Of a stretch of DNA of 64,000 nt, positions 1-64,000 are shown piece after piece. A model generated the notes under the pieces. That model was given only the letters and a program-made list of their open reading frames with translations. It searched no databases and was not told the DNA's origin. The stretch covers positions 8,716,501 through 8,780,500 of the forward strand of contig NC_135367.1 of the NCBI RefSeq assembly GCF_051622035.1, read 5' to 3'. The stretch is from Arctopsyche grandis. Lineage: Eukaryota; Arthropoda; Insecta; Trichoptera; Hydropsychidae. The translations under genes were made by a program, and so were the position numbers. Each line of letters starts with the position of its first letter. Within the stretch, counting starts at the first letter, position 1.

Positions 1-129
1 CCGGAGCGCCCCCTCGGCCGGCCGCCGTACGCCGACACGTGCTGCACCGACCACGGCCTGAAGATAAACCGCCGTCGCCGAGACATCGCTACATCGCCAC
101 CTCGCCTCTCCTCACCTCACCTCACCTAA
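1..129 (+). other. GC-rich left edge with a short open frame, unidentified
   Basis: The first roughly 240 bases are far more GC-rich than the rest of the window. Frame 1 is open from base 1 to a TAA at 127-129 (42 codons, rich in Arg and Pro). It could be the end of a coding exon cut by the window edge, a CpG-rich 5' untranslated or promoter piece, or chance. I recognise no domain. Upstream sequence would decide. Confidence 0.2.
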
Positions 130-144
130 CCTAACCTAACCTAA
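125..144. repeat. Four perfect CCTAA units (insect telomere-type TTAGG)
   Basis: CCTAA is repeated exactly four times at 125-144, directly after a short CTCAC/CCTCA-like run. TTAGG is the usual telomeric repeat of many insect orders, so this is an interstitial telomere-like tract. It is too short to argue for a chromosome end. Confidence 0.75.
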
Positions 145-504
145 ACCCGACGACGCCACTGACAGGAGCCTTCGAGCTCGCTGTCACTGACAACGACAAT
201 TCGCACGCTGCCAATGCCACTCGCACCACTCGAATGCTCTGCGCCGGTGCAAACACCGCGATACACGTCCATGTAAACGAACGTGTTTCCATCATTTTTA
301 TATTTAAACTTTCATTTAAAAAGTCTTCAGATCATATAAACGGACTTCAAATTGTGAGCTTTTAAACGGTGCACTTTAATTGCTTACATTTTTACATAAA
401 AATCACAACCACCCCTCATTTTACTTAACTATTGTTGCGTAGGGGTGGGTGGAGGATCCAAGTAAAAGGCCAACAGTCGTTTCACAGAATTTATTGATGA
501 TTAA

Positions 505-1672
505 GAGGGCTGGAAAGCAGCACCTTGTCCATACAAACGTACTATACTTCTCCCTTCCTCAATTATGGCACTAGAGAAATTATTTTTTAATATACTATGG
601 ATATCCACCATTGGGGTGCATCTATCGTTTTATTTTTTTGATTAATTATTTTTTATAGGACATAGGAGCCGCCAAACATCTATAAAATCGCCTCTTTTTT
701 ACACCCACGAAACGGGTCCAGCGTGCTTATTTAACGGTCGATTTAAAAAAAAATACGCCGATAGATGCACAGAAAGTATCTTTCTCATACCGAAGATGAT
801 CTTTTTTTTAAAATTGGTCCACTTTTGGAGGTGAAAATAGTAGAATACGAAACCTCGATTTTGTCAATTCAAAATACGTTTTATCTGGTCGAAGCGCAAC
901 TGTCGCATTCACTCAATATATATATATATTGATATATATTGTCACATTCACTCAATATATACATACACTCAATATATATTGTTCAGACTATGTCTGATGA
1001 TCGGCTTTCGTGGCTTTACGACTCACGATTTGGCCGATATATTTTTGTGCTGGCCACCCTGAGACAGCGGTTGGCACACAAACTGACAGTTGTCGATAGC
1101 GGTTTGGCGCGTAATCACCCCGGTGTTTATGGGGCCCACCTCGCCACCGAAATCACCAGCTATAGGCTGGTGAGGGTTGTGACGATACTTGGAGACCAGC
1201 TCCAGTATCCGTCCGGTGTGCACCAGAGGAAGCTTGGTCTGTCTTCGTCCAGAAGGCAGACAACTGAGCTACGCCTGGCTAACCTCAAAAGGCACGCGTG
1301 GCTACTTTGTTACCCCCCCCCCCCTGTCCCCCCTGCTTGATCTCTGTATATATATATAAAATACAGTCACCATACAAACATAATTACAACCTGTTTTCAT
1401 TATTATACAATTTCCCGCCTTTGTCCTGTATCACACTCACTTACGCACACTGTACGAAGGAGAAAGGGACATAGCAGAGCAGCCGACATCAGCAGAGACC
1501 AGACCACCGACGACGAAGGAAGGCACCTTGAGGAAACCAGCCCCGCCCAAGCTTACCACTAGCTATCTCACAAAACCGACTTCGGGGGTGCTCTCGAGTT
1601 GAACATCCCTGGAGTCTGTACATATATATCGAAGAAAGGAACGGTAACAAAGGTTTCGGGTGTACAGCCCTC
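505..1672. mobile_element. TTAA-duplicating DNA element, copy 1
   Basis: It is flanked by TTAA at 501-504 and 1673-1676. Its ends are inverted: GAGGGCTG at the left and CAGCCCTC at the right. Its left ~480 bases and its right end match the second copy at 54568-55237. Removing it joins TTGATGA-TTAA-GGAGATACAC, which matches the uninterrupted solo LTR at 22086-22440 (TTGGTGA-TTAA-AGAGATACAC), so the empty site confirms both the ends and the TTAA duplication. TTAA targets are typical of piggyBac-type elements. No transposase is visible, so it is non-autonomous. Confidence 0.85.
991..1622 (+). mobile_element. Probable LTR-like insertion inside the TTAA element
   Basis: About 630 bases are present here but absent from the second TTAA-element copy, which has a TA tract at this point. 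The block begins TGTCTGATG and ends GTCTGTACA (TG...CA form). It has a TATA-like stretch followed by ATAAAATAC near 1346-1360 and poly-C tracts near 1313-1330. No target duplication was found, because the flanks are TA-rich. A solo LTR is the best reading, but this is inference. Confidence 0.35.
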
Positions 1673-1990
1673 TTAAGGAGATACACGCATTGCAAGTGCT
1701 CCGTCCAAAATGACATGATATGATGATTGTGACTGCGTTTTATCGATAGTTTTCTCGGGTAGTGACACTCCCTTGACCTATCTATCTATCGTGTTATATC
1801 AGATCGATCTCTCGTTGATGTTGTAGTGCGGGCTGGCGGCTGCTCGCTCGTTGAACGTTTGTCAGGCTAGAACACTAAGCAAAATTAGTGCATCATCTGT
1901 GGGATACTGTCGGGGTTAGTGTGTTAGTGGGTGATTAGCTGGTTTGGGACCGTTCGGTGGTGATTTGTTTAATTTAACTGAATGCTAATT

Positions 1991-2518
1991 TTAGCCTATA
2001 CCCGTCTTCAAAATGTCGATGGGCCTTTGATTAAACGTGAGTTTGGTCTCACTGAGGGAGTTGATCAGGGGGTTGTCTATCTTGCCGAGAGACTTGAAGT
2101 AGTTCACGGCAAGTTTGTGTACGTGTTTGTCAAGGTAGTCAGTGCTTAGGTCGTTGTGAATAATAGTGTTTCTTGTGTACCAGTCATAGTTTCCCGCGGC
2201 ACGCAAGAATTTGTTTTGGACAGTCTGTAATTTGAGTATTGATCTGTTGGAGATGGCTGTGTGAGCCCAGACGGGGCTCGCATATGTGATTTGTGGGCGG
2301 ATGATGGATTTGTACAGCAAACACTTGTTTTTAAGCGAGAGTTTGCTGTTGTGTTTACATAGTGGTGACATGATATCGCCTACGTACCGCCTTATAAAGG
2401 GTCGATCTCTCAGGACGCCTAATCTGTTTACCTGTTGTATAGTCACGTATTCGGATATGTATTTCCACGACATTAGGTCTCCCCGTACCGATTCTGAGAA
2501 ATAACTAATAACGGTCAT
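1991..2518 (-). pseudogene. Jockey-type LINE reverse transcriptase, C-terminal fragment
   Basis: The minus-strand frame encodes the segment just after the reverse-transcriptase palm of Jockey-clade non-LTR retrotransposons. Visible landmarks are SKLSLKNKCLLYKSIIRP, the TYASPVWAH block, a KLQTVQNKFLR block, then YTRNTIIHNDL. The first ~25 codons of the frame appear to belong to the LTR in which it sits, so the LINE part is about 1990-2440. The copy is 5'-truncated and lacks the catalytic core and the endonuclease, as is usual for dead LINE copies. Confidence 0.75.
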
Positions 2519-2810
2519 TGTTTAGCCTAAATGCACTTAGAGTCCAGATATAATCCTTGGAAGTAAGTGCATGCACTTAGTTAACCCGATAACAGATATC
2601 CGTTGGTCTAAGTGCAATTCGCTCAATCCGCGGCGTACGTAACACTGTTGTTGCGTAGGGGTGGGTTCAGGCAAGGCTGCTCTAAGGCCTGTCGCAAACA
2701 CAGCCACTTGTGTTCGCCACTTGTGGCTGCCACCGGTGGTTGTGTGTGCGGGCATCCCATCCAAACTCTATGTGAAATGCATTCCGCAGCGTGAATCGAG
2801 TGGCGAGTAA

Positions 2811-3628
2811 AGGTCTGTTCATACCTAGTCAGCACGTACCGACTTCAGAAGGTATCCGGCCGTACGAAAAGTATTCTTTGGTACATTTTGTATGGGTATA
2901 TTCATACCAACCGTCACGTTTACGCCACGGCAGGGTTACAGCAGTAACCGACATTTCCTGTTCATACCTTACAGCAACATCCGTCAACGTATCGTATCCG
3001 TTTTTTGGCCATCGTGGAAATATACACGCGAATTACGTGCCATGAGTCTGTCGCTTTGCTGTTTTGGACCAATTATCGATAGTGACAGTTGACAGCTGTT
3101 CAATCTTTCGACATGGTTTTGGCGCAAATATTTAAAAAAAAATTAATTTTTTACGGAAATATTTAAAAAAATTTTGTCCATCATCCACAACCTCCTTATA
3201 CAGTGTCCAAAACTCTCCTTCGGTTTTTCTATTTTTTAACATGGGATGCACATCAAAATGCCTCCGTGCTTTTTTATTGCCTTCTTGAGCTTCTTCTTCC
3301 AACAAAAGCGCGATTATACATAATTTTTCGTTCGATAAACGTCGAAACATTTTTGTTGACTTGTATTCTGACGCGTAGCTACGAATGCACGTGTATGAAT
3401 TCATATTGCAAGTACTCGCCAATACGACGTAAACAATATTGCGCATCGTCATGGCCTCCGATGTATAAGTAAGCCTATTTTGCCTTGCACTCGGCCAAAT
3501 TGCTGTAAACGTGACGTGACCGCGACGTGTAGGTAGATATGAATAGAAAATATGTAATAAAATTACATATTTGAAACGGAGTCGTGCAGTGCTGAAGCCG
3601 TGCAGTGCTGTTAAGTATGAACAGACCT
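2811..3628 (-). mobile_element. PIF/Harbinger derivative nested in the preceding MITE
   Basis: Inverted ends AGGTCTGTTCATAC (left) and GTATGAACAGACCT (right) are flanked by TAA at 2808-2810 and 3629-3631, an exact 3-bp Harbinger-type duplication. Inside, a minus-strand frame keeps the N-terminal part of a Harbinger transposase (3135-3350). The rest of the gene is missing, so this is an internally deleted, non-autonomous copy. Diverged pieces of the same termini may occur near 27215-27295 and 42510-42535. Confidence 0.8.
3132..3350 (-). pseudogene. Harbinger transposase N-terminal remnant
   Basis: Reading on minus from the ATG at 3350, 72 codons follow to the stop at 3132-3134. A Leu/Glu-rich helix, a basic patch and VHPMLKNRKTEGEF, then LYKEVVDD and FFKYFR, match the start of insect PIF/Harbinger transposases, where a basic run precedes a W/DVHP motif and a Y/F-F-KYFR motif. 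Similarity stops at FFKYFR, where an AT-rich junction follows. The DDE catalytic domain is absent, so it cannot be a working transposase. Confidence 0.7.
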
Positions 3629-3800
3629 TAACACGTGGTTGTGTTTGCGCGCGTCCCATACAAACTATGAGAAATGCATACCGCAGCTTGTGGACTGTGT
3701 GCGACAGGCCTGAGGCCTGTCGCAAACACAGCCACTTGTGTTCGCCACTGGTGGTGGCCACTTTTCGCTTCAAAGTGTAGTGTATTTGTGTAGTTGAAAT

Positions 3801-3899
3801 ATGGACTCCGACTCGGAAGCACTCTTTGCACTGTTGACAATACGAAGACGTCGCATTGTCAACAGCGCGAACCGTCGAACAACAGTCGAAGACCGTTGA
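3801..3899 (+). pseudogene. Harbinger transposase start remnant (33 codons)
   Basis: A short frame beginning MDSDSEALFALL and followed by four consecutive Arg codons resembles the acidic-leucine-basic beginning of PIF/Harbinger transposases. A TGA ends it after 33 codons. It lies in a 555-bp deletion derivative and has no catalytic domain. Confidence 0.4.
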
Positions 3900-4046
3900 G
3901 GGACCAGTGGCGAGTGGCGAGTGGCGAGTGGCGAGTGGCACGTCGCCGTGTTTACGCGGGAACAAAAGCTGCGAGAGCCGGCCACCGCCCTAGCGTGTGG
4001 CGGGTGGTGAGTGGTTGTGTTTGCGCACATCCCATACAAATTCTAT

Positions 4047-4196
4047 GGCTACGTCCACAATACCGATATCTACACCCGATATTTGCGAATTTTTCCATAA
4101 CCATTTCCTAAATAGCAACCACAGGTTGCAATATGGGAACTGGATATGGAAAATTTGAGAATATCGGGTGTGGATATCAGTAGTGTGGACGTAGCC
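4047..4196. mobile_element. 150-bp MITE, TIR GGCTACGTCCAC, TSD TAT
   Basis: The left end GGCTACGTCCACA...CCGATATCTACACCCGATAT is mirrored by ATATCGGGTGTGGATATC...TGTGGACGTAGCC at the right. TAT flanks both sides (4044-4046, 4197-4199). The homologous stretch of the neighbouring element at 3655-3675 reads CATACAAACTATGAGAAATGC with no insertion, which gives an empty site. The short TIRs and 3-bp duplication fit a Harbinger-like or similar DDE superfamily. Confidence 0.85.
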
Positions 4197-4644
4197 TATG
4201 AGAAATGCATTCCGCAGCTTGTGGCTGCCACCGGTGGCGGTGGCAAGTGGCCGTGTGTGCGACAGGCCTAAAGACAGTTAGCGCGGGTGCCATTCCAAAA
4301 ACTTATAAATTATATAATATTTATAATGTAGGTTTGGTGATTATATCCCAAATGTGAATCTCTATCAGGATAATCGCCACTACGAAAATCGCACGAAAAT
4401 TCAAATCGCTCAAAACTGCCAAATCTCGTAAAAAAAGCAATTGCTGAGCAATATTTGGGCAGTTTTCTTTACGGCAATTTTCCTGTGTGACGAATTTTCG
4501 TACGACGGGAAATCCGGGCGAGCGATTTTCGTTTACCATAATGTGAGGAGGGGTGGCATCACAAAAAATGCGCCTCCTATACGATCTATTCCGAACATTT
4601 CACCTTATCATTCAAAATTTTAGGCCTTTTGTATTTAGTTATAC

Positions 4645-5729
4645 TATGGAGGATGAACGAATGAGACGACTGGCATGTTAATGCACGTGTTTATTATATG
4701 ACAGCTGAAGACAGAGTGAGTAGTAGCTCTCCGAACCCAGCCGAGTTGGTTCCCACTCGCAGGAAGGCAACCAAACTCGACCATGTCGTATAAGCGAGCC
4801 GCCACATCACTCCCCCCCCAGCATCAGCGATACCAAAATTACAAAGAAACAAATTTTACAAAAGAAAAAAAATTATTGTTACACAAAGAAAGAGAAAAAA
4901 TTATTGAGTGGGGAGAAAAAAATTGTTGACGTGGGTCATCCGCTGTGTAGGTGTACCGCCCTGAATGGTTGGTAGATTCGAGGGCGGTGACGTCGCGAGC
5001 AGGACGGTGGGTGGTCCGATGGTCGCGCCGATGCGATGCTGCGGCGGCGCCGCTCTTCCGAGGCTGATGTCGGTTGGTGGGGCGGCGGGGGCGGCAGGGG
5101 CATCGATGTGGTTGATGATACTCCGAGCTGGACTGTGAGTCGTTGTGGCTCGTGGAGGTGTTGTAGCGCTACCGCCCGTCTCGGCGTGACGACGCTCGTG
5201 GGGACGGACGGGGCCTTGATGATGATGATGATGATGGTGCTGAGGTGGTGTATGTCTTGTGGTGCTGGATGACCGTTCTATGTGTAGTGGATCGCGCATG
5301 ACTCCACATCCAGCTGTCAAGATCGTCGTCTCATTCGCTCCCCCATTTTTGTAAGCACCTGTCATCGACGTTGTGGCTAGACGTCGGTAGGTAGGTAGGT
5401 AGCCGTGTCTGCTCGTTTATTGTCACCCGCGGGCCGCGGCGTGCTGTGTTGATGGCGATGGGGGCGCGGCGGGTAGCTGGTAGCGGGTAGCCTGGCTCGG
5501 CGAGGCAGGGATGAGCGGCATGTTGAAATTGATCGAGGCTGCGTGGCTCGATGTCGGGGGTCACCAGTATGGAGGATGAACGAATGAGACGACTGGCATG
5601 TTAATGCACGTGTTTATTATATGACAGCTGAAGACAGAGTGAGTAGTAGCTCTCCGAACCCAGCCGAGTTGGTTCCCACTCGCAGGAAGGCAACCAAACT
5701 CGGCCATGTCGTATAAGCGAGCCGCCACA
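4645..5729 (-). mobile_element. Small LTR retrotransposon (TRIM/non-autonomous), recent
   Basis: Two 162-bp direct repeats (4645-4806 and 5568-5729) differ by one base in my reading. On minus the 5' LTR is 5568-5729. It is followed immediately by CTGGTGACCCCCGAC, a plausible tRNA primer-binding site. The other LTR is preceded by a G-rich polypurine tract (complement of the C-run at 4811-4818). ATAC flanks both outer sides (4641-4644, 5730-5733). The ~760-bp interior has minus-strand open frames (4901-5365 and 5331-5564) rich in His, Pro and Thr but no visible reverse transcriptase. It is probably mobilised in trans. Confidence 0.8.
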
Positions 5730-6157
5730 ATACGTATGCGAGGAATGTGTTTTTGTCGATGGGGTAGACTTTTCTGGAACGATTGGCACCGTTCCGCCCG
5801 ATGTAGTTTAATGGCTGCAGGTGTGCTTCGACTGGTTTGTTTCCGCTCGAGTGGTAGGGGTGGAGCTTTCTCGAAGGTTTTAGGAATGTATTCTGCGTCG
5901 CAGTATATGTCTTGATGATGGTGACGAGATTCCCACAGCTTCAATAATATAATATAATAAAATCCTCCATACTGGTGACCCCCGTCACCAGTATGGAGGA
6001 TGAACGAATGAGACGACTGGCATGTTAATGCACGTGTTTATTATATGACAGCTGAAGACAGAGTGAGTAGTAGCTCTCCGAACCCAGCCGAGTTGGTTCC
6101 CACTCGCAGGAAGGCAACCAAACTCGACCATGTCGTATAAGCGAGCCGCCACAATAC
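5730..6157 (-). mobile_element. Third LTR of the same family with a rearranged interior piece
   Basis: A third 162-bp LTR lies at 5992-6153, identical to the first in my reading, and is also followed by ATAC (6154-6157). Just left of it is a perfect 36-bp palindrome (5964-5999) made from the LTR end plus the primer-binding site in both orientations. The 230 bases before that hold a minus-strand open frame (about 5730-5944) unlike the interior of the intact copy; I do not recognise it. It may be a pol end from the autonomous relative. The arrangement suggests template switching or recombination between two copies. Confidence 0.6.
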
Positions 6158-7004
6158 TTTTATTATATCTTAAAGTAATATACATTTTAACTGACGTAAC
6201 TCAATAAAGATTTAAATTATTGACGATTTAATTTTACTTTCGATCTCATTGTTATCTGATATTAGTTATTGTACGTGTTTATATGTCATTACATTACTGC
6301 CATCGTTGCTTTTTTTTTCACACTTTTGCACAGGGAACGTAGACTTTGGCAATTTTGCAAATTTATTTAAATTTTTGTTTAACGGAAGCTATCGATATGT
6401 TTTAAATATTTTTATAGATAGTTACTGTCAAAACTCAAAAACAAAACATTTGCAAATGATGAATATCATTCGAATAAGATTTGAAATATCATAAACAAGT
6501 AAATAATATTTTCATTCAAGTTTCTTATTGACTTTCAAGTATTTTATCAGTTTGCAGTTATTAACTATATTGAAAGGAAAAGTTGTCAAAAGTCATTCCA
6601 TTCTATCTAGACAACCTTTCAGATCTAAAAGCAATCTAAAAACTCATCTATAACACTCATATGAAAGCGAAAGCGCACACGCCTCATACCATGTTCCTTG
6701 ATCGAGATTTTAGTGACTTGCGCGAGATTGCTTTTTGCGGAATAGTCCGTTTACCTATTATTTTATCATTTTTAAATTACTAAAAAAATAAATAAACACG
6801 ACTACTTAAGTCTACTTATTTTTATCTTAACCTATACCTATCTTCTAGTTGTCAGTGGGCTGTGTATTGTTTATTGTTTACATTTCGGACAGTAAACTTC
6901 GAATAAATTTACGAAGCAATCTACCGATATCTATTTAATATTATGCTGTGGTAGCCCTGCATGTTCAATCTCACTGACAGTTCGTAGTTTTGACACTTGA
7001 CAAC
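6158..7004. other. AT-rich intergenic stretch and upstream region of the next gene
   Basis: No coding frame with recognisable content was seen. The last ~100 bases before 7005 are the likely promoter/5' UTR of the Harbinger-derived gene, but I see no clear TATA or Inr. No terminal inverted repeats matching those downstream of that gene were found here. Confidence 0.4.
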
Positions 7005-8288
7005 ATGACTTCGAGTGAAGTCGTACGCGATGCAGCTCTTCTCATATGCGACCTTCTAATCAAAGAATGCAAAAAAATCATTCAGACGAAGAAGAAAATT
7101 AAAAAACGTCGTTGTTGGGTTAAACGACCCATCGCCAACCAGAGTATATTAAAGTCGTCACAATTATTACCCGATGGGACTATCACAGATGATTCAGAAA
7201 CATTTTATAGAACACACTTTCAAATGTCAGAAACACAGTTTGAAAATCTATTAGAAAAAGTTACACCGTTCATTCAAAAACAAGATACTCTCATGAGAAA
7301 TTCTCTTCCATCGCGATTGAAACTGCAAGTCGCCCTCAGCTATCTGGTGGAAGGTTCCAGCTTCAGGGTCCTCGAAAACACGTTCCATGTAGTTCGTTGT
7401 TCCGTTTCAGCTTTTCTACCCGAAGTATATCAAGCCATCTACCACGTGTTACGGGAACATATCAAGGTAAACAATCCCACATATCAATCAACATAATGAC
7501 TTCGTAACCGTCCTTATTAATACATTATTTAAATTCAATTCCAGATTCCAACGACAGAAAGTGAATGGACAGATGTATCAAAAGATTATAATACTGTATG
7601 GAACTTTCCAAATTGTTGTGGTGTCCTTGCTGCGAAACACATTAAGGGTCCTCAAAATTCGTATCAAACTAACAACTCCCGGAACGTACTTCTACTTGCA
7701 ATTGTTGACGCTAAATATAATTTTTTATTCATAGACATAAACAAAAACGAAGGGATCGATGATATTTCACTCTTCACGAAATCCAATATAAATAAAATTC
7801 TACTGAAAAGGGATGAGTTTAATCTACCGATGGACTATTTCTTCGCAGCAGATAAAATGTTCCCGTTGCGGAATAATATAATGAAACCTTATTGTGAAGA
7901 TCAATCTCTCGACCATGGTCAGAACTTATTTAACAGCCGACTCTCGCAAGTTCAACTGGCTGCTGATAATGCTTTCGGATTGTTGACTGCAAGATTCAAA
8001 TTGCTATCGAAGCCCATCAACCTGCATTTGAATCGGGTAGAGATAGTTGTGAAGGCGGCTTGCGCTCTTCACAATTGGATCAATCAAACTTTCGAAGGTG
8101 CCGCTCCGTATATAGATGAGGATATGATTAATGCTGAAATGTGGCAGGCGGGGAAAATCGCACCCGTAAATTGGCATCTAACGTACGGTGGACTTTCCGA
8201 TGCTACGAATGTAGCAGATAATGATTATGATAACGTTGCTAGTAGTATACGCGATGCTTATGCAGAGAAACTCGTTTCTGCGCAATGA
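7005..8288 (+). CDS. HARBI1-like (PIF/Harbinger-derived) protein, catalytic triad degenerate
   Basis: Join 7005-7466 and 7545-8288 (401 aa). The 78-bp intron has GTAAAC...CCAG borders and the frame continues exactly across it. ATG 7005 is the first in-frame Met after TTG. The N-terminus has a helical and a Lys/Arg-rich part, then the FYRTHFQMSETQFENLL and LPSRLKLQVALSYL blocks, then a DDE_4-type domain (about 170-330). Family members read IDGKH at the first catalytic Asp; here it is LAAKH (Ala183). The second is kept (AADKMFPL, Asp257). The third, normally Glu before xAFG, is Asp295 in AADNAFG. The full-length frame, intact splice sites, an AATAAA 30 bases after the stop (8318-8323) and the lack of visible TIRs/TSD argue for a host gene rather than a live element. 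Its role is unknown. In vertebrates HARBI1 works with a MYB-like partner, which I cannot look for here. Confidence 0.85.
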
Positions 8289-8317
8289 ACCATGACGAGA
8301 CTATTCAAATTTGAAAT

Positions 8318-8323
8318 AATAAA
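8318..8323 (+). terminator. Poly(A) signal of the Harbinger-derived gene
   Basis: AATAAA lies 30 bases after the stop codon at 8288, in a suitable position for 3' end formation. It is consistent with a normal host transcription unit. Confidence 0.5.
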
Positions 8324-8924
8324 AATTAGTACCTGGATCAGCTAGCTCTTATACATATTTACATATACATAATAGCTTCGGTGGAATCTTCAATTTTTTA
8401 ATTTCGTTTATATATTATATTTCGTTTGATATGTAATTTAGATATACAACACAAAAACATTACATTATATATACATACATATATTACATAGGTTTGTTTT
8501 GTAAATAAAATGTTCAAATGAATTTATTAAACTGATATTTGATAAGGTATTTTAATTTCTGTAAACTATCTACGAATAGTGTTAAATACATAAGAGTTCA
8601 GAGTTACTGCTTCCGCTCAGAATAAAATGCTAATTCGAATTACTATCGTTCTAAAGCAGATAAGTAAGTATTTTTAATTAAACTTTGTTTAACAATAAAC
8701 GAATTTCTATCTTTTATATTTGCCGTTCATTGATAATAGGATTTCACTTCATTTAAACCAATATAATTAATATATTTTCACTAAATAGAATGGAACTTAT
8801 TTTTTGTTAATTATTTTATAATTTGAGGACTTAATAGATTGAAATAATTAATAAATTTAACCTCCAAATGCAGCTGAAACTATTGGTTTTATCTAAGAGC
8901 AAAAGCAGCCTATTTCCACAGTTT

Positions 8925-9364
8925 CAGTGGTGGATTTATTTCACCCCCCCCAACACACAATATTTTCCAATTAGAACAGAATTTTTTATATTGTATTAAG
9001 TATATGATAAAGCTTCTCTTTGTCAGAAACGTTAAAAAAAATTAAATTAGTAACTTAGTATCAGAATGTCTGTTCGACGAACACTACGAGAAGGTGGAAG
9101 CTAGAATATCCGATTTAAATCGATTGTGAATAGTCGTTCACGAACTAAGAATTTTCTGTTGCATATGCATTTTCGCACAACGCTCCATTGACTTTTATTA
9201 TCATTTGAGATATTTTGCGAAAATACTTAAAGTAAAACACATACACGAAAATACTTAAAGTAATGCACATCAAGTTCAAGGTGAGGATGATGAAATTCTT
9301 GCAATAAGTGCAAATATGGATCTTGTCGGAAATGTGATGCATTTACATAGTAAATCCGTCACTG
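8925..9364. mobile_element. hAT-like element, 440 bp
   Basis: The left end CAGTGGTGGATTTA and right end TAAATCCGTCACTG form inverted repeats of the widespread hAT type (CAGTGNNGGATTTA). The flanking octamers are CACAGTTT (8917-8924) and GATAGTTT (9365-9372), 6 of 8 matching, as expected of an old 8-bp duplication. No intact transposase is visible; it is an internal-deletion derivative. Confidence 0.75.
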
Positions 9365-9904
9365 GATAGTTTATCTTCGCATAAAATGTTACGTTGTACT
9401 CATAATACATACTATCATGTTTTTATAAATAGATTTCAGACTAGAAAATACAAACATCCTAAAATTTCACACGAGCAGGTGTATTTAATTAGTTTTTTAT
9501 GATTATTTCATACTTACGATTCGAAAATCATATTTTTAGAACATCTTCAAGACAAACAATGAGCTTAGTGAAATATAGAAGAGCCTTGTAAAAATAGATA
9601 CGAATCCAAGTATACGTAGTTACGTTAAAAAATTAAAAAATATATATAAGTACAAATTAAAATTAGCAGCTAGAGCAAAGAACAATGATACATATGTATT
9701 TATTTATTTATACTCGTATACGCCCATTTATTTTATTTTCCACGACATCTATGGTCAAACATTGTACATCAAACAAGTATTTTAAGTATTATTTAGGGCC
9801 AATTACAAAAATCGATTTGCAATCATACATATATGAAGAAATTTTCAGCAAAACAAAAATCAGCGAATTCAAGATGTTGTAAACTCGAATTTTGCGAGAA
9901 ATAA

Positions 9905-10010
9905 GACATCGAAGCCAATTTCTTGGAAACGTTTCAATTAAATGAGATAAATTGGCAAACTTTGATAGGAAACGATCGACCTTATGGTCACATACATATC
10001 CAAATTTAAA
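9905..10010 (-). repeat. SINE body fragment
   Basis: Contains the conserved SINE body of this genome (AAATTGGCAAACTTTGATAGGAAACGATCGACC on +, shown here in two overlapping parts in other copies). The tRNA-like head is missing. It is the minus-strand orientation of the family described at 37404-37698. Confidence 0.6.
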
Positions 10011-10204
10011 ATTCTCTCATAGGAAACATTGATAACTTCACACTAATGTTATAAGATTTAACCTCAACTTCAAAGCAAGTATCAATTCCTTCCCAAAACA
10101 ACTTTTTATGTATTTTTGTACTAGCTATTTTTGTTACTATTTTTATTATTTTTGTACTAAATACTGGAGAATTATGGATGAAATACAAGCAGGAGACAAT
10201 GAAT

Positions 10205-10365
10205 AGGATTAAGGTAAAATACAACAATTGCTACCACGCTCTCTTCGGGCTACTAAGAGGATGCAGGGTTTTGTAAAAGGGCACGCGCCTCATTTTGAGA
10301 CCATTCTCATGACGAGAGTGGTCTCCCTACGTCGTCGTGTATTTGTATCATCGTTAATATTTATA
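10205..10365 (+). pseudogene. LINE pol C-terminal remnant (R1/CR1-like), copy 1
   Basis: This stretch is homologous, in opposite orientation, to 19345-19560. Shared landmarks are the CTCTCTTCGGGCTAC block, a GAAGGGCACG-like block and CTCCCTACGT. The other copy translates into a pattern like the extreme C-terminus of R1-type LINE proteins. This copy has frame breaks. Confidence 0.5.
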
Positions 10366-10469
10366 TTCAATATGAAAAAAAAGTAAAAACTACCTACCTA
10401 CGTACATATAAACAATATAAAATACCAATAGAAAAAATAATTAATTAAATAAATTTTCTATGTATCGCC

Positions 10470-10620
10470 TAGAGGAAACATACATAGGTAGCAAACAGTA
10501 TACATATATAGAGGTTTTTTTTTATTATGTGCGTACTTTACGCACGCCGTACTTTAGTACGCCAAGCTTTACCTTACACAGACAGACCGACACACATAAT
10601 AGCGATATTATATATATGAT
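10470..10620. repeat. Dispersed repeat D, copy 1 (CAGACAG...AATAGCGATATTATA end)
   Basis: Shares CCTAGAGGAAACAT, a TATATATAGA stretch, and the tail ACAGACAGACCGACACACATAATAGCGATATTATA (interrupted form) with 39515-39850. Tails of CAGACAGA units followed by AATAGCGATATTAT are often the 3' end of RTE-like LINEs or their SINEs. The assignment is inference. Confidence 0.45.
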
Positions 10621-10940
10621 GTAGGTTTTGTCTGTCTATTTTTCTCATCTCTCTGTACTTTTTCAACCACTGTGGCGCATTAGGGACTCTCGTAATGCCA
10701 CAATGTTCCAAACTCAAACTTAAATTAATTAATTAATTTATTATATGTAGCCATGTATTTAGCCATTATATTTATATTTTTTATCATTCATTTGTATTAT
10801 CTATATATTATTTATAGGGACGATGGAGATTGCACTATTCTACCGATCTGGAATAATAAAAACCATTGGTTGAAATGTAGAAAATAAAATCCAAAGTAAC
10901 TTACAATTGAAAAGCAGCTAGCTGGATTATAATTATTTAT

Positions 10941-11609
10941 CAGAGATTTTTTTAAGTTGCTCCGTTCCAGCTCCGCTCCGACACCTCAGTACTTGCTCCA
11001 ACTCCGATCCGTGCTACGAATAGTTTTAATAGGAATCATATTATTTATTTAATTTATTAATTTTATTCATAGATGATAATTTTTTTTTATTTATAGACAA
11101 TTTATTTATTATTAAAATATTTAATATTTAATATATATCATGAAAATACATACATATGTAGATATAACTATACTACACGATGTGCACATGGTTGTCCCAA
11201 ACTACCATAGTAACAATAATAGAGAAAATAATCAAGAATATAATTTGATCACGATGGAAAAATAAAAAAGAAAGCACGAGCACACATTCCTTTGTACAAA
11301 ACATCAATAAGTAATAAGTAATCAATATAAAATAAAATAATATAACCAAACTACATGATGTGCCACATGTCAAATGATTCCCGGATAATAAATCATCAAA
11401 TATCGAATTGATCATAAATTGAAAAACAAATTTTAAAAAAGCATTCATTTAATTTTTAAATTCTGAAAGAAATTCTAATACATAAAAACAAAATATCGGA
11501 GCAGTGGAGCACTACAAATTTTCGTGCTCCAGCTCCACTCCTGCTCCGTGCAAACACTCGTTGCTCCACTGCTTCGGGCTCCTGCTCCACGCTCCGCTCC
11601 AGATCTCTG
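10941..11609. mobile_element. hAT-like element with GGAGC-rich subterminal repeats, 669 bp
   Basis: Inverted ends CAGAGATTTTT and AGATCTCTG. Flanking octamers TTATTTAT and ATAATTAT match at 6 of 8 positions. Both ends carry degenerate CTCCGCTCCAG/GGAGC tandem motifs (10965-11015 and 11495-11605). The interior is AT-rich with no transposase. A non-autonomous hAT relative is the best reading. Confidence 0.6.
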
Positions 11610-12012
11610 ATAATTATGTTTTGTCTACAAGTCTTGCTCTTTTAATTTATTTAGCCTTGTAAACATGACAATTACACTGTAAGGACGCGATACAACTGCC
11701 CACGAAATTTTGGCATCATCCGATTACAAAATCGACACCACATATCAACCGACACATAATCAAAACGAACACTAAATAACACATTATAATTAACAGTGAA
11801 TGAAAGTGACGCAGTCACTTCAGAAACCTACGCCATTATATACCCACACACACACACATACATACATAGTATCAGTAATTATTTCAAAGTAGTGACATCA
11901 TACAGACACACTAGGTGTAAACGAACACTTATAGACGCGAAAGTTACCCCGCTATCGGACCAACTACCCCTCCAGTGTTTTCCCAGCGAGCGAGTGTTAC
12001 GCAGTGTCGTCA

Positions 12013-12043
12013 TCAGTTGTTCTCGCGACTCCGCGACGAACGG
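12013..12043 (+). promoter_or_regulatory. Candidate TATA-less core promoter: Inr plus MTE
   Basis: TCAGTT at 12013-12018 fits the arthropod initiator TCAKTY exactly. With A at 12015 as +1, positions +18 to +29 (12032-12043) read CGCGACGAACGG, matching 10 of 12 positions of the motif ten element consensus CSARCSSAACGS at its required spacing. The surrounding 11930-12210 is more GC-rich than its neighbourhood. A splice donor lies downstream at 12213. This is a sequence-based prediction; transcript 5' ends would test it. Confidence 0.5.
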
Positions 12044-12212
12044 GGTGTTGACTCACAGTCGTCACTTACGCTCTACTGATGAATTACGCAAAAAATATAA
12101 ACCAAAAACAATCTCAAATTCGATCTTAAATCATAAATTTTCACCAAGCCGTAGTGTCCGATACCAGTTTTCCACTCGACTCGGAAAATCTTCACGTCCA
12201 CATTGTTTACAG
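12015..12212 (+). other. Candidate non-coding first exon of the adenosine receptor
   Basis: From the predicted +1, the sequence runs 198 bases to a consensus donor CAG|GTGAGT (intron from 12213). The next + strand gene is the adenosine receptor, whose coding exon starts at 15624, so this would be its 5' UTR exon. The acceptor before 15624 is not obvious; AG sites at 15312 and 15561 are candidates. The link is inferred from order and strand only. Confidence 0.4.
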
Positions 12213-12217
12213 GTGAG

Positions 12218-13380
12218 TTGCACTGGCAATTTTTCTCTCGGTATTGAAATTTTTTCTATTTAATAACATATGGACCGTTTAAAGTTGACGTTGACGCTAT
12301 TATCTATTTAATGAACTTCGCTTACAATAAATTAACCCTATCGTATGCTGTGACACTCGATATGAAAAGTGCTATTTGTCAACGTTGTTACCCTTTCCAT
12401 GTTCATACGCAGTGTAATATAATATCGATTACAGTTAATTTACACACGATCGTTTCATAAATGTATAGGTCCTATGTATAAAAGCTATTATTAAATTATT
12501 CGTATATACAAAAAGTTTGTTAAATGTTTAGAAAAATATGTTTCGAAATTTTTCAAATTTATAAATATTACGTTGGAGTGTTATTTCATTATAAAAATGC
12601 TCATGATTATAAGACGAATTAAATTCAAAACCTTTTTTCTGTAAATCAATCAATCAATCAACTGGCAGTACACATTTTATTACATTATAATTGTAAACAA
12701 TTAATACGCTAGTGTACAAGTTTAAAGATTAAGAAAAATTTGGAGATTGAAATCAAATTAATGTTATCAAAGGAAACACTCAGAAGTGTAACGGAAAACT
12801 TCATGAAAAATCATATATATGTACATATATAATGGTTCATACTTCATTTTTCACGAATAATGTAAAAAAAAAAATTATTATTAAAAAAACTTTTGAAATG
12901 ATTTTTTATCATCTATATATGTATGTATGTATATTTGACACGATTTTTCTTTTAACGATAAGAAAATATTCACGTATCCACTTTGACTTCGTTTCGTGTG
13001 CCTCAATTTGTCTTGCTCGCATTTCGATACTCCCCATCAAAGGTGGTGTAGTTTTCCTTCAACTTTTCACGCGTCTGTAATAAATAAAAAGGACTGATCG
13101 CTTTCCCAATTTTTCCAGCGGAAAAAATACAGTGAAAATATGAAAAGTTGCGGGCGATAATTGCACGGTGAAAGCTTGTTTACTTTATTGATGTATAATA
13201 AATGTGAGTATCACCATTACCTAAAATTTTCAATTAGAATGCTAGTGAATAAATATAAAGGTGTGGTCAACATATACAATTTTTCTTTCGCACTAAAGAC
13301 TTGCTGAAATTTTCATATTAAAAGTTAAAAACATTTTACAGGTTTTCAAAAATGATTTCAATAAAACATGACTGCATTAG
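12218..13380. other. AT-rich stretch, nothing recognised
   Basis: No gene, repeat ends or conserved protein-like frames were seen. It would be intronic if the predicted first exon is correct. Confidence 0.4.
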
Positions 13381-13381
13381 C

Positions 13382-13520
13382 CACAGCGTAGTGCACTAGT
13401 AGAGGTATTTATTGCATACCAGTAGAGAGGTCGTGGGTTCAATTCCCGGCCAAATACGCTGCTGACGAGATCTTGTGATTATAATACACAGATTGACTGT
13501 CTCCTGTTAGAAATTTACGA
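13382..13520 (+). repeat. tRNA-derived SINE head, partial copy
   Basis: An A-box-like TAGTGCACTAGTAGAGG is followed by a B-box-like GGGTTCAATTCCC (13435-13447), with tRNA-like spacing. It lacks the shared body of the other SINEs here, so it is a truncated or different subfamily member. Confidence 0.5.
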
Positions 13521-14020
13521 TTTTTTTAGCTTAATTGTTGTGACGAATATAATAAATCAGTACCCTTCCTCTAAGTTTCTCGCAAATTCGAATTATTAGA
13601 TTCTGGAATTTGTTGAATCTTATTAATGCTACCTAAAATTTTCCGTGAATCAAAAATTTATTGATTGTCCATAGATGTCTCTATTGTATTCAATATATTA
13701 TATTTGATTGTAATCAAGTGTGGATTAGGCCATTGTTAAGAAAAAGTTTTACTTTGGGTCATATTAATCAAATAGTCCTTGTCGACAATAACTCACCCAG
13801 AAAACGCTAGCTTTAAGGATACCCAACCTTATCTTTGTACATCTGTGGGTAAATCAAAAAGTGATAGCAATTTATATCGACTTCGTTCCTTTGAATCCCA
13901 AACTGGTTCATCAGCTTTTCAGTTTCATCTAATAAAAGCGCTTTTTACTGTTTTCTGATATGGGTTGCTAGCATATGTATATGTATGTACTTGATGTAAC
14001 AGTGAATGCAAGTATTATAA

Positions 14021-14318
14021 CAGCAGTATAGCTCGGTGGTTCCGTTAATGCTAGGCATTGAGAAGTTCCGAGTTCAAACCCTCGGTTGGCCTCGTTCGTA
14101 GATAATTTACTCCGAGTATTTCTATAGTGCTGCTGGTCAGACTTGAATATTTATGACTCCAAGTCGATCTTTTCCTATCGGATTTATCTGATTTCATTGT
14201 TGAAACGGTTCCTCGTCAAATGGCAAAACCATCCTTCTTACTAATTGTTACCACTATTTGAATATGATTTCAAATTTATATACATATATGTAAGAGTTTA
14301 ATACCATAGGTGTCATAC
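14021..14318 (+). repeat. tRNA-derived SINE, subfamily 1
   Basis: The head AGCTCGGTGG (A box) and GAGTTCAAACCC (B box) is followed by a middle part (GCTGCTGGTCAGACTTG). The body contains CCAAGTCGATC, TTTCATTGTTGAAACGG and a CATAGGTGTC-type end. Same layout as 37404-37698. Confidence 0.8.
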
Positions 14319-14454
14319 AAGTTTTATACCATAAGTTTTTTTATAAGATAGTATTGGTTGAATGATATGGCCTTAGCTGCGGGAGGGGGGGGGGTTATAG
14401 GGGCATTTGTAAATAAAAAAATTATATTTATAAGAATTAATTATGTGTATTTTT

Positions 14455-14660
14455 TGATTTTTAAATGCTTTTTATTATTACGAAATTATGTTCACAATAC
14501 ATCTTATATCTATTTTAATAGCCACTGATCTACTGATCATTTTCTATTTTACAATTTAATTTAATTTGGTTATTAATCACAGTATTATATTATTCTAATG
14601 TTAATCTAAAGCATAATAGGAAAAAGAGCTCAAAAACCTATTTACAATCCTTATAAATGT
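14455..14660 (-). repeat. LINE/retroposon tail F, copy 1
   Basis: One of four copies of a ~190-bp sequence (others 43876-44058, 50583-50775, and reversed at 53026-53217). On minus it ends AATAATAAAAAGCATTTAAAAATCAAAAA, in broken form, i.e. A-rich as for a 3' tail. The copy at 50583 shows a long target duplication, which marks the family as retroposed. Confidence 0.65.
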
Positions 14661-15120
14661 TCATAATACATCCAATACATAATATTAATTAAAGACTCTC
14701 TAAAGTCGATGACCTAAAGCAGATTGTGTTAAGGTAATCTGTAATTATGTGTATGAATGTTTCATTCCCTTACGAAATTGAGTCATGCAAAATATAAAGA
14801 ATGTTATATTTTCGATAAATTTTATTATTTTCGTTTTTTAAACCTAAGAAACCTCAGTTTTATTTCTGCTTTTTGTTAAATTTTATAAAGGGTACATGTT
14901 GAACATATTATAGAAAAAAAGCAAAATAATATTTTCTTTGTCGAATTTATTATATATACAATAATATTTTCACTATCGTAATATCGAATAAAGTTCATAA
15001 AAGCAAAATAATTTTTATTTTAATTCAACGCCTTTTCCAAATTCCGAACGAAGCCTAGTAAAAGTTCCGTTTTGGTGCCTGTATCTCAGCCCCCCAAAAA
15101 CCTAGCTACGTCCGTATCGA

Positions 15121-15172
15121 ATTGTTTGTAAAAGTCACCAATGGTGACTTTTACAAACAATACGTGACGTCA
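15121..15172. promoter_or_regulatory. 41-bp perfect hairpin followed by a CRE
   Basis: ATTGTTTGTAAAAGTCACC (15121-15139) and its exact reverse complement (15143-15161) flank a 3-base loop. TGACGTCA, a full consensus cAMP response element, follows at 15165-15172, about 450 bp before the receptor start codon. The hairpin could be a MITE-like relic or an RNA hairpin. The CRE is notable because adenosine receptors act through cAMP, but function is inference. Confidence 0.5.
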
Positions 15173-15541
15173 GTGGTGGGGGGTGCTACTTAATCGAGTA
15201 AACTACTTTTTTAGTAGGCTCATTTGAACCTCCTCTCCATTTTAACTGCACTTTAATCATATTTGTTAAATGACTAAATTCAAAACCATCACAATTAAAT
15301 TTATGTTTACAGAAACTGACCGTTGGGATCATCCACTGACTATTGGGATCATCACACGCGACAGTGATCAAAACCTTGACAGTGAACGTGCACGAGAAGA
15401 AACGGTCAACATGTGCTGCACGCATCACTAGGCGAACACCGTCAATAAACAAAGTGTCGTTAAGTGACATATTTAGTGTTGGATTACTCACTCATTGAAC
15501 ACTCGGTGCCATAAAAGCGGCACTTGTATGTTAATGCAAAA

Positions 15542-15589
15542 ATGGCGTGCAGATCGCCAGCTCAACTAAAACTGGAACTCTCCTTGTGA
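15542..15589 (+). other. Possible upstream ORF before the receptor start
   Basis: ATG 15542 opens a 15-codon frame ending TGA 15587-15589, 34 bases before the AdoR ATG. If these bases are in the mRNA leader it could dampen initiation at 15624. The leader structure is not known. Confidence 0.3.
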
Positions 15590-15623
15590 AAAAAAAAAAG
15601 AGATAAAACGAGCCGAACTCACA

Positions 15624-16062
15624 ATGTCGACGGCCACGCCCGAATTTGGCGACATGCTCTTCTCGGCTGGATCACAGAACATGTCGGACATTGTAGCACC
15701 CATGGAGCTGCAATTCGCCTATACCATCCTGGAGATACTGGTGGCTATAGTAGCCGTCGTCGGCAACGCCATGGTCATCTTGGTGTTCTGGAGAGAGAGG
15801 AGGCTGCGCAGACGTACCAATTACTACATAGTCTCGTTGGCCGTTGCTGATCTTCTCGTGGGTTTGTTGGGTATTCCGTTCGCTATACTGGCTTCTATAG
15901 GCCTGCCCACCAATTTGCACGCTTGTCTCTTCACGGTTTCCGTGCTGGTCGTCCTCTGCACCATCAGCATCTTCTGTCTGGTCGCAGTGTCCGTCGATCG
16001 CTACTGGGCCATATTGCACCCCATGGGATACTCGAGAAACGTGCGGACCAAAACGGCCATCG
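15624..16062 (+). CDS. AdoR: Adenosine receptor (AdoR-like GPCR), coding exon 1
   Basis: Exon 1 of 3 encodes residues 1-146 plus one base of codon 147. ATG 15624 has the good insect context CACAATG. It holds the N-terminus with an NMS glycosylation site (Asn19), TM1 (about 29-55, GNAMVILVFW), TM2 (LAVADLLVG, Asp76), TM3 with the disulphide Cys101, and SVDRYWAILHP (DRY at 125-127). The exon ends at the donor ATCG|GTAAGT (intron from 16063). The assembled protein is 671 aa, a class A receptor coupled to G proteins at the plasma membrane that senses extracellular adenosine. The TM and motif pattern matches adenosine A2-type receptors. Glu37 corresponds to the TM1 Glu of that family. Thr of TM3 position 3.36 is Cys112 here. 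Family assignment is strong; ligand response is inferred. Confidence 0.93.
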
Positions 16063-16066
16063 GTAA

Positions 16067-16622
16067 GTGTGCCCTTATCGTTTTATTGCTGAAATAATAG
16101 ATGTTATGTCCATTGTAAACAATGTTGTTTGAGGTTTATGTGTACGTCCCACGTGTAAAAATGTTCCCACTGAGTATCGAAGTCTGTAACTTGCCAAGGA
16201 ATCTGTTTGATAAATAGTTTTATGCCTAGGTGAATTTTGGCAATGATTTATTTAACCGTTGGTGGAATCTTTCTAAAATGTTTTGGGTAGGGTTTGCTTG
16301 ATGTTTCTAAACAACGAATTATGTAGAATATTGTGTGCCCTTATCGTTTTATTGCTGAAATAATAGATGTTATGTCCATTGTTAATAATGCTGTTTGAGA
16401 TTTATGTACATACGTCGCACGTGTAAAAATCAGCTGAAATGTTCCCACTGAGAATCGAAGTTTGTAACTTGCCATGGAATCTGCTCGATAAATATGTTGT
16501 TTTATGTCTAGGTGAATTTTGGCACTGATTTATTTAACTGTTGGTGGAATCTTTTTAAGAATTTTTGGGTATGGTTTGCTTTAGCCTTGATTTTTATAAA
16601 TAATGAATTATGTAGAATATTG
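16067..16622 (+). repeat. Tandem duplication of ~270-290 bp starting at the exon-1 donor
   Basis: Unit 1 (16067-16332) and unit 2 (16333-16622) are direct repeats. Both begin GTGTGCCCTTATCGTTTTAT and end GAATTATGTAGAATATT, with substitutions and small indels between. The unit starts at the G of GTAAGT's fifth base, so the duplication abuts but does not copy the full splice donor. Confidence 0.9.
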
Positions 16623-16889
16623 GAAACTTTTTTTTTGTCATTTTTTATATGTCCGAAAAAGGTAGGTAGGTAGTTTTATCCACTTTTTTCGTATTAAACA
16701 ATTAAATATAAATTGTCCGAGGGCGCCATAGGGTGTAAGGCCGGCACTGGGCAAAACTTCAACATCGATTCTCGTTAAATGAACTCTCTGTTTCTATACT
16801 TTTACTAGTGTTGTACCCGTTGAAATATCATCGCATGGGTTATGGCTTATTAAGTTATTAAATAATAAAAGAAATGTTTCGGTCCTGTG

Positions 16890-17127
16890 TTCGATGATGG
16901 CGAACCTCAAGACGCTGAATAACTTGAGATTTTCAAGTGAGATATGAAAGAGATGCCAATTTACAGGAACCGTTTCAATGAAAATCTGAAAAATTGGCAA
17001 ACTCTGATAAGAAACGATTGACCTGGAGTCACAAACCAAGGGTTTGGTCAACAGCTACTAGTGGGAATCGAACTGTGACCACTTTTTTCAAAAGCATAAT
17101 ATGCTAGCCACCAGTTCACGCTGCCGG
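16890..17127 (-). repeat. tRNA-derived SINE, subfamily 2 (minus)
   Basis: Reverse orientation copy. Body: ACCGTTTCAATG, AAAATTGGCAAACTCTGATAAGAAACGAT. Head: AGTGGGAATCGAACTG (B-box complement) and ATGCTAGCCACC near the end. Matches 20571-20832 and 53253-53527. Confidence 0.75.
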
Positions 17128-18694
17128 TTGTATATGTACAAAATCCCTTTCTTCTCTTTGTAAAAGCATTATCAAAATTTCTTGTAGTAATTTGGTTCTG
17201 GTTTTTTCTGCCTTCTTTAAAATGGAATATTGGAATAAGAAAGGAAGTCTTAATGATTTAAAAGGTATTTATTGATTTCAATCGTACTGGTATGATAAAT
17301 ACCATCACATCATCAAAAAGGGTATCCAGACCGTTGCGCGCTTACTGAAAATAAACTATAAACTATGCGCGATTTGGATTTATTTTAATTTTTGAAGATT
17401 TTTGACATGATAATGATATTTGATGATGTTTGAAGTTTGACGTTTTTACATCGCCGCACGCCCAACGATCGAGCGGGATTTAATACAAGCGCTCATCGAT
17501 CATGGATCATCAAAAATATCAACAAATTTCAGCTAGTTTATAAGAAAATATTTAGTTTATGGTTAGTTAAGTCTCTTTATCATAGAAAATATTTTAAAAG
17601 ATGATAAATGTAATAGAAAAAAGCTTTAAAAAGTAGCAAAATCATAAAGAAAATCGAATAGATCATTCATTCTTGAATTGAATTTAGACCATGTCGTCTT
17701 CACCATAGTAATCTAATATTTGATTTCAAACAATAAACTTACACTTTTTTATGCACAAGATTCGTACTGTGAGTTTTTCCGAGCGGTTGAATTTCCCATT
17801 GGAATTGAATGATCAACATTATATACTTTTCCTTTTTCAACTGCATAGAAAATCTGTCTAGATTTCTTTTGGCTTACTTTTGATATTAGTAATAATTTTC
17901 CCACTAATTTTTATAATAGCTTTTGTATTTGAGTATTAAATGTATCGCATAATGAATTAAGATCTTAAATAGGTTTACATCGCGTTGTTTTCCATCATAT
18001 TTTCACGTGACCTTTTAACGTGAAAGCTGTCACAATTAATATAGATATATTTTACGCGAAAAGGACACTGCACGAATATCATTAATCAATCTTAATTTTT
18101 TTTAACTATTTATCACCGAAACATTTCAACACGAACCGCACTTATTTTGTACTGAAAATGTCCTTATATTCGTATGCAAAGTTTGAGAATCTTTTACGAC
18201 TCCTTCGGGACAACCTTTGAAATGTGACCGAAATCGAAGACGACGTCTGATTTGATTTATCGTCCGCGTTTGAATGGCAAAATTAGATTTTTCTCTTACT
18301 ATTTTTATACCCGTATTTTGCATCTAGTTATTCTGAAATTCTTACTGACGATCAAATTTGATTTTAATACTATAACGAACAAAATCTAATAATTTTATCA
18401 CTGATTATTATATAATATAATATCTTCTTTACATTTATGAAAGCATGTTCATATCTCTATGATAGGACAGTATCCAGTTTCGTGAATAAAGCAACAGGTT
18501 CAAACTTTTCATGAACAAAATATGTTGTAAGTAATAACCAATTTCTCGAATTACATGTAACATGTATATAGAAATAGCCACAAATTATATGTATTTAAGT
18601 TAAATCAATGACATTTCTGGTTGTAAAAAGTCTGTAATAATGTAAATACTATAAGTAAATACTATTGCATTTTCGCGAATAAAACCGTTTTTAT
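17128..18694. other. Intronic AT-rich stretch, nothing recognised
   Basis: No repeat termini or protein-like frames seen on either strand, apart from short low-complexity runs. Confidence 0.4.
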
Positions 18695-18699
18695 ATCCA

Positions 18700-19130
18700 A
18701 AATGCTACTTTGCCTGAAGAAAAAGATCTTTGATCAATGTGTTTTGCCAGTGATGACGTTTGGATGCGAGACTTGGACATTGAAGTTCAGAATGTTGCAT
18801 AAAGTGTAATGCGCTCAAATTAATAATGGAACGTTTAATTCTCGGCATGACGAGGAAATATAAAAGACGAAATATTTGGGTGAAAAGTATGACAAGGGTA
18901 GTAATGGAGATAATAAAGAGACCGAAATAACCGGTCGCGTAGCTAGAAGAACGGACTATAGATGGACGAAAGAAGTGCTCGAATGGTACCTGAGAGAATG
19001 CAAAAGGGTGCCAGGAAGTCCACAGAGGAGATGGGTGGATGAAATTAGAAAAAATAGTGGGATGAGAGTTAAAAAATGGCGAATGGAAGCATGTTTGAGA
19101 GGCTTTCATACAGCAATGAATGGCGAATGA
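18700..19130 (+). pseudogene. RTE-clade LINE reverse transcriptase, C-terminal remnant
   Basis: Translation with frame breaks shows the post-polymerase region of RTE-type elements: KKKIFDQCVLPVMTFGCETWT, then MERLILGMTRKYKRR, then TDYRWTKEVLEW, SPQRRWVDEIRK, and KKWRMEACLRGFHTAMNG (residue runs from different frames). Stops and shifts near 18808 and 18935 break it. Fragments of the same end recur at 25000-25220 (+) and 32575-32715 (-). Confidence 0.75.
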
Positions 19131-19344
19131 CTGTAAATGATGATGATTATATAATAATAATTTTTATTCCAGGTGACAGGGGGAATAGTTCAATTCCTTT
19201 CGTTAACGTAAACATAGTACAAATAGATAGTACAAATGATAAAATAAATAAAATAATAATAATAACTAATTTAAGTAATTATTCAATTAAATGAAAAATA
19301 ATTTATGGTGGCCGATGAAACATATATTTGTATGTATGTACATA

Positions 19345-19560
19345 TGTACAGTGATGATTGGAAATGAGTAGTCGCGGCAGTAAGAATTTTAATATAATTT
19401 GACGATACGGATACACGATAACGTAGGGAGGCCGCTTTCATCCTGAGATTAGCCTCAAAGTGAGGTACGTGCCCTTCCACAATCATCTTCAACACACTGC
19501 AACCCTTTGGTAGCCCGAAGAGAGCACGGTAGCAGTTGTTGTATTGTACAACAACTGTAT
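19345..19560 (-). pseudogene. LINE pol C-terminal remnant (R1/CR1-like), copy 2
   Basis: On minus the frame reads PCSLRATKGLQ, VLKMIVEGHVPHFEANLRMK, AASLRYRVSVSSNYIK. This resembles the last residues of R1-type LINE proteins, where a C/S-rich turn precedes an F-H-x-LLRK-type helix. The homologous copy on + is at 10205-10365. Confidence 0.5.
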
Positions 19561-20570
19561 AATATTTTCCATTAATTAATTATGCTAGGGTAGTTTTATT
19601 AAAAAGTCACATTATATCATAGTTTTGAATTCAAACTCGTTTTTAGTTATATTTTATTTTAAAATAATAGAAATTACAATTACGGTTTAAAAACAACCTT
19701 GAATATTTTAAATACTTTTCCAAACGAAAACAATTGAATTGAACATAAAAACTACAACCTAACAGATTGCAGGCATTTTCAAAAGACCATTTATTTTGTT
19801 GAAATATATTAAATTACGGAATTGATCAAATTGTGCGAGAAACTTAAATCGACTTTCAAAATCTAAACTTAATCCAAAGAGGCTCGGTTAATTACATGCA
19901 GGAATTCGACTTTTTATAACAAATTAATGTCTACGCATATTTAACTACTATCCCAACTATTCTAAAGTTATTTACGTGTTATAATACCGAATTTAACACG
20001 CATTACACAAACGAGAATCCATTTAACTTGCACGCCAGTTGATATTAACGCAATTAATTTTACCAGCTACGTTTTATCACACGAGAAACTTTGAACATAC
20101 GCGAAACAGTCTAAGAGTGTTTAGAATTACTTTTTAATATAAATAACGATTTTATGAATACTCGAAAGCTATTATACTCGTACTTCGTCGTAAAAAAACC
20201 AATGAATGGTTTTAAGCTGTCATTCACAAAGCCACAATCGTACGACCTATTGTCACACACAGCATCAAATAGCCCATTCATCATTACGTATCGTAATTGT
20301 GGACTTGTTTTGACTTAATGTTATTAAGGTTTTATTATAGATACCTTTGCAGGACATAGACCTCCTTATAGTATATGTTTATAAGTATTTTTTAAAGGTG
20401 ACTATTCATGTAGAGACTACTCTGCAGACTCGTAAGATTTTTTGTGGCTAGAGATGCTACGATAGCTACATAGGTCTCCCGAAAAATCGTCCAGTTTTAT
20501 ATCGATATACGAAAAATTATTACGCCACAAAACTGCCCAAAGAAATATCCGGTTTTCGTTTTTATACAAA

Positions 20571-20832
20571 CCAGCAGCGTAGTCTAGTGGTGAATGTTGA
20601 ATTATTTCGTACTTGATGTTACGAGTTCGATTCCTCGCTAAGTCTCGTTGTTGGCCAGACCTTGATTTGTCTAGGTCGATCGTTTCTTATCAGAATTTGC
20701 CAATTTTTCTGATTTTCATTGAAACGATTCCTGTAAAATTGGCGTTTCCTTCCCAATTTTCTGTTTCGAACCTTTAGTTATTGTTATATCTTAGGTTTCG
20801 CCATATTGCTCACCATATATGTCTCTGTGGTT
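20571..20832 (+). repeat. tRNA-derived SINE, subfamily 2
   Basis: Head CCAGCAGCGTAGTCTAGTGG (A box) and GAGTTCGATTCCTCGC (B box). The body has GTCGATCGTTTCTTATCAG, a TTTGCCAATTTTTCTGA segment and TTTCATTGAAACG. Same body as subfamily 1 but a different head. Confidence 0.8.
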
Positions 20833-20982
20833 GTTTATCGAATATAAAAAAATTCGTATTGTTACATGAAAGTTATTCATCGTTATTTATCGTATTAATA
20901 CGATATTTTTAATATATGTATACTGACCATAGATGTCAGATATTTAGATTTACATGTATCTATGTAATAATTATGTGGACCA

Positions 20983-21085
20983 GGAAGGCGCATTTAGGGT
21001 TTACCTGTTAAGCCTTCCTGGTACATTTGTATATATGTATGTGAAAATATGTATGTAAAATTAAATAAAATAAAATAAAAAAGCC
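20983..21085 (+). repeat. Repeat G copy 1 (CCAGGAAGGCGCATT), (TAAAA)n end
   Basis: CCAGGAAGGCGCATTTAGGG and TTACCTGTTAAGCCTTCCTGG form a small inverted pair, then TATGTATGT and (TAAAA)n. Other copies are at 38183-38255 and, reversed, at 57367-57475. The A-rich simple-repeat end suggests a LINE/SINE 3' end. Confidence 0.6.
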
Positions 21086-21589
21086 AGTCGACTGTCTATT
21101 ACCGGAGTCAGAAAATTAAGATTAAGTTTAAATTTTTTATCTTACAAAAAATATGTAATACATTCCTTGTAAATTTAACTGAATTAGCTTTTACTAATAT
21201 TTTTATTGGCCTCTTCTTGCTTCGCTTTCGGTTTTTTCGTCTGATTTCGTCTGACGAAATTTGGGTTCTTATCCGATCGTTTTTTTGTAAAATAACTAGA
21301 AAAAAATTAAAATATTCACGAAAATCCCAATAAAATAAATAAATGAATTTTCGATTAGAATAATGAAATTGAAAATTATATGATTCATATAGTTTTTTAT
21401 GAATTGCGCTATTAATATATAATACATAACTTGAATTTCTAGCTAAGCAGTTTTTTTTATTATCTGGGTGAAGTTTAGAAAATAAATGGCTTGTAATAAA
21501 TTATAGGGCCACAGGCCGTATTCAAGATAAATCCGAAGTCAAATTAAAGGAGTTCGGGGCCGTATGTTGGAAACCCTGGTATATATCCA

Positions 21590-21835
21590 GCGATGTAAGT
21601 CGAGCAGAGTTGTAACGAATTCGAGTCTCACTAGAGTCTCGCTGCTGGCTACACCTTGGTATGTCTTTTCATATCAGAGTTTGCCAATTTTTCAGATTTT
21701 CATTGAAACAGTTCCTGTAAAATTGACATCTCCTTCCTATCTCTCTTCCTAATCTCAGGTTATTCAGCGTCTTGATGTTCGTCAATTTGATCATAAAACG
21801 CTGCAAAAATTTCTCCATAGATGTCACTGTGGATG
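21590..21835 (+). repeat. tRNA-derived SINE, subfamily 2, diverged
   Basis: The head is damaged (AGTCGAGCAGAGTTG, ATTCGAGTCTC). The body is clear: CAGAGTTTGCCAATTTTTCAG, TTTTCATTGAAACAGTTCCTG, ending CCATAGATGTCACTG. Confidence 0.7.
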
Positions 21836-22085
21836 TTTGTATGAATTCACATTGCATAAAATGCTTATTTATATTTACTGTATTGTATCTGTTTAAGTGC
21901 ACTCGTCGCTTTGCAGTGATCTGTAAAGGCGAGTGTTCATGATCTATGAAATAAAATACGTTGAATCTTTTGCCATAAGAAAGTTTTACTTTTCGTTTGA
22001 ATCGCCCCTGGAGTCTTTGCGTCCTTAGCAAAATATCTTTTTTCCATGGCCTTGTTTATGTTATTGAAACTACTTTCAATAATAT

Positions 22086-22440
22086 TGTTGCGTAGGGGTG
22101 GGTGGAGGATCCAAACGAAAGGCCAAAGTCGCTTCACAGCATTTATTGGTGATTAAAGAGATACACACACCGCCAATGCTTTGTCCAGAATGCCTTGACA
22201 TCGCTTAAGTACCCGTTTATAGGACAAGTCACTCCCTGCATCTTCAACGTCCGGTTACTTCCCTATTGTTACCCGGATATGCATTCCCACGGCACTCAGT
22301 CCCACAGTCACTGTCAGTTCTGAGAAGGGACCGGGTGCCGTTACTTAACCAATTCGGTGGTCATTATTTAGCCTAACACTTAGCCTGGATATAATCCTCG
22401 AAAACCAATTATAACAGCGGCTCCTTTAGGATATGCTACA
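22086..22440. mobile_element. Solo LTR, family B, TSD ATAT
   Basis: A 355-bp unit starting TGTTGCG and ending GCTACA (TG...CA). It is flanked by ATAT on both sides (22082-22085, 22441-22444). No interior or second LTR lies nearby, so it arose by recombination between LTRs. It is the uninterrupted reference for the copy at 433-2644; a further copy is at 53550-53932. The 4-bp duplication fits Ty3/Gypsy-type integration. Confidence 0.85.
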
Positions 22441-22444
22441 ATAT

Positions 22445-24588
22445 TTTATTGGTTTATGACCTCGTCCTCACCCGTCACTAAATCTTAAAGCAACCACTAA
22501 GGTTGTCCCTTTTTTTCGTTGTTCAAAGAAATATACGCCAATTCCCTTAGAACGTCTGGATATTCATAAATGTTTCGGGAAAAAAAACCTTAATAAGCCG
22601 GTTGATCGAACTAAAACAGCTGGCTTTCGTTTTTTTGAAAAATTGACAAAAAGCTGGTTTTTCGGTTTCGGCTTGGAAGCCCTACGACAGGCCCTACGTG
22701 AATTCCCACTTTGAGTTTCATCCCCTTCGTTCAAAATCGTTCACATATAAGAGTGACAATTCATATTAAAATTCCTATACAGAACAGGTTCAAACATTGA
22801 ATAACATGCTTCGTAGAGTGAAACATATTGGAAAATCCCTATAATAGAATATATTGTATATGTAGTATTAGAATACGTTTGTTCTCCGAAACACTGACTC
22901 AAAATCCAATTTCAGTTGAAATATTGAACGCTGTGGGATGGAGATTAAGCTAAAACTGCACGTCGAATACATATAGAGTTTTATGTACTTACACTACGTG
23001 TATCTATTTACTATACACAGTTTAATTAATTAGATTACGCGTCTATTCAATTTCGAAAAGATACATACATAGTTTGCCCAATGTCGGCTCACCTCCATTG
23101 TTAGTAATTGTAGATTGAAGATGTGTGTATGTGCAGAAATTGAATAATGGCTCCAACAATTCAATGGTTCGGATGTGAGTGTTTTCGAGTGACCTCAACA
23201 TGGGTTAAACGGATTATGACAAAAAATAAATTAAAAAAAATGGCATACAGTGTAGATAATTTCACTCACAAAGCAAAAGTGGAATTGGCATCAAAGTACA
23301 GTTAAAATCGCGACCGCAAGTTCAACAAACTTATCTAATTCTGATTTTCGACTGTAACTATTCTAATCACGCTTTGCAAATCATAAATTGAGCGCGTGTT
23401 CGGTTTTTTTATATCGATTTGAATTAAATTCTTATTTAAATACATACATTCGTTTGTTTAATTATTGGTGAAAGTTTCATATAAAATGGACGTTTGTGTA
23501 TTCAATTTGTTTGGAAAACAATTAATTATTTATTATCTATGTGTATTTTGTGTATATTTGAAGTGGTCGCAAAATCAACAATGACACAAATTTCGTTATT
23601 AATAGGTCAATATTTATTAGACTGAAATGTGTTGCAGATAATGTTGATATAACTCAATTCAATAATGAAATATTAATGAATTGTTTATAAAATTATATCA
23701 TATCTACACTGTATAATGATATAATAAGTCATATCCGTACTTGTTCGGTTTTGTTTGTGAAATGGTATAAATCATATAAACAATGTTGTATAAAAATATA
23801 TAAAAAATTATAATAAAATCATTTTTGACTTAAAAAACTTTATGTCTAATATTGCACTTTATATATTATACGTATTGATCTTTTTAAGTCTTTCTGATAT
23901 ACTTTCAGTTCGCTTTTCTTTTGCTTAGAGTTATCAAAAGCTTTTACAGATATACATATATAATATGTACTAAAGCATGTTTCGTTGCTCACTCTTTTAA
24001 TGTTCTGTAATTTATTTATTTAAAGTTTGGACCATTGTGGCGTTACAGGAATTCCTAATGCGCGACAATGGTCGAAAATATAACAGAGAAAAAATATATG
24101 TATGTGTATACATAAATTGTAAAATTTGAATAGCAGAAAATGTAGTCACAAAACATATAATAATAGTTACATTAATATAATTATATATAAATTTGGAATG
24201 ACTTGCTTCAATAATCAGCACCTACATACATACATATGTACATATGTACCTATGTATGTATATATAAGAACCAGCCGTGAATACAAAACATCCCCGTGAG
24301 GCCCAAATCTAAGATCAAAATATACTCATAAATCACATCCATGATGAAAATAGTGATGAGCGCAGGCTACCAGACAAATAGGTTAAAATAATCTCTGATA
24401 ACCAACGTTTACTGAGATGGAAAATATCACATTCAGGCAAGCTAGCAACGATTTCATTAAGAAGTCAAATAGTTCTTGCAAAAGGAGCCATCCAATAAAT
24501 ACCTGTGCGAGCAGGAGGTACTATCATCAAATGATGATGTCTACCATGCACATAGCTATTGTAATAATATTTACGACATAACAATGAG
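22445..24588. other. Intronic stretch, no gene seen
   Basis: AT-rich. I see only microsatellite-like TACATATGTA blocks (about 24220-24265) and no protein-like frame. Confidence 0.4.
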
Positions 24589-24867
24589 TTGGTGCATAGA
24601 TATTGTATGTCCATCTTTGAATTTGTATCGAATTTTAAGTTTGTATCGAATTTTAAGTTCGTATTGAATTTTAAGTTTGTGTCAAATTTTAAGTTTGTGT
24701 CAAATTTTAAGTTTGTAAATGCTGGAATAAATCAGGTTTTTCCTTTCAAGTTAATTAATGTGGTGTACATAAATTACCTTGAAAGGAAAAGCCTGAATTA
24801 ATCCAGCATCTACAAACTTGAAATTCGATACAAATTCAAAAATGGACATACAATATCTATGCACCAA
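24589..24867. mobile_element. Fold-back element with an expanded 18-bp tandem repeat
   Basis: Long inverted arms: TTGGTGCATAGATATTGTAT... at the left and ...ATACAATATCTATGCACCAA at the right, around a centre near 24755. The left arm holds five 18-bp units (TTTGTATCGAATTTTAAG and variants, 24622-24711); the right arm holds only one. A small inner inverted pair (CTTTTCCTTTCAAG / CTTGAAAGGAAAAG) sits near the centre. No target duplication was found. Confidence 0.75.
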
Positions 24868-24999
24868 GCCATCGATATATCGCTACTTCATAAATACAAA
24901 ATAATATTTTTTCCGCGTTAAAATGAAATCTGTTTTTATCGACATATATAATTTACCGATTTTTATCTTATTTTTACAGTTATGGATTTTAAAACTGTT

Positions 25000-25220
25000 A
25001 AAAAACGATGAGAGTAGAGAAATTGAAATAGCAATAGGTAGGCCAATTAGAAGCTAGAAGAATGAACGATTCTGTTGGATAAAATAAGTGTAGGAATGTA
25101 CCCGAGAGAACGTAAAAGGGTGCAAAGAAGGCTACAGTGTAGATGGGTAGATGAGAATTGCTCAAAATAGAGACGAATAAAAGCATGTCGGAGAGATGAT
25201 GATGGATTGGAATATTAATA
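25000..25220 (+). pseudogene. RTE LINE C-terminal fragment, diverged
   Basis: CGAGAGAACGTAAAAGGGTGC, then AGATGGGTAGATGAGAA and AGCATGTCGGAGAG (each from different positions) align by eye with 18985-19105. It has many stops and is clearly dead. Confidence 0.55.
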
Positions 25221-27032
25221 AAAGATAACATGATTTTTTTTAACCATTTTTGAGTTAAAAAGCTCCATGGCTACTAACAAACAGACTTTAATTGAATACT
25301 TGTTGCTGTTAAAAATGCATGAATATCCGATAGTTAACTAAATTATAGCCTCTCGTTCTCAATAGGGATGTGTATTGATCCATCGAACTCCACACAAATT
25401 CTCAACAAAAGCAAATTATAATTGAGTCTCTACATGGTGAATATTACAGTGTTCAACTTTGTTTGCAAATCACGATATATCAGCAAATCGAATATACATA
25501 CATGTACATATGTAGTTCCTTGTTTTCTCTTTGTTTAATGCATTTAATCGCTCTTAGGTAGGTTGGAAATGTTTCAGACGTTGATTTACAGCTTTTCAGT
25601 TCATTCTGCGCTCATGGGCGTGTAAGGGAATTGGGAATAACTAGTATAAAAGTGGAAGTTAATAGAAAACAATCGCTCGGAAAAAAACAATATCGATTCA
25701 ACTGGCGAAAGTCAAATGGGAAAATCGCCTACTACGTACATGTATTTTCACCGAATCGGTCGTCGACAATTTTCCGCATAAAATAACAAAAACGTGTCAA
25801 TGCACGGAAAAGCGTTAATGAAATTTGATATGCACATACCTACATATGTGTCTATATTATGTACATTTGACCTTTGTTTTTCCGCGAATATTTTACAGTG
25901 TAAAAACATCACGCACGCGACTATGGAATGTTTTGATTAAAAAGTTTCGTGTTATTTTAATTGCTCGTTAGTTTTGTCGTTTCACCATTTCGCATATCCC
26001 AATGTGCCATTTTTCAATTAAAAGTACCCCTATGTGTGGTAAAACGGTTGCAGATTTTTTGTCAGCCTCAAATTACGCAAACACGAGCTGAAAAATACAT
26101 AAAACGTCTGTTCTCGTTAGTTAAATAGTTCCGGTTAATTAATTTGAACCGCAAGTCCTTGAACTGACTATATATTTTGACGTTAATTCATTTAACGGGG
26201 CTGTATTCCCTAATGTGTGTACTTTTTGCCCTAAAAATAATCATACGTTTGATTATAATCCACTAAGTCTAATTATGCGCAGACGACAAGTCCTGAGCGA
26301 ATTCCGAGAATCGTTTTCATTGAAGGTTTCCATATAGAGATTTTCCCGGGAAAAATGCCATGTGAAAACTTTGATAGCTCCTCCGTATTAAATTAATTAC
26401 ATCAAATCGTGAAATATTATACTTTTCCATATATTCTCGTTGAATATAAAAAATATGTTAATCGAACGATCGGAATACATAAATTACTCCGATTGTGATT
26501 TTATGTGTAAAGTTCGTTTATATTTATTGTGGCCGCATTAGTTTCTAGATGATTTTAGGGGAAACGTGCTTTGCAGGTCGCCCCTGAAATTACGTCATAT
26601 AAGGCAAAATGGTTGTAAAAACTGTCGTAAAGTTTACTGCCAAAGACACAAGTAAATCAGAGGTCTTAAGACCATGTACTGAATGAATTTTCGCAATATA
26701 CATATGTATAATAAAACAAAGGAGGCTTTTGAATACGGTGAAAATTTAATATAAATCAAATTTAGGCGTCACATATTAATATATAGCCCCTTATATGTAT
26801 ATAAGGATATGCCTCAAGCTAAACACAATGATATTGGACATGTATAAAACCTCTTGAAATCCATTTGGAAGTTCTAAATCGAAGAAGAGTGAGTTTGTGA
26901 TAGAGATATTCACCATTTACATTTTCGCTCCAACTTTTTTTTACCTTTCTGAAAACATTATGTAATCTTATATCCAAAATAATGTTAAAAGTAGTACAAT
27001 TGACATTTCATTTTAACTTTTGATTAAAAATC

Positions 27033-28085
27033 ATACCCGGCTTTGCCTGATTTTTTTTTTAAATGAGTGCGATTCAAATTAAGTCATTTTAGATGAATGT
27101 CCATGTTTTTTTTATGTATTTTTCCTAACATGAGTTCTTTAATCACTCTTCATTGATCAATCTCCTGAAGTTTGATCGTATAATATATACTTAATAGCTT
27201 CCAATAAAACTTGTATAAGCGTGCGCTGCTGTATAGTATGAATACATGTAGTATTTTTCGTGCAGTGTTGAATAACATAAACAGACCATTAACTGAAATA
27301 AAAAATTCAGATATGATCAACCCACGACTTATTTTAAGAATGTAAAAAGTATAAAAAATAAAATTCGATAATGATTCGAACATATATACAAGTTCAAACA
27401 TACCGGCTATGGGAGCATTTTCGATATAAATTGAGCGCATGTGTAATTAACGCAGCACAAAAATTCCACTTCCGACTGTCGGATATTATTCAAAAAAATT
27501 TTATTACTTAACATCACTATAAATATTATAAGCATTAAAAATCAAGAAGAAAGAAATAATTAAAAAGGTCAAAATAAAATAATGAAATTTTGTTTTAAAA
27601 AAAATTACTACTTGCGGTTTACGAAGACTAACCAAAGCCTTATCAACACATAAAGTTAGCACATAAAGAATACAAATATAAATTTTTAGATTGATACGTT
27701 CCTTGGTGTGGAAAAAAATCGTGCGGTCACAACATTTTTGACTTTTCTAAGATGACAAAATCCCACTTCCAGTTTGTAAAATTTAATGATTTTTTTTTAT
27801 TTTCACTACATCAATACAAGGATTATACTTAAAGAGTACACATACATATTTATTTAAATGGTCGAAAATAATACTTAAAGTAAAATCGAACTGCCAATTC
27901 CGGTTGATAGCTCTTTTTTATTTATTACTTGGTATTAAGCTTAAGCTTTTAGATATGAAATTTTATAAATACTGAGAATCCCCAAAATATGCAGACACAC
28001 ATACATTTTTTCTAGATCGATTCTAAGTTCGAATCAGTAAAAAATCTCGAGTTCCAATTTTCGTATGATCACAAAACTTCATCTA
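27033..28085 (-). mobile_element. Helitron/Helentron-like non-autonomous element
   Basis: On minus it starts GATGAAGTTTTGTGATCATA and ends in GCAAAGCCGGGTATGA. The end resembles the short CCGGGC-GAAG-CCGGGT palindromic motif near Helitron 3' ends. It shares blocks with 46499-46855 (both ends) and with 34490-34735 (interior). No Rep/helicase is encoded. A Harbinger-like terminus (AACAGACCATTAAC near 27285) sits within it. Confidence 0.5.
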
Positions 28086-29714
28086 CTGTTATTACGTACC
28101 TAGATTAAGTAAAAATATCAGGAATATTGATAAGAAGTAGCACTTCAGTAATGACAATATGAATGAAGCTCAGTCTGGTACTGATTTCCTACATATGTAT
28201 TGCAGTCAGCTTTTTTGACTCCATTACCATTAGCACCATCGCCGATACTTATTTAATAACGAAGATTAATTAATTCAGTATTAATTCATGGAGTAACCAA
28301 ATTTTATCGTATATGGCATCGTGTTGTAAATTTCTTTTATATGGTAACTGAAGGCCAAAATGGCGAAATGCGACAATGGCGAATTGAGCCTCATCGGAAG
28401 CCTATCACATGAATTTCAATTTAACAGCCATTAGGACAAGTCTAACTTACTTTTTGGACTAACAGAAGTTGTGCTAAAATTCAAAGTAATAAAAAAAATA
28501 TTTTACTGTATAGTGTATTGAATTGTTTTGATGTGCTTTGTCGTGTAACGAAGTTTTTCGTAAATAAGTTTTACTTCTGTAATGAAATATGTAATATAAA
28601 TTCACTTTAAAAACATGTTCACAGTCACTGATGTAAATTTAATATATAATACACACATGTGTATGTACAATATATATTTATGTATAAAACACGTGGAACG
28701 TAATTCGATTTGGGATTGTGTACTCGCCAAATGTACACTATTCACCGTGCACTATTTACTAAACTAGTCATTAACCTTATTCCATGCAAGATACGAATTC
28801 ACCACACAAGTTTGTGAATAATACACAATTTCATTAAGAAACATTCCGACAAAGCTTCGTTACAAAGAAACCTACCACCGCTCGAGGTCAAGTTTCTGGG
28901 TCAGGGGTGTTCAAAACCCCAGCCGTTAACCCCATAAAGCGAGCGACCTTTGTTAACCCTTAATATTTAATTCATTCATCAGTGTTTCTGTTTTCACATG
29001 AATATGTTTAAAACATGTTACAATCTGTACGATCGCTTATTTATATATAAGTTTGCTTTTATGTATTGCTGTTTTTCCGGCGATAGTCGTGTTCATCCGA
29101 GGAAAAAATGGAAAACACGCGAGATTACTTGTATTTGAAGGGAATTCGACTTTATCGCAGCGTTGCAAGACCGTTGGGTTAAGTTGGCATTGTGCGTGAA
29201 AATCTATCGAGGGAAAACTGTGTGAGTTTTCAAGGTTTTTCTGTATAAAAATAATCCGGCTTATTCAAGGGTCAAAAGCCGCCGTGACGTTTCAACTTCA
29301 GCTATACGTTTGGTTTTATCAAAAACTACCGATTTTAATCTGTTCATATTGTGAAAAGAAGATACGAAAGCTGGCATTTATGCTATAATAAAATAAAAAG
29401 CCAATACACGTATACTATATATACGAAAATATATCTAGAATGAATATTATGTGTACGTATAGTAATGTCTCTAGCAATAAAATCCAGATGTGAATCAGGA
29501 TGATAGTAAAAACCCCGAACTATTCACTGACTTACTCAACATATGGAAGAAAATGAGTTTTATAGAACATATCTAAATAAAAAAATAATTAAAAATTATA
29601 TTCAGTTTATATTTTATTATATGTAAGTTTTACTATGATGACATGACAGGCTTCTCCTTTTGGGTCACACTGTCCATTATCGTATATGTTACAGTTAAAG
29701 TGTATTTTCAGTTG

Positions 29715-29870
29715 TAATATATTCCAACTGACTACAAGTCGATCGCTTTCTATCAAAGTTTGCCGATTTACCTAATTTCATTGTTGAGACGGTCCTCACA
29801 AAATTGGCAACCTACCCACCTATAAGTTTGAATATTATACAAGTTTAAAAACCAAATATGTCGCTCTGGG
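29715..29870 (+). repeat. SINE body fragment
   Basis: CTACAAGTCGATCGCTTTC, GTTTGCCGATTTACC and TTTCATTGTTGAGACGG match the shared SINE body. The head is missing. Confidence 0.6.
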
Positions 29871-31054
29871 ACAACCTGAATTGGCACCATGGTAAAAATA
29901 TAAATTTCTAAAAAAAAAATGTAAATTTTGTTCATTCGTAAACTATATTAAGTGTAACAGCCAAAATATAATTTCAGTTCTGATATATTCCAACTGGCGT
30001 TTTAGTTCATTCACATTCGAATACAATTCAACTAATAAATTTAATATCTACAAGCACAAATAGACTTTAAATAATGTGCGCCAGTTGTTATATAACAGTT
30101 AAATTTTGACAGCTCTGATGTTTTTACGAATGCTTTGGGATTCAATAATGCGTTAATATTTGCTAAGTATTACGAATAAAGGTAATGAGTATCGTATTAA
30201 GATAGCTCTAAGAATGTGTCCGAAGCGAAAATTGAAATCCATCTAACCTGGTACCAACTTATAGTTGAATTTTCAGTTGTAATATATTTTGAAAAGTTGG
30301 AATGTATTTCGCCATATGAATATACATTCGTGGGTTTGACGAAATCTATTCCAACTAGTCAAAATATTTTACAATTGGAAGCCACCTTAACTATTACATT
30401 GCATATATTGCACATTTTATAATGTGTAAATATTAATATTTAAACATGTGTATTTATTTAAAATAAAAACTTACAGGATAAGTTGCTTCTGTACGGAACA
30501 GTCAATCGAAAAGTATAGATAAAATCAATCCAGTAGTCAAATTTTGCTAGTATGTATCCGTATCTACACATGTATATAGATATGGATGTATGTAAATACA
30601 TCCATATATACATAGATATAAATCATCGATGAAATCGAATATAAATGAGACCAAAATTTGAATCCATCATTTTTTAAGCGTTAGTAACTTAATCATAAGC
30701 CCTATGCTATATATATTTTATATTTTTATTATTAGCGGAAATGGGAATTATGTATACCAAAATTGTAGTGTGGTTTCCATGGAATATACCTTTTAAATTC
30801 TTGGCGTTTTGACATCTCTAAACATGTTTCATGCAACACCTGATGAGTCTATTTGAAGACAGCTTTTGACCGTAAGCACTTAAACTAAAACTAATAGTTC
30901 TTGTATGAACAAACTAGTAAGCTCATAAACGAACGAAATTTACACTTGGACTGTAGCATACATAATATAAAAACTAGCAGTTCATAATTCAGTCTAGACT
31001 TCCAGACAACTCCATCGGTGTATTGAAATTAGTTTTGACCCAAATTTTCCCGAT

Positions 31055-31083
31055 ATGAAAACACACACACACACACACACATA
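31055..31083. repeat. (CA)n microsatellite
   Basis: A run of CA units at about 31058-31082 in unremarkable AT-rich intron. Confidence 0.8.
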
Positions 31084-32574
31084 CAGGATAAGCCTGTACT
31101 TATTTCTACGAGCTCTCCATTTTGTTATCGTATCGTATTATATTAACTATATTAAGTGCATAATCCATTCAAAATGTGACAGCGGAGATACTTTCACCCG
31201 CATTATCTCAAATTTACTTTTGCATCCCATACATATAGGGTATATTCAACCGAGATATGCAAATTCAATATACACATGTACATAATTAATCAACAGGTAT
31301 ATAACAACGGAAGTCGAATATACTAATTGTCGTTAAGCTGGCGTACAATTTCATTAGTCTCAATTAATAACGTGAAGTGTTTGACGAGTCATTGTTAATC
31401 TATTGAAAATTTTCCATTTAAGTATCAATTGTTAACGTCTTTTAATACCGTTAAGTGTATGCGCGAACTTTCATCATATTTCAAAATTTGCTGTATTGAA
31501 ACGTCACTCGTGTAATTCATCATACACAAAACGGGTAATTATATTGTGGAGTTTGCCTTGAATACCTGTAATAATCCTTGGTACATTTTACAGGTTGTAA
31601 TTATAAATGATGTGGGACATTCGAGGGTACACTTTTCGTTGTTTTTCCTTTATGTACGTACTTGCCTAGATCGATTTTCCTTTTTTGTATCAATGTTTCA
31701 AACGTGGCGTGTGAATGTCTAAAAAATATACTAATTATATATATATTATATGTATGTTATGAGCTCACCAGATCAAAAGGGCTTAATCACTATGTAGACT
31801 TGGAGTGGAAAATTACCGTTGAAAGCATCGTACGAATCGATTCCACGGTAAATATTTACCTTTATGGGGATTTAATTTCAATTTTTCAGCATGCAAACTA
31901 CACTTTATTTTTATCATGTAATTTTCTATTGCCTTGGGTTTATTTTCATGAAGTAGGAATTTCACATCGCCTTTTTATTTATATCCAAGCTGTGAATGAC
32001 TTTTTGGTAATAAGAAAACACACAAAGGAATGAAGCGTGAAACCTCGGATTTCAGCTTACTTTCAATGTCGGTTCATTGTAATATAAAAGTATAAACCAC
32101 ACATTAAAATGTCGTAAAAATACTCAGTACATATAAGCATAACTATAAAATGTAACTGGCGTTACCCATTTGAAATAATTCGTTGTCAAAGTCAAATATG
32201 AATAATACTGACTTATATAAATGTTCCTATATATGTATGTATGATGTATGAAAGATCCAAAAATCATTAATTATAATACATTGACTTAAAAAAGCAAAAA
32301 AAAATTTACTATATTCACATTTTCCGAAAAATTTCGGGTGAAGTTTTAGATAAATGTAATTTTTATTTTTTATTTTTTTAAACATCAAGAGTATCTTTTA
32401 GTTTGATACTGTATAAAATTTTTAAAATATTTTAGCCGAATTTCCCGGCATTGCTCAGGTGGGTGAGTGTTGGAAGTAAAAATATATAATCTTCTCTCCA
32501 TTTAGTGCTTTTAAATTTTAAACTTAAGATTTGCTTAGCTGAAAAACACAGCAATTCTCCTGATATATAAAACG

Positions 32575-32715
32575 TGTATATAATATCATCATTCACAGCC
32601 ATTCACCATCCACTGCTGACTGAACATCTGTTCAATAGGCTTCCACTCTTCTCTGTTTTGCGCAACTCTCATCCATCTCACCCCCAAAATTTTCCTAATT
32701 TTGTCTACCCATCTT
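32575..32715 (-). pseudogene. RTE LINE C-terminal fragment (minus)
   Basis: On minus the translation shows RWVDKIRKIL, a MRVAQNREEWKPIE-type helix and QQWMVN, the same end of an RTE pol as at 19030-19120. It is 5'-truncated. Confidence 0.6.
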
Positions 32716-33999
32716 TCCTGCGGTTTTCGTTTTACACTTTTGCATTATCTATATTATATTTACTCTTAAAAAAAATAGCCTCAAGTTATATATGTATATG
32801 TACTTTTGCATAATAAATACTAGGAAACGCACGACTACTTATAAGTCAACACAATCAGCTCTAAATGCGACATATCCTTTTTGTACCACATAAATGTAAC
32901 ATAATAACCTTGAAACACGCAAACCACCATTAAATTGTCCTCGAATGAGAAAGAGAGAGGGGTGACAGTATAAAACGGTTGGAGAAAATGCAAAGCGTTT
33001 TCCGAAGCGTGACAAATATTTCCCGACGGCAACTTCGCACACAGAGCACGAAAACTCTGGCGGAAAACGATTTCCCTCAACTCGGAAAATTCACCACAGC
33101 TTTCGGTTGGGCTAGGTCAAAACTCGTAACTGTAAAAAGCTTGTAACTGGGAAATTCTGCAGCCAGACAAAAAAGCTTGCCGACATTTCCACAATAACGA
33201 AAGCGCTGAAGGGTGACGTGCTTTGGGGTAATTGTGAAATACGTCTGAAACTGAGATGTTGAGCATTTTGCTCATCTCTCTCTCTCTCATTATACAACGT
33301 TTATCGTGGGGCGTGGGACGTACTGGTTATGTCGTAAAATTTAATTAAAACAATCGCCATCCAGCCTCCCAAACGTTGAGAAAGGTATTATACAAACGAC
33401 ATTATGAAGGCAGTAAAAATTTCCGCAGTCGAAACATAACTCTGTTTTGCCTGCAATGTCACATTCAGACATGGCTTTTCATATAAATAGATCGAGATTT
33501 TATATATGGAAAAGGTCGTTTGAAGGGAAAATTTCGTATGCGCAATGAAACCACTACGTTCGTGCATACTCGTTGCTCTGTAACTAACTACGGGCAATTC
33601 AGAAAACAAATAGACTAATTTTGCATTTTGATAATTCTGTATGCGTCTGCATTTTGTTATATTATGTACATTTTACGACATAAATATAACGAAATGCATT
33701 TGTATTGAATACATTATTTATAAACCGAATAAAAGTTGCATATTCTACATATACATATGTATTTTTAGAGATGTGCATATGCTCACCTCTAAATGCTGGA
33801 CAATTTAAATTTTCATAATAAAAATCTTTAATAACAAATAGTGCCACTTTTGAGAATTGAAATGATATTCAAATTATATTTACATATTAGCATATTTATT
33901 TACATATTTGCCACAGTGACATTCCAGCGTCACTGTGACTAGACATATAAGCATAATACAAATACTATATATAAGAATTAGCGAGACATCTAGATTTAT

Positions 34000-34225
34000 T
34001 AAATCATATTCGAAGTATTAACATAGTGGATAGGATGTTTTTTGCCAATTTGATGGAGAAACCCGCTTCAACAATGAAATCAGATAAATTGGAAAGTCTG
34101 ACTAGCATCATTTTAAGATTATACTCGGAATAAATTATTTTCCAATCGAGGTCAGCTCACGGGATTGAACTCGGTGATCTCTCGGTGCTTAGTATCCACG
34201 CAACCACCGAGCCACGCTGCTGGCT
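34000..34225 (-). repeat. tRNA-derived SINE, subfamily 1 (minus)
   Basis: AACAATGAAATCAGATAAATTGG body, CACGGGATTGAACTCGG (B-box complement) and ACCGAGCCACGCTGCTGG at the tRNA-like end. Confidence 0.75.
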
Positions 34226-34489
34226 AATATATGTACGTACAAACATATATGTGCATCCACTTAAAAATATATGAGACTTAGAAACCGTGTTGAAGTGAGT
34301 ATAATTGTTCATTGTTGTGCAGAAATATCAACTGTAGCCAAAACTATCATTCTAATAACATCTTGTTTGTCTTTAATATTAGAAGATTAATCGATTAATT
34401 AATCTTCTGAATGATTTATCAAACAATCGATCAAGAATGCAACATTCTAAGACCTTGTTATTTGTTTCCGTTAAAATAACTATAATTAT

Positions 34490-34735
34490 TATACATATTA
34501 AATATCAAGAAAATAAAAATAATTTAAAGGGTCAAAATAAAATAATGAAATATTATTTTGAAAAAAATTACTATTTCCGGTTCACGAATTCTGACCAAAA
34601 CCTTATCAACCCTAAGTTATGTAGTACATACATACAAAATACAAGTATAAATTTTCAGCTTGATACGTTCAGGGGTGTGGAAAAAACCGTGTAATAACAA
34701 AAATTTTTACTTTTCTAAGAGGCAAAAATCCCACT
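34490..34735 (-). mobile_element. Helitron-like family K fragment
   Basis: Shares AAATAATTT, GGTCAAAATAAAATAATGAA, TACTATTTCCGGTTCACGAA, CTTGATACGTTC and GGTGTGGAAAAAA blocks with 27545-27775, the interior of the Helitron-like copy. Both termini are lacking here. Confidence 0.5.
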
Positions 34736-35721
34736 ATATTCTCAGTCAAAACTCTCTTAAAGGCTTGCAAAGATGACTAAACTTCGACGGAACAAACAAT
34801 ATATAACAATTCGCCCGTGCCGAGAAGGGAACAGAATTGAGACAGCGAGTCCGTGCAAGCGAACGACGCGATGGACCGTACCACAACAATCAACTACTAC
34901 TACCACCACCACTACCTCAAATAGGGCCGATTCCAATTCGAATTTATTGTAATTGAGTTGTTGATATTTTTAAATATTAGGTAAAAGGTAGACTAGCCTA
35001 GATACAATACATAACTAAAATACAAAAATAATATACATATGTAAGAAAAAATATTAAATTTAATTCGAATTATCTTGCTTAGAAAGAACAAAATATTACA
35101 AATGAAGTCAAAATCAAAGTCTAATTTTTTTTTTAATATTCTTGCGTGGTTTTGCCGCCGAGTTTTCGGGGTGTCGGGGTGGTTACATTGGGGCGCTTTT
35201 AACTGAACACCATATTCGACATATTCAATTGAACTTTATACCTGAATAATAAAATACTTCCTACATGTATAACACATAATTACAAATAGACATACATAGG
35301 CCCTACGACACATCCTGTATACTATACAAAACTTCAAAATTCATTCCATAATACATTACCGAATGAAAAACTTCACCAATATACAATATAAAAGTTTCAC
35401 GGTGAGTTCTTATATTAAAGTATCGACCAGTAAAGTCTCCGTCCGTTACAAAACTAACATCAATGTCAACACAAAAAGCTTATTAGTTTCAGAATCCAAA
35501 TTTATGTGTATATGATATTATGCAAGCGATGAAATATGTATGCATAGAAAATGTCTACATACGTGCTAACTTTAGTACTCTACGTCAGTTCGTTGTACTC
35601 TACTTACGATTGAATTCACGGTAATTTTTAGCTTTTAATTACTACGAGTTAATTAAAAACCTAGCGTGAGCTTTAACCCCAAGTTAGACCAATTAACTGT
35701 TGTCGCAAACAACCTGACATC

Positions 35722-35868
35722 ATGCCTCTACCGCGTAACAAACGAGGATCAAATAAAAAGATTAATGTGACACCGTCCTCACCCCCATCATCCCCACGCC
35801 ACAGCTTGTACTGGAGATCTACTACATATACTAAAAGCAGCCAATTTTTCTGTAATGACAATCTTTGA
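35722..35868 (+). other. Unrecognised 48-codon open frame
   Basis: ATG 35722 to TGA/TAG region near 35868 encodes a short basic, Ser/Pro-rich peptide (starts MPLPRNKRGSNKK). A GC-rich patch at 35150-35200 precedes it. It could be the start of an LTR-element gag or chance. No family recognised. Confidence 0.15.
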
Positions 35869-36779
35869 TGATGCAAGAGTTTGATTTTCTCGGTAAATGC
35901 GTATTTCGGAAAATTCTTCGGCGTTTTGGGCGAAAATTAAAAGTTAAATTGTCGTAAGTTGCGTTTAAGGCGTCGTCGCTTCTTTTCATTTGGACGTCAA
36001 TTAAAAGGGGACTAATTTAATACGCGCTTTTCTTTAAGGGAAAACGCAGACCTTGGGCCAATTAAGGTGCGGAGTGTCAGATGCTCATTATAAGCCAGGT
36101 CGAGGGAAAATCCGAGACAAAAAAGCTCAGATATACGAGATCTTTCACCGAGTCAATGAAAATAATACTCATTTTGGTCGGATTTATTTTATATGTTTTC
36201 GCATATCTTTTGACAAAATCGCAAGTCATCGCGGTTAAAACTGCTAAAACCTCCATTAGAATACTTGAATTATAGTTTGAAATATCCAATTATAAACTAA
36301 TGTTTAAAGTTGAATTTTTCAATTCCTTTCTTAAAGAAACCCCATGATTAAATTTACATTTCTAAAATTCATTTCTCTGCATACATTTAGATTTTTATAT
36401 ATGAGTATAAAGAATTTTTTTTCTTTTTGTTTGTTTTTTTTTATTATATAAGTATAAAAGAAAGCTTTTTTATTTTTATTTGTTACCTCAATGACTAAGT
36501 TGAACTAAGGTGAAGAACGAATGAGTCATTTTTAAGTGCTTTTTGCAGTATACATATATGTATGTAATACGTTTTACTACATTCAAATATATGTACATAT
36601 ATCATTTTCAACCACAATCTTAATAACTCAGACCAAATTATGTACTACCTTGATTATAAATACGTATAAAAATAACATTATAATAAAATAAATAAATTAT
36701 ATTATTAGATGAAGATCAGTTTGATTCAAGCTTCCCAACATAATTGAGCTTTTAAGTAATTTTTTATTCATTCGTTTCT

Positions 36780-37345
36780 TATTTAATGGACTCCAATACC
36801 GGCACTACCGGTTTATACTTCGATATTATCGGTATTAAAAAATCGGCCACCGGTATCACCGAAGTATATTAATTTCGATTTCATGCTAGTTGAATTGTTT
36901 TAAATTCAGACAAAAACATTGAATCGGCTAGTTTGTTATAGATTAGCTGAAAAATTCAACACTCAACATCCTTTTTGACCTGATATTCAAAGAAGCCGAT
37001 AAATGTACTACAATTTATGATTCATAAATTTAAAATCAAAGATGAAGTATGTTGAAAATGACGTACTTATTCTTGAGTCTACTTCCGAATACTTATGTAA
37101 ATATATTAATTATTTTTTCATTTGACTATTATTTGAATTCGTACATACATATGTATGTATGTAGGTGTTTAATATTGAAAAGCTTAAATCATCCCTTTCG
37201 CGTAAGAATTTATTAACTATTTTTGACACTCTCTGATCGGTAATTTTGTGGCGTAGAAACGCGTTATTTTTTAATTAGGTAAAAATTGATTGTTTAATGT
37301 TTTATTGATATTTATTTAAATAAATCAATACCGGTGAATACCAGT
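36780..37345. repeat. Possible old DNA element with CCGGTATT ends
   Basis: CCAATACCGGCACTACCGG near 36791 and ACCGGTGAATACCAGTAG near 37331 are loosely inverted. No target duplication and no coding part are visible. Confidence 0.25.
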
Positions 37346-37403
37346 AGTGGATTATTTAGCAGTACTGGTTGTGACATATGTCGGCAATTATATTATTATT
37401 TGG

Positions 37404-37698
37404 CCAGCAGCATGGCTCGGTGTTTGGGCTTTTGCCTAGCACCGAGAGGCCAGAGGGTTCGATCCTGTGAGTTGACCTCGATTGATAAAAATAAGTTATT
37501 CTGAGTATATTATCTGTAATGCTGCTGGTCAGACTTGGATATTTGTGACTCCAAGTCAGTCGTTTCCTATCAGAATTTGCCAATGTTTCTGATTTCATTG
37601 TTGAAACGGTTCCTCCATTAAATTGGCTAAAAACCATCCTACCTACTATGTCATTTGAGTATGATTTATGTACAAGTTTAAAATTCATAGATGTCTCG
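37404..37698 (+). repeat. tRNA-derived SINE, subfamily 1 (best copy)
   Basis: CCAGCAGCATGGCTCGGTG head (A box), GAGGGTTCGATCCTG (B box), middle GCTGCTGGTCAGACTTGG. The body has CCAAGTCAGTCGTTTCCTATC, TTTGCCAATGTTTCTGATTTC and GTTGAAACGGTTCCTCC, with the end CATAGATGTCTCG. Confidence 0.85.
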
Positions 37699-37959
37699 TT
37701 AAATTCGAGTATTTCAGTGTCGCGAAATTCAGCGATTTATTTTATTTTATTTTTTACATAGATGTATATCATCTACCTAGACAATTAATAACAAACATTG
37801 CAGCATTTTTATTACATAAATCACTGTATTTCGAGAGGCTGAAGAGCACAAAATTAATAATTAATTAATCCATTCAGACTATAGATTCAGACTTGTATAT
37901 AAATTTTTACATATTGTACATACATACATACATCAAATTCAGATATTTGTGACAGCTGT

Positions 37960-38159
37960 TAGGATGATTTTTGTCAATTTGATGGAGGAACCGTTTCAAC
38001 AATGAAATCAGATAAATTTGCAAACTCTGATAAGAAACGATCGACTTGGAGCCACAAATATCCAAGTCTAACCAGCAGTATTACAGATTAGCACGGGATC
38101 AAACCCAGTAATCTCTCGGTGCTTCACATAAAAACAACCCCCGAGCCATACTACTGGCT
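37960..38159 (-). repeat. tRNA-derived SINE, subfamily 1 (minus)
   Basis: GGAGGAACCGTTTCAACAATG, GATAAGAAACGATCGACTTGG and CCCGAGCCATACTACTGGC mark body and head in reverse. It is partly truncated. Confidence 0.75.
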
Positions 38160-38182
38160 TTGTAAAAAAAAATGTAATAAAA

Positions 38183-38255
38183 ATGCTGCATTGTTTGCAA
38201 TCGGCCAGGAAGGCGCATTGGGGTTTACCTGTTAGGCCTTGTATGTATGTAATTG
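38183..38255 (+). repeat. Repeat G copy 2
   Basis: GGCCAGGAAGGCGCATTGGG and TTACCTGTTAGGCCTTG, then TATGTATGT. Truncated relative to 20983-21085. Confidence 0.55.
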
Positions 38256-39514
38256 TCAAATTTGCATTCAATAAGAGATCTTGTAATGTTAAAGTTCTTA
38301 GTTAAATATTGTCAACGGGTTCTACATAAGTTGAGAAACAATGTTCTAAAATACTTCAAACCATCATCAAATTATTAGTTAACTTCCATCTAATCATAGT
38401 ATTGTATTGTTATTATATATTAAATTTAAATTCTATCGAGGAAAAGATTCTTTCCTACCATGGAAAAAGTCACCGCTGAAACTTAGTTATTGGCCGACAA
38501 AAAGAAAAATCTCTCGAGGGGCGTCTAGCAATTTCCACATGTTGAAGATCACTGAAGGCAGTGTAAATATTAAGAAACTTCTACAATAACACTTCGAACA
38601 ATCGCGTGCCTTCACATCCATTGAAAAAGCTCATCCTTCATATATGATATAAAATTGTTTCATATTATATAATAAATATATGTATTTTTTTTTTATTAAT
38701 TCAATACCCTATCGACACTCAAAGATAAATGCAATAAAAACCTTATTTGACCAATCGGCCGCTTTTCCGATTAAATTCATTTTCTCGATCGTTAATAATA
38801 AACCATACGTTTACATATACCTATGTAGCATATTCGTCACCGATGCTAAAATTAGTCCCAATGTAGTTTTTGAGTGTCGTATAAAGATATAAATTAGGAG
38901 CAATTTCAGAACAGTCGCGTCGATGCTGTGGAGAAGTGGAGCGAATCTCAATTTCCGCAGAAGCCTTATGTTTTAACCCCTATCTACACCCGCCCACTCC
39001 CCATCCCTGCCAGTATTGACAGATCTGAAAATCAAATAGTACAAAAAAGGCAATTGTTTTCTACGTATCCGAGTGCATCCTGCGAACGACGTCAAATATT
39101 GATCTGTGCTCGTTGCTGTTGCAAACGAAACATGTGTATACATTTGCATGGATAAATTCGTTTCTCGGTGTAATATTATTAAAATTGGATAGTTAATCTT
39201 TTGCATAGCAACAAATAAAAAATATATATATGTAGTTTACCACGACTTCCCGTAGCATGGTTTCAATTCCAAATTCACTATCGATAGCCCAACCTTATCT
39301 CAGTTTTGTTATCAAGAATGTAGCGAAAGCGCTATATTACCACGTTTTCTCCTATTATAAACAATTCAAAACGATTTTTTCTTCTTATTTTATCAAAATT
39401 TAATACTATATAGATGAAAATGAACGGTCAGTAAACCAATTATTAAGATCTATTTATATTATCCAACACTGCACGGCATCAGCTCGGCACAGCATTGCGC
39501 GGAAAATACTACAT

Positions 39515-39860
39515 ACTTGCCTAGAGGAAACATTGGTATCGCAAAGTATATATATAGAAATTTTCTTCTTTTGTTATTATTAGATTACGACCCAAAACGC
39601 GTTGCTCATTGTTCAATTGTTGTAAATGCTTTGTAAAAAAGGTTCGGCAAACCTTTAACAATGCATTTACAACATTTGAACAATGAACGGCACGCTGGTC
39701 ATCCGGGCTTTAGACTTTATATTCGTATATATACGTTTTGGCAGTGGTTTAGCTGTGACGTAAATATGTACGTCGAATCGAAACAACTATTATAGTACGG
39801 CGAGCGTTATCTTAGACAGACGGACAGACAGAATAGCGATATTATAGCGATAAAAAAAAT
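39515..39860. repeat. Dispersed repeat D, copy 2, with an inserted hairpin element
   Basis: CCTAGAGGAAACATTGG, TATATATAGAAATTTT and the tail GACAGACGGACAGACAGAAT plus AGCGATATTATA match 10470-10620. The 39598-39693 hairpin is inserted inside. Confidence 0.5.
39598..39693. mobile_element. ~95-bp near-perfect hairpin element, copy 1
   Basis: ATTGTTCAATTGTTGTAAATG...AAAGGTTCGGCAAACCTTT...CATTTACAACATTTGAACAAT folds into one long stem. The same unit occurs at 54351-54445, so it is a dispersed element rather than a single-locus hairpin. Confidence 0.75.
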
Positions 39861-42049
39861 GCTGTATTGTTTGTAATTTTTAATCTTACGAAAATCCAAA
39901 ACGTGTAAAATTTGTAACTCTCAACATTAAATCAATTCTAGAATCGCCAGTATTTAGTATATTCATCAAATCATAGTATTAATAAAGTTTTTTGATTTAC
40001 TTTTCATTGATGAATAATGAAAATAAATATTGAATTGAAAATTTTCAAAATAACATATGTACATATGTATGTATGTACATGCATTCATACAACACATACA
40101 TACATTGAAAAAATTATTTCCATGCTAATTATAACATTTGAAAATTACAAGGTTTATCTTAGTTTTGGACAAACCTCCTAAAACTTTTCCGATCGCTTTG
40201 AAACTTTGCCATTTTTTTTGGAATAAAAACGTTTATTTTATCGGAGAGGTTTTGAAAAAACGATGAAAACCATTTCAGAATAATTTGAATTTAATAAAAG
40301 GATAAAGGTTATAAAATCATTTACGTCATTGCATTATTTTAAACCAAATTTGAGGGCCATGAATTTTTGATACCGCAAAAACCCGTTGAAAAACCTTACA
40401 TATGTATGTATAACATGTCATGTAAAACAATCAAGAAAAAAAGTAGTTCGAGAAACAATTGTCAAAAGTCGTTTTGAGAACTGTTTTATCAGATTTTATT
40501 TTTTTATTATTTTGACTTGCAGAGCATCTGTAGCCTAGCCTATGAGGCGCGGTATTATTTATCTTTAGGCAATAAAACTGCCACTCATAGTAAAAAAAAA
40601 CGTTTTGAATGAGTTCGTTCATTCGGTCCAAATATTTGAAAATATATAATTTCTTGTAAGGTCTTTGTAATATTTTATACGCATAAAATATTATTAAAGA
40701 AATTATATATTAGATGAACAGATGAGCGCTGGATGACAGTTATAGATGTAAACATAATTCGTTATACATTTGTATGTATGTTTCGAATTTACAAAAGCGA
40801 AAGATATTAATTAGTAAAAATATACCTAATTAAATTATTGATAAACGAAATGAGCCTTAATTACTATAAACTATCATATAGATTTTAATGTGACTATAAT
40901 AACACTGAGCAACAAAAACGAAAGCATTTAAATTGCAATTACCGCTCGAGTTAGTACGTTTAGATAAAAATAAAAAATATTGAAATAGAAAACCAATCCT
41001 TATAAACGAGGTGAAATAAAAAAATTGCCAAATAAATGCAAAATAGCACGGAGAAAAAATCCGTAAAAAAAATATATTTTTGACTTTTAAAATTCGCTAG
41101 ACAATTAATTATAAGTATTTTAAAGCAATGCAATATTACAATCAATAGGAAAAACATCTGACTATTGATTCCAATACTCACTTTGAGCACAGCAATACTA
41201 GGTTTTGAGTTAAAGACCGCAAAAGCCAAAAAACTGTAAAAATCGCGCATTTTTTTAAACGCTCATATCTCGTAAAGGATCACCAACCAGCAAAAATCAA
41301 TATCATATTCGAATTTAGTGGGTCAAAATTAGTAAAGATTGGTTAGTCTCCGCTCTGGTAACTAAAAAACGTGATTTTTTGTGGCTCAATGTAATTTTCA
41401 ACAATAACCATAGAACGGGAGATGTTTAAAATTGCTTTAAAAAGCTATTTTTTTCGAGAATTGCCTCTGCGAATCGTAAACGATGTAATAATTTAATTAT
41501 GGGAAAAGCCGAAAAAAATTATTCGAGCTCCGCGAACGAATTTAAGTATGCGCTTTTTTTTCGTAAACGTATTTCATCATTGAAAAAAAATATAATCTTG
41601 AAAACTTTGAGAATCGCTACTAGAAAATATTTTGTAATTATGTATAACTAATACAGTGTTGAGAAAATTGAGAATAGAGTGTGAATTTATCCAATTGATA
41701 AAACTGAAATATAACATTTAAAAGAAAAAAAAAGTGTGTCCATTTGAAAAACAAACTAAAAGCACTGCGCGAAAGATTCAATCGATCATTTTTCTTTTAT
41801 ATTATTTTGGAGAATATGTAGGTACATATGATTTGTCATCTTACAATTATTTTTTGTGAAAAGGTGCTACACATGTATTTATAAAAGTACGTTTAATATA
41901 AAATTATAATGTAATATAATATAGCGAAAAAAATTAATAGTATGATTCGTGTTGTTACGAAAAATTGGTAAAACTGAAACGAAAAATAAAGCGGTATAAA
42001 GCATATGTATGTAGGTAGAATATTTGTCAGTGCATCGGAAATTTCTATA

Positions 42050-42335
42050 ACGGAGACGGTCGCGGTCGTTCCTTGCAAAACGCAGAGTTTACGTAAGCTT
42101 GGCGACCACTTCACCAGCGGGCCGTTTCGGCGGTCGCCCACGCGCCCAGGTCGCCCAGTCGCCATCGCCCAGTCGACGATCGCCCAGTGCGATGGGCGCC
42201 CAATTGACGCAGGGCCCAATTGACGCAGTGTCCGCCAGTCTCGTCGTCCAATTGTCGCAGTGGCGAGTAACACTGGTCGACCAATCGTCCTGGGCGCCCA
42301 ATTGTCCGTGTCCCCGCGAGCGCTCGCTACTATGA
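42050..42335. repeat. GC-rich degenerate minisatellite island
   Basis: Repeated variants of GTCGCCCAGTCG and GCGCCCAATTGACGCAG over ~280 bp, strongly GC-rich in an AT-rich intron. Open frames here in several directions are repeat artefacts. A TGACGTCACG site lies at its right edge (about 42333). Confidence 0.65.
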
Positions 42336-43322
42336 CGTCACGTCGTGCTAAAATTATTATTATGTTAGCATACATTATTATTATCATTACATTATATTTT
42401 TAATTATTTTATCACTCCTATGAACTATTGCACTATTCTCCCTATTGTCTGGAATAAAAAGTTATTATTTTTATATAACCCAGAATTGCACAGCAGTGGA
42501 CGGAAAATACTACTTCTATTCATACTAAACAGCACCTCGGTTATTTTAAGTCTCACGCTACATCGGATCGACTATAGCTACTGATTTATGATTCTGGTTG
42601 AATATATGTATGTATGTATGAATAGATCGTATCGGTTTCTGCTGTAACGGATAAGTCACTAGTACATTACGGAACTTATGAATGTGTCCATAGAATATTT
42701 ATCGTCCTGCTGTTTACTTGCAGTTTTCAGTCTGCGCTGTGGTAGTATAAATTAACCTATGTACATACATATGTATACAGTTTTAAGTATTTTTTGATAA
42801 ACATGCAATTTTCTAACAGTCAGTGACTAATAAATGAACTAATAAATTTTATACAACCGAAAATCGTTTTTTTTATATATAAATTGTACGACATTTCATA
42901 AACTAAGTACTTCCTGTCACGTGCGTAGCATCAAACGCGAAAGGGAAATATCACATCTGATACTTACGCGTCGAAATTTCAATGCCAAACTATTATGAAG
43001 GCATAACGTAAATACCGAATATGTATAAACATACATACATACATGTGAATGTATATAGTAAAGCCATAAATTTAAAATATAACGGCTGTAGAGGGTGTAA
43101 AAAAATTTCGACCGCGAAGTAATGCTCCACATTCTGCTGTGAAATGTGTTTATTATGAGAGGCATTTTTCATTCTTTCATCTCATCCTGTGAAACAACAA
43201 AAAACGCGAACGTGCAAAATTATACACTCGTTTTTAAATTTCAAAAGAAATCTATTTCGGACGTTACAGGTGATTCTTTTTTTTTACTTTTTTCATATAC
43301 GTACATACATATGTATATTTTG

Positions 43323-43707
43323 GGTCTACCTCGCGGGTCCGAATGTGAAACGCCCGAAAACGCAAATATCGGAAGGCAAAGATCAAAAATCGAAAGATCT
43401 TAAGTCGAAAGATAAAAAAGGGTGCATGGTAAACGGTACATACTCACTTAATTTGCGCGAGCAGGATACAACAGGAACAAGAGTAACAGGCTTTTCCTCC
43501 CGTTTTCTGCGCGCGTACATTAATACGGGAGGAAAAGCCTGTTCCTCTTATTCCTGTTGTATCCTGCTCGCGCAAATGAAGTGAGTATGTACCGTTTGCC
43601 ATGCACCCTTTTTTATCTTTCGACTTAAGATCTTTCGATTTTCAATCTTTGCTTTCCGATATTTGCGGTTTCCGGCACTTCACATTCGGGCCCGTCACGG
43701 AGACCGG
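43323..43707. mobile_element. 385-bp fold-back element with exact 9-bp TSD (Mutator-like)
   Basis: TATATTTTG flanks both ends (43314-43322, 43708-43716). The unit is one giant inverted repeat: arms of ~180 bp (GGTCTACCTCGCGGGTCCG... at the left and ...CGGGCCCGTCACGGAGACC at the right) around a short GCGCGCGTACATTAAT centre near 43520. A 9-bp duplication plus long TIRs is the signature of Mutator-type (MULE) elements. No transposase is present. Confidence 0.9.
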
Positions 43708-43875
43708 TATATTTTGTCCTCTTTTCCCATGGCACGTACCAATTTGATAGCTTCGTCAAATAAACCAAATAGTGTTTTTTCATTTCTACGTATAGACAGA
43801 CATCTTATTGTAATCACCGAAACTCTTCACAAGTTTATTAGTATGTGAGTGATTTTTTTATACAATGAATCTCCT

Positions 43876-44058
43876 GTTTTTTGATTTTTAAATGCTTTTT
43901 ATTATTACTAAATTATGTTCACAATACATCTTATATCTATTTTAATAGCTATTGATCTACTGATCATTTTCTATTTTACAATTTTAATTTAATTTTGTTA
44001 GTAATCATAGTATTATATTATTCTAATGTTAATGTAAAGCATAATAGTAAAAAGAGCT
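43876..44058 (-). repeat. LINE/retroposon tail F, copy 2
   Basis: Nearly the same sequence as 14455-14640, ending at AAAAAGAGCTC. Confidence 0.65.
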
Positions 44059-44227
44059 CCTGTTTACTTTGTTAGTAATATACAATATACATATGTATAC
44101 GAGACTAAAATTTTGATGCAGAACATACCTATATACATAGATAGTATCGTTCCTATCCGATCATTGAACTGTATTGATCAAAATAATGCCCTAATTTAAA
44201 TTATTGTAATGATAAGAACACACTCAA

Positions 44228-44420
44228 AAGTATGGTTCGGGTCGTGCTCATGGTTTCCAGCTGTGATGGGCGGATCTTCATGTCATTGTCCATTCGTACG
44301 AAATTATTATTTCAACGAAATTCCACTAAATTTCTTCAAATATGGAAATCACCGTTAGCGATCACTGTAAAATCTATATCAAGACAAGGATGAAATATCA
44401 CCAAAAACAGTCCAGGGGTG
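44228..44420. repeat. Dispersed repeat J, copy 1
   Basis: Shares TTTCCAGCTGTGATGGGCG, TGTCATTGTCCATTCGTACG, CGATCACTGTAAAA and CAGTCCAGGGGTGAGTTTTG with 48455-48660. Class unknown; it could be a SINE. Confidence 0.5.
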
Positions 44421-44454
44421 AGTTTTGCCAAGGATCGCGACTGTATACATTATC

Positions 44455-44965
44455 GGAAAAACTTCAAAAATCTGTAAATACCGGTAAATTTTACCGAAAT
44501 TTACCGTAAACTATTTTATCGCGAGTTAAGTTCATATACAGGCATATTATTATATTACATTAAAAATTGATGTGAATGGCGTATGTTGGATTAGGTTATC
44601 TGGAATTTATATTTATTCAGTATTAAATGTGCCAATTTTGAATTGATAAATTCACTGGCAACACAGACCAACCAAATCGTAATAAATGCGATCGGACGGT
44701 TGTTTCAATTATGATCGAATATTAAATAAATAAATATAAGTGGTTAAAAATAAAAAAATAAAATTTATGACATTTTTCACCTGAGATTTATTTTTAATTA
44801 TTTATGACTCAATCTATGTATGTATATTAACATTTTTAGGAAAAGTAACCACATATGTACAGTTTAATCCACGAAAAAAAACATTTTTCCATTTATCGGT
44901 AAATACCGGGAGTAGGAAAAATTGTTAACCCTTTAATGGCTTATGTAAATTACAATCCCTAATGC
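44455..44965. repeat. Dispersed element I, copy 1 (uninterrupted)
   Basis: About 500 bp, homologous to 50455-51085. Blocks include CACAGACCAACCAAATCG, AAATAAATATAA, CACCTGAGAT, and AATTACAATCCCTA at the end. Ends with GGTAAATACCG motifs, as in some hAT elements. No coding part. Confidence 0.55.
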
Positions 44966-46127
44966 TAACTGTTGTATCATCCCTTATATTATATATACAT
45001 ACATATATAGATATAATGCACACTAAATTCCGAGCATAGCGGACTTCATCATTTCTAATATTTATACCACATATTGACATGTAGTGAAGTAGTCTTGAGA
45101 AAGGTTTCTATCTTAAGTGGTTTCTCATTTGAGGTAGGTTGAATTTTGAATGGATCCACTTTTGTATGGAATCGTCTCAATAATCATCGTCAATTGAAAC
45201 CGAAAAACTCTAGCAAGGGATGGTCGATCTTGGTTTTTATAATCAACCAAATCTTGCTACATACTATAGACATACTTTTAATAATTTGTACCTATCCTCA
45301 ACCGGTAAGCTACGCTGTAGCTTTTTTATATTATTATATGAATTTGTATTTTGACCTCAGCCATACATACTTGTGTGTCATGAAAATGGCGTCCAGCATG
45401 CAATGCATATAAAGCAAAATAGTATAAAAAATAACTGTGCAATAAAATCCAGTGCAACAGACAATAATACTTGTTCCACACGACCTCTCTCTCCTCTGGA
45501 TATACATACATACATATGTACGTACATATGTATGTCGTTTTAGACGACACGTATCTACTGTTCCATGTTTAACCGTTTACTAGGAAATTGTCTACTTTTT
45601 TTCCTTTTCCTACACGTACTCATTTTCACTTTAATGAAAATGAATAACAGAGCGACCCGAGGGAGATTTTCACACGCAGCTCTATGTACTTTTGCTCAGG
45701 GCAGATTTTCTTCTCTGACTTGCGTCATTCTCTTTTACGTATATTTATTTTAATATACATAATTCGAAATTGTATATATCTTCAGAGATGGATAAAAAGT
45801 TCAAAACAAAGTTGTCGTCTATACTCTATACCGTGTGAAAAGTGGCACTTGTTATCTGATGTCTATATTTATTTCCCGCGCAATATCCATATTACATGTA
45901 AAATTTTGAAACTATGTCGACAGTGTAAAAAGCTTTTGATGACATCTCCTCAAGCGTAACTGAAAGTTTTTCTAGAAGTTTGGAAAAGATTATATATACA
46001 TACATATAATTTATAAAGAGACTTTGAGTGTATGTAAGGTTTAATGTATGTATGTATGTTAGGTTTGGGTGGTAGAATCCGTGATGTTATCGAAAAAATC
46101 TAATTTTCTATGACGACTATATCGATT

Positions 46128-46430
46128 TCGATTCTTTTCTGTTCAAATTTCGATTCCGATTCATGTTTCAGTACGGAATCCTGTTTCGTTTCCTGTTCCG
46201 GATTCTTTATTCTGTTCCAGTTCCGGATTCCATTTTCATTTCAGATTTCTTTTTCAATTATGGATCCCGATTCCTTTTTCATTTCCTGTTCTGTATTCCT
46301 GTTTCAATTCCGGATACGGATTCCTTTCTCAGTTCTGGATCCGGATTCCTTTTTTCAGTTCTGGTTCCGGATTTCCGTTTCAGTTCCAGGTCCAGATTGC
46401 TTTTTCAGTTCCGGTTGTCTGTGTTTCTGA
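46128..46430. repeat. Degenerate minisatellite (TTCCGGATTCC...TTTTTCAGTTC)
   Basis: About 10-12 irregular units of TTCCGGATTCC plus TTTTTCAGTTC and variants. It gives open frames of Phe/Pro/Arg/Ile-rich sequence in more than one frame, which are artefacts. Confidence 0.75.
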
Positions 46431-46498
46431 TTGGCTGGTTCATTTCTGATTGTCTGTCGTTAAATTTTTATTTTATCTATGCATGTACGTTGTAACAA

Positions 46499-46855
46499 TA
46501 GATGAAGTTTTGTAATCATGCAAAAATTTGAATTCAAGATTTTGACTGATTCGAACTCAGAATCAATCACTGATCACGTTTTCATGATCTAGAAAAAATG
46601 TGTGTCCGTGTATTTTGGGGATTTTTTGAACACCGTTTGTCCTATCAAACTGAAACTTAGTATCCGTTACTGAAATTCTTATCGAAACGTTGTAAATTTT
46701 TGTAGCTACTATTCTACTATTTTGTTGTAGCTACTATTCTATAATTTCATTATTTTATTTTGACCTTTTAAATTCCTTTTATATTCTTGATATTTGTTGT
46801 GTTGTGTTTATATTACAAATACCGAGCGAAGCCGGGTAAAACCACTAGTATATAA
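46499..46855 (+). mobile_element. Helitron-like element, internally deleted copy
   Basis: Starts GATGAAGTTTTGTAATCATG and ends ACCGAGCGAAGCCGGGTAAA then ACCACTAG. The end has the short GC palindrome and CTAG typical of Helitron 3' termini. Both ends and inner blocks match the minus-strand copy at 27033-28085. Confidence 0.55.
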
Positions 46856-48454
46856 TATTAAAAAAATTTCTCTCCTAAACACCAGTTTGTTGAAACATTC
46901 AACATTTACAAAAAAAAATTCAAGTTAGAGATACTAAGATACTCAAATTATATGATTTTGAATTGAAAACTGTAGATTTGCAAAGCAGATATTACATTAT
47001 AAATATGTGTGTATATATATATTTAATTTTTTTTATTTAAATTTAAGTAGTACGAGAACAAAAGTAAACACATACATATATACATATGTATGTGTTTCCT
47101 AAATCTTAATAACTAATGATCGCAAAAAAAATCACAATTCACTTAAAATGAATGGCAGCAAAGTTTTTCTACAAATTAAGCAATTTTCATTAATTTCCCT
47201 TATCGAACATCAATCGTCAATCAGACGAAAGTTCGATCATTAAGAGGCACCGCTCGCCGTCCGTTCAATTAAAAAAGGATCAAAAAATTAAATAAAGGGA
47301 AATTGCGAAAAATACGAGCAACCCTATTAAACGACTTTCTATTTTGAGAAAACGCATATTTTCTCATTCACTTTGTTTAATATTGAACAAGGGGTTGCGC
47401 ATTTGATCCTGCTCGTCTCGTCTGCGACACGACTTGACCCGAGAACGAAGGATTACCACGGCAATAAAGTCCTCGCTTACGAAACATGAAGCATTTCGGT
47501 CAAGATCGCAAAACCCAATTACTTCACTTCATGTAGAAAAATGTCCACTTAACTAAAAATAAATAAAAAAAATCCATCATCAAAAACGTACCAGTGTGTA
47601 TTTTATGAGTACGCACTTTCACTTCCATTACAACATATTTTTATACAGCTTGTAAAAAGGATATTCATGTACTACTCAAAAGTCTTTTCAAGGGCTAATA
47701 GCCAAGTATGTAAGTATAACAAAATTGAGACTTTTATATTTGATATTTACATTTGTGTTAAAAAATAATACATAATCTTACTTAGAATTATATAATATTG
47801 AAGATAATGGCTTGTTACACTATTCATTTTCTATATAATATATTAAAAACGTTTCACTTAAGGTGGTCATTGACCTTGAGATTTTTCTGCAGACATGTCT
47901 CTCGTAAAATATACACATGTACCACATGCATGCAAGAGATAAATCTCTCGAGGATATCTGGGAATCTTTTGGTACGAAAAATTATTTGTCAGATGCAGTA
48001 ACGGGATCATATTCACACAACAACTAAGCTTCGTCATGCTTATATAAAATATAAAATAGTGTGAAAATGAAAAATTTATAGGCGTTTAAACAATTAAAAT
48101 CTGACAAAGCGTGAGTTTCTGATAAATACGGCAACATACCATTATACGTCAATAATATCTAAATTATAGCATTTATTAAACGTGTCTATTACGATTATTT
48201 TTCACCATCGTACTGGCGGATTTGATATACACACATATTGACCAAAACGAGTTAAATGGCAAAGTTTGAAAACGTTCGGAAGAGTGTGGATATCAAACAC
48301 AAATTTCGTCAGACGAAAAAGCGAAAGCAAGCTGATATGAAGCTCGTTATAAAAAATCATAATCATTCTCATAAAAAATATTTTATATAATTATAAAAGC
48401 GACGAAAAAAAACAATATCAATAAAACAGAGACACACAGGATCAGTGTTATCAA

Positions 48455-48660
48455 GATAGCACGGAATGCCTAGGTAGAATCCAGCTGTGAATGGGCGTGT
48501 TTTGTCATTGTTAATTCGTACAAGTTTCTAGTACATTTCTTCACGGTTTTCGATCACTGTCAAACCTACATATGTACATATGTATGTACATACATCAATA
48601 CGAGGAAAATATACCACCGAAAACACTCCAGATGGTGAGCTTTGACCTGGCATAGATCAG
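48455..48660. repeat. Dispersed repeat J, copy 2
   Basis: AGAATCCAGCTGTGAATGGG, TTTGTCATTGTTAATTCGTA, CGATCACTGTCAAA and CACTCCAGATGGTGAGCTTTG correspond to copy 1, with a TACATATGTA block inserted near 48568-48595. Confidence 0.5.
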
Positions 48661-48808
48661 TCTTGCTACCTTTTTTTTTCATATTATATTTCACCATCGA
48701 CTTAGTGGACCAAATTGAAATCTCTATCGGCGGCCAAACCTCGCAAAGTTTCAAAGCGATCGGAAGAGTGTAGGAATTTTGTTAGACATATTGACGAAGT
48801 GAAACTAA

Positions 48809-48905
48809 TATAATAATAATAATAATAATAAATAATAGTAATTATAATAATAAAAAAGTCTTGTAATAATAAATAATAATAATAATAAATAATAATAATA
48901 AAAAC
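48809..48905. repeat. (AAT)n microsatellite
   Basis: Interrupted runs of AAT/ATA triplets. Confidence 0.85.
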
Positions 48906-50454
48906 CTTCTAAAAAACCTTATAATAAAAACATTGTAAAAAGAATTGTTTAAATGAATTAGTTATATCAATTTAAAATAATCGCTTTGAAAGCAAATCGT
49001 TCGTTGATTTGTTCTTGTATCGATTTGAATAAATAAATAAATATGAATTTATATTAAAATACAAACCTCAATACAAAACGGTTTTTTCTTGGAAAATTGC
49101 ATACAATATTTATCATGGAAAACAAATTACATATGTTTATATACTGTTTTTATATACATACATATATTATATATGTAAAACGAACGAAACGATTGAATGT
49201 ACCCAATATTCTTCCAATCTAGAAGAGTGGAAATTTTCATGGAAGATCTCCTCTCATGTTGATTCTTTTTTACGAACGTATCTACACAAATAAAACACAT
49301 TTGTATTACCGTTCCAAAGAAAACATCATATGTGGTTGATTCGGAAAAAGTTATTAAAACATTTCAAATTGATATTAGACCAGAGAGATATTTTTATGAT
49401 TGCTCTCACGCTCTTTCAACGTAGACGAAATCTTACATACATATTTATGTTGAAAATAAGTCACTTTTAGGAATTACATTATCGATATTTCCATTCGAAT
49501 GTCAACAGCACTTTCGTTTTGAAATATTTTAAAAGCGACGTTAATCTCGTTGAAAGTTTTCTTCGTATTCAGTAAGAAAGGCTCGTTAGGAGAGTTCATC
49601 GCCTTTTCGACCTTAATGTATAAATCTAGACAACAACTCAAATTTATTAGTCGAAGAAAATAGAATAAATTTCAATATTAACAAAATATTGGATGCTATT
49701 AATGTTTTTTTAATAAATACACATATATGTATATGCATATAATATATAGTGAAAAGAAATATATATATTATACCTAAATAGAATATGTTCTAATTAGTGC
49801 TTAATATTATATTTATGTAGTTTGAAAAAACATCATAGGGGAGCTTTGCCAAACATCTTTCAGATTAGATCTTACATATTGTGACTTGTATATCAAACAA
49901 ATGTACTATAGACAAAAGAAGAGGATAAGTTAGTATAAATCTGGAATAATATCACATTTTTGTATTATTCTAACCGAGACGTGGGCGTCTTACCGCGAAT
50001 GATAAAGAATTCATTTTGTTTTGGAAAAATATGTACGTATAAATCACTACCGAAATTCGACAATTTTATGCAAATTTTTTGGTGATTTGTTTTCACTTTC
50101 AAAACGTTATAAATTTTGGTATAATTTAAAGGGTTCGTGTATACATAAATTAATACTTCAAATGCAACGTTTGTTAAAATGAAAAGTCTCACGAACGCTT
50201 TTCCATGTATGTATGTATGTATACTCGTATATCAAAACGGATTTTCTCGTCATACACAAACCTAGCCAAAAATAAATTTAACATGCTATATTAGAGTGGT
50301 CCTCATTGTGTTATTTTTTTTTTTCAATACTATAAGTCTCTTTGTGAAGGATTCATTCTATAATATATTTTTATTTAATGAAAAACTAAATTATTTATAT
50401 ACTTGTGATTAAGAATTAAGTACATATATAGTCATATAATTGCATAATATTCAT

Positions 50455-51085
50455 TAAAATCGATGCAAATGACGTATTGTGGGTGAGGTTATTTGAATTC
50501 GTTAGTTTTCATTATTAAATGTGGCAATTTCGAATTAATAAATTCACTGTGAACACAGACCAACCAAATCGAAATAAATTGATTTTGAAATGCTTTTTAT
50601 TATTAATAAATTATGTTTACAATACACTTTATATCTATTTCAATAGCTACTGATCTACCGATCAGTTTCTATTTTACAATTTTAATTTAATTTTGTTAGT
50701 AATCATAGTATTATATTATTCTAATGTTAATGTACAGCATAATAGGAAAAAGACCTCAAAAACCTATTTTAAATCAATCGAATTAAATGCAATCAAAGGG
50801 TTGTGCTAATTATGATCCCAACTTTCAAATGGTCTAAATTTTAAATAAATAAATATAATTGGTTAAAAATAAAAAATGAAATTTATGTATTTATTATTAT
50901 TCACCTGAGATGTATTTTTAATTATTTACGATTCAATCTAGGTTAAAGTTTTTAGCCACATACAGTTATGTAATCCACGAAAAAAAAAATTTCATTTACA
51001 GGTAAATACCGAAATTCCGGTCATATGAAAAATCATTCACCGCTTACCAGTTTATGAAATTTGACGGTAAATTGCAATCCCTAGT
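50455..51085. repeat. Element I, copy 2, interrupted by retroposon F
   Basis: Same blocks as 44455-44965. It is split between AATCGAAATAAAT and ATCGAATTAAATG by the F copy. Removing F restores collinearity with copy 1 (CAAATCGTAATAAATGCGATC). Confidence 0.6.
50583..50775 (-). mobile_element. LINE/retroposon tail F, copy 3, with target duplication
   Basis: Matches copies at 14455, 43876 and 53026. The flanks ATCGAAATAAAT and ATCGAATTAAAT form a 12-bp duplication (one mismatch) of element I sequence, as made by target-primed reverse transcription. Confidence 0.75.
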
Positions 51086-51380
51086 ACACATGTATGTATG
51101 TATTTATGTATATTTCTGTAAATGAATTAATGTTTTTATGTTTGTATATTTATTTTTCCACTATACAAATCAACAATTTTCAACTTAAAGTCATTGAATT
51201 TGGTATACTTAAACTCTCATGATCAGATATAGGCTTTAGACGGATGGTCATTAAATATTATAACAAGAGATCTCTCCATTACCGTGCAAAGCAAGAGAGC
51301 AAAAAAAATGGTTGACAATAGTTATAGGCAATAGCGAACCCATTTTTATGCATAAAGCATCATCCGAACGCGGCTATTTA

Positions 51381-51555
51381 GGGCCGGGCCGCACCGTGCG
51401 ACTTGCGAGCGACTTGGTTGAGAGCGACCAGACCAATGCATGCAGGTAGATGGGACATGCTACACCCGTCAACTTGTTTGTCGCACACATTTCCATACAT
51501 TTTTTCGTGTCGCGCAACTAGTCGGCCGACAAAGTTGCACGGTGCGGCCCGGCCC
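51381..51555. mobile_element. 175-bp MITE, GC-rich TIRs
   Basis: The left end GGGCCGGGCCGCACCGTGC is the exact inverse of the right end GCACGGTGCGGCCCGGCCC; the match extends to ~24 bp with one change. Flanks are TTA and TTT, a possibly decayed 3-bp duplication (Harbinger-like). No coding capacity. Confidence 0.85.
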
Positions 51556-53025
51556 TTTCTCATGAATCATGAGTAAACTCAATCTAAAAAAAAATAAAGT
51601 AAAATAATAATCTTAATATAATAATAAATATAATAATCTAAAGTAAAATATTTCAATGTAAAAAAAAATTTTTGGTAAGTGGGAAAAATAAAACAAATTT
51701 TTACCATTTACAAGGTTTTTTTATTAAATTAACCGCGGGTAGTAGGTTGCATATTGACGTTCAGACTACATATATGCATATGAATGTACATATGTTATAC
51801 TACAAAATTTCCAGTTTCAAAGTTCAGTTCGATTTTATACTTGTATTCCTCACTTTCACTTGCCTGGGCAAGGTCGGAAAAAACAGCAAGTAATCTATGT
51901 ATGTATAGGTACATACATACATACATTTATATGCATACAAATTTGTATTTATTTAAAATGCAAATCTACACTGTTCAATTAAGAAGCACAAATTTTATAG
52001 AACTTATACCGTAGACTATAAAATTTTCCGAATAACAATATTGGCATTTTTTCAATGACATGTAAACATCCACATAAAGTGGTTAACCGAAGATAATAAT
52101 TCCCAGTGTTTATAATACACACAATAAGCATTCTAAATGTATCTTCAGCTTCAACCAAATGTCCCTTAACGCCACGCATTAAAATTTTTAATAACATTGC
52201 TTTTAAGCGAGGAAACGTTGCATAAAAGTCGCACTCGGTTGAAGCTCGATGCACCGTCAAATTCAGGTATTCGCAGTAGTATAATTGGAAAAGCTCTAAG
52301 CTGCAACTTGAATAATGATCGCTGCACTCCATTAGTTTTTGCAGTGGATTTCTAGCTCGTGGGGCATTTTAATAAAATTAAAACGCGAATTACCGTTCGA
52401 TTCTGCGGCTCAGTTTTCATTAACATTCTCGACTGGAATCAAATGGCCGGGAAAATCGTGCGCGGTGAAAATAGACCCCCACTGCAACAGGTGACCTCTC
52501 TGAAAACCACATAGTATTTGGAACGACAAATCTATTTGTGTAAGTTTACATTGACAATGAAATAAAAAATCAAGGCTGATAAAATCTCCAGCAAACAACG
52601 TGACGTCAGACAAGAGAAATGTTAGAGCTTTTGCCGTGGTTGGAAATACTTATTGTAAACACAAATAGCTAACCATGCAGATTGTAGATGGCCAAAATAT
52701 ACATAGATTTCTAAAAATATTCCTACAATTGTATTACATTCTGTTTACATTCTATGTAACTTAAATTGCCCCATACACAAGTTTTATTTTATTTTATTTT
52801 TATTTTTATTTATTCAATTAACAAATTGCATCCAAAACGACGAGTGTACTATACATATTAAGAAACATATCAAATTACATAAAATACACAACCACTTTAT
52901 ACTTTTTACATTTTTGTAGACGACATCTATAGTGAAATATCGCAAATAACATTGCAAACATTTTTAATTACAATATATAATATGGTCAATGAATATTTTA
53001 TACAGTACGAATTAAGGATTGTAAA

Positions 53026-53217
53026 TAGGTTTTTGAGCTCTTTTTACTATTATGCTTTACATTAACATTAGAATAATATAATACTATGATAACTAACAAA
53101 ATTAAATTAAAATTGTAAAATAGAAAATGATCAGTAGATCAGTAGCTATTAAAATAGATATATAAGATGTATTGTGAACATAATTTCGTAATAATAAAAA
53201 GCATTTAAAAATCAAAA
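53026..53217 (+). repeat. LINE/retroposon tail F, copy 4 (opposite orientation)
   Basis: Reads AATAGGTTTTTGAGCTC at the start and AAAAGCATTTAAAAATCAAAAAA at the A-rich end, the reverse of the other three. Confidence 0.65.
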
Positions 53218-53252
53218 AAAATACAGTACGAATATTTTTGTACATAAATCAT

Positions 53253-53527
53253 CTATGGAGAATTGTTTGCAGCATTTTTTGTATACAATCGGCGAACTAT
53301 GAGACACTGAACAACTCAAGGTTTGCAAGAGAAATTGGGGAAAGACTGCCAATTTTTACAAGAACCGATTCAATGAAAATCAGAAAAATTGACAAATTCT
53401 GATAAGAGACGATCGACCTGGAGTCACAAACCAATGTCTGGCCAACAACGAGACTCTAGTGGGAATCGAACCCGTGACACTCTGCACTAAAGCATAAGAT
53501 GCTAACCACTAGGCCACTCTGCTGGTT
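53253..53527 (-). repeat. tRNA-derived SINE, subfamily 2 (minus, well preserved)
   Basis: GAACCGATTCAATGAAAATC, GATAAGAGACGATCGACCTGG, the B-box complement GGGAATCGAACCCGTG, and CTAACCACTAGGCCACTCTG at the tRNA-like end. On minus the head reads like a tRNA A box TAGTGGTTAG. Confidence 0.85.
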
Positions 53528-53549
53528 ATGACCTACATATGTATTATAT

Positions 53550-53932
53550 TTTTGTGTAGGGGGGGGCTGAGGATCCAAATAAAAGGCCAAAGTCACTTCA
53601 CAGCATTTATTCAATTTTCCTTTGATTCCAGAGGTCCACGCGGAACCACCGCTCACTCCAGAATAATCTGATATACCGTATGTACTTTCTTATAAAGGAC
53701 AAGTTGCACAACACAGCTTCCCTGATCCATTAATTTATCTATTGTCTAGGCACTTTAAGTTCTACCTGGCGAGCCTATTGTTTACGAACAAACTCGCCGA
53801 GGTCTGTAAGAACTCCAGCGTATCCTTTATTCGGGCACTTGCTGAGTCCCATTAGCCTAATCCGGGGTCTCTATTTTTCACCCACGAATGCATTTAGACA
53901 GTAGATAACCTCTCTCATGTTCCCACGTTACA
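53550..53932. mobile_element. Solo LTR, family B, TSD ATAT
   Basis: The start (TTTTGTGTAGG, a mutated TGTTGCGTAGG) and the AAAGGCCAAAGTCACTTCACAG block match 22086-22440. It ends CGTTACA. ATAT flanks both sides (53546-53549, 53933-53936), the same tetramer as at 22086. Confidence 0.75.
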
Positions 53933-54350
53933 ATATTATAATCTATGTATTATATTATATAAAGTGAAAATGCATATTAATTTTATAAGAAAGTAATAAT
54001 AGTACTTAAGAGTAGAGAAAGTAACGTAAGAGTAAATAAATCATGAAGTAAATTATATACACGAACATAAATTGAAATTTTAGTACTAATGTTATTTAAC
54101 TGTTGATTTTATAATTATCAACATAGTTTATAAGTGTAAATTATATACAAAAATGATTGATTAAGTCATTAAATAAATACAAACTTGTATCAAAACATTT
54201 TCGGCTTTATATGTAGAATTATTTACATTATATATTAAGTCCATACACAGTCTTACAAGAGCTTTTTTATGGCCACTTATAGAAAAGCCACAGCCGAATT
54301 CGTCTCTTAATAAAACACTATAAGTAATAAGTAGAGGTAGGATAGCCAAG

Positions 54351-54445
54351 GTGCCGCTCATTGTTCCATTGTTGTAAATCCTTTGTCAAAAAGGTTCGGC
54401 AAACCTTTAACAATGCATTTACAACATTTGAACAATACGCGGCAC
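54351..54445. mobile_element. ~95-bp hairpin element, copy 2
   Basis: GTGCCGC...GCGGCAC ends, with the same AAAAGGTTCGGCAAACCTTT centre as 39598-39693. The sequence to its right (GGGTCCGGGCGTTAG) also parallels copy 1, so the repeat unit extends past the stem. Confidence 0.75.
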
Positions 54446-54567
54446 CCTCTGGGTCCGGGCGTTAGTAATAAGATACATTTAAAATTAATTTTAATAAGAA
54501 AAATGAATATAAATCTATTGAATAATGAGCTTTTAGCAATGATAACATTTATATATATGAAACTTAA

Positions 54568-55237
<670 letters not shown>

Positions 55238-57366
55238 TTAAGCTTTTAACTCGTAAATGTTTCATAAAATCAGATGTACATATACAAATAAATATGCAAA
55301 GATATACATATTTATTCTGTGTTTAAAGTAACTTACGTTTTCATACGTATAATTTCACAGTATTCAAATGAAGGTAGCGTGCTAGGGTTTCACGTGTATG
55401 CGATACAATTTTGCATAATAAATTAAGTAGAATTTTCACGGTGAAATGTGGGTCAATTATAAGGATTGTATTGTAAAGGAAGGTCAGATTCCAACCAGCG
55501 AGGCTTTCACATTGTCAGAAAAGCATACTTTAAATGAAAGCCACTACAAAGTGTTCTCATCAAACTCAATCTGAAGCACCGAATTTATTCCTTTTAAATT
55601 CAATCACATAAAAACCCACCGAATCACCTGGCTGAAGGGCGCTCGCGTGTCTCAGGTGAGCAGTTGCGCGACTAATTGAACGGATTCGTAATCAAGACCC
55701 AATTTTGCAATTTGCATTTATCAGCCGATTGTATTCGAGTTTCAAGTGAGCTTGCTAACTGCTGTTATTTTGATTGATCTGAAAAAAAAAACGAAAATTA
55801 ATTGCTTACTTAATTACTGTCTTGTTCGGTAATTAATTTATACCCTTTCCAGCCATGTCATTAGAACCATCAAACTGTCTACAAAAGTGACCTTTGAAAA
55901 TTTGCGATAAACTTTATTGAAATTAATTACAAATTTAGTGTTATTAATCATATCGCTCGGTGATGAAACTATCGGTTTTCGGGTCAACTAAAATAGGTTG
56001 AACATTGTTTAACTATTCCATTCCTGTATTTCTTTTTGTTATACATTAAGATAAAGCTATATTTAGAAATACTCATACTCAAGGATAATGACGTTCGAAT
56101 TGTGGTATAGAAGAAAATTAATAAAATACAAACTTTCAATAGGAAAGTTCATTAATTCGACGAGGGCAAATGTTAGGTATGGAAAAAGTTTGAAGATATC
56201 AGAGTTTTGTCACACTTTTACTTTTACAATAACTTATATAATATTATATATTCCATCGACACTCCTACAAAGGGTATAATAATTCGGTGTTCGGGAATGA
56301 TATTTGCTTTTTATAGAATTCGCATTAGATAAAATGACAAAAACAAATCTGAAAATCAGTGATATTGGCGACCACAACGAAAAACTTTGAAAAAATAACA
56401 CAATAAAGGGATTGTTTCGCACAACTACGTATAGCAGTTTTCCAAGAAATATAATAAAATGAATTATCACATAAGATAAATAGAAGTTTCTATTTTATCG
56501 AGAAATATTTTCTTCCTTGTTTTATATACTCGGATAAATTTATTTTGCTCCGGAGAAGTAGACAATCGTTCATCATGGGCGAAAATTGGCCAATGTCGCC
56601 AATTGAAACTTTCGTTTTCTTCTGTGTTGAAGATCGATGAACTTTTCGTTTGGCAAAGTAGATACGTGATGCGAATAAACTCATCTTCTGTCCCCTGTGC
56701 AGGATGAAATAAGGTTGAAATGAAAATGAAATCGAATATTTAACCAGTTTTTATCTTACTCGAATGATGTTGAGGAATCAGATACAAAATTAAATATTAC
56801 ATGCGTACATTTTTTTAAATCCGTTGTTTATTTATTCATATGAACTTAAATACGGTTCCGCGACAAATCACTCAACGACGTTACGCGCACGATATTTCAA
56901 CGACAACTCGCTCACGGGACAAATCACTCGCGTGACATTACGCTCACGACATTATTAAAATAACGTACAAAATCTTCATTTTTTTACACGAGAATTATTC
57001 CAAAACTCAATTAAAGGTATCATTATGAATCAACACACTATTCAATCACATATAAATAAATAAAATATATACAAACCAGTTTAATCTCAATTTATTCACA
57101 GAGTGCATAGTTTATTATAAGAATGTTTAATTCTTCGTATTAATAAGGATTTTCGTTCAGTTGCAATTATTTTTTGGTGGTAATTATAAATTCTTTTATA
57201 TGTAAAATAATCAAATGTTGTAAACACCTGCCTTGATATCGGATTTGAGTGCGTAATACTTAATTAACCATTATTAATTATTGGAAAAACATTCTGAACA
57301 TAGATTTTATTGTATTCTATTTACATATTTCAAAAACCTTAGAATCAAATTTTTGAATGATGAATT

Positions 57367-57475
57367 GAACATATTTTATTTATTTTTTACATATATACCA
57401 GGAAGGTCTTACAGATAAACCCCAATGCGCCTTCCTGGCCAATTATAAATTACAATTACAATGCAGCATTTTTAT
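57367..57475 (-). repeat. Repeat G copy 3 (minus)
   Basis: ACCAGGAAGGTCTTACAG and AATGCGCCTTCCTGGCC followed by ATGCAGCATTTTT. Reverse of 20983-21085. Confidence 0.6.
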
Positions 57476-57523
57476 ATAAGTCGCTAAATTACGAGACACT
57501 GAAAAACTCGCAAATCAATGAGA

Positions 57524-57819
57524 CATCTATCAAATTGTACACAAACTTATTTATTGCACATTAATCAATCACAAATTATAGGTGATATATTGTATAGGAA
57601 GGATTTTAGCCATTTTTTTCCGGGAACCGTTTCAACAATGAAATCAGAGAAAATTGGCAAACTCTGATAGGAAACGATCAACCTGAAGTCACAAATCCAT
57701 GTCTGACCAACAAGATACTCTGAAAAATTCATTTTCACTTGAGGCCCGGGCCCTGGGATCGAACCCGGCACCTCTCGACGCTAAGCAGTAGCTTAACCAC
57801 CGAGCTATGCTGCTGGCTA
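57524..57819 (-). repeat. tRNA-derived SINE, subfamily 1 (minus)
   Basis: GGGAACCGTTTCAACAATG, GATAGGAAACGATCAACC, GGATCGAACCCGGCACC (B-box complement), CACCGAGCTATGCTGCTGG. Confidence 0.8.
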
Positions 57820-58626
57820 GCATGTACCATGGCTAAATTTACATATGTACATACATATATTAACTAGAAAAACATAATATGATATATGTAGTCCCGTTGA
57901 TTATTTTACATATATGTAAAAGAATTAGGTAGGTAGGTAGGTAGTTTTTACCTTTTTTATATTGAACAATTAAATATATTTAAAAGGTATTTGAAAAAAA
58001 TTCGACCGCGTGCGGATCGAAAACAGGACCGACACATTTATTTTAATTTTTTTAATTTAATAACTTAATATGCCAACACCCATGCGATGATATTTCATCC
58101 GGTACATTACTAGTGTACATATATTATATATGCACAAATATGTATGTACATATGATATTGACATACATATGTACCTACATAGATTCATTATAGTCCCAAA
58201 AAGTTAGTAAATATATATAATTTTAGAAATATTTCCAATTTTTAATATATTTTATTTCAATTGCTAATTATTAGATTTTTTATATAAATGGTTTTTGATT
58301 TATTTTTATTCGAATTATTAATAATAATATTTATAATTGTAATATTCCATACATTTATAGTTATAATTGTAATATTCCCAAGATTTATATTTGAAAACCT
58401 TTTGGGCCCTTAAATTTAAAGGATAGGCCTTTAAACATACCCAGTGTCAAGCAAACTAATTGATTTCGATTTAATTATTTACATATATCGTTTGCTTAGT
58501 AGTGAACACATATTTATATCTGCAAATATTAATATATGTACATAAGTTTTCTAATATATTATTACATATTATCCCTAAAACAAATTATAATATGTTTTAA
58601 CTGGAATTTTCTTTTTTGCATTACAG

Positions 58627-58838
58627 TAATCATCAGTATGTGTTGGGTTGCTGGATCTGTGATTGGATTTTTACCACTATTTGGATGGCACGCTGTAACT
58701 TCAGACCACATATCTTGCTTTTTTGTAAAAGTCATGGATTACGATTTTTTGTTGTTTCTATATTTCTCTACAATAATCACGCCTTCGTTGGTTTTAGCAG
58801 CATTTTATGCTCACATTTACAGAGTCGTCGTGAGACAG
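58627..58838 (+). CDS. AdoR: Adenosine receptor, coding exon 2
   Basis: 212 bases between TTACAG| (58626) and CAG|GTAAAA (58839). It encodes the rest of codon 147 to residue 217: TM4 with SMCWVAG (Trp153), extracellular loop 2 and TM5. The loop has Cys177-Phe178-Phe179; Phe179 sits where adenosine receptors have their base-stacking Phe, but the next residue is Val180 where the human A2A receptor has a Glu. TM5 ends AFYAHIYRVV. Phase is 1 in and 0 out, fitting both neighbours exactly. A shifted frame also reads open here but gives no membrane pattern. Confidence 0.93.
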
Positions 58839-58923
58839 GTAAAATATTAATACAAAGTAATGTTTTGAAACAGAATATACACAGAAAAACAGTAATTGAT
58901 ATATGTATGTATATACGTTTCAG

Positions 58924-60288
58924 CTCCGTCAAATAGTAACGATGAATCCAGGGAGGTTTCGTGGATCTGGCAGTCAAAATGGAGGAACTATGTTGAGAGT
59001 GCTAGGCGCTGCCCAAAAACGAGAAGTCAAAGCTACACAAAACTTATCCATAATTGTTTTATTCTTCATAATTTGTTGGATTCCACTATACACAATCAAT
59101 TGTGTAAAAGCTTTCTGTCCGGATTGTTACATTGCAGCATCATGGACCGACTTTTGTATCATTCTATCCCACTTGAACTCGGCTGTAAACCCATTGTTGT
59201 ATGCATACCATTTGAAAGATTTCAGAGCTGCACTGAAAAGTTTGATTTACAAAATGTTCGGCTTGAAAGAAACCAATCCTATAAACGACACATATTATAA
59301 ACCGTCAATAATTTCACAGAATCATCGCAGACAGTCGAATATGGAGAAACGTCCCAGTATTCTTCATGGAAGCCAGCCAAAAGTTTATGTAGATTCTCCT
59401 ATATGGCTCCGGCAGAAAGCTGCCGAGATGTCCAATCCACCAACAAGTGCTCCGTCGATTTCCGGTGCTGCTTCTCCAGCTTCTGTACATTCGGATGCCA
59501 TGCTCACTCACACTGTAATGCCCAACACTCCTGAATGCAATCAAAACCGTGAAATTTGGATGATATCAGAAGTGCCATCCATGTCTGATGAGCGTGAAGT
59601 GTCTGAAGAGTGTACTGAAGTATTTTCACAAAAACGTTCATTGAAACCTACTTTAGAAACTTTATCTGATGATTATGATGACGACGATGAAGTTTTTCTA
59701 CCGTCTACAAACAGTGCTTTTGCCGTTATTCAATATGACTTCAAAAACGACGATACATATTCAACGGAGCTTCCTTTCAGAGAAAAACGCAAAAGCAGCA
59801 ATACTTTCAGCGATGATTCGGAAGGGTTTTCGGACATAATCGTTAGCAGTGCAAAATGCAATAGTGAATCGAGAAACAATCACAAAAACGATATTTATGA
59901 ACAAGACAGATACTCTCTTTGCTCACCTATCCATAAAATATTCGTCGTTGAGAACGATAATACCGAAATGTTTAGAAACTCCCCTAATTTAAGCCACGTT
60001 TCCAAGATTGCCAAAGAAAACAGACTGGAGCGGAAACATTCAAGTTCAATTAGTTCAGATTATTCGTGTAGTCCCACTAAATTAAGTCCTTTAAAAATAG
60101 TCGGTGATTTTTTATTCAATCAACCGTCAAAGAAATGTCCTAGTCAAAATAGAAACTGTAAAACTAAGAGAAAAGCTAAATACGTTTTGCCAAAACAAAG
60201 TAATGCTGAAGTTTCGCAGTATCTAGATTTACAAAAGAATGGTGTTATTCAAAGTTACAGGGCCGCGGAGAGCACCGAAAACAGATAA
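58924..60288 (+). CDS. AdoR: Adenosine receptor, coding exon 3 and long C-tail
   Basis: The 85-bp intron 58839-58923 ends ACGTTTCAG. The exon encodes residues 218-671. Intracellular loop 3 (KREVKATQNLS), TM6 with FIICWIPLYTINC (CWxP; Asn276 equals the purine-binding Asn), and TM7 with LSHLNSAVNPLLYAY (His300, NPxxY 306-310) are classic for adenosine receptors. After the HLKDFR helix-8 start comes a ~350-residue tail rich in Ser, Pro and acidic residues (a DDYDDDDE patch near 300 codons into the exon). Insect AdoR proteins are known for long tails. TAA is at 60286-60288. The tail likely holds phosphorylation/arrestin sites (inference). Confidence 0.93.
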   Translation, partial: LRQIVTMNPGRFRGSGSQNGGTMLRVLGAAQKREVKATQNLSIIVLFFIICWIPLYTINCVKAFCPDCYIAASWTDFCIILSHLNSAVNPLLYAYHLKDFRAALKSLIYKMFGLKETNPINDTYYKPSIISQNHRRQSNMEKRPSILHGSQPKVYVDSPIWLRQKAAEMSNPPTSAPSISGAASPASVHSDAMLTHTVMPNTPECNQNREIWMISEVPSMSDEREVSEECTEVFSQKRSLKPTLETLSDDYDDDDEVFLPSTNSAFAVIQYDFKNDDTYSTELPFREKRKSSNTFSDDSEGFSDIIVSSAKCNSESRNNHKNDIYEQDRYSLCSPIHKIFVVENDNTEMFRNSPNLSHVSKIAKENRLERKHSSSISSDYSCSPTKLSPLKIVGDFLFNQPSKKCPSQNRNCKTKRKAKYVLPKQSNAEVSQYLDLQKNGVIQSYRAAESTENR

Positions 60289-61727
60289 CAACTCGACCGA
60301 TCATCTTCAGAAGAATAAAATAAAAATAATTCCACCCAAATTTATTGTTTTCAACTGTGAATTTACTTTTAATAGAAAAGTAATAGTAAATAACATTATG
60401 TACCTGGTTTTAGACATATAAATATTTTAACTTTGTATTGTATACAGTTTTAGACGATTTATGTCACAAAACTATTTATATATATGTACATTGTGAATAT
60501 AAATGTTTGAAAAGTATATTTTTATCTGTGATTTTAGTAATACATTTTGTTTCTATACATATTATATTATTTAAAAAATAGAATGTGTTTGAATAAGTTT
60601 ATCGGAGGAAAAAACTATTATACCTCATTTCGAGTCCAACATGTGTGGAAGTTTTCTACTTTTAATACATATTTTCGTTATATGTATTTGATTACTCGAT
60701 ATTGTACATATATTAGATACATTAAATATATCTGGCGTCCCTATATACATATTATATGCAAGATATATCTGATAGTTACATATGTATGTTACGAAACAGC
60801 AAACTGAAAATGTGCAAATGTGATTGTAAACACAATAATATTTATTTTAAACCTACATATGTATATTTTTTAATATATGTATGTATGTACATATTTTAGA
60901 CATTCCAAATTATATTTTAAATACTCTTGACTTATTTATTTTTTTAATAGAATATATAATTATTAAACTATTCTGATGTAATCGTTGTTAAAATGTATGT
61001 TTAATATTCTGCTGTAAATTGTGCTGCACGTTTAAATTTAGCTACATTTAAAATGTTACAGGATTTTTATTTATTTATTTTAATTTTTTATTATTTACAC
61101 ATGTGTTAAATTATTTTGTTGAAATATCAAATGAAAAAAATTGTTTCCTTCAAAATCTATGATAAAAATATGCAAGTATTCGTTACTGCAAATCCAAAAG
61201 TAAAGTCAATTTAAATTTTAAACGTATTAAAACATAAGTAATAAGAACTATGTAATTTTACAATCTAAATAGAAATTGTAACTACCTATACGACATTATA
61301 TAAAATTTGTCTATAATAAATGTGCTTTTGCTGAATTTATTATTAGCTTACGTTAACCCGTGTTAATTATTATTTAAATTATCTGATTATAATCGAAAAG
61401 GAGAACGTTGTGAATTAATTGTATATGTGTGAGTAATAAAAATTTTCATTTAATAAAAACTATCATATTTGTTACGATTGAAATAAAATCAAACGTTCCT
61501 TTTCATTTATTATTTGCTTTTCATTTGCGCTCAACATAATATTATATGTATATTAAAATTGATTGATCTATTGAAAGATTTAAAATGAGAGAGAAACAAA
61601 AAAAAATATATACAATTACATTATGATAGTCAATTGTATTGTATAGCTCAAATTTAATATAAACATACAATGATGCTCTCTTTCGTTACTATATCGACAG
61701 CGGTAATATATTTTTCAGCTTTAAAAT
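60289..61727 (+). other. AdoR 3' UTR / downstream region
   Basis: AATAAA occurs very early (AGAATAAAATAAA at about 60314) and again near 61316 (TAATAAATG), 61433 and 61484, so several 3' ends are possible. No coding content was recognised. It is AT-rich with TACATATGTA blocks. Confidence 0.4.
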
Positions 61728-61905
61728 CCAAATAACTGTAGCGGCTCTACGACATGGTCGATTACGGTCAACATCCTGCGAACTGGGACCAACTCGGCCA
61801 TGTTGGGTTGCCGCTGCTTTACTTCCTTCCCGCCCATCACAATAAATAATAGTCGTGTCTTCAACAATTCTGTCGTTTCACTCCATACGTCCCACATATG
61901 ACCAT
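61728..61905 (+). mobile_element. Diverged LTR relic related to the 4645-6153 LTR family
   Basis: On + it reads TGTAGCGGCTCTACGACATG, GTCGATTACGGTC, ATCCTGCGAACTGGGACC, AACTCGGCCATGTTGG and TTTCACTCCATACG. These match the minus strand of the 162-bp LTRs (TGTGGCGGCTC...CGACATGGTCGAGTTTGG...TCATCCTCCATA). It is much older than those copies. A 77-codon minus frame over it (61721-61954) is not thought real. Confidence 0.6.
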
Positions 61906-62261
61906 TTATGAATAGCTGATCAAAACTGTAGCGTTTCTGTACCATAAGAATCATTAATTATGATTCATTGTCTACCTGGAGAACAAATTTGTTTGTTTGC
62001 ATTAGGCTTAAAACATCAGCTGATCATCAAATGTATACATACATTGAACGACAAATACGATATTGCTGAAGTCATACAAATGCATAATCCTCAATGTAAA
62101 TGTTACATTCAATAACCAAGCAGCTTGAGGTTTGTGGATTAAAAGCTTCATATCAGACCAATTGTTATTTTTTCTCTTTGACATAATTGTATGTTTGCTA
62201 GGCTGACCATATTTCTCAGGACTCGAAACGGGACACTCCGCAAAAAACTGTCCTTCTCGCT

Positions 62262-62279
62262 CCCCCCCCCCCCCCCCCC
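62262..62279. repeat. Poly-C run of 18
   Basis: Eighteen consecutive C. It may carry sequencing or assembly length error. Confidence 0.9.
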
Positions 62280-62859
62280 GAAATGTGTTGTACGTCCAAA
62301 TTTTTTCTTAATATTTCCCTCTAATAACCATTAATATTATCAAGGAACTATAATTTTTTTTTAGAATGTACAACTATTATGTACTAGGAAAATATAAAAA
62401 AAGATAATAATATATTTCATGTTCATGCGCCGCAAGCTGTTTTTGTTTTGAAACGTGTAAAATCAATAAATAAAAACTACAACTTTTCCAAAAATATCTT
62501 ATCGGTTTCTTTTTATTGCAAAAATTATGTACAGCTGAAAATTTCCATTTCCTCTTTTGATAAGTAGTATATTTTTTTTATCAGAACGTTCATTTCTTTA
62601 AAAGAAGAAAATGAAACAAGATGAAAAATTAAATATAATATAATATTGTTTTTACAGGTATTTGAAAATAATTTTGATGAATATAATAGCACAAAGCGAT
62701 TTTTATTCAGAAACATGTAAAAGGAATCATGTAACAAAATATTTTAATGTTACTTTTAAATGAATATATTGTATTTAAATGTTTATTAATATGATAATAT
62801 TTGTTTTTGGAAAACAAATTGATTGTAAAATCAAGGAAAAATATGGAAATACATATATG

Positions 62860-63035
62860 CAGGACTTTTTTTTGTAAAACAGGTGCCGGAACTTATTGTC
62901 ATTATTATAATTTTTTTTATTATAAAAGATTATATTCAAATTGTTTTATATAGAATATTCGTTTGAAACATAAAAAATACCGAGAAAGAAAGGTGCCGGA
63001 ACGCCGTTCCACCGCGTTTCATGGAAAAAACCCTG
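62860..63035. mobile_element. 176-bp hAT MITE with exact 8-bp TSD
   Basis: CATATATG flanks both sides (62852-62859, 63036-63043). Inverted ends are CAGGACTTTTTT and AAAAAACCCTG, and inside each GGTGCCGGAAC recurs. 8-bp duplications and CAGG...CCTG ends are typical of hAT. The TSD is palindromic and the flanks are TACATATGTA-like, so a chance match is possible but unlikely given the TIRs. Confidence 0.85.
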
Positions 63036-63358
63036 CATATATGTATGTATGTACATATGATAAAATTCTTCCGTGACAAAACGGGACAAATCAAACAATT
63101 TTACAAAAACGACGGAATTAACGCAAAGCACGTAAAAACGGGACGTATAGCCACCAAAATAAAAATGAAACATGAATCTCAAATAAAATAAATATCAATA
63201 TCAAAAAAGTAGTTGCATTATTGTTACGCTTAAATTGAATGTCAATATGTGTAATTCATGATTCGAAAGTAATAAAACATAAATTAAAAGTTGCATTTTT
63301 ATTTTATGCTATGTAGTAAATGGTCAAAAATATTGCTGTTACGATAGCTGTCAATTTG

Positions 63359-63368
63359 TTTGGCGGGC
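63359..63368 (+). promoter_or_regulatory. E2F-like site upstream of GINS2
   Basis: TTTGGCGGGC fits the E2F/DP consensus TTTSSCGS and lies 120 bp before the GINS2 start. GINS genes are S-phase genes commonly controlled by E2F, so position and motif agree. Function is inferred. Confidence 0.6.
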
Positions 63369-63487
63369 TTTAAGTGTTCATTTGTATCGCTGTCGGGTGA
63401 CGTTTGTTCGTAGTTGAGAGATATATTTAAAGCAGTCTCGACCGCGAACGTGAAACCTGTCAATTCTAATTGTATTTAGAGTATAAA

Positions 63488-63732
63488 ATGGAGCCAGAGG
63501 AAGTGGAGTTTATGTGCGAAAATGGCCAGGTGACAATTGTTCCGAGTTTTACCGGCGGTCGCCTTCACTTGATATGTGGCGAAGCAGGACCTTTCGTTGC
63601 AGGAGCCCCATTACCAGTACCTACGTGGCTGGCCCTTCACCTCAAACGTAGACACAAGTGCAGGATTGTACCTCCTACTTGGATGGACTTGGAACTACTC
63701 GAAGAACTCAAGGAGACCGAGAAGAACTCCAA
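63488..63732 (+). CDS. GINS2: GINS complex subunit Psf2, first exon (partial)
   Basis: ATG 63488 (AAAATG context) opens a frame of 81 codons plus two bases up to a donor CAA|GTAATA (63733). If translated through, it would stop at 63734-63736. The exon carries the Psf2 N-terminal signature: PEEVEFMCENGQVTIVPSF, GPFVAGAPLPVPTWLALHLK and CRIVPPTWMD, with the typical Glu/Lys-rich LELLEELKETEK helix after. Family length is about 185-200 aa, so the remaining exon(s) lie beyond 64000; I found no in-frame continuation in the last 260 bases. Psf2 is part of the Cdc45-MCM-GINS replicative helicase in the nucleus. Confidence 0.92.
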
Positions 63733-64000
63733 GTAATATTGCATTATTCTTTGTTATCAATATACCCTGTATCTCTCAGTTTAAAATAATTGTTTCTTTG
63801 TCTGCTAGGCAAATTTACAGTTTCCGATTTAAGACCACCATAATCGGAATACTATCTCATGTTAATTTTACTTAGACTCGTATAGTTTGAGTATTTACTT
63901 TTATTTTCAACTGTAACCCGTCTAAGCAAAGCTGGTCATTTTAACTAGTACACATTGTATAATGTTTTTTAAAATGGAAATGTACTCAATTAGTATATAT
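63733..64000 (+). other. GINS2 intron 1, runs off the window
   Basis: From GTAATA at 63733. AG sites at 63779 and 63809 do not open a Psf2-like frame, so the acceptor is beyond the right edge. Confidence 0.6.

Follow-up and report, generated by a model that had tools for sequence, protein, structure and literature searches.

An intact PIF/Harbinger transposase-family gene with an altered catalytic triad upstream of a presumed adenosine receptor gene in Arctopsyche grandis

The DNA analyzed in this study, a 64-kb stretch of the Arctopsyche grandis genome (hereafter the window), contains a gene of the PIF/Harbinger transposase family that has an open reading frame and changed catalytic residues. 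Has the host retained this gene as an inactive transposase, or is it a mobile element that is still active, recently immobilized or decaying? We favor the first reading, with a probability of roughly 0.6. The host use of the protein is inferred, and the gene would then be single-copy, under selection, and nuclear in its role, with its product binding DNA or chromatin.

Gene structure and family assignment

The spliced frame (7005-7466 plus 7545-8288, + strand) is unbroken over 401 codons. The sequence-only reading had described an intact two-exon frame with splice signals and a poly(A) signal for this HARBI1-like gene, and this description was borne out. The features of the gene are as follows.

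7005-7466, + strand: exon 1, residues 1-154, with a basic N-terminus and a helical (HTH-like) region (translation; homology to the N-terminal parts of the comparators L001 and L002)
7068-7130, + strand: basic, NLS-like stretch, residues 22-42, with 11 K/R in 20 (composition count)
7467-7544, + strand: 78-bp phase 0 intron, with donor GT from 7467 and acceptor AG up to 7544 (splice signals; comparator alignment over the junction)
7545-8288, + strand: exon 2, residues 155-401 and stop codon, with the DDE_Tnp_4 domain (Pfam)
8318-8323, + strand: AATAAA, the first 3' of the stop codon
8504-8509, + strand: AATAAA, the second

The stop-free runs that hold the exons are 172 codons (exon 1) and 251 codons (exon 2) long. 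In 40 dinucleotide-resampled windows, the longest run was 188 codons (median 135); therefore, the exon 2 run exceeds chance and the exon 1 run alone does not. The predicted intron is supported by the protein alignment over the splice junction, where L002 shows no gap and L001 a single additional residue. Both comparators are uninterrupted and intronless at this site.

The window protein is assigned from its sequence to the PIF/Harbinger transposase family by a Pfam DDE_Tnp_4 match over residues 193-331 (E = 7.2e-19; 68.4 bits against a cut-off of 24.8). In the 158-position profile, the match begins only at position 20 and leaves the segment of the first catalytic Asp outside the Pfam alignment; a canonical PIF string aligned with DDE_Tnp_4 from profile position 1. 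NCBIfam gave weak matches only (E = 0.11 and 0.13), Rfam none at the gathering score, and the PDB sequence search a single chance-level match to an LSm4 chain (E = 0.54), with none for alignment A3. The exon 2 protein had no match in plasmids, and no relatives were found in viral contigs using either the window protein or alignment A1 (188 pattern matches, none confirmed).

Comparators were obtained from a prokaryote genome collection, which was searched using an alignment whose seeds were strings of PIF motifs. Two of the 37 pattern matches, L001 and L002, were confirmed as PIF-type transposases. L001 has a complete D-D-E triad, and the frame of L002 is broken after the first-Asp region. The window protein is 28% identical to L001 over 286 columns (E = 4e-37) and 30% identical to L002 over 215 columns (E = 8e-25), both E-values applying to a two-sequence set. 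The two frames (L001, 2600-3139; L002, 3297-3667) lie in contigs filed as bacterial MAGs, which are probably eukaryotic contamination.

Exon 1 gave a moderate AF2 model with helices at residues 103-116, 120-127, and 131-153 and block-mean pLDDT values of 58-82 from residue 101 onward; the model of exon 2, the catalytic domain, had a pLDDT of 33. A Foldseek search with the exon 1 model returned 94 matches with E ≤ 10 and none with E ≤ 0.001, and its HTH-like matches fall in the range that the tool rates as possibly meaningless. Judged by composition, residues 22-42 may serve as an NLS.

The catalytic site

The codons at the three triad positions were located by alignment and read directly.

7629-7631, + strand: GCT, Ala183, at the position of the first catalytic Asp in both comparators
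7851-7853, + strand: GAT, Asp257, the second catalytic position, kept relative to L001
7965-7967, + strand: GAT, Asp295, at the position of the catalytic Glu in L001

The assignment of A183, D257, and D295 to the triad, proposed earlier from the sequence, agrees with the alignment. Ala183 (in L-A-A-K-H) stands opposite the Asp of I/L-D-G-K-H in both L001 and L002. Asp257 aligns with the second Asp of L001 and Asp295 with its Glu; these two are judged against L001, the sole comparator that reaches both, because the L002 frame ends before them. An active transposase is expected to carry a complete D-D-E/D triad, and the window protein has Ala183 in place of the first Asp.

The two replacements do not weigh equally. 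According to the consulted passage on the rice Ping transposase, a single Asp-to-Ala change in the DDE domain reduced excision in yeast by approximately 150-fold (PMC2836001); that passage does not state which Asp of the triad was changed. In view of this effect, nuclease activity of the window protein appears unlikely from its residues. PMC2213677, as excerpted, describes plant PIF/Harbinger elements whose transposases have a DDD triad; therefore, Glu-to-Asp alone is weak evidence, and Glu295Asp by itself was discarded as proof of inactivity. Thus, of the A-D-D triad read earlier as a loss, the Asp-to-Ala part is decisive and the Glu-to-Asp part is not. The identity of the residues, together with the Ping result, gives good support to the claim that catalysis has been lost.

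Changes extend beyond the triad. The window protein keeps 40 of the 76 columns that are identical in L001 and L002. Residues 176-235 contribute 13 of these (from 31 columns) and the preceding residues 27 (from 45), and the two regions do not differ significantly (Fisher P = 0.16). Among the lost columns are the Gly that follows the first Asp, residues in the SGS and NYK loop, and the Gly and Arg of a later G-x-x-GR stretch, and VQLA faces the RARR that precedes the Glu in L001. Past residue 186, the loop is unlike that of both comparators. This dissimilarity, and the DDD triads of the superfamily (PMC2213677, as excerpted), could suit a transposase that belongs to a divergent lineage and is still active, with another acidic residue in use and the site not dead. 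We consider this highly improbable: K185-H186 are in register with D-G-K-H, LAAKH contains neither Asp nor Glu, and no PIF-like TIRs were found in the scanned flanks.

Element ends, copies, and neutral decay

Active PIF/Harbinger elements have TIRs with a 3-bp TWA duplication, as stated in the part of PMC4482050 that was available. The segments 4501-7004 and 8301-11000 were scanned against each other for paired 14-mers that differ at two positions or fewer and have a 3-bp duplication. Five pairs were found, against a mean of 0.65 and a maximum of 2 in 20 resampled flanks. This excess nominally speaks against domestication, although all five are A/T-rich runs (0-2 G/C in 14) and none has a TWA duplication. 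The scanned flanks therefore hold no PIF-like TIR/TSD pair of the kind that marks an active element; shorter or more diverged ends would escape the scan. This absence fits domestication, and within the same limits the gene has the intact coding region without TIR/TSD that characterizes domesticated insect PIF genes. A self-BLAST search (E = 1e-6) found no repeat partner of 6158-9868 in the window.

The region upstream of the gene contains nested non-autonomous elements (2686-4268) with TIRs and 3-bp flanking duplications, all with PIF-like ends.

2686-4268: outer element, TIR GGCCTGTCGC, TAA on both sides
2811-3628: second element, TIR AGGTCTGTTCATAC, TAA on both sides
4047-4196: third element, TIR GGCTACGTCC, TAT (not TWA) on both sides

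The sequence-only reading had called these elements Harbinger-derived MITEs whose termini the gene product might recognize. The TIRs and duplications hold, and the Harbinger label comes from the ends, with no family match. Recognition found no support: allowing three mismatches for GGCCTGTCGC and AGGTCTGTTCATAC and two for GGCTACGTCC, all termini lie at or before 4268 and none near the gene. For the same reason, these ends were rejected as the gene's own. The second element contains a 72-aa open frame (3135-3350, − strand), which we take to resemble the start of a PIF transposase; a BLAST comparison of this fragment with the gene and with L001 gave no match, and the ORF containing it had no Pfam match.

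The upstream elements indicate that the lineage was invaded. They are relevant to the main alternative, that the gene is a recently immobilized or trans-mobilized PIF copy whose frame is too young to have decayed, A183 being either the inactivating lesion or a change copied along by an active relative. We regard this as possible but doubtful. In its favor are the TAA-flanked elements approximately 2.7 kb or more upstream, whose ends are PIF-like, whereas the scanned flanks lack a PIF-like TIR/TSD around the gene, the window lacks a second copy, and several motifs, not one, have been lost relative to the comparators.

A simulation of neutral decay also argues against a recent copy. This CDS was mutated in 400 runs at each of seven divergences. 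The probability of no stop codon was 0.295 at 2% divergence and 0.05 at 5%, and none of the 400 runs was free of stops at 10%; at these divergences, at least two of the three catalytic codons were changed with probabilities of 0.0025, 0.03, and 0.14, respectively. The largest product of the two probabilities was approximately 0.0015, a value that assumes independence and applies to a case picked for its changed residues. Indels lay outside the simulation and were reckoned apart at an assumed 0.1 per substitution. An open frame and two changed catalytic codons are thus seldom found together under simulated neutral decay. A decaying pseudogene whose frame is open by chance is most improbable in our judgment, as the simulated probability of escaping a stop is down to 0.05 once divergence reaches 5%, and the frame, the splice sites, and a large number of conserved residues are intact.

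The window is AT-rich (33% G+C). It contains two rhodopsin-type receptor frames (Pfam 7tm_1; 15570-16094 and 58900-60285), presumably of the insect adenosine receptor (AdoR); the transposase gene lies approximately 7.3 kb before the first, on the shared strand. A tandem duplication of approximately 270-290 bp (16067-16622, 84% identical) starts from the end of the first receptor frame. Repeats of approximately 200 bp, 90-97% identical, occur once before the receptor frames (14444-14653) and three times between them (43877-44059, 50579-50775, and 53013-53225). The 383-bp segment 43323-43705 is 89% identical to its own reverse complement and is possibly a foldback element. Upstream of the gene, three direct copies (4645-4806, 5560-5733, and 5984-6157) are 99-100% identical, and an 18-bp inverted repeat surrounds CCCC at 5962-6001 (TGGTGACCCCC); we assume that the copies are perhaps pieces of Ty3/gypsy LTRs adjoining a tRNA-Trp-like primer site. 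An open frame at 1994-2521 (− strand) has no Pfam match and, in our view, resembles the end of a jockey-like reverse transcriptase.

Relation to known domesticated transposases

Markova et al. 2022 (PMC9710019, as excerpted) describe PIF transposases that were domesticated in Drosophila, Anopheles, Lepidoptera, and cockroaches. The insect PIF-like genes named there (DPLG1-7, APLG1-2, LPLG1-2, and BPLG1-2) have stated sizes of 356-428 aa and, like the window gene, an intact PIF-derived frame without TIR/TSD; BPLG1 (378-401 aa) and BPLG2 (394-395 aa) also share its two exons. They include four co-domestications with a MADF gene, and the excerpt lists no domestication in the other orders screened, Hymenoptera among them. 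The main text of PMC9710019 does not contain the words DDE and triad. The listed genes carry orthologues, synteny, and dN/dS in the portion of that article we cite, whereas the window gene is known here from one sequence.

A broken triad has a precedent in Arabidopsis ALP1, a domesticated PIF transposase with DGA in place of DDE (PMC4671723, in the extract used). ALP1 is found in a plant and associates with PRC2; its triad is broken at other positions than that of the window gene. Vertebrate HARBI1 (with NAIF1), also domesticated, is of the same superfamily as the window gene, as given in the excerpt of PMC9710019. HARBI1 is paired with NAIF1, whereas no MADF/Myb partner of the window gene was seen in the window. 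The triad of HARBI1 is intact. A literature search on HARBI1, AdoR, and adenosine receptor had no HARBI1 among the matches listed.

An active PIF/Harbinger element is also expected to carry a second ORF with a Myb/SANT/MADF domain. A MADF-like motif had no hits in the six frames of the window, and Pfam MADF was absent from the 24 of 59 ORFs tested besides the gene; short or spliced exons could escape both searches. In the extracts cited, PIF transposases are without an obvious binding domain (PMC2836001), and DNA binding is demonstrated only for the Myb-like partner (PMC9710019); DNA binding by PIF transposases themselves is therefore not established.

We propose that a PIF/Harbinger gene may have lost its nuclease site and element ends and retained its frame, intron, and N-terminal helices, the frame being retained because the host would use the protein. 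In the most likely mode, the protein would enter the nucleus via its own basic NLS-like stretch, a MADF/Myb partner encoded elsewhere, or both, and, without cutting, would associate there with DNA or chromatin as a factor comparable to ALP1-ALP2, which modulate PRC2 in Arabidopsis. More tentatively, this would be an undescribed, independent domestication upstream of an insect adenosine receptor gene. Loss of the first Asp would have switched off the nuclease, and the protein would have been kept to bind chromatin or DNA without cutting, independently of any linked MADF partner.

Given the insect PIF domestications (PMC9710019) and the broken triad of ALP1 (PMC4671723), as far as the excerpts of both describe them, the window gene is a candidate for one more case of a known kind, or for an orthologue of a listed insect PIF-like gene. 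As things stand, it would not surprise specialists. If the domestication reading is true, the gene would be a further instance of PIF transposases being recruited repeatedly in insects, with the loss of the nuclease visible in the sequence, and would be of use in asking whether it is cutting or binding that hosts retain.
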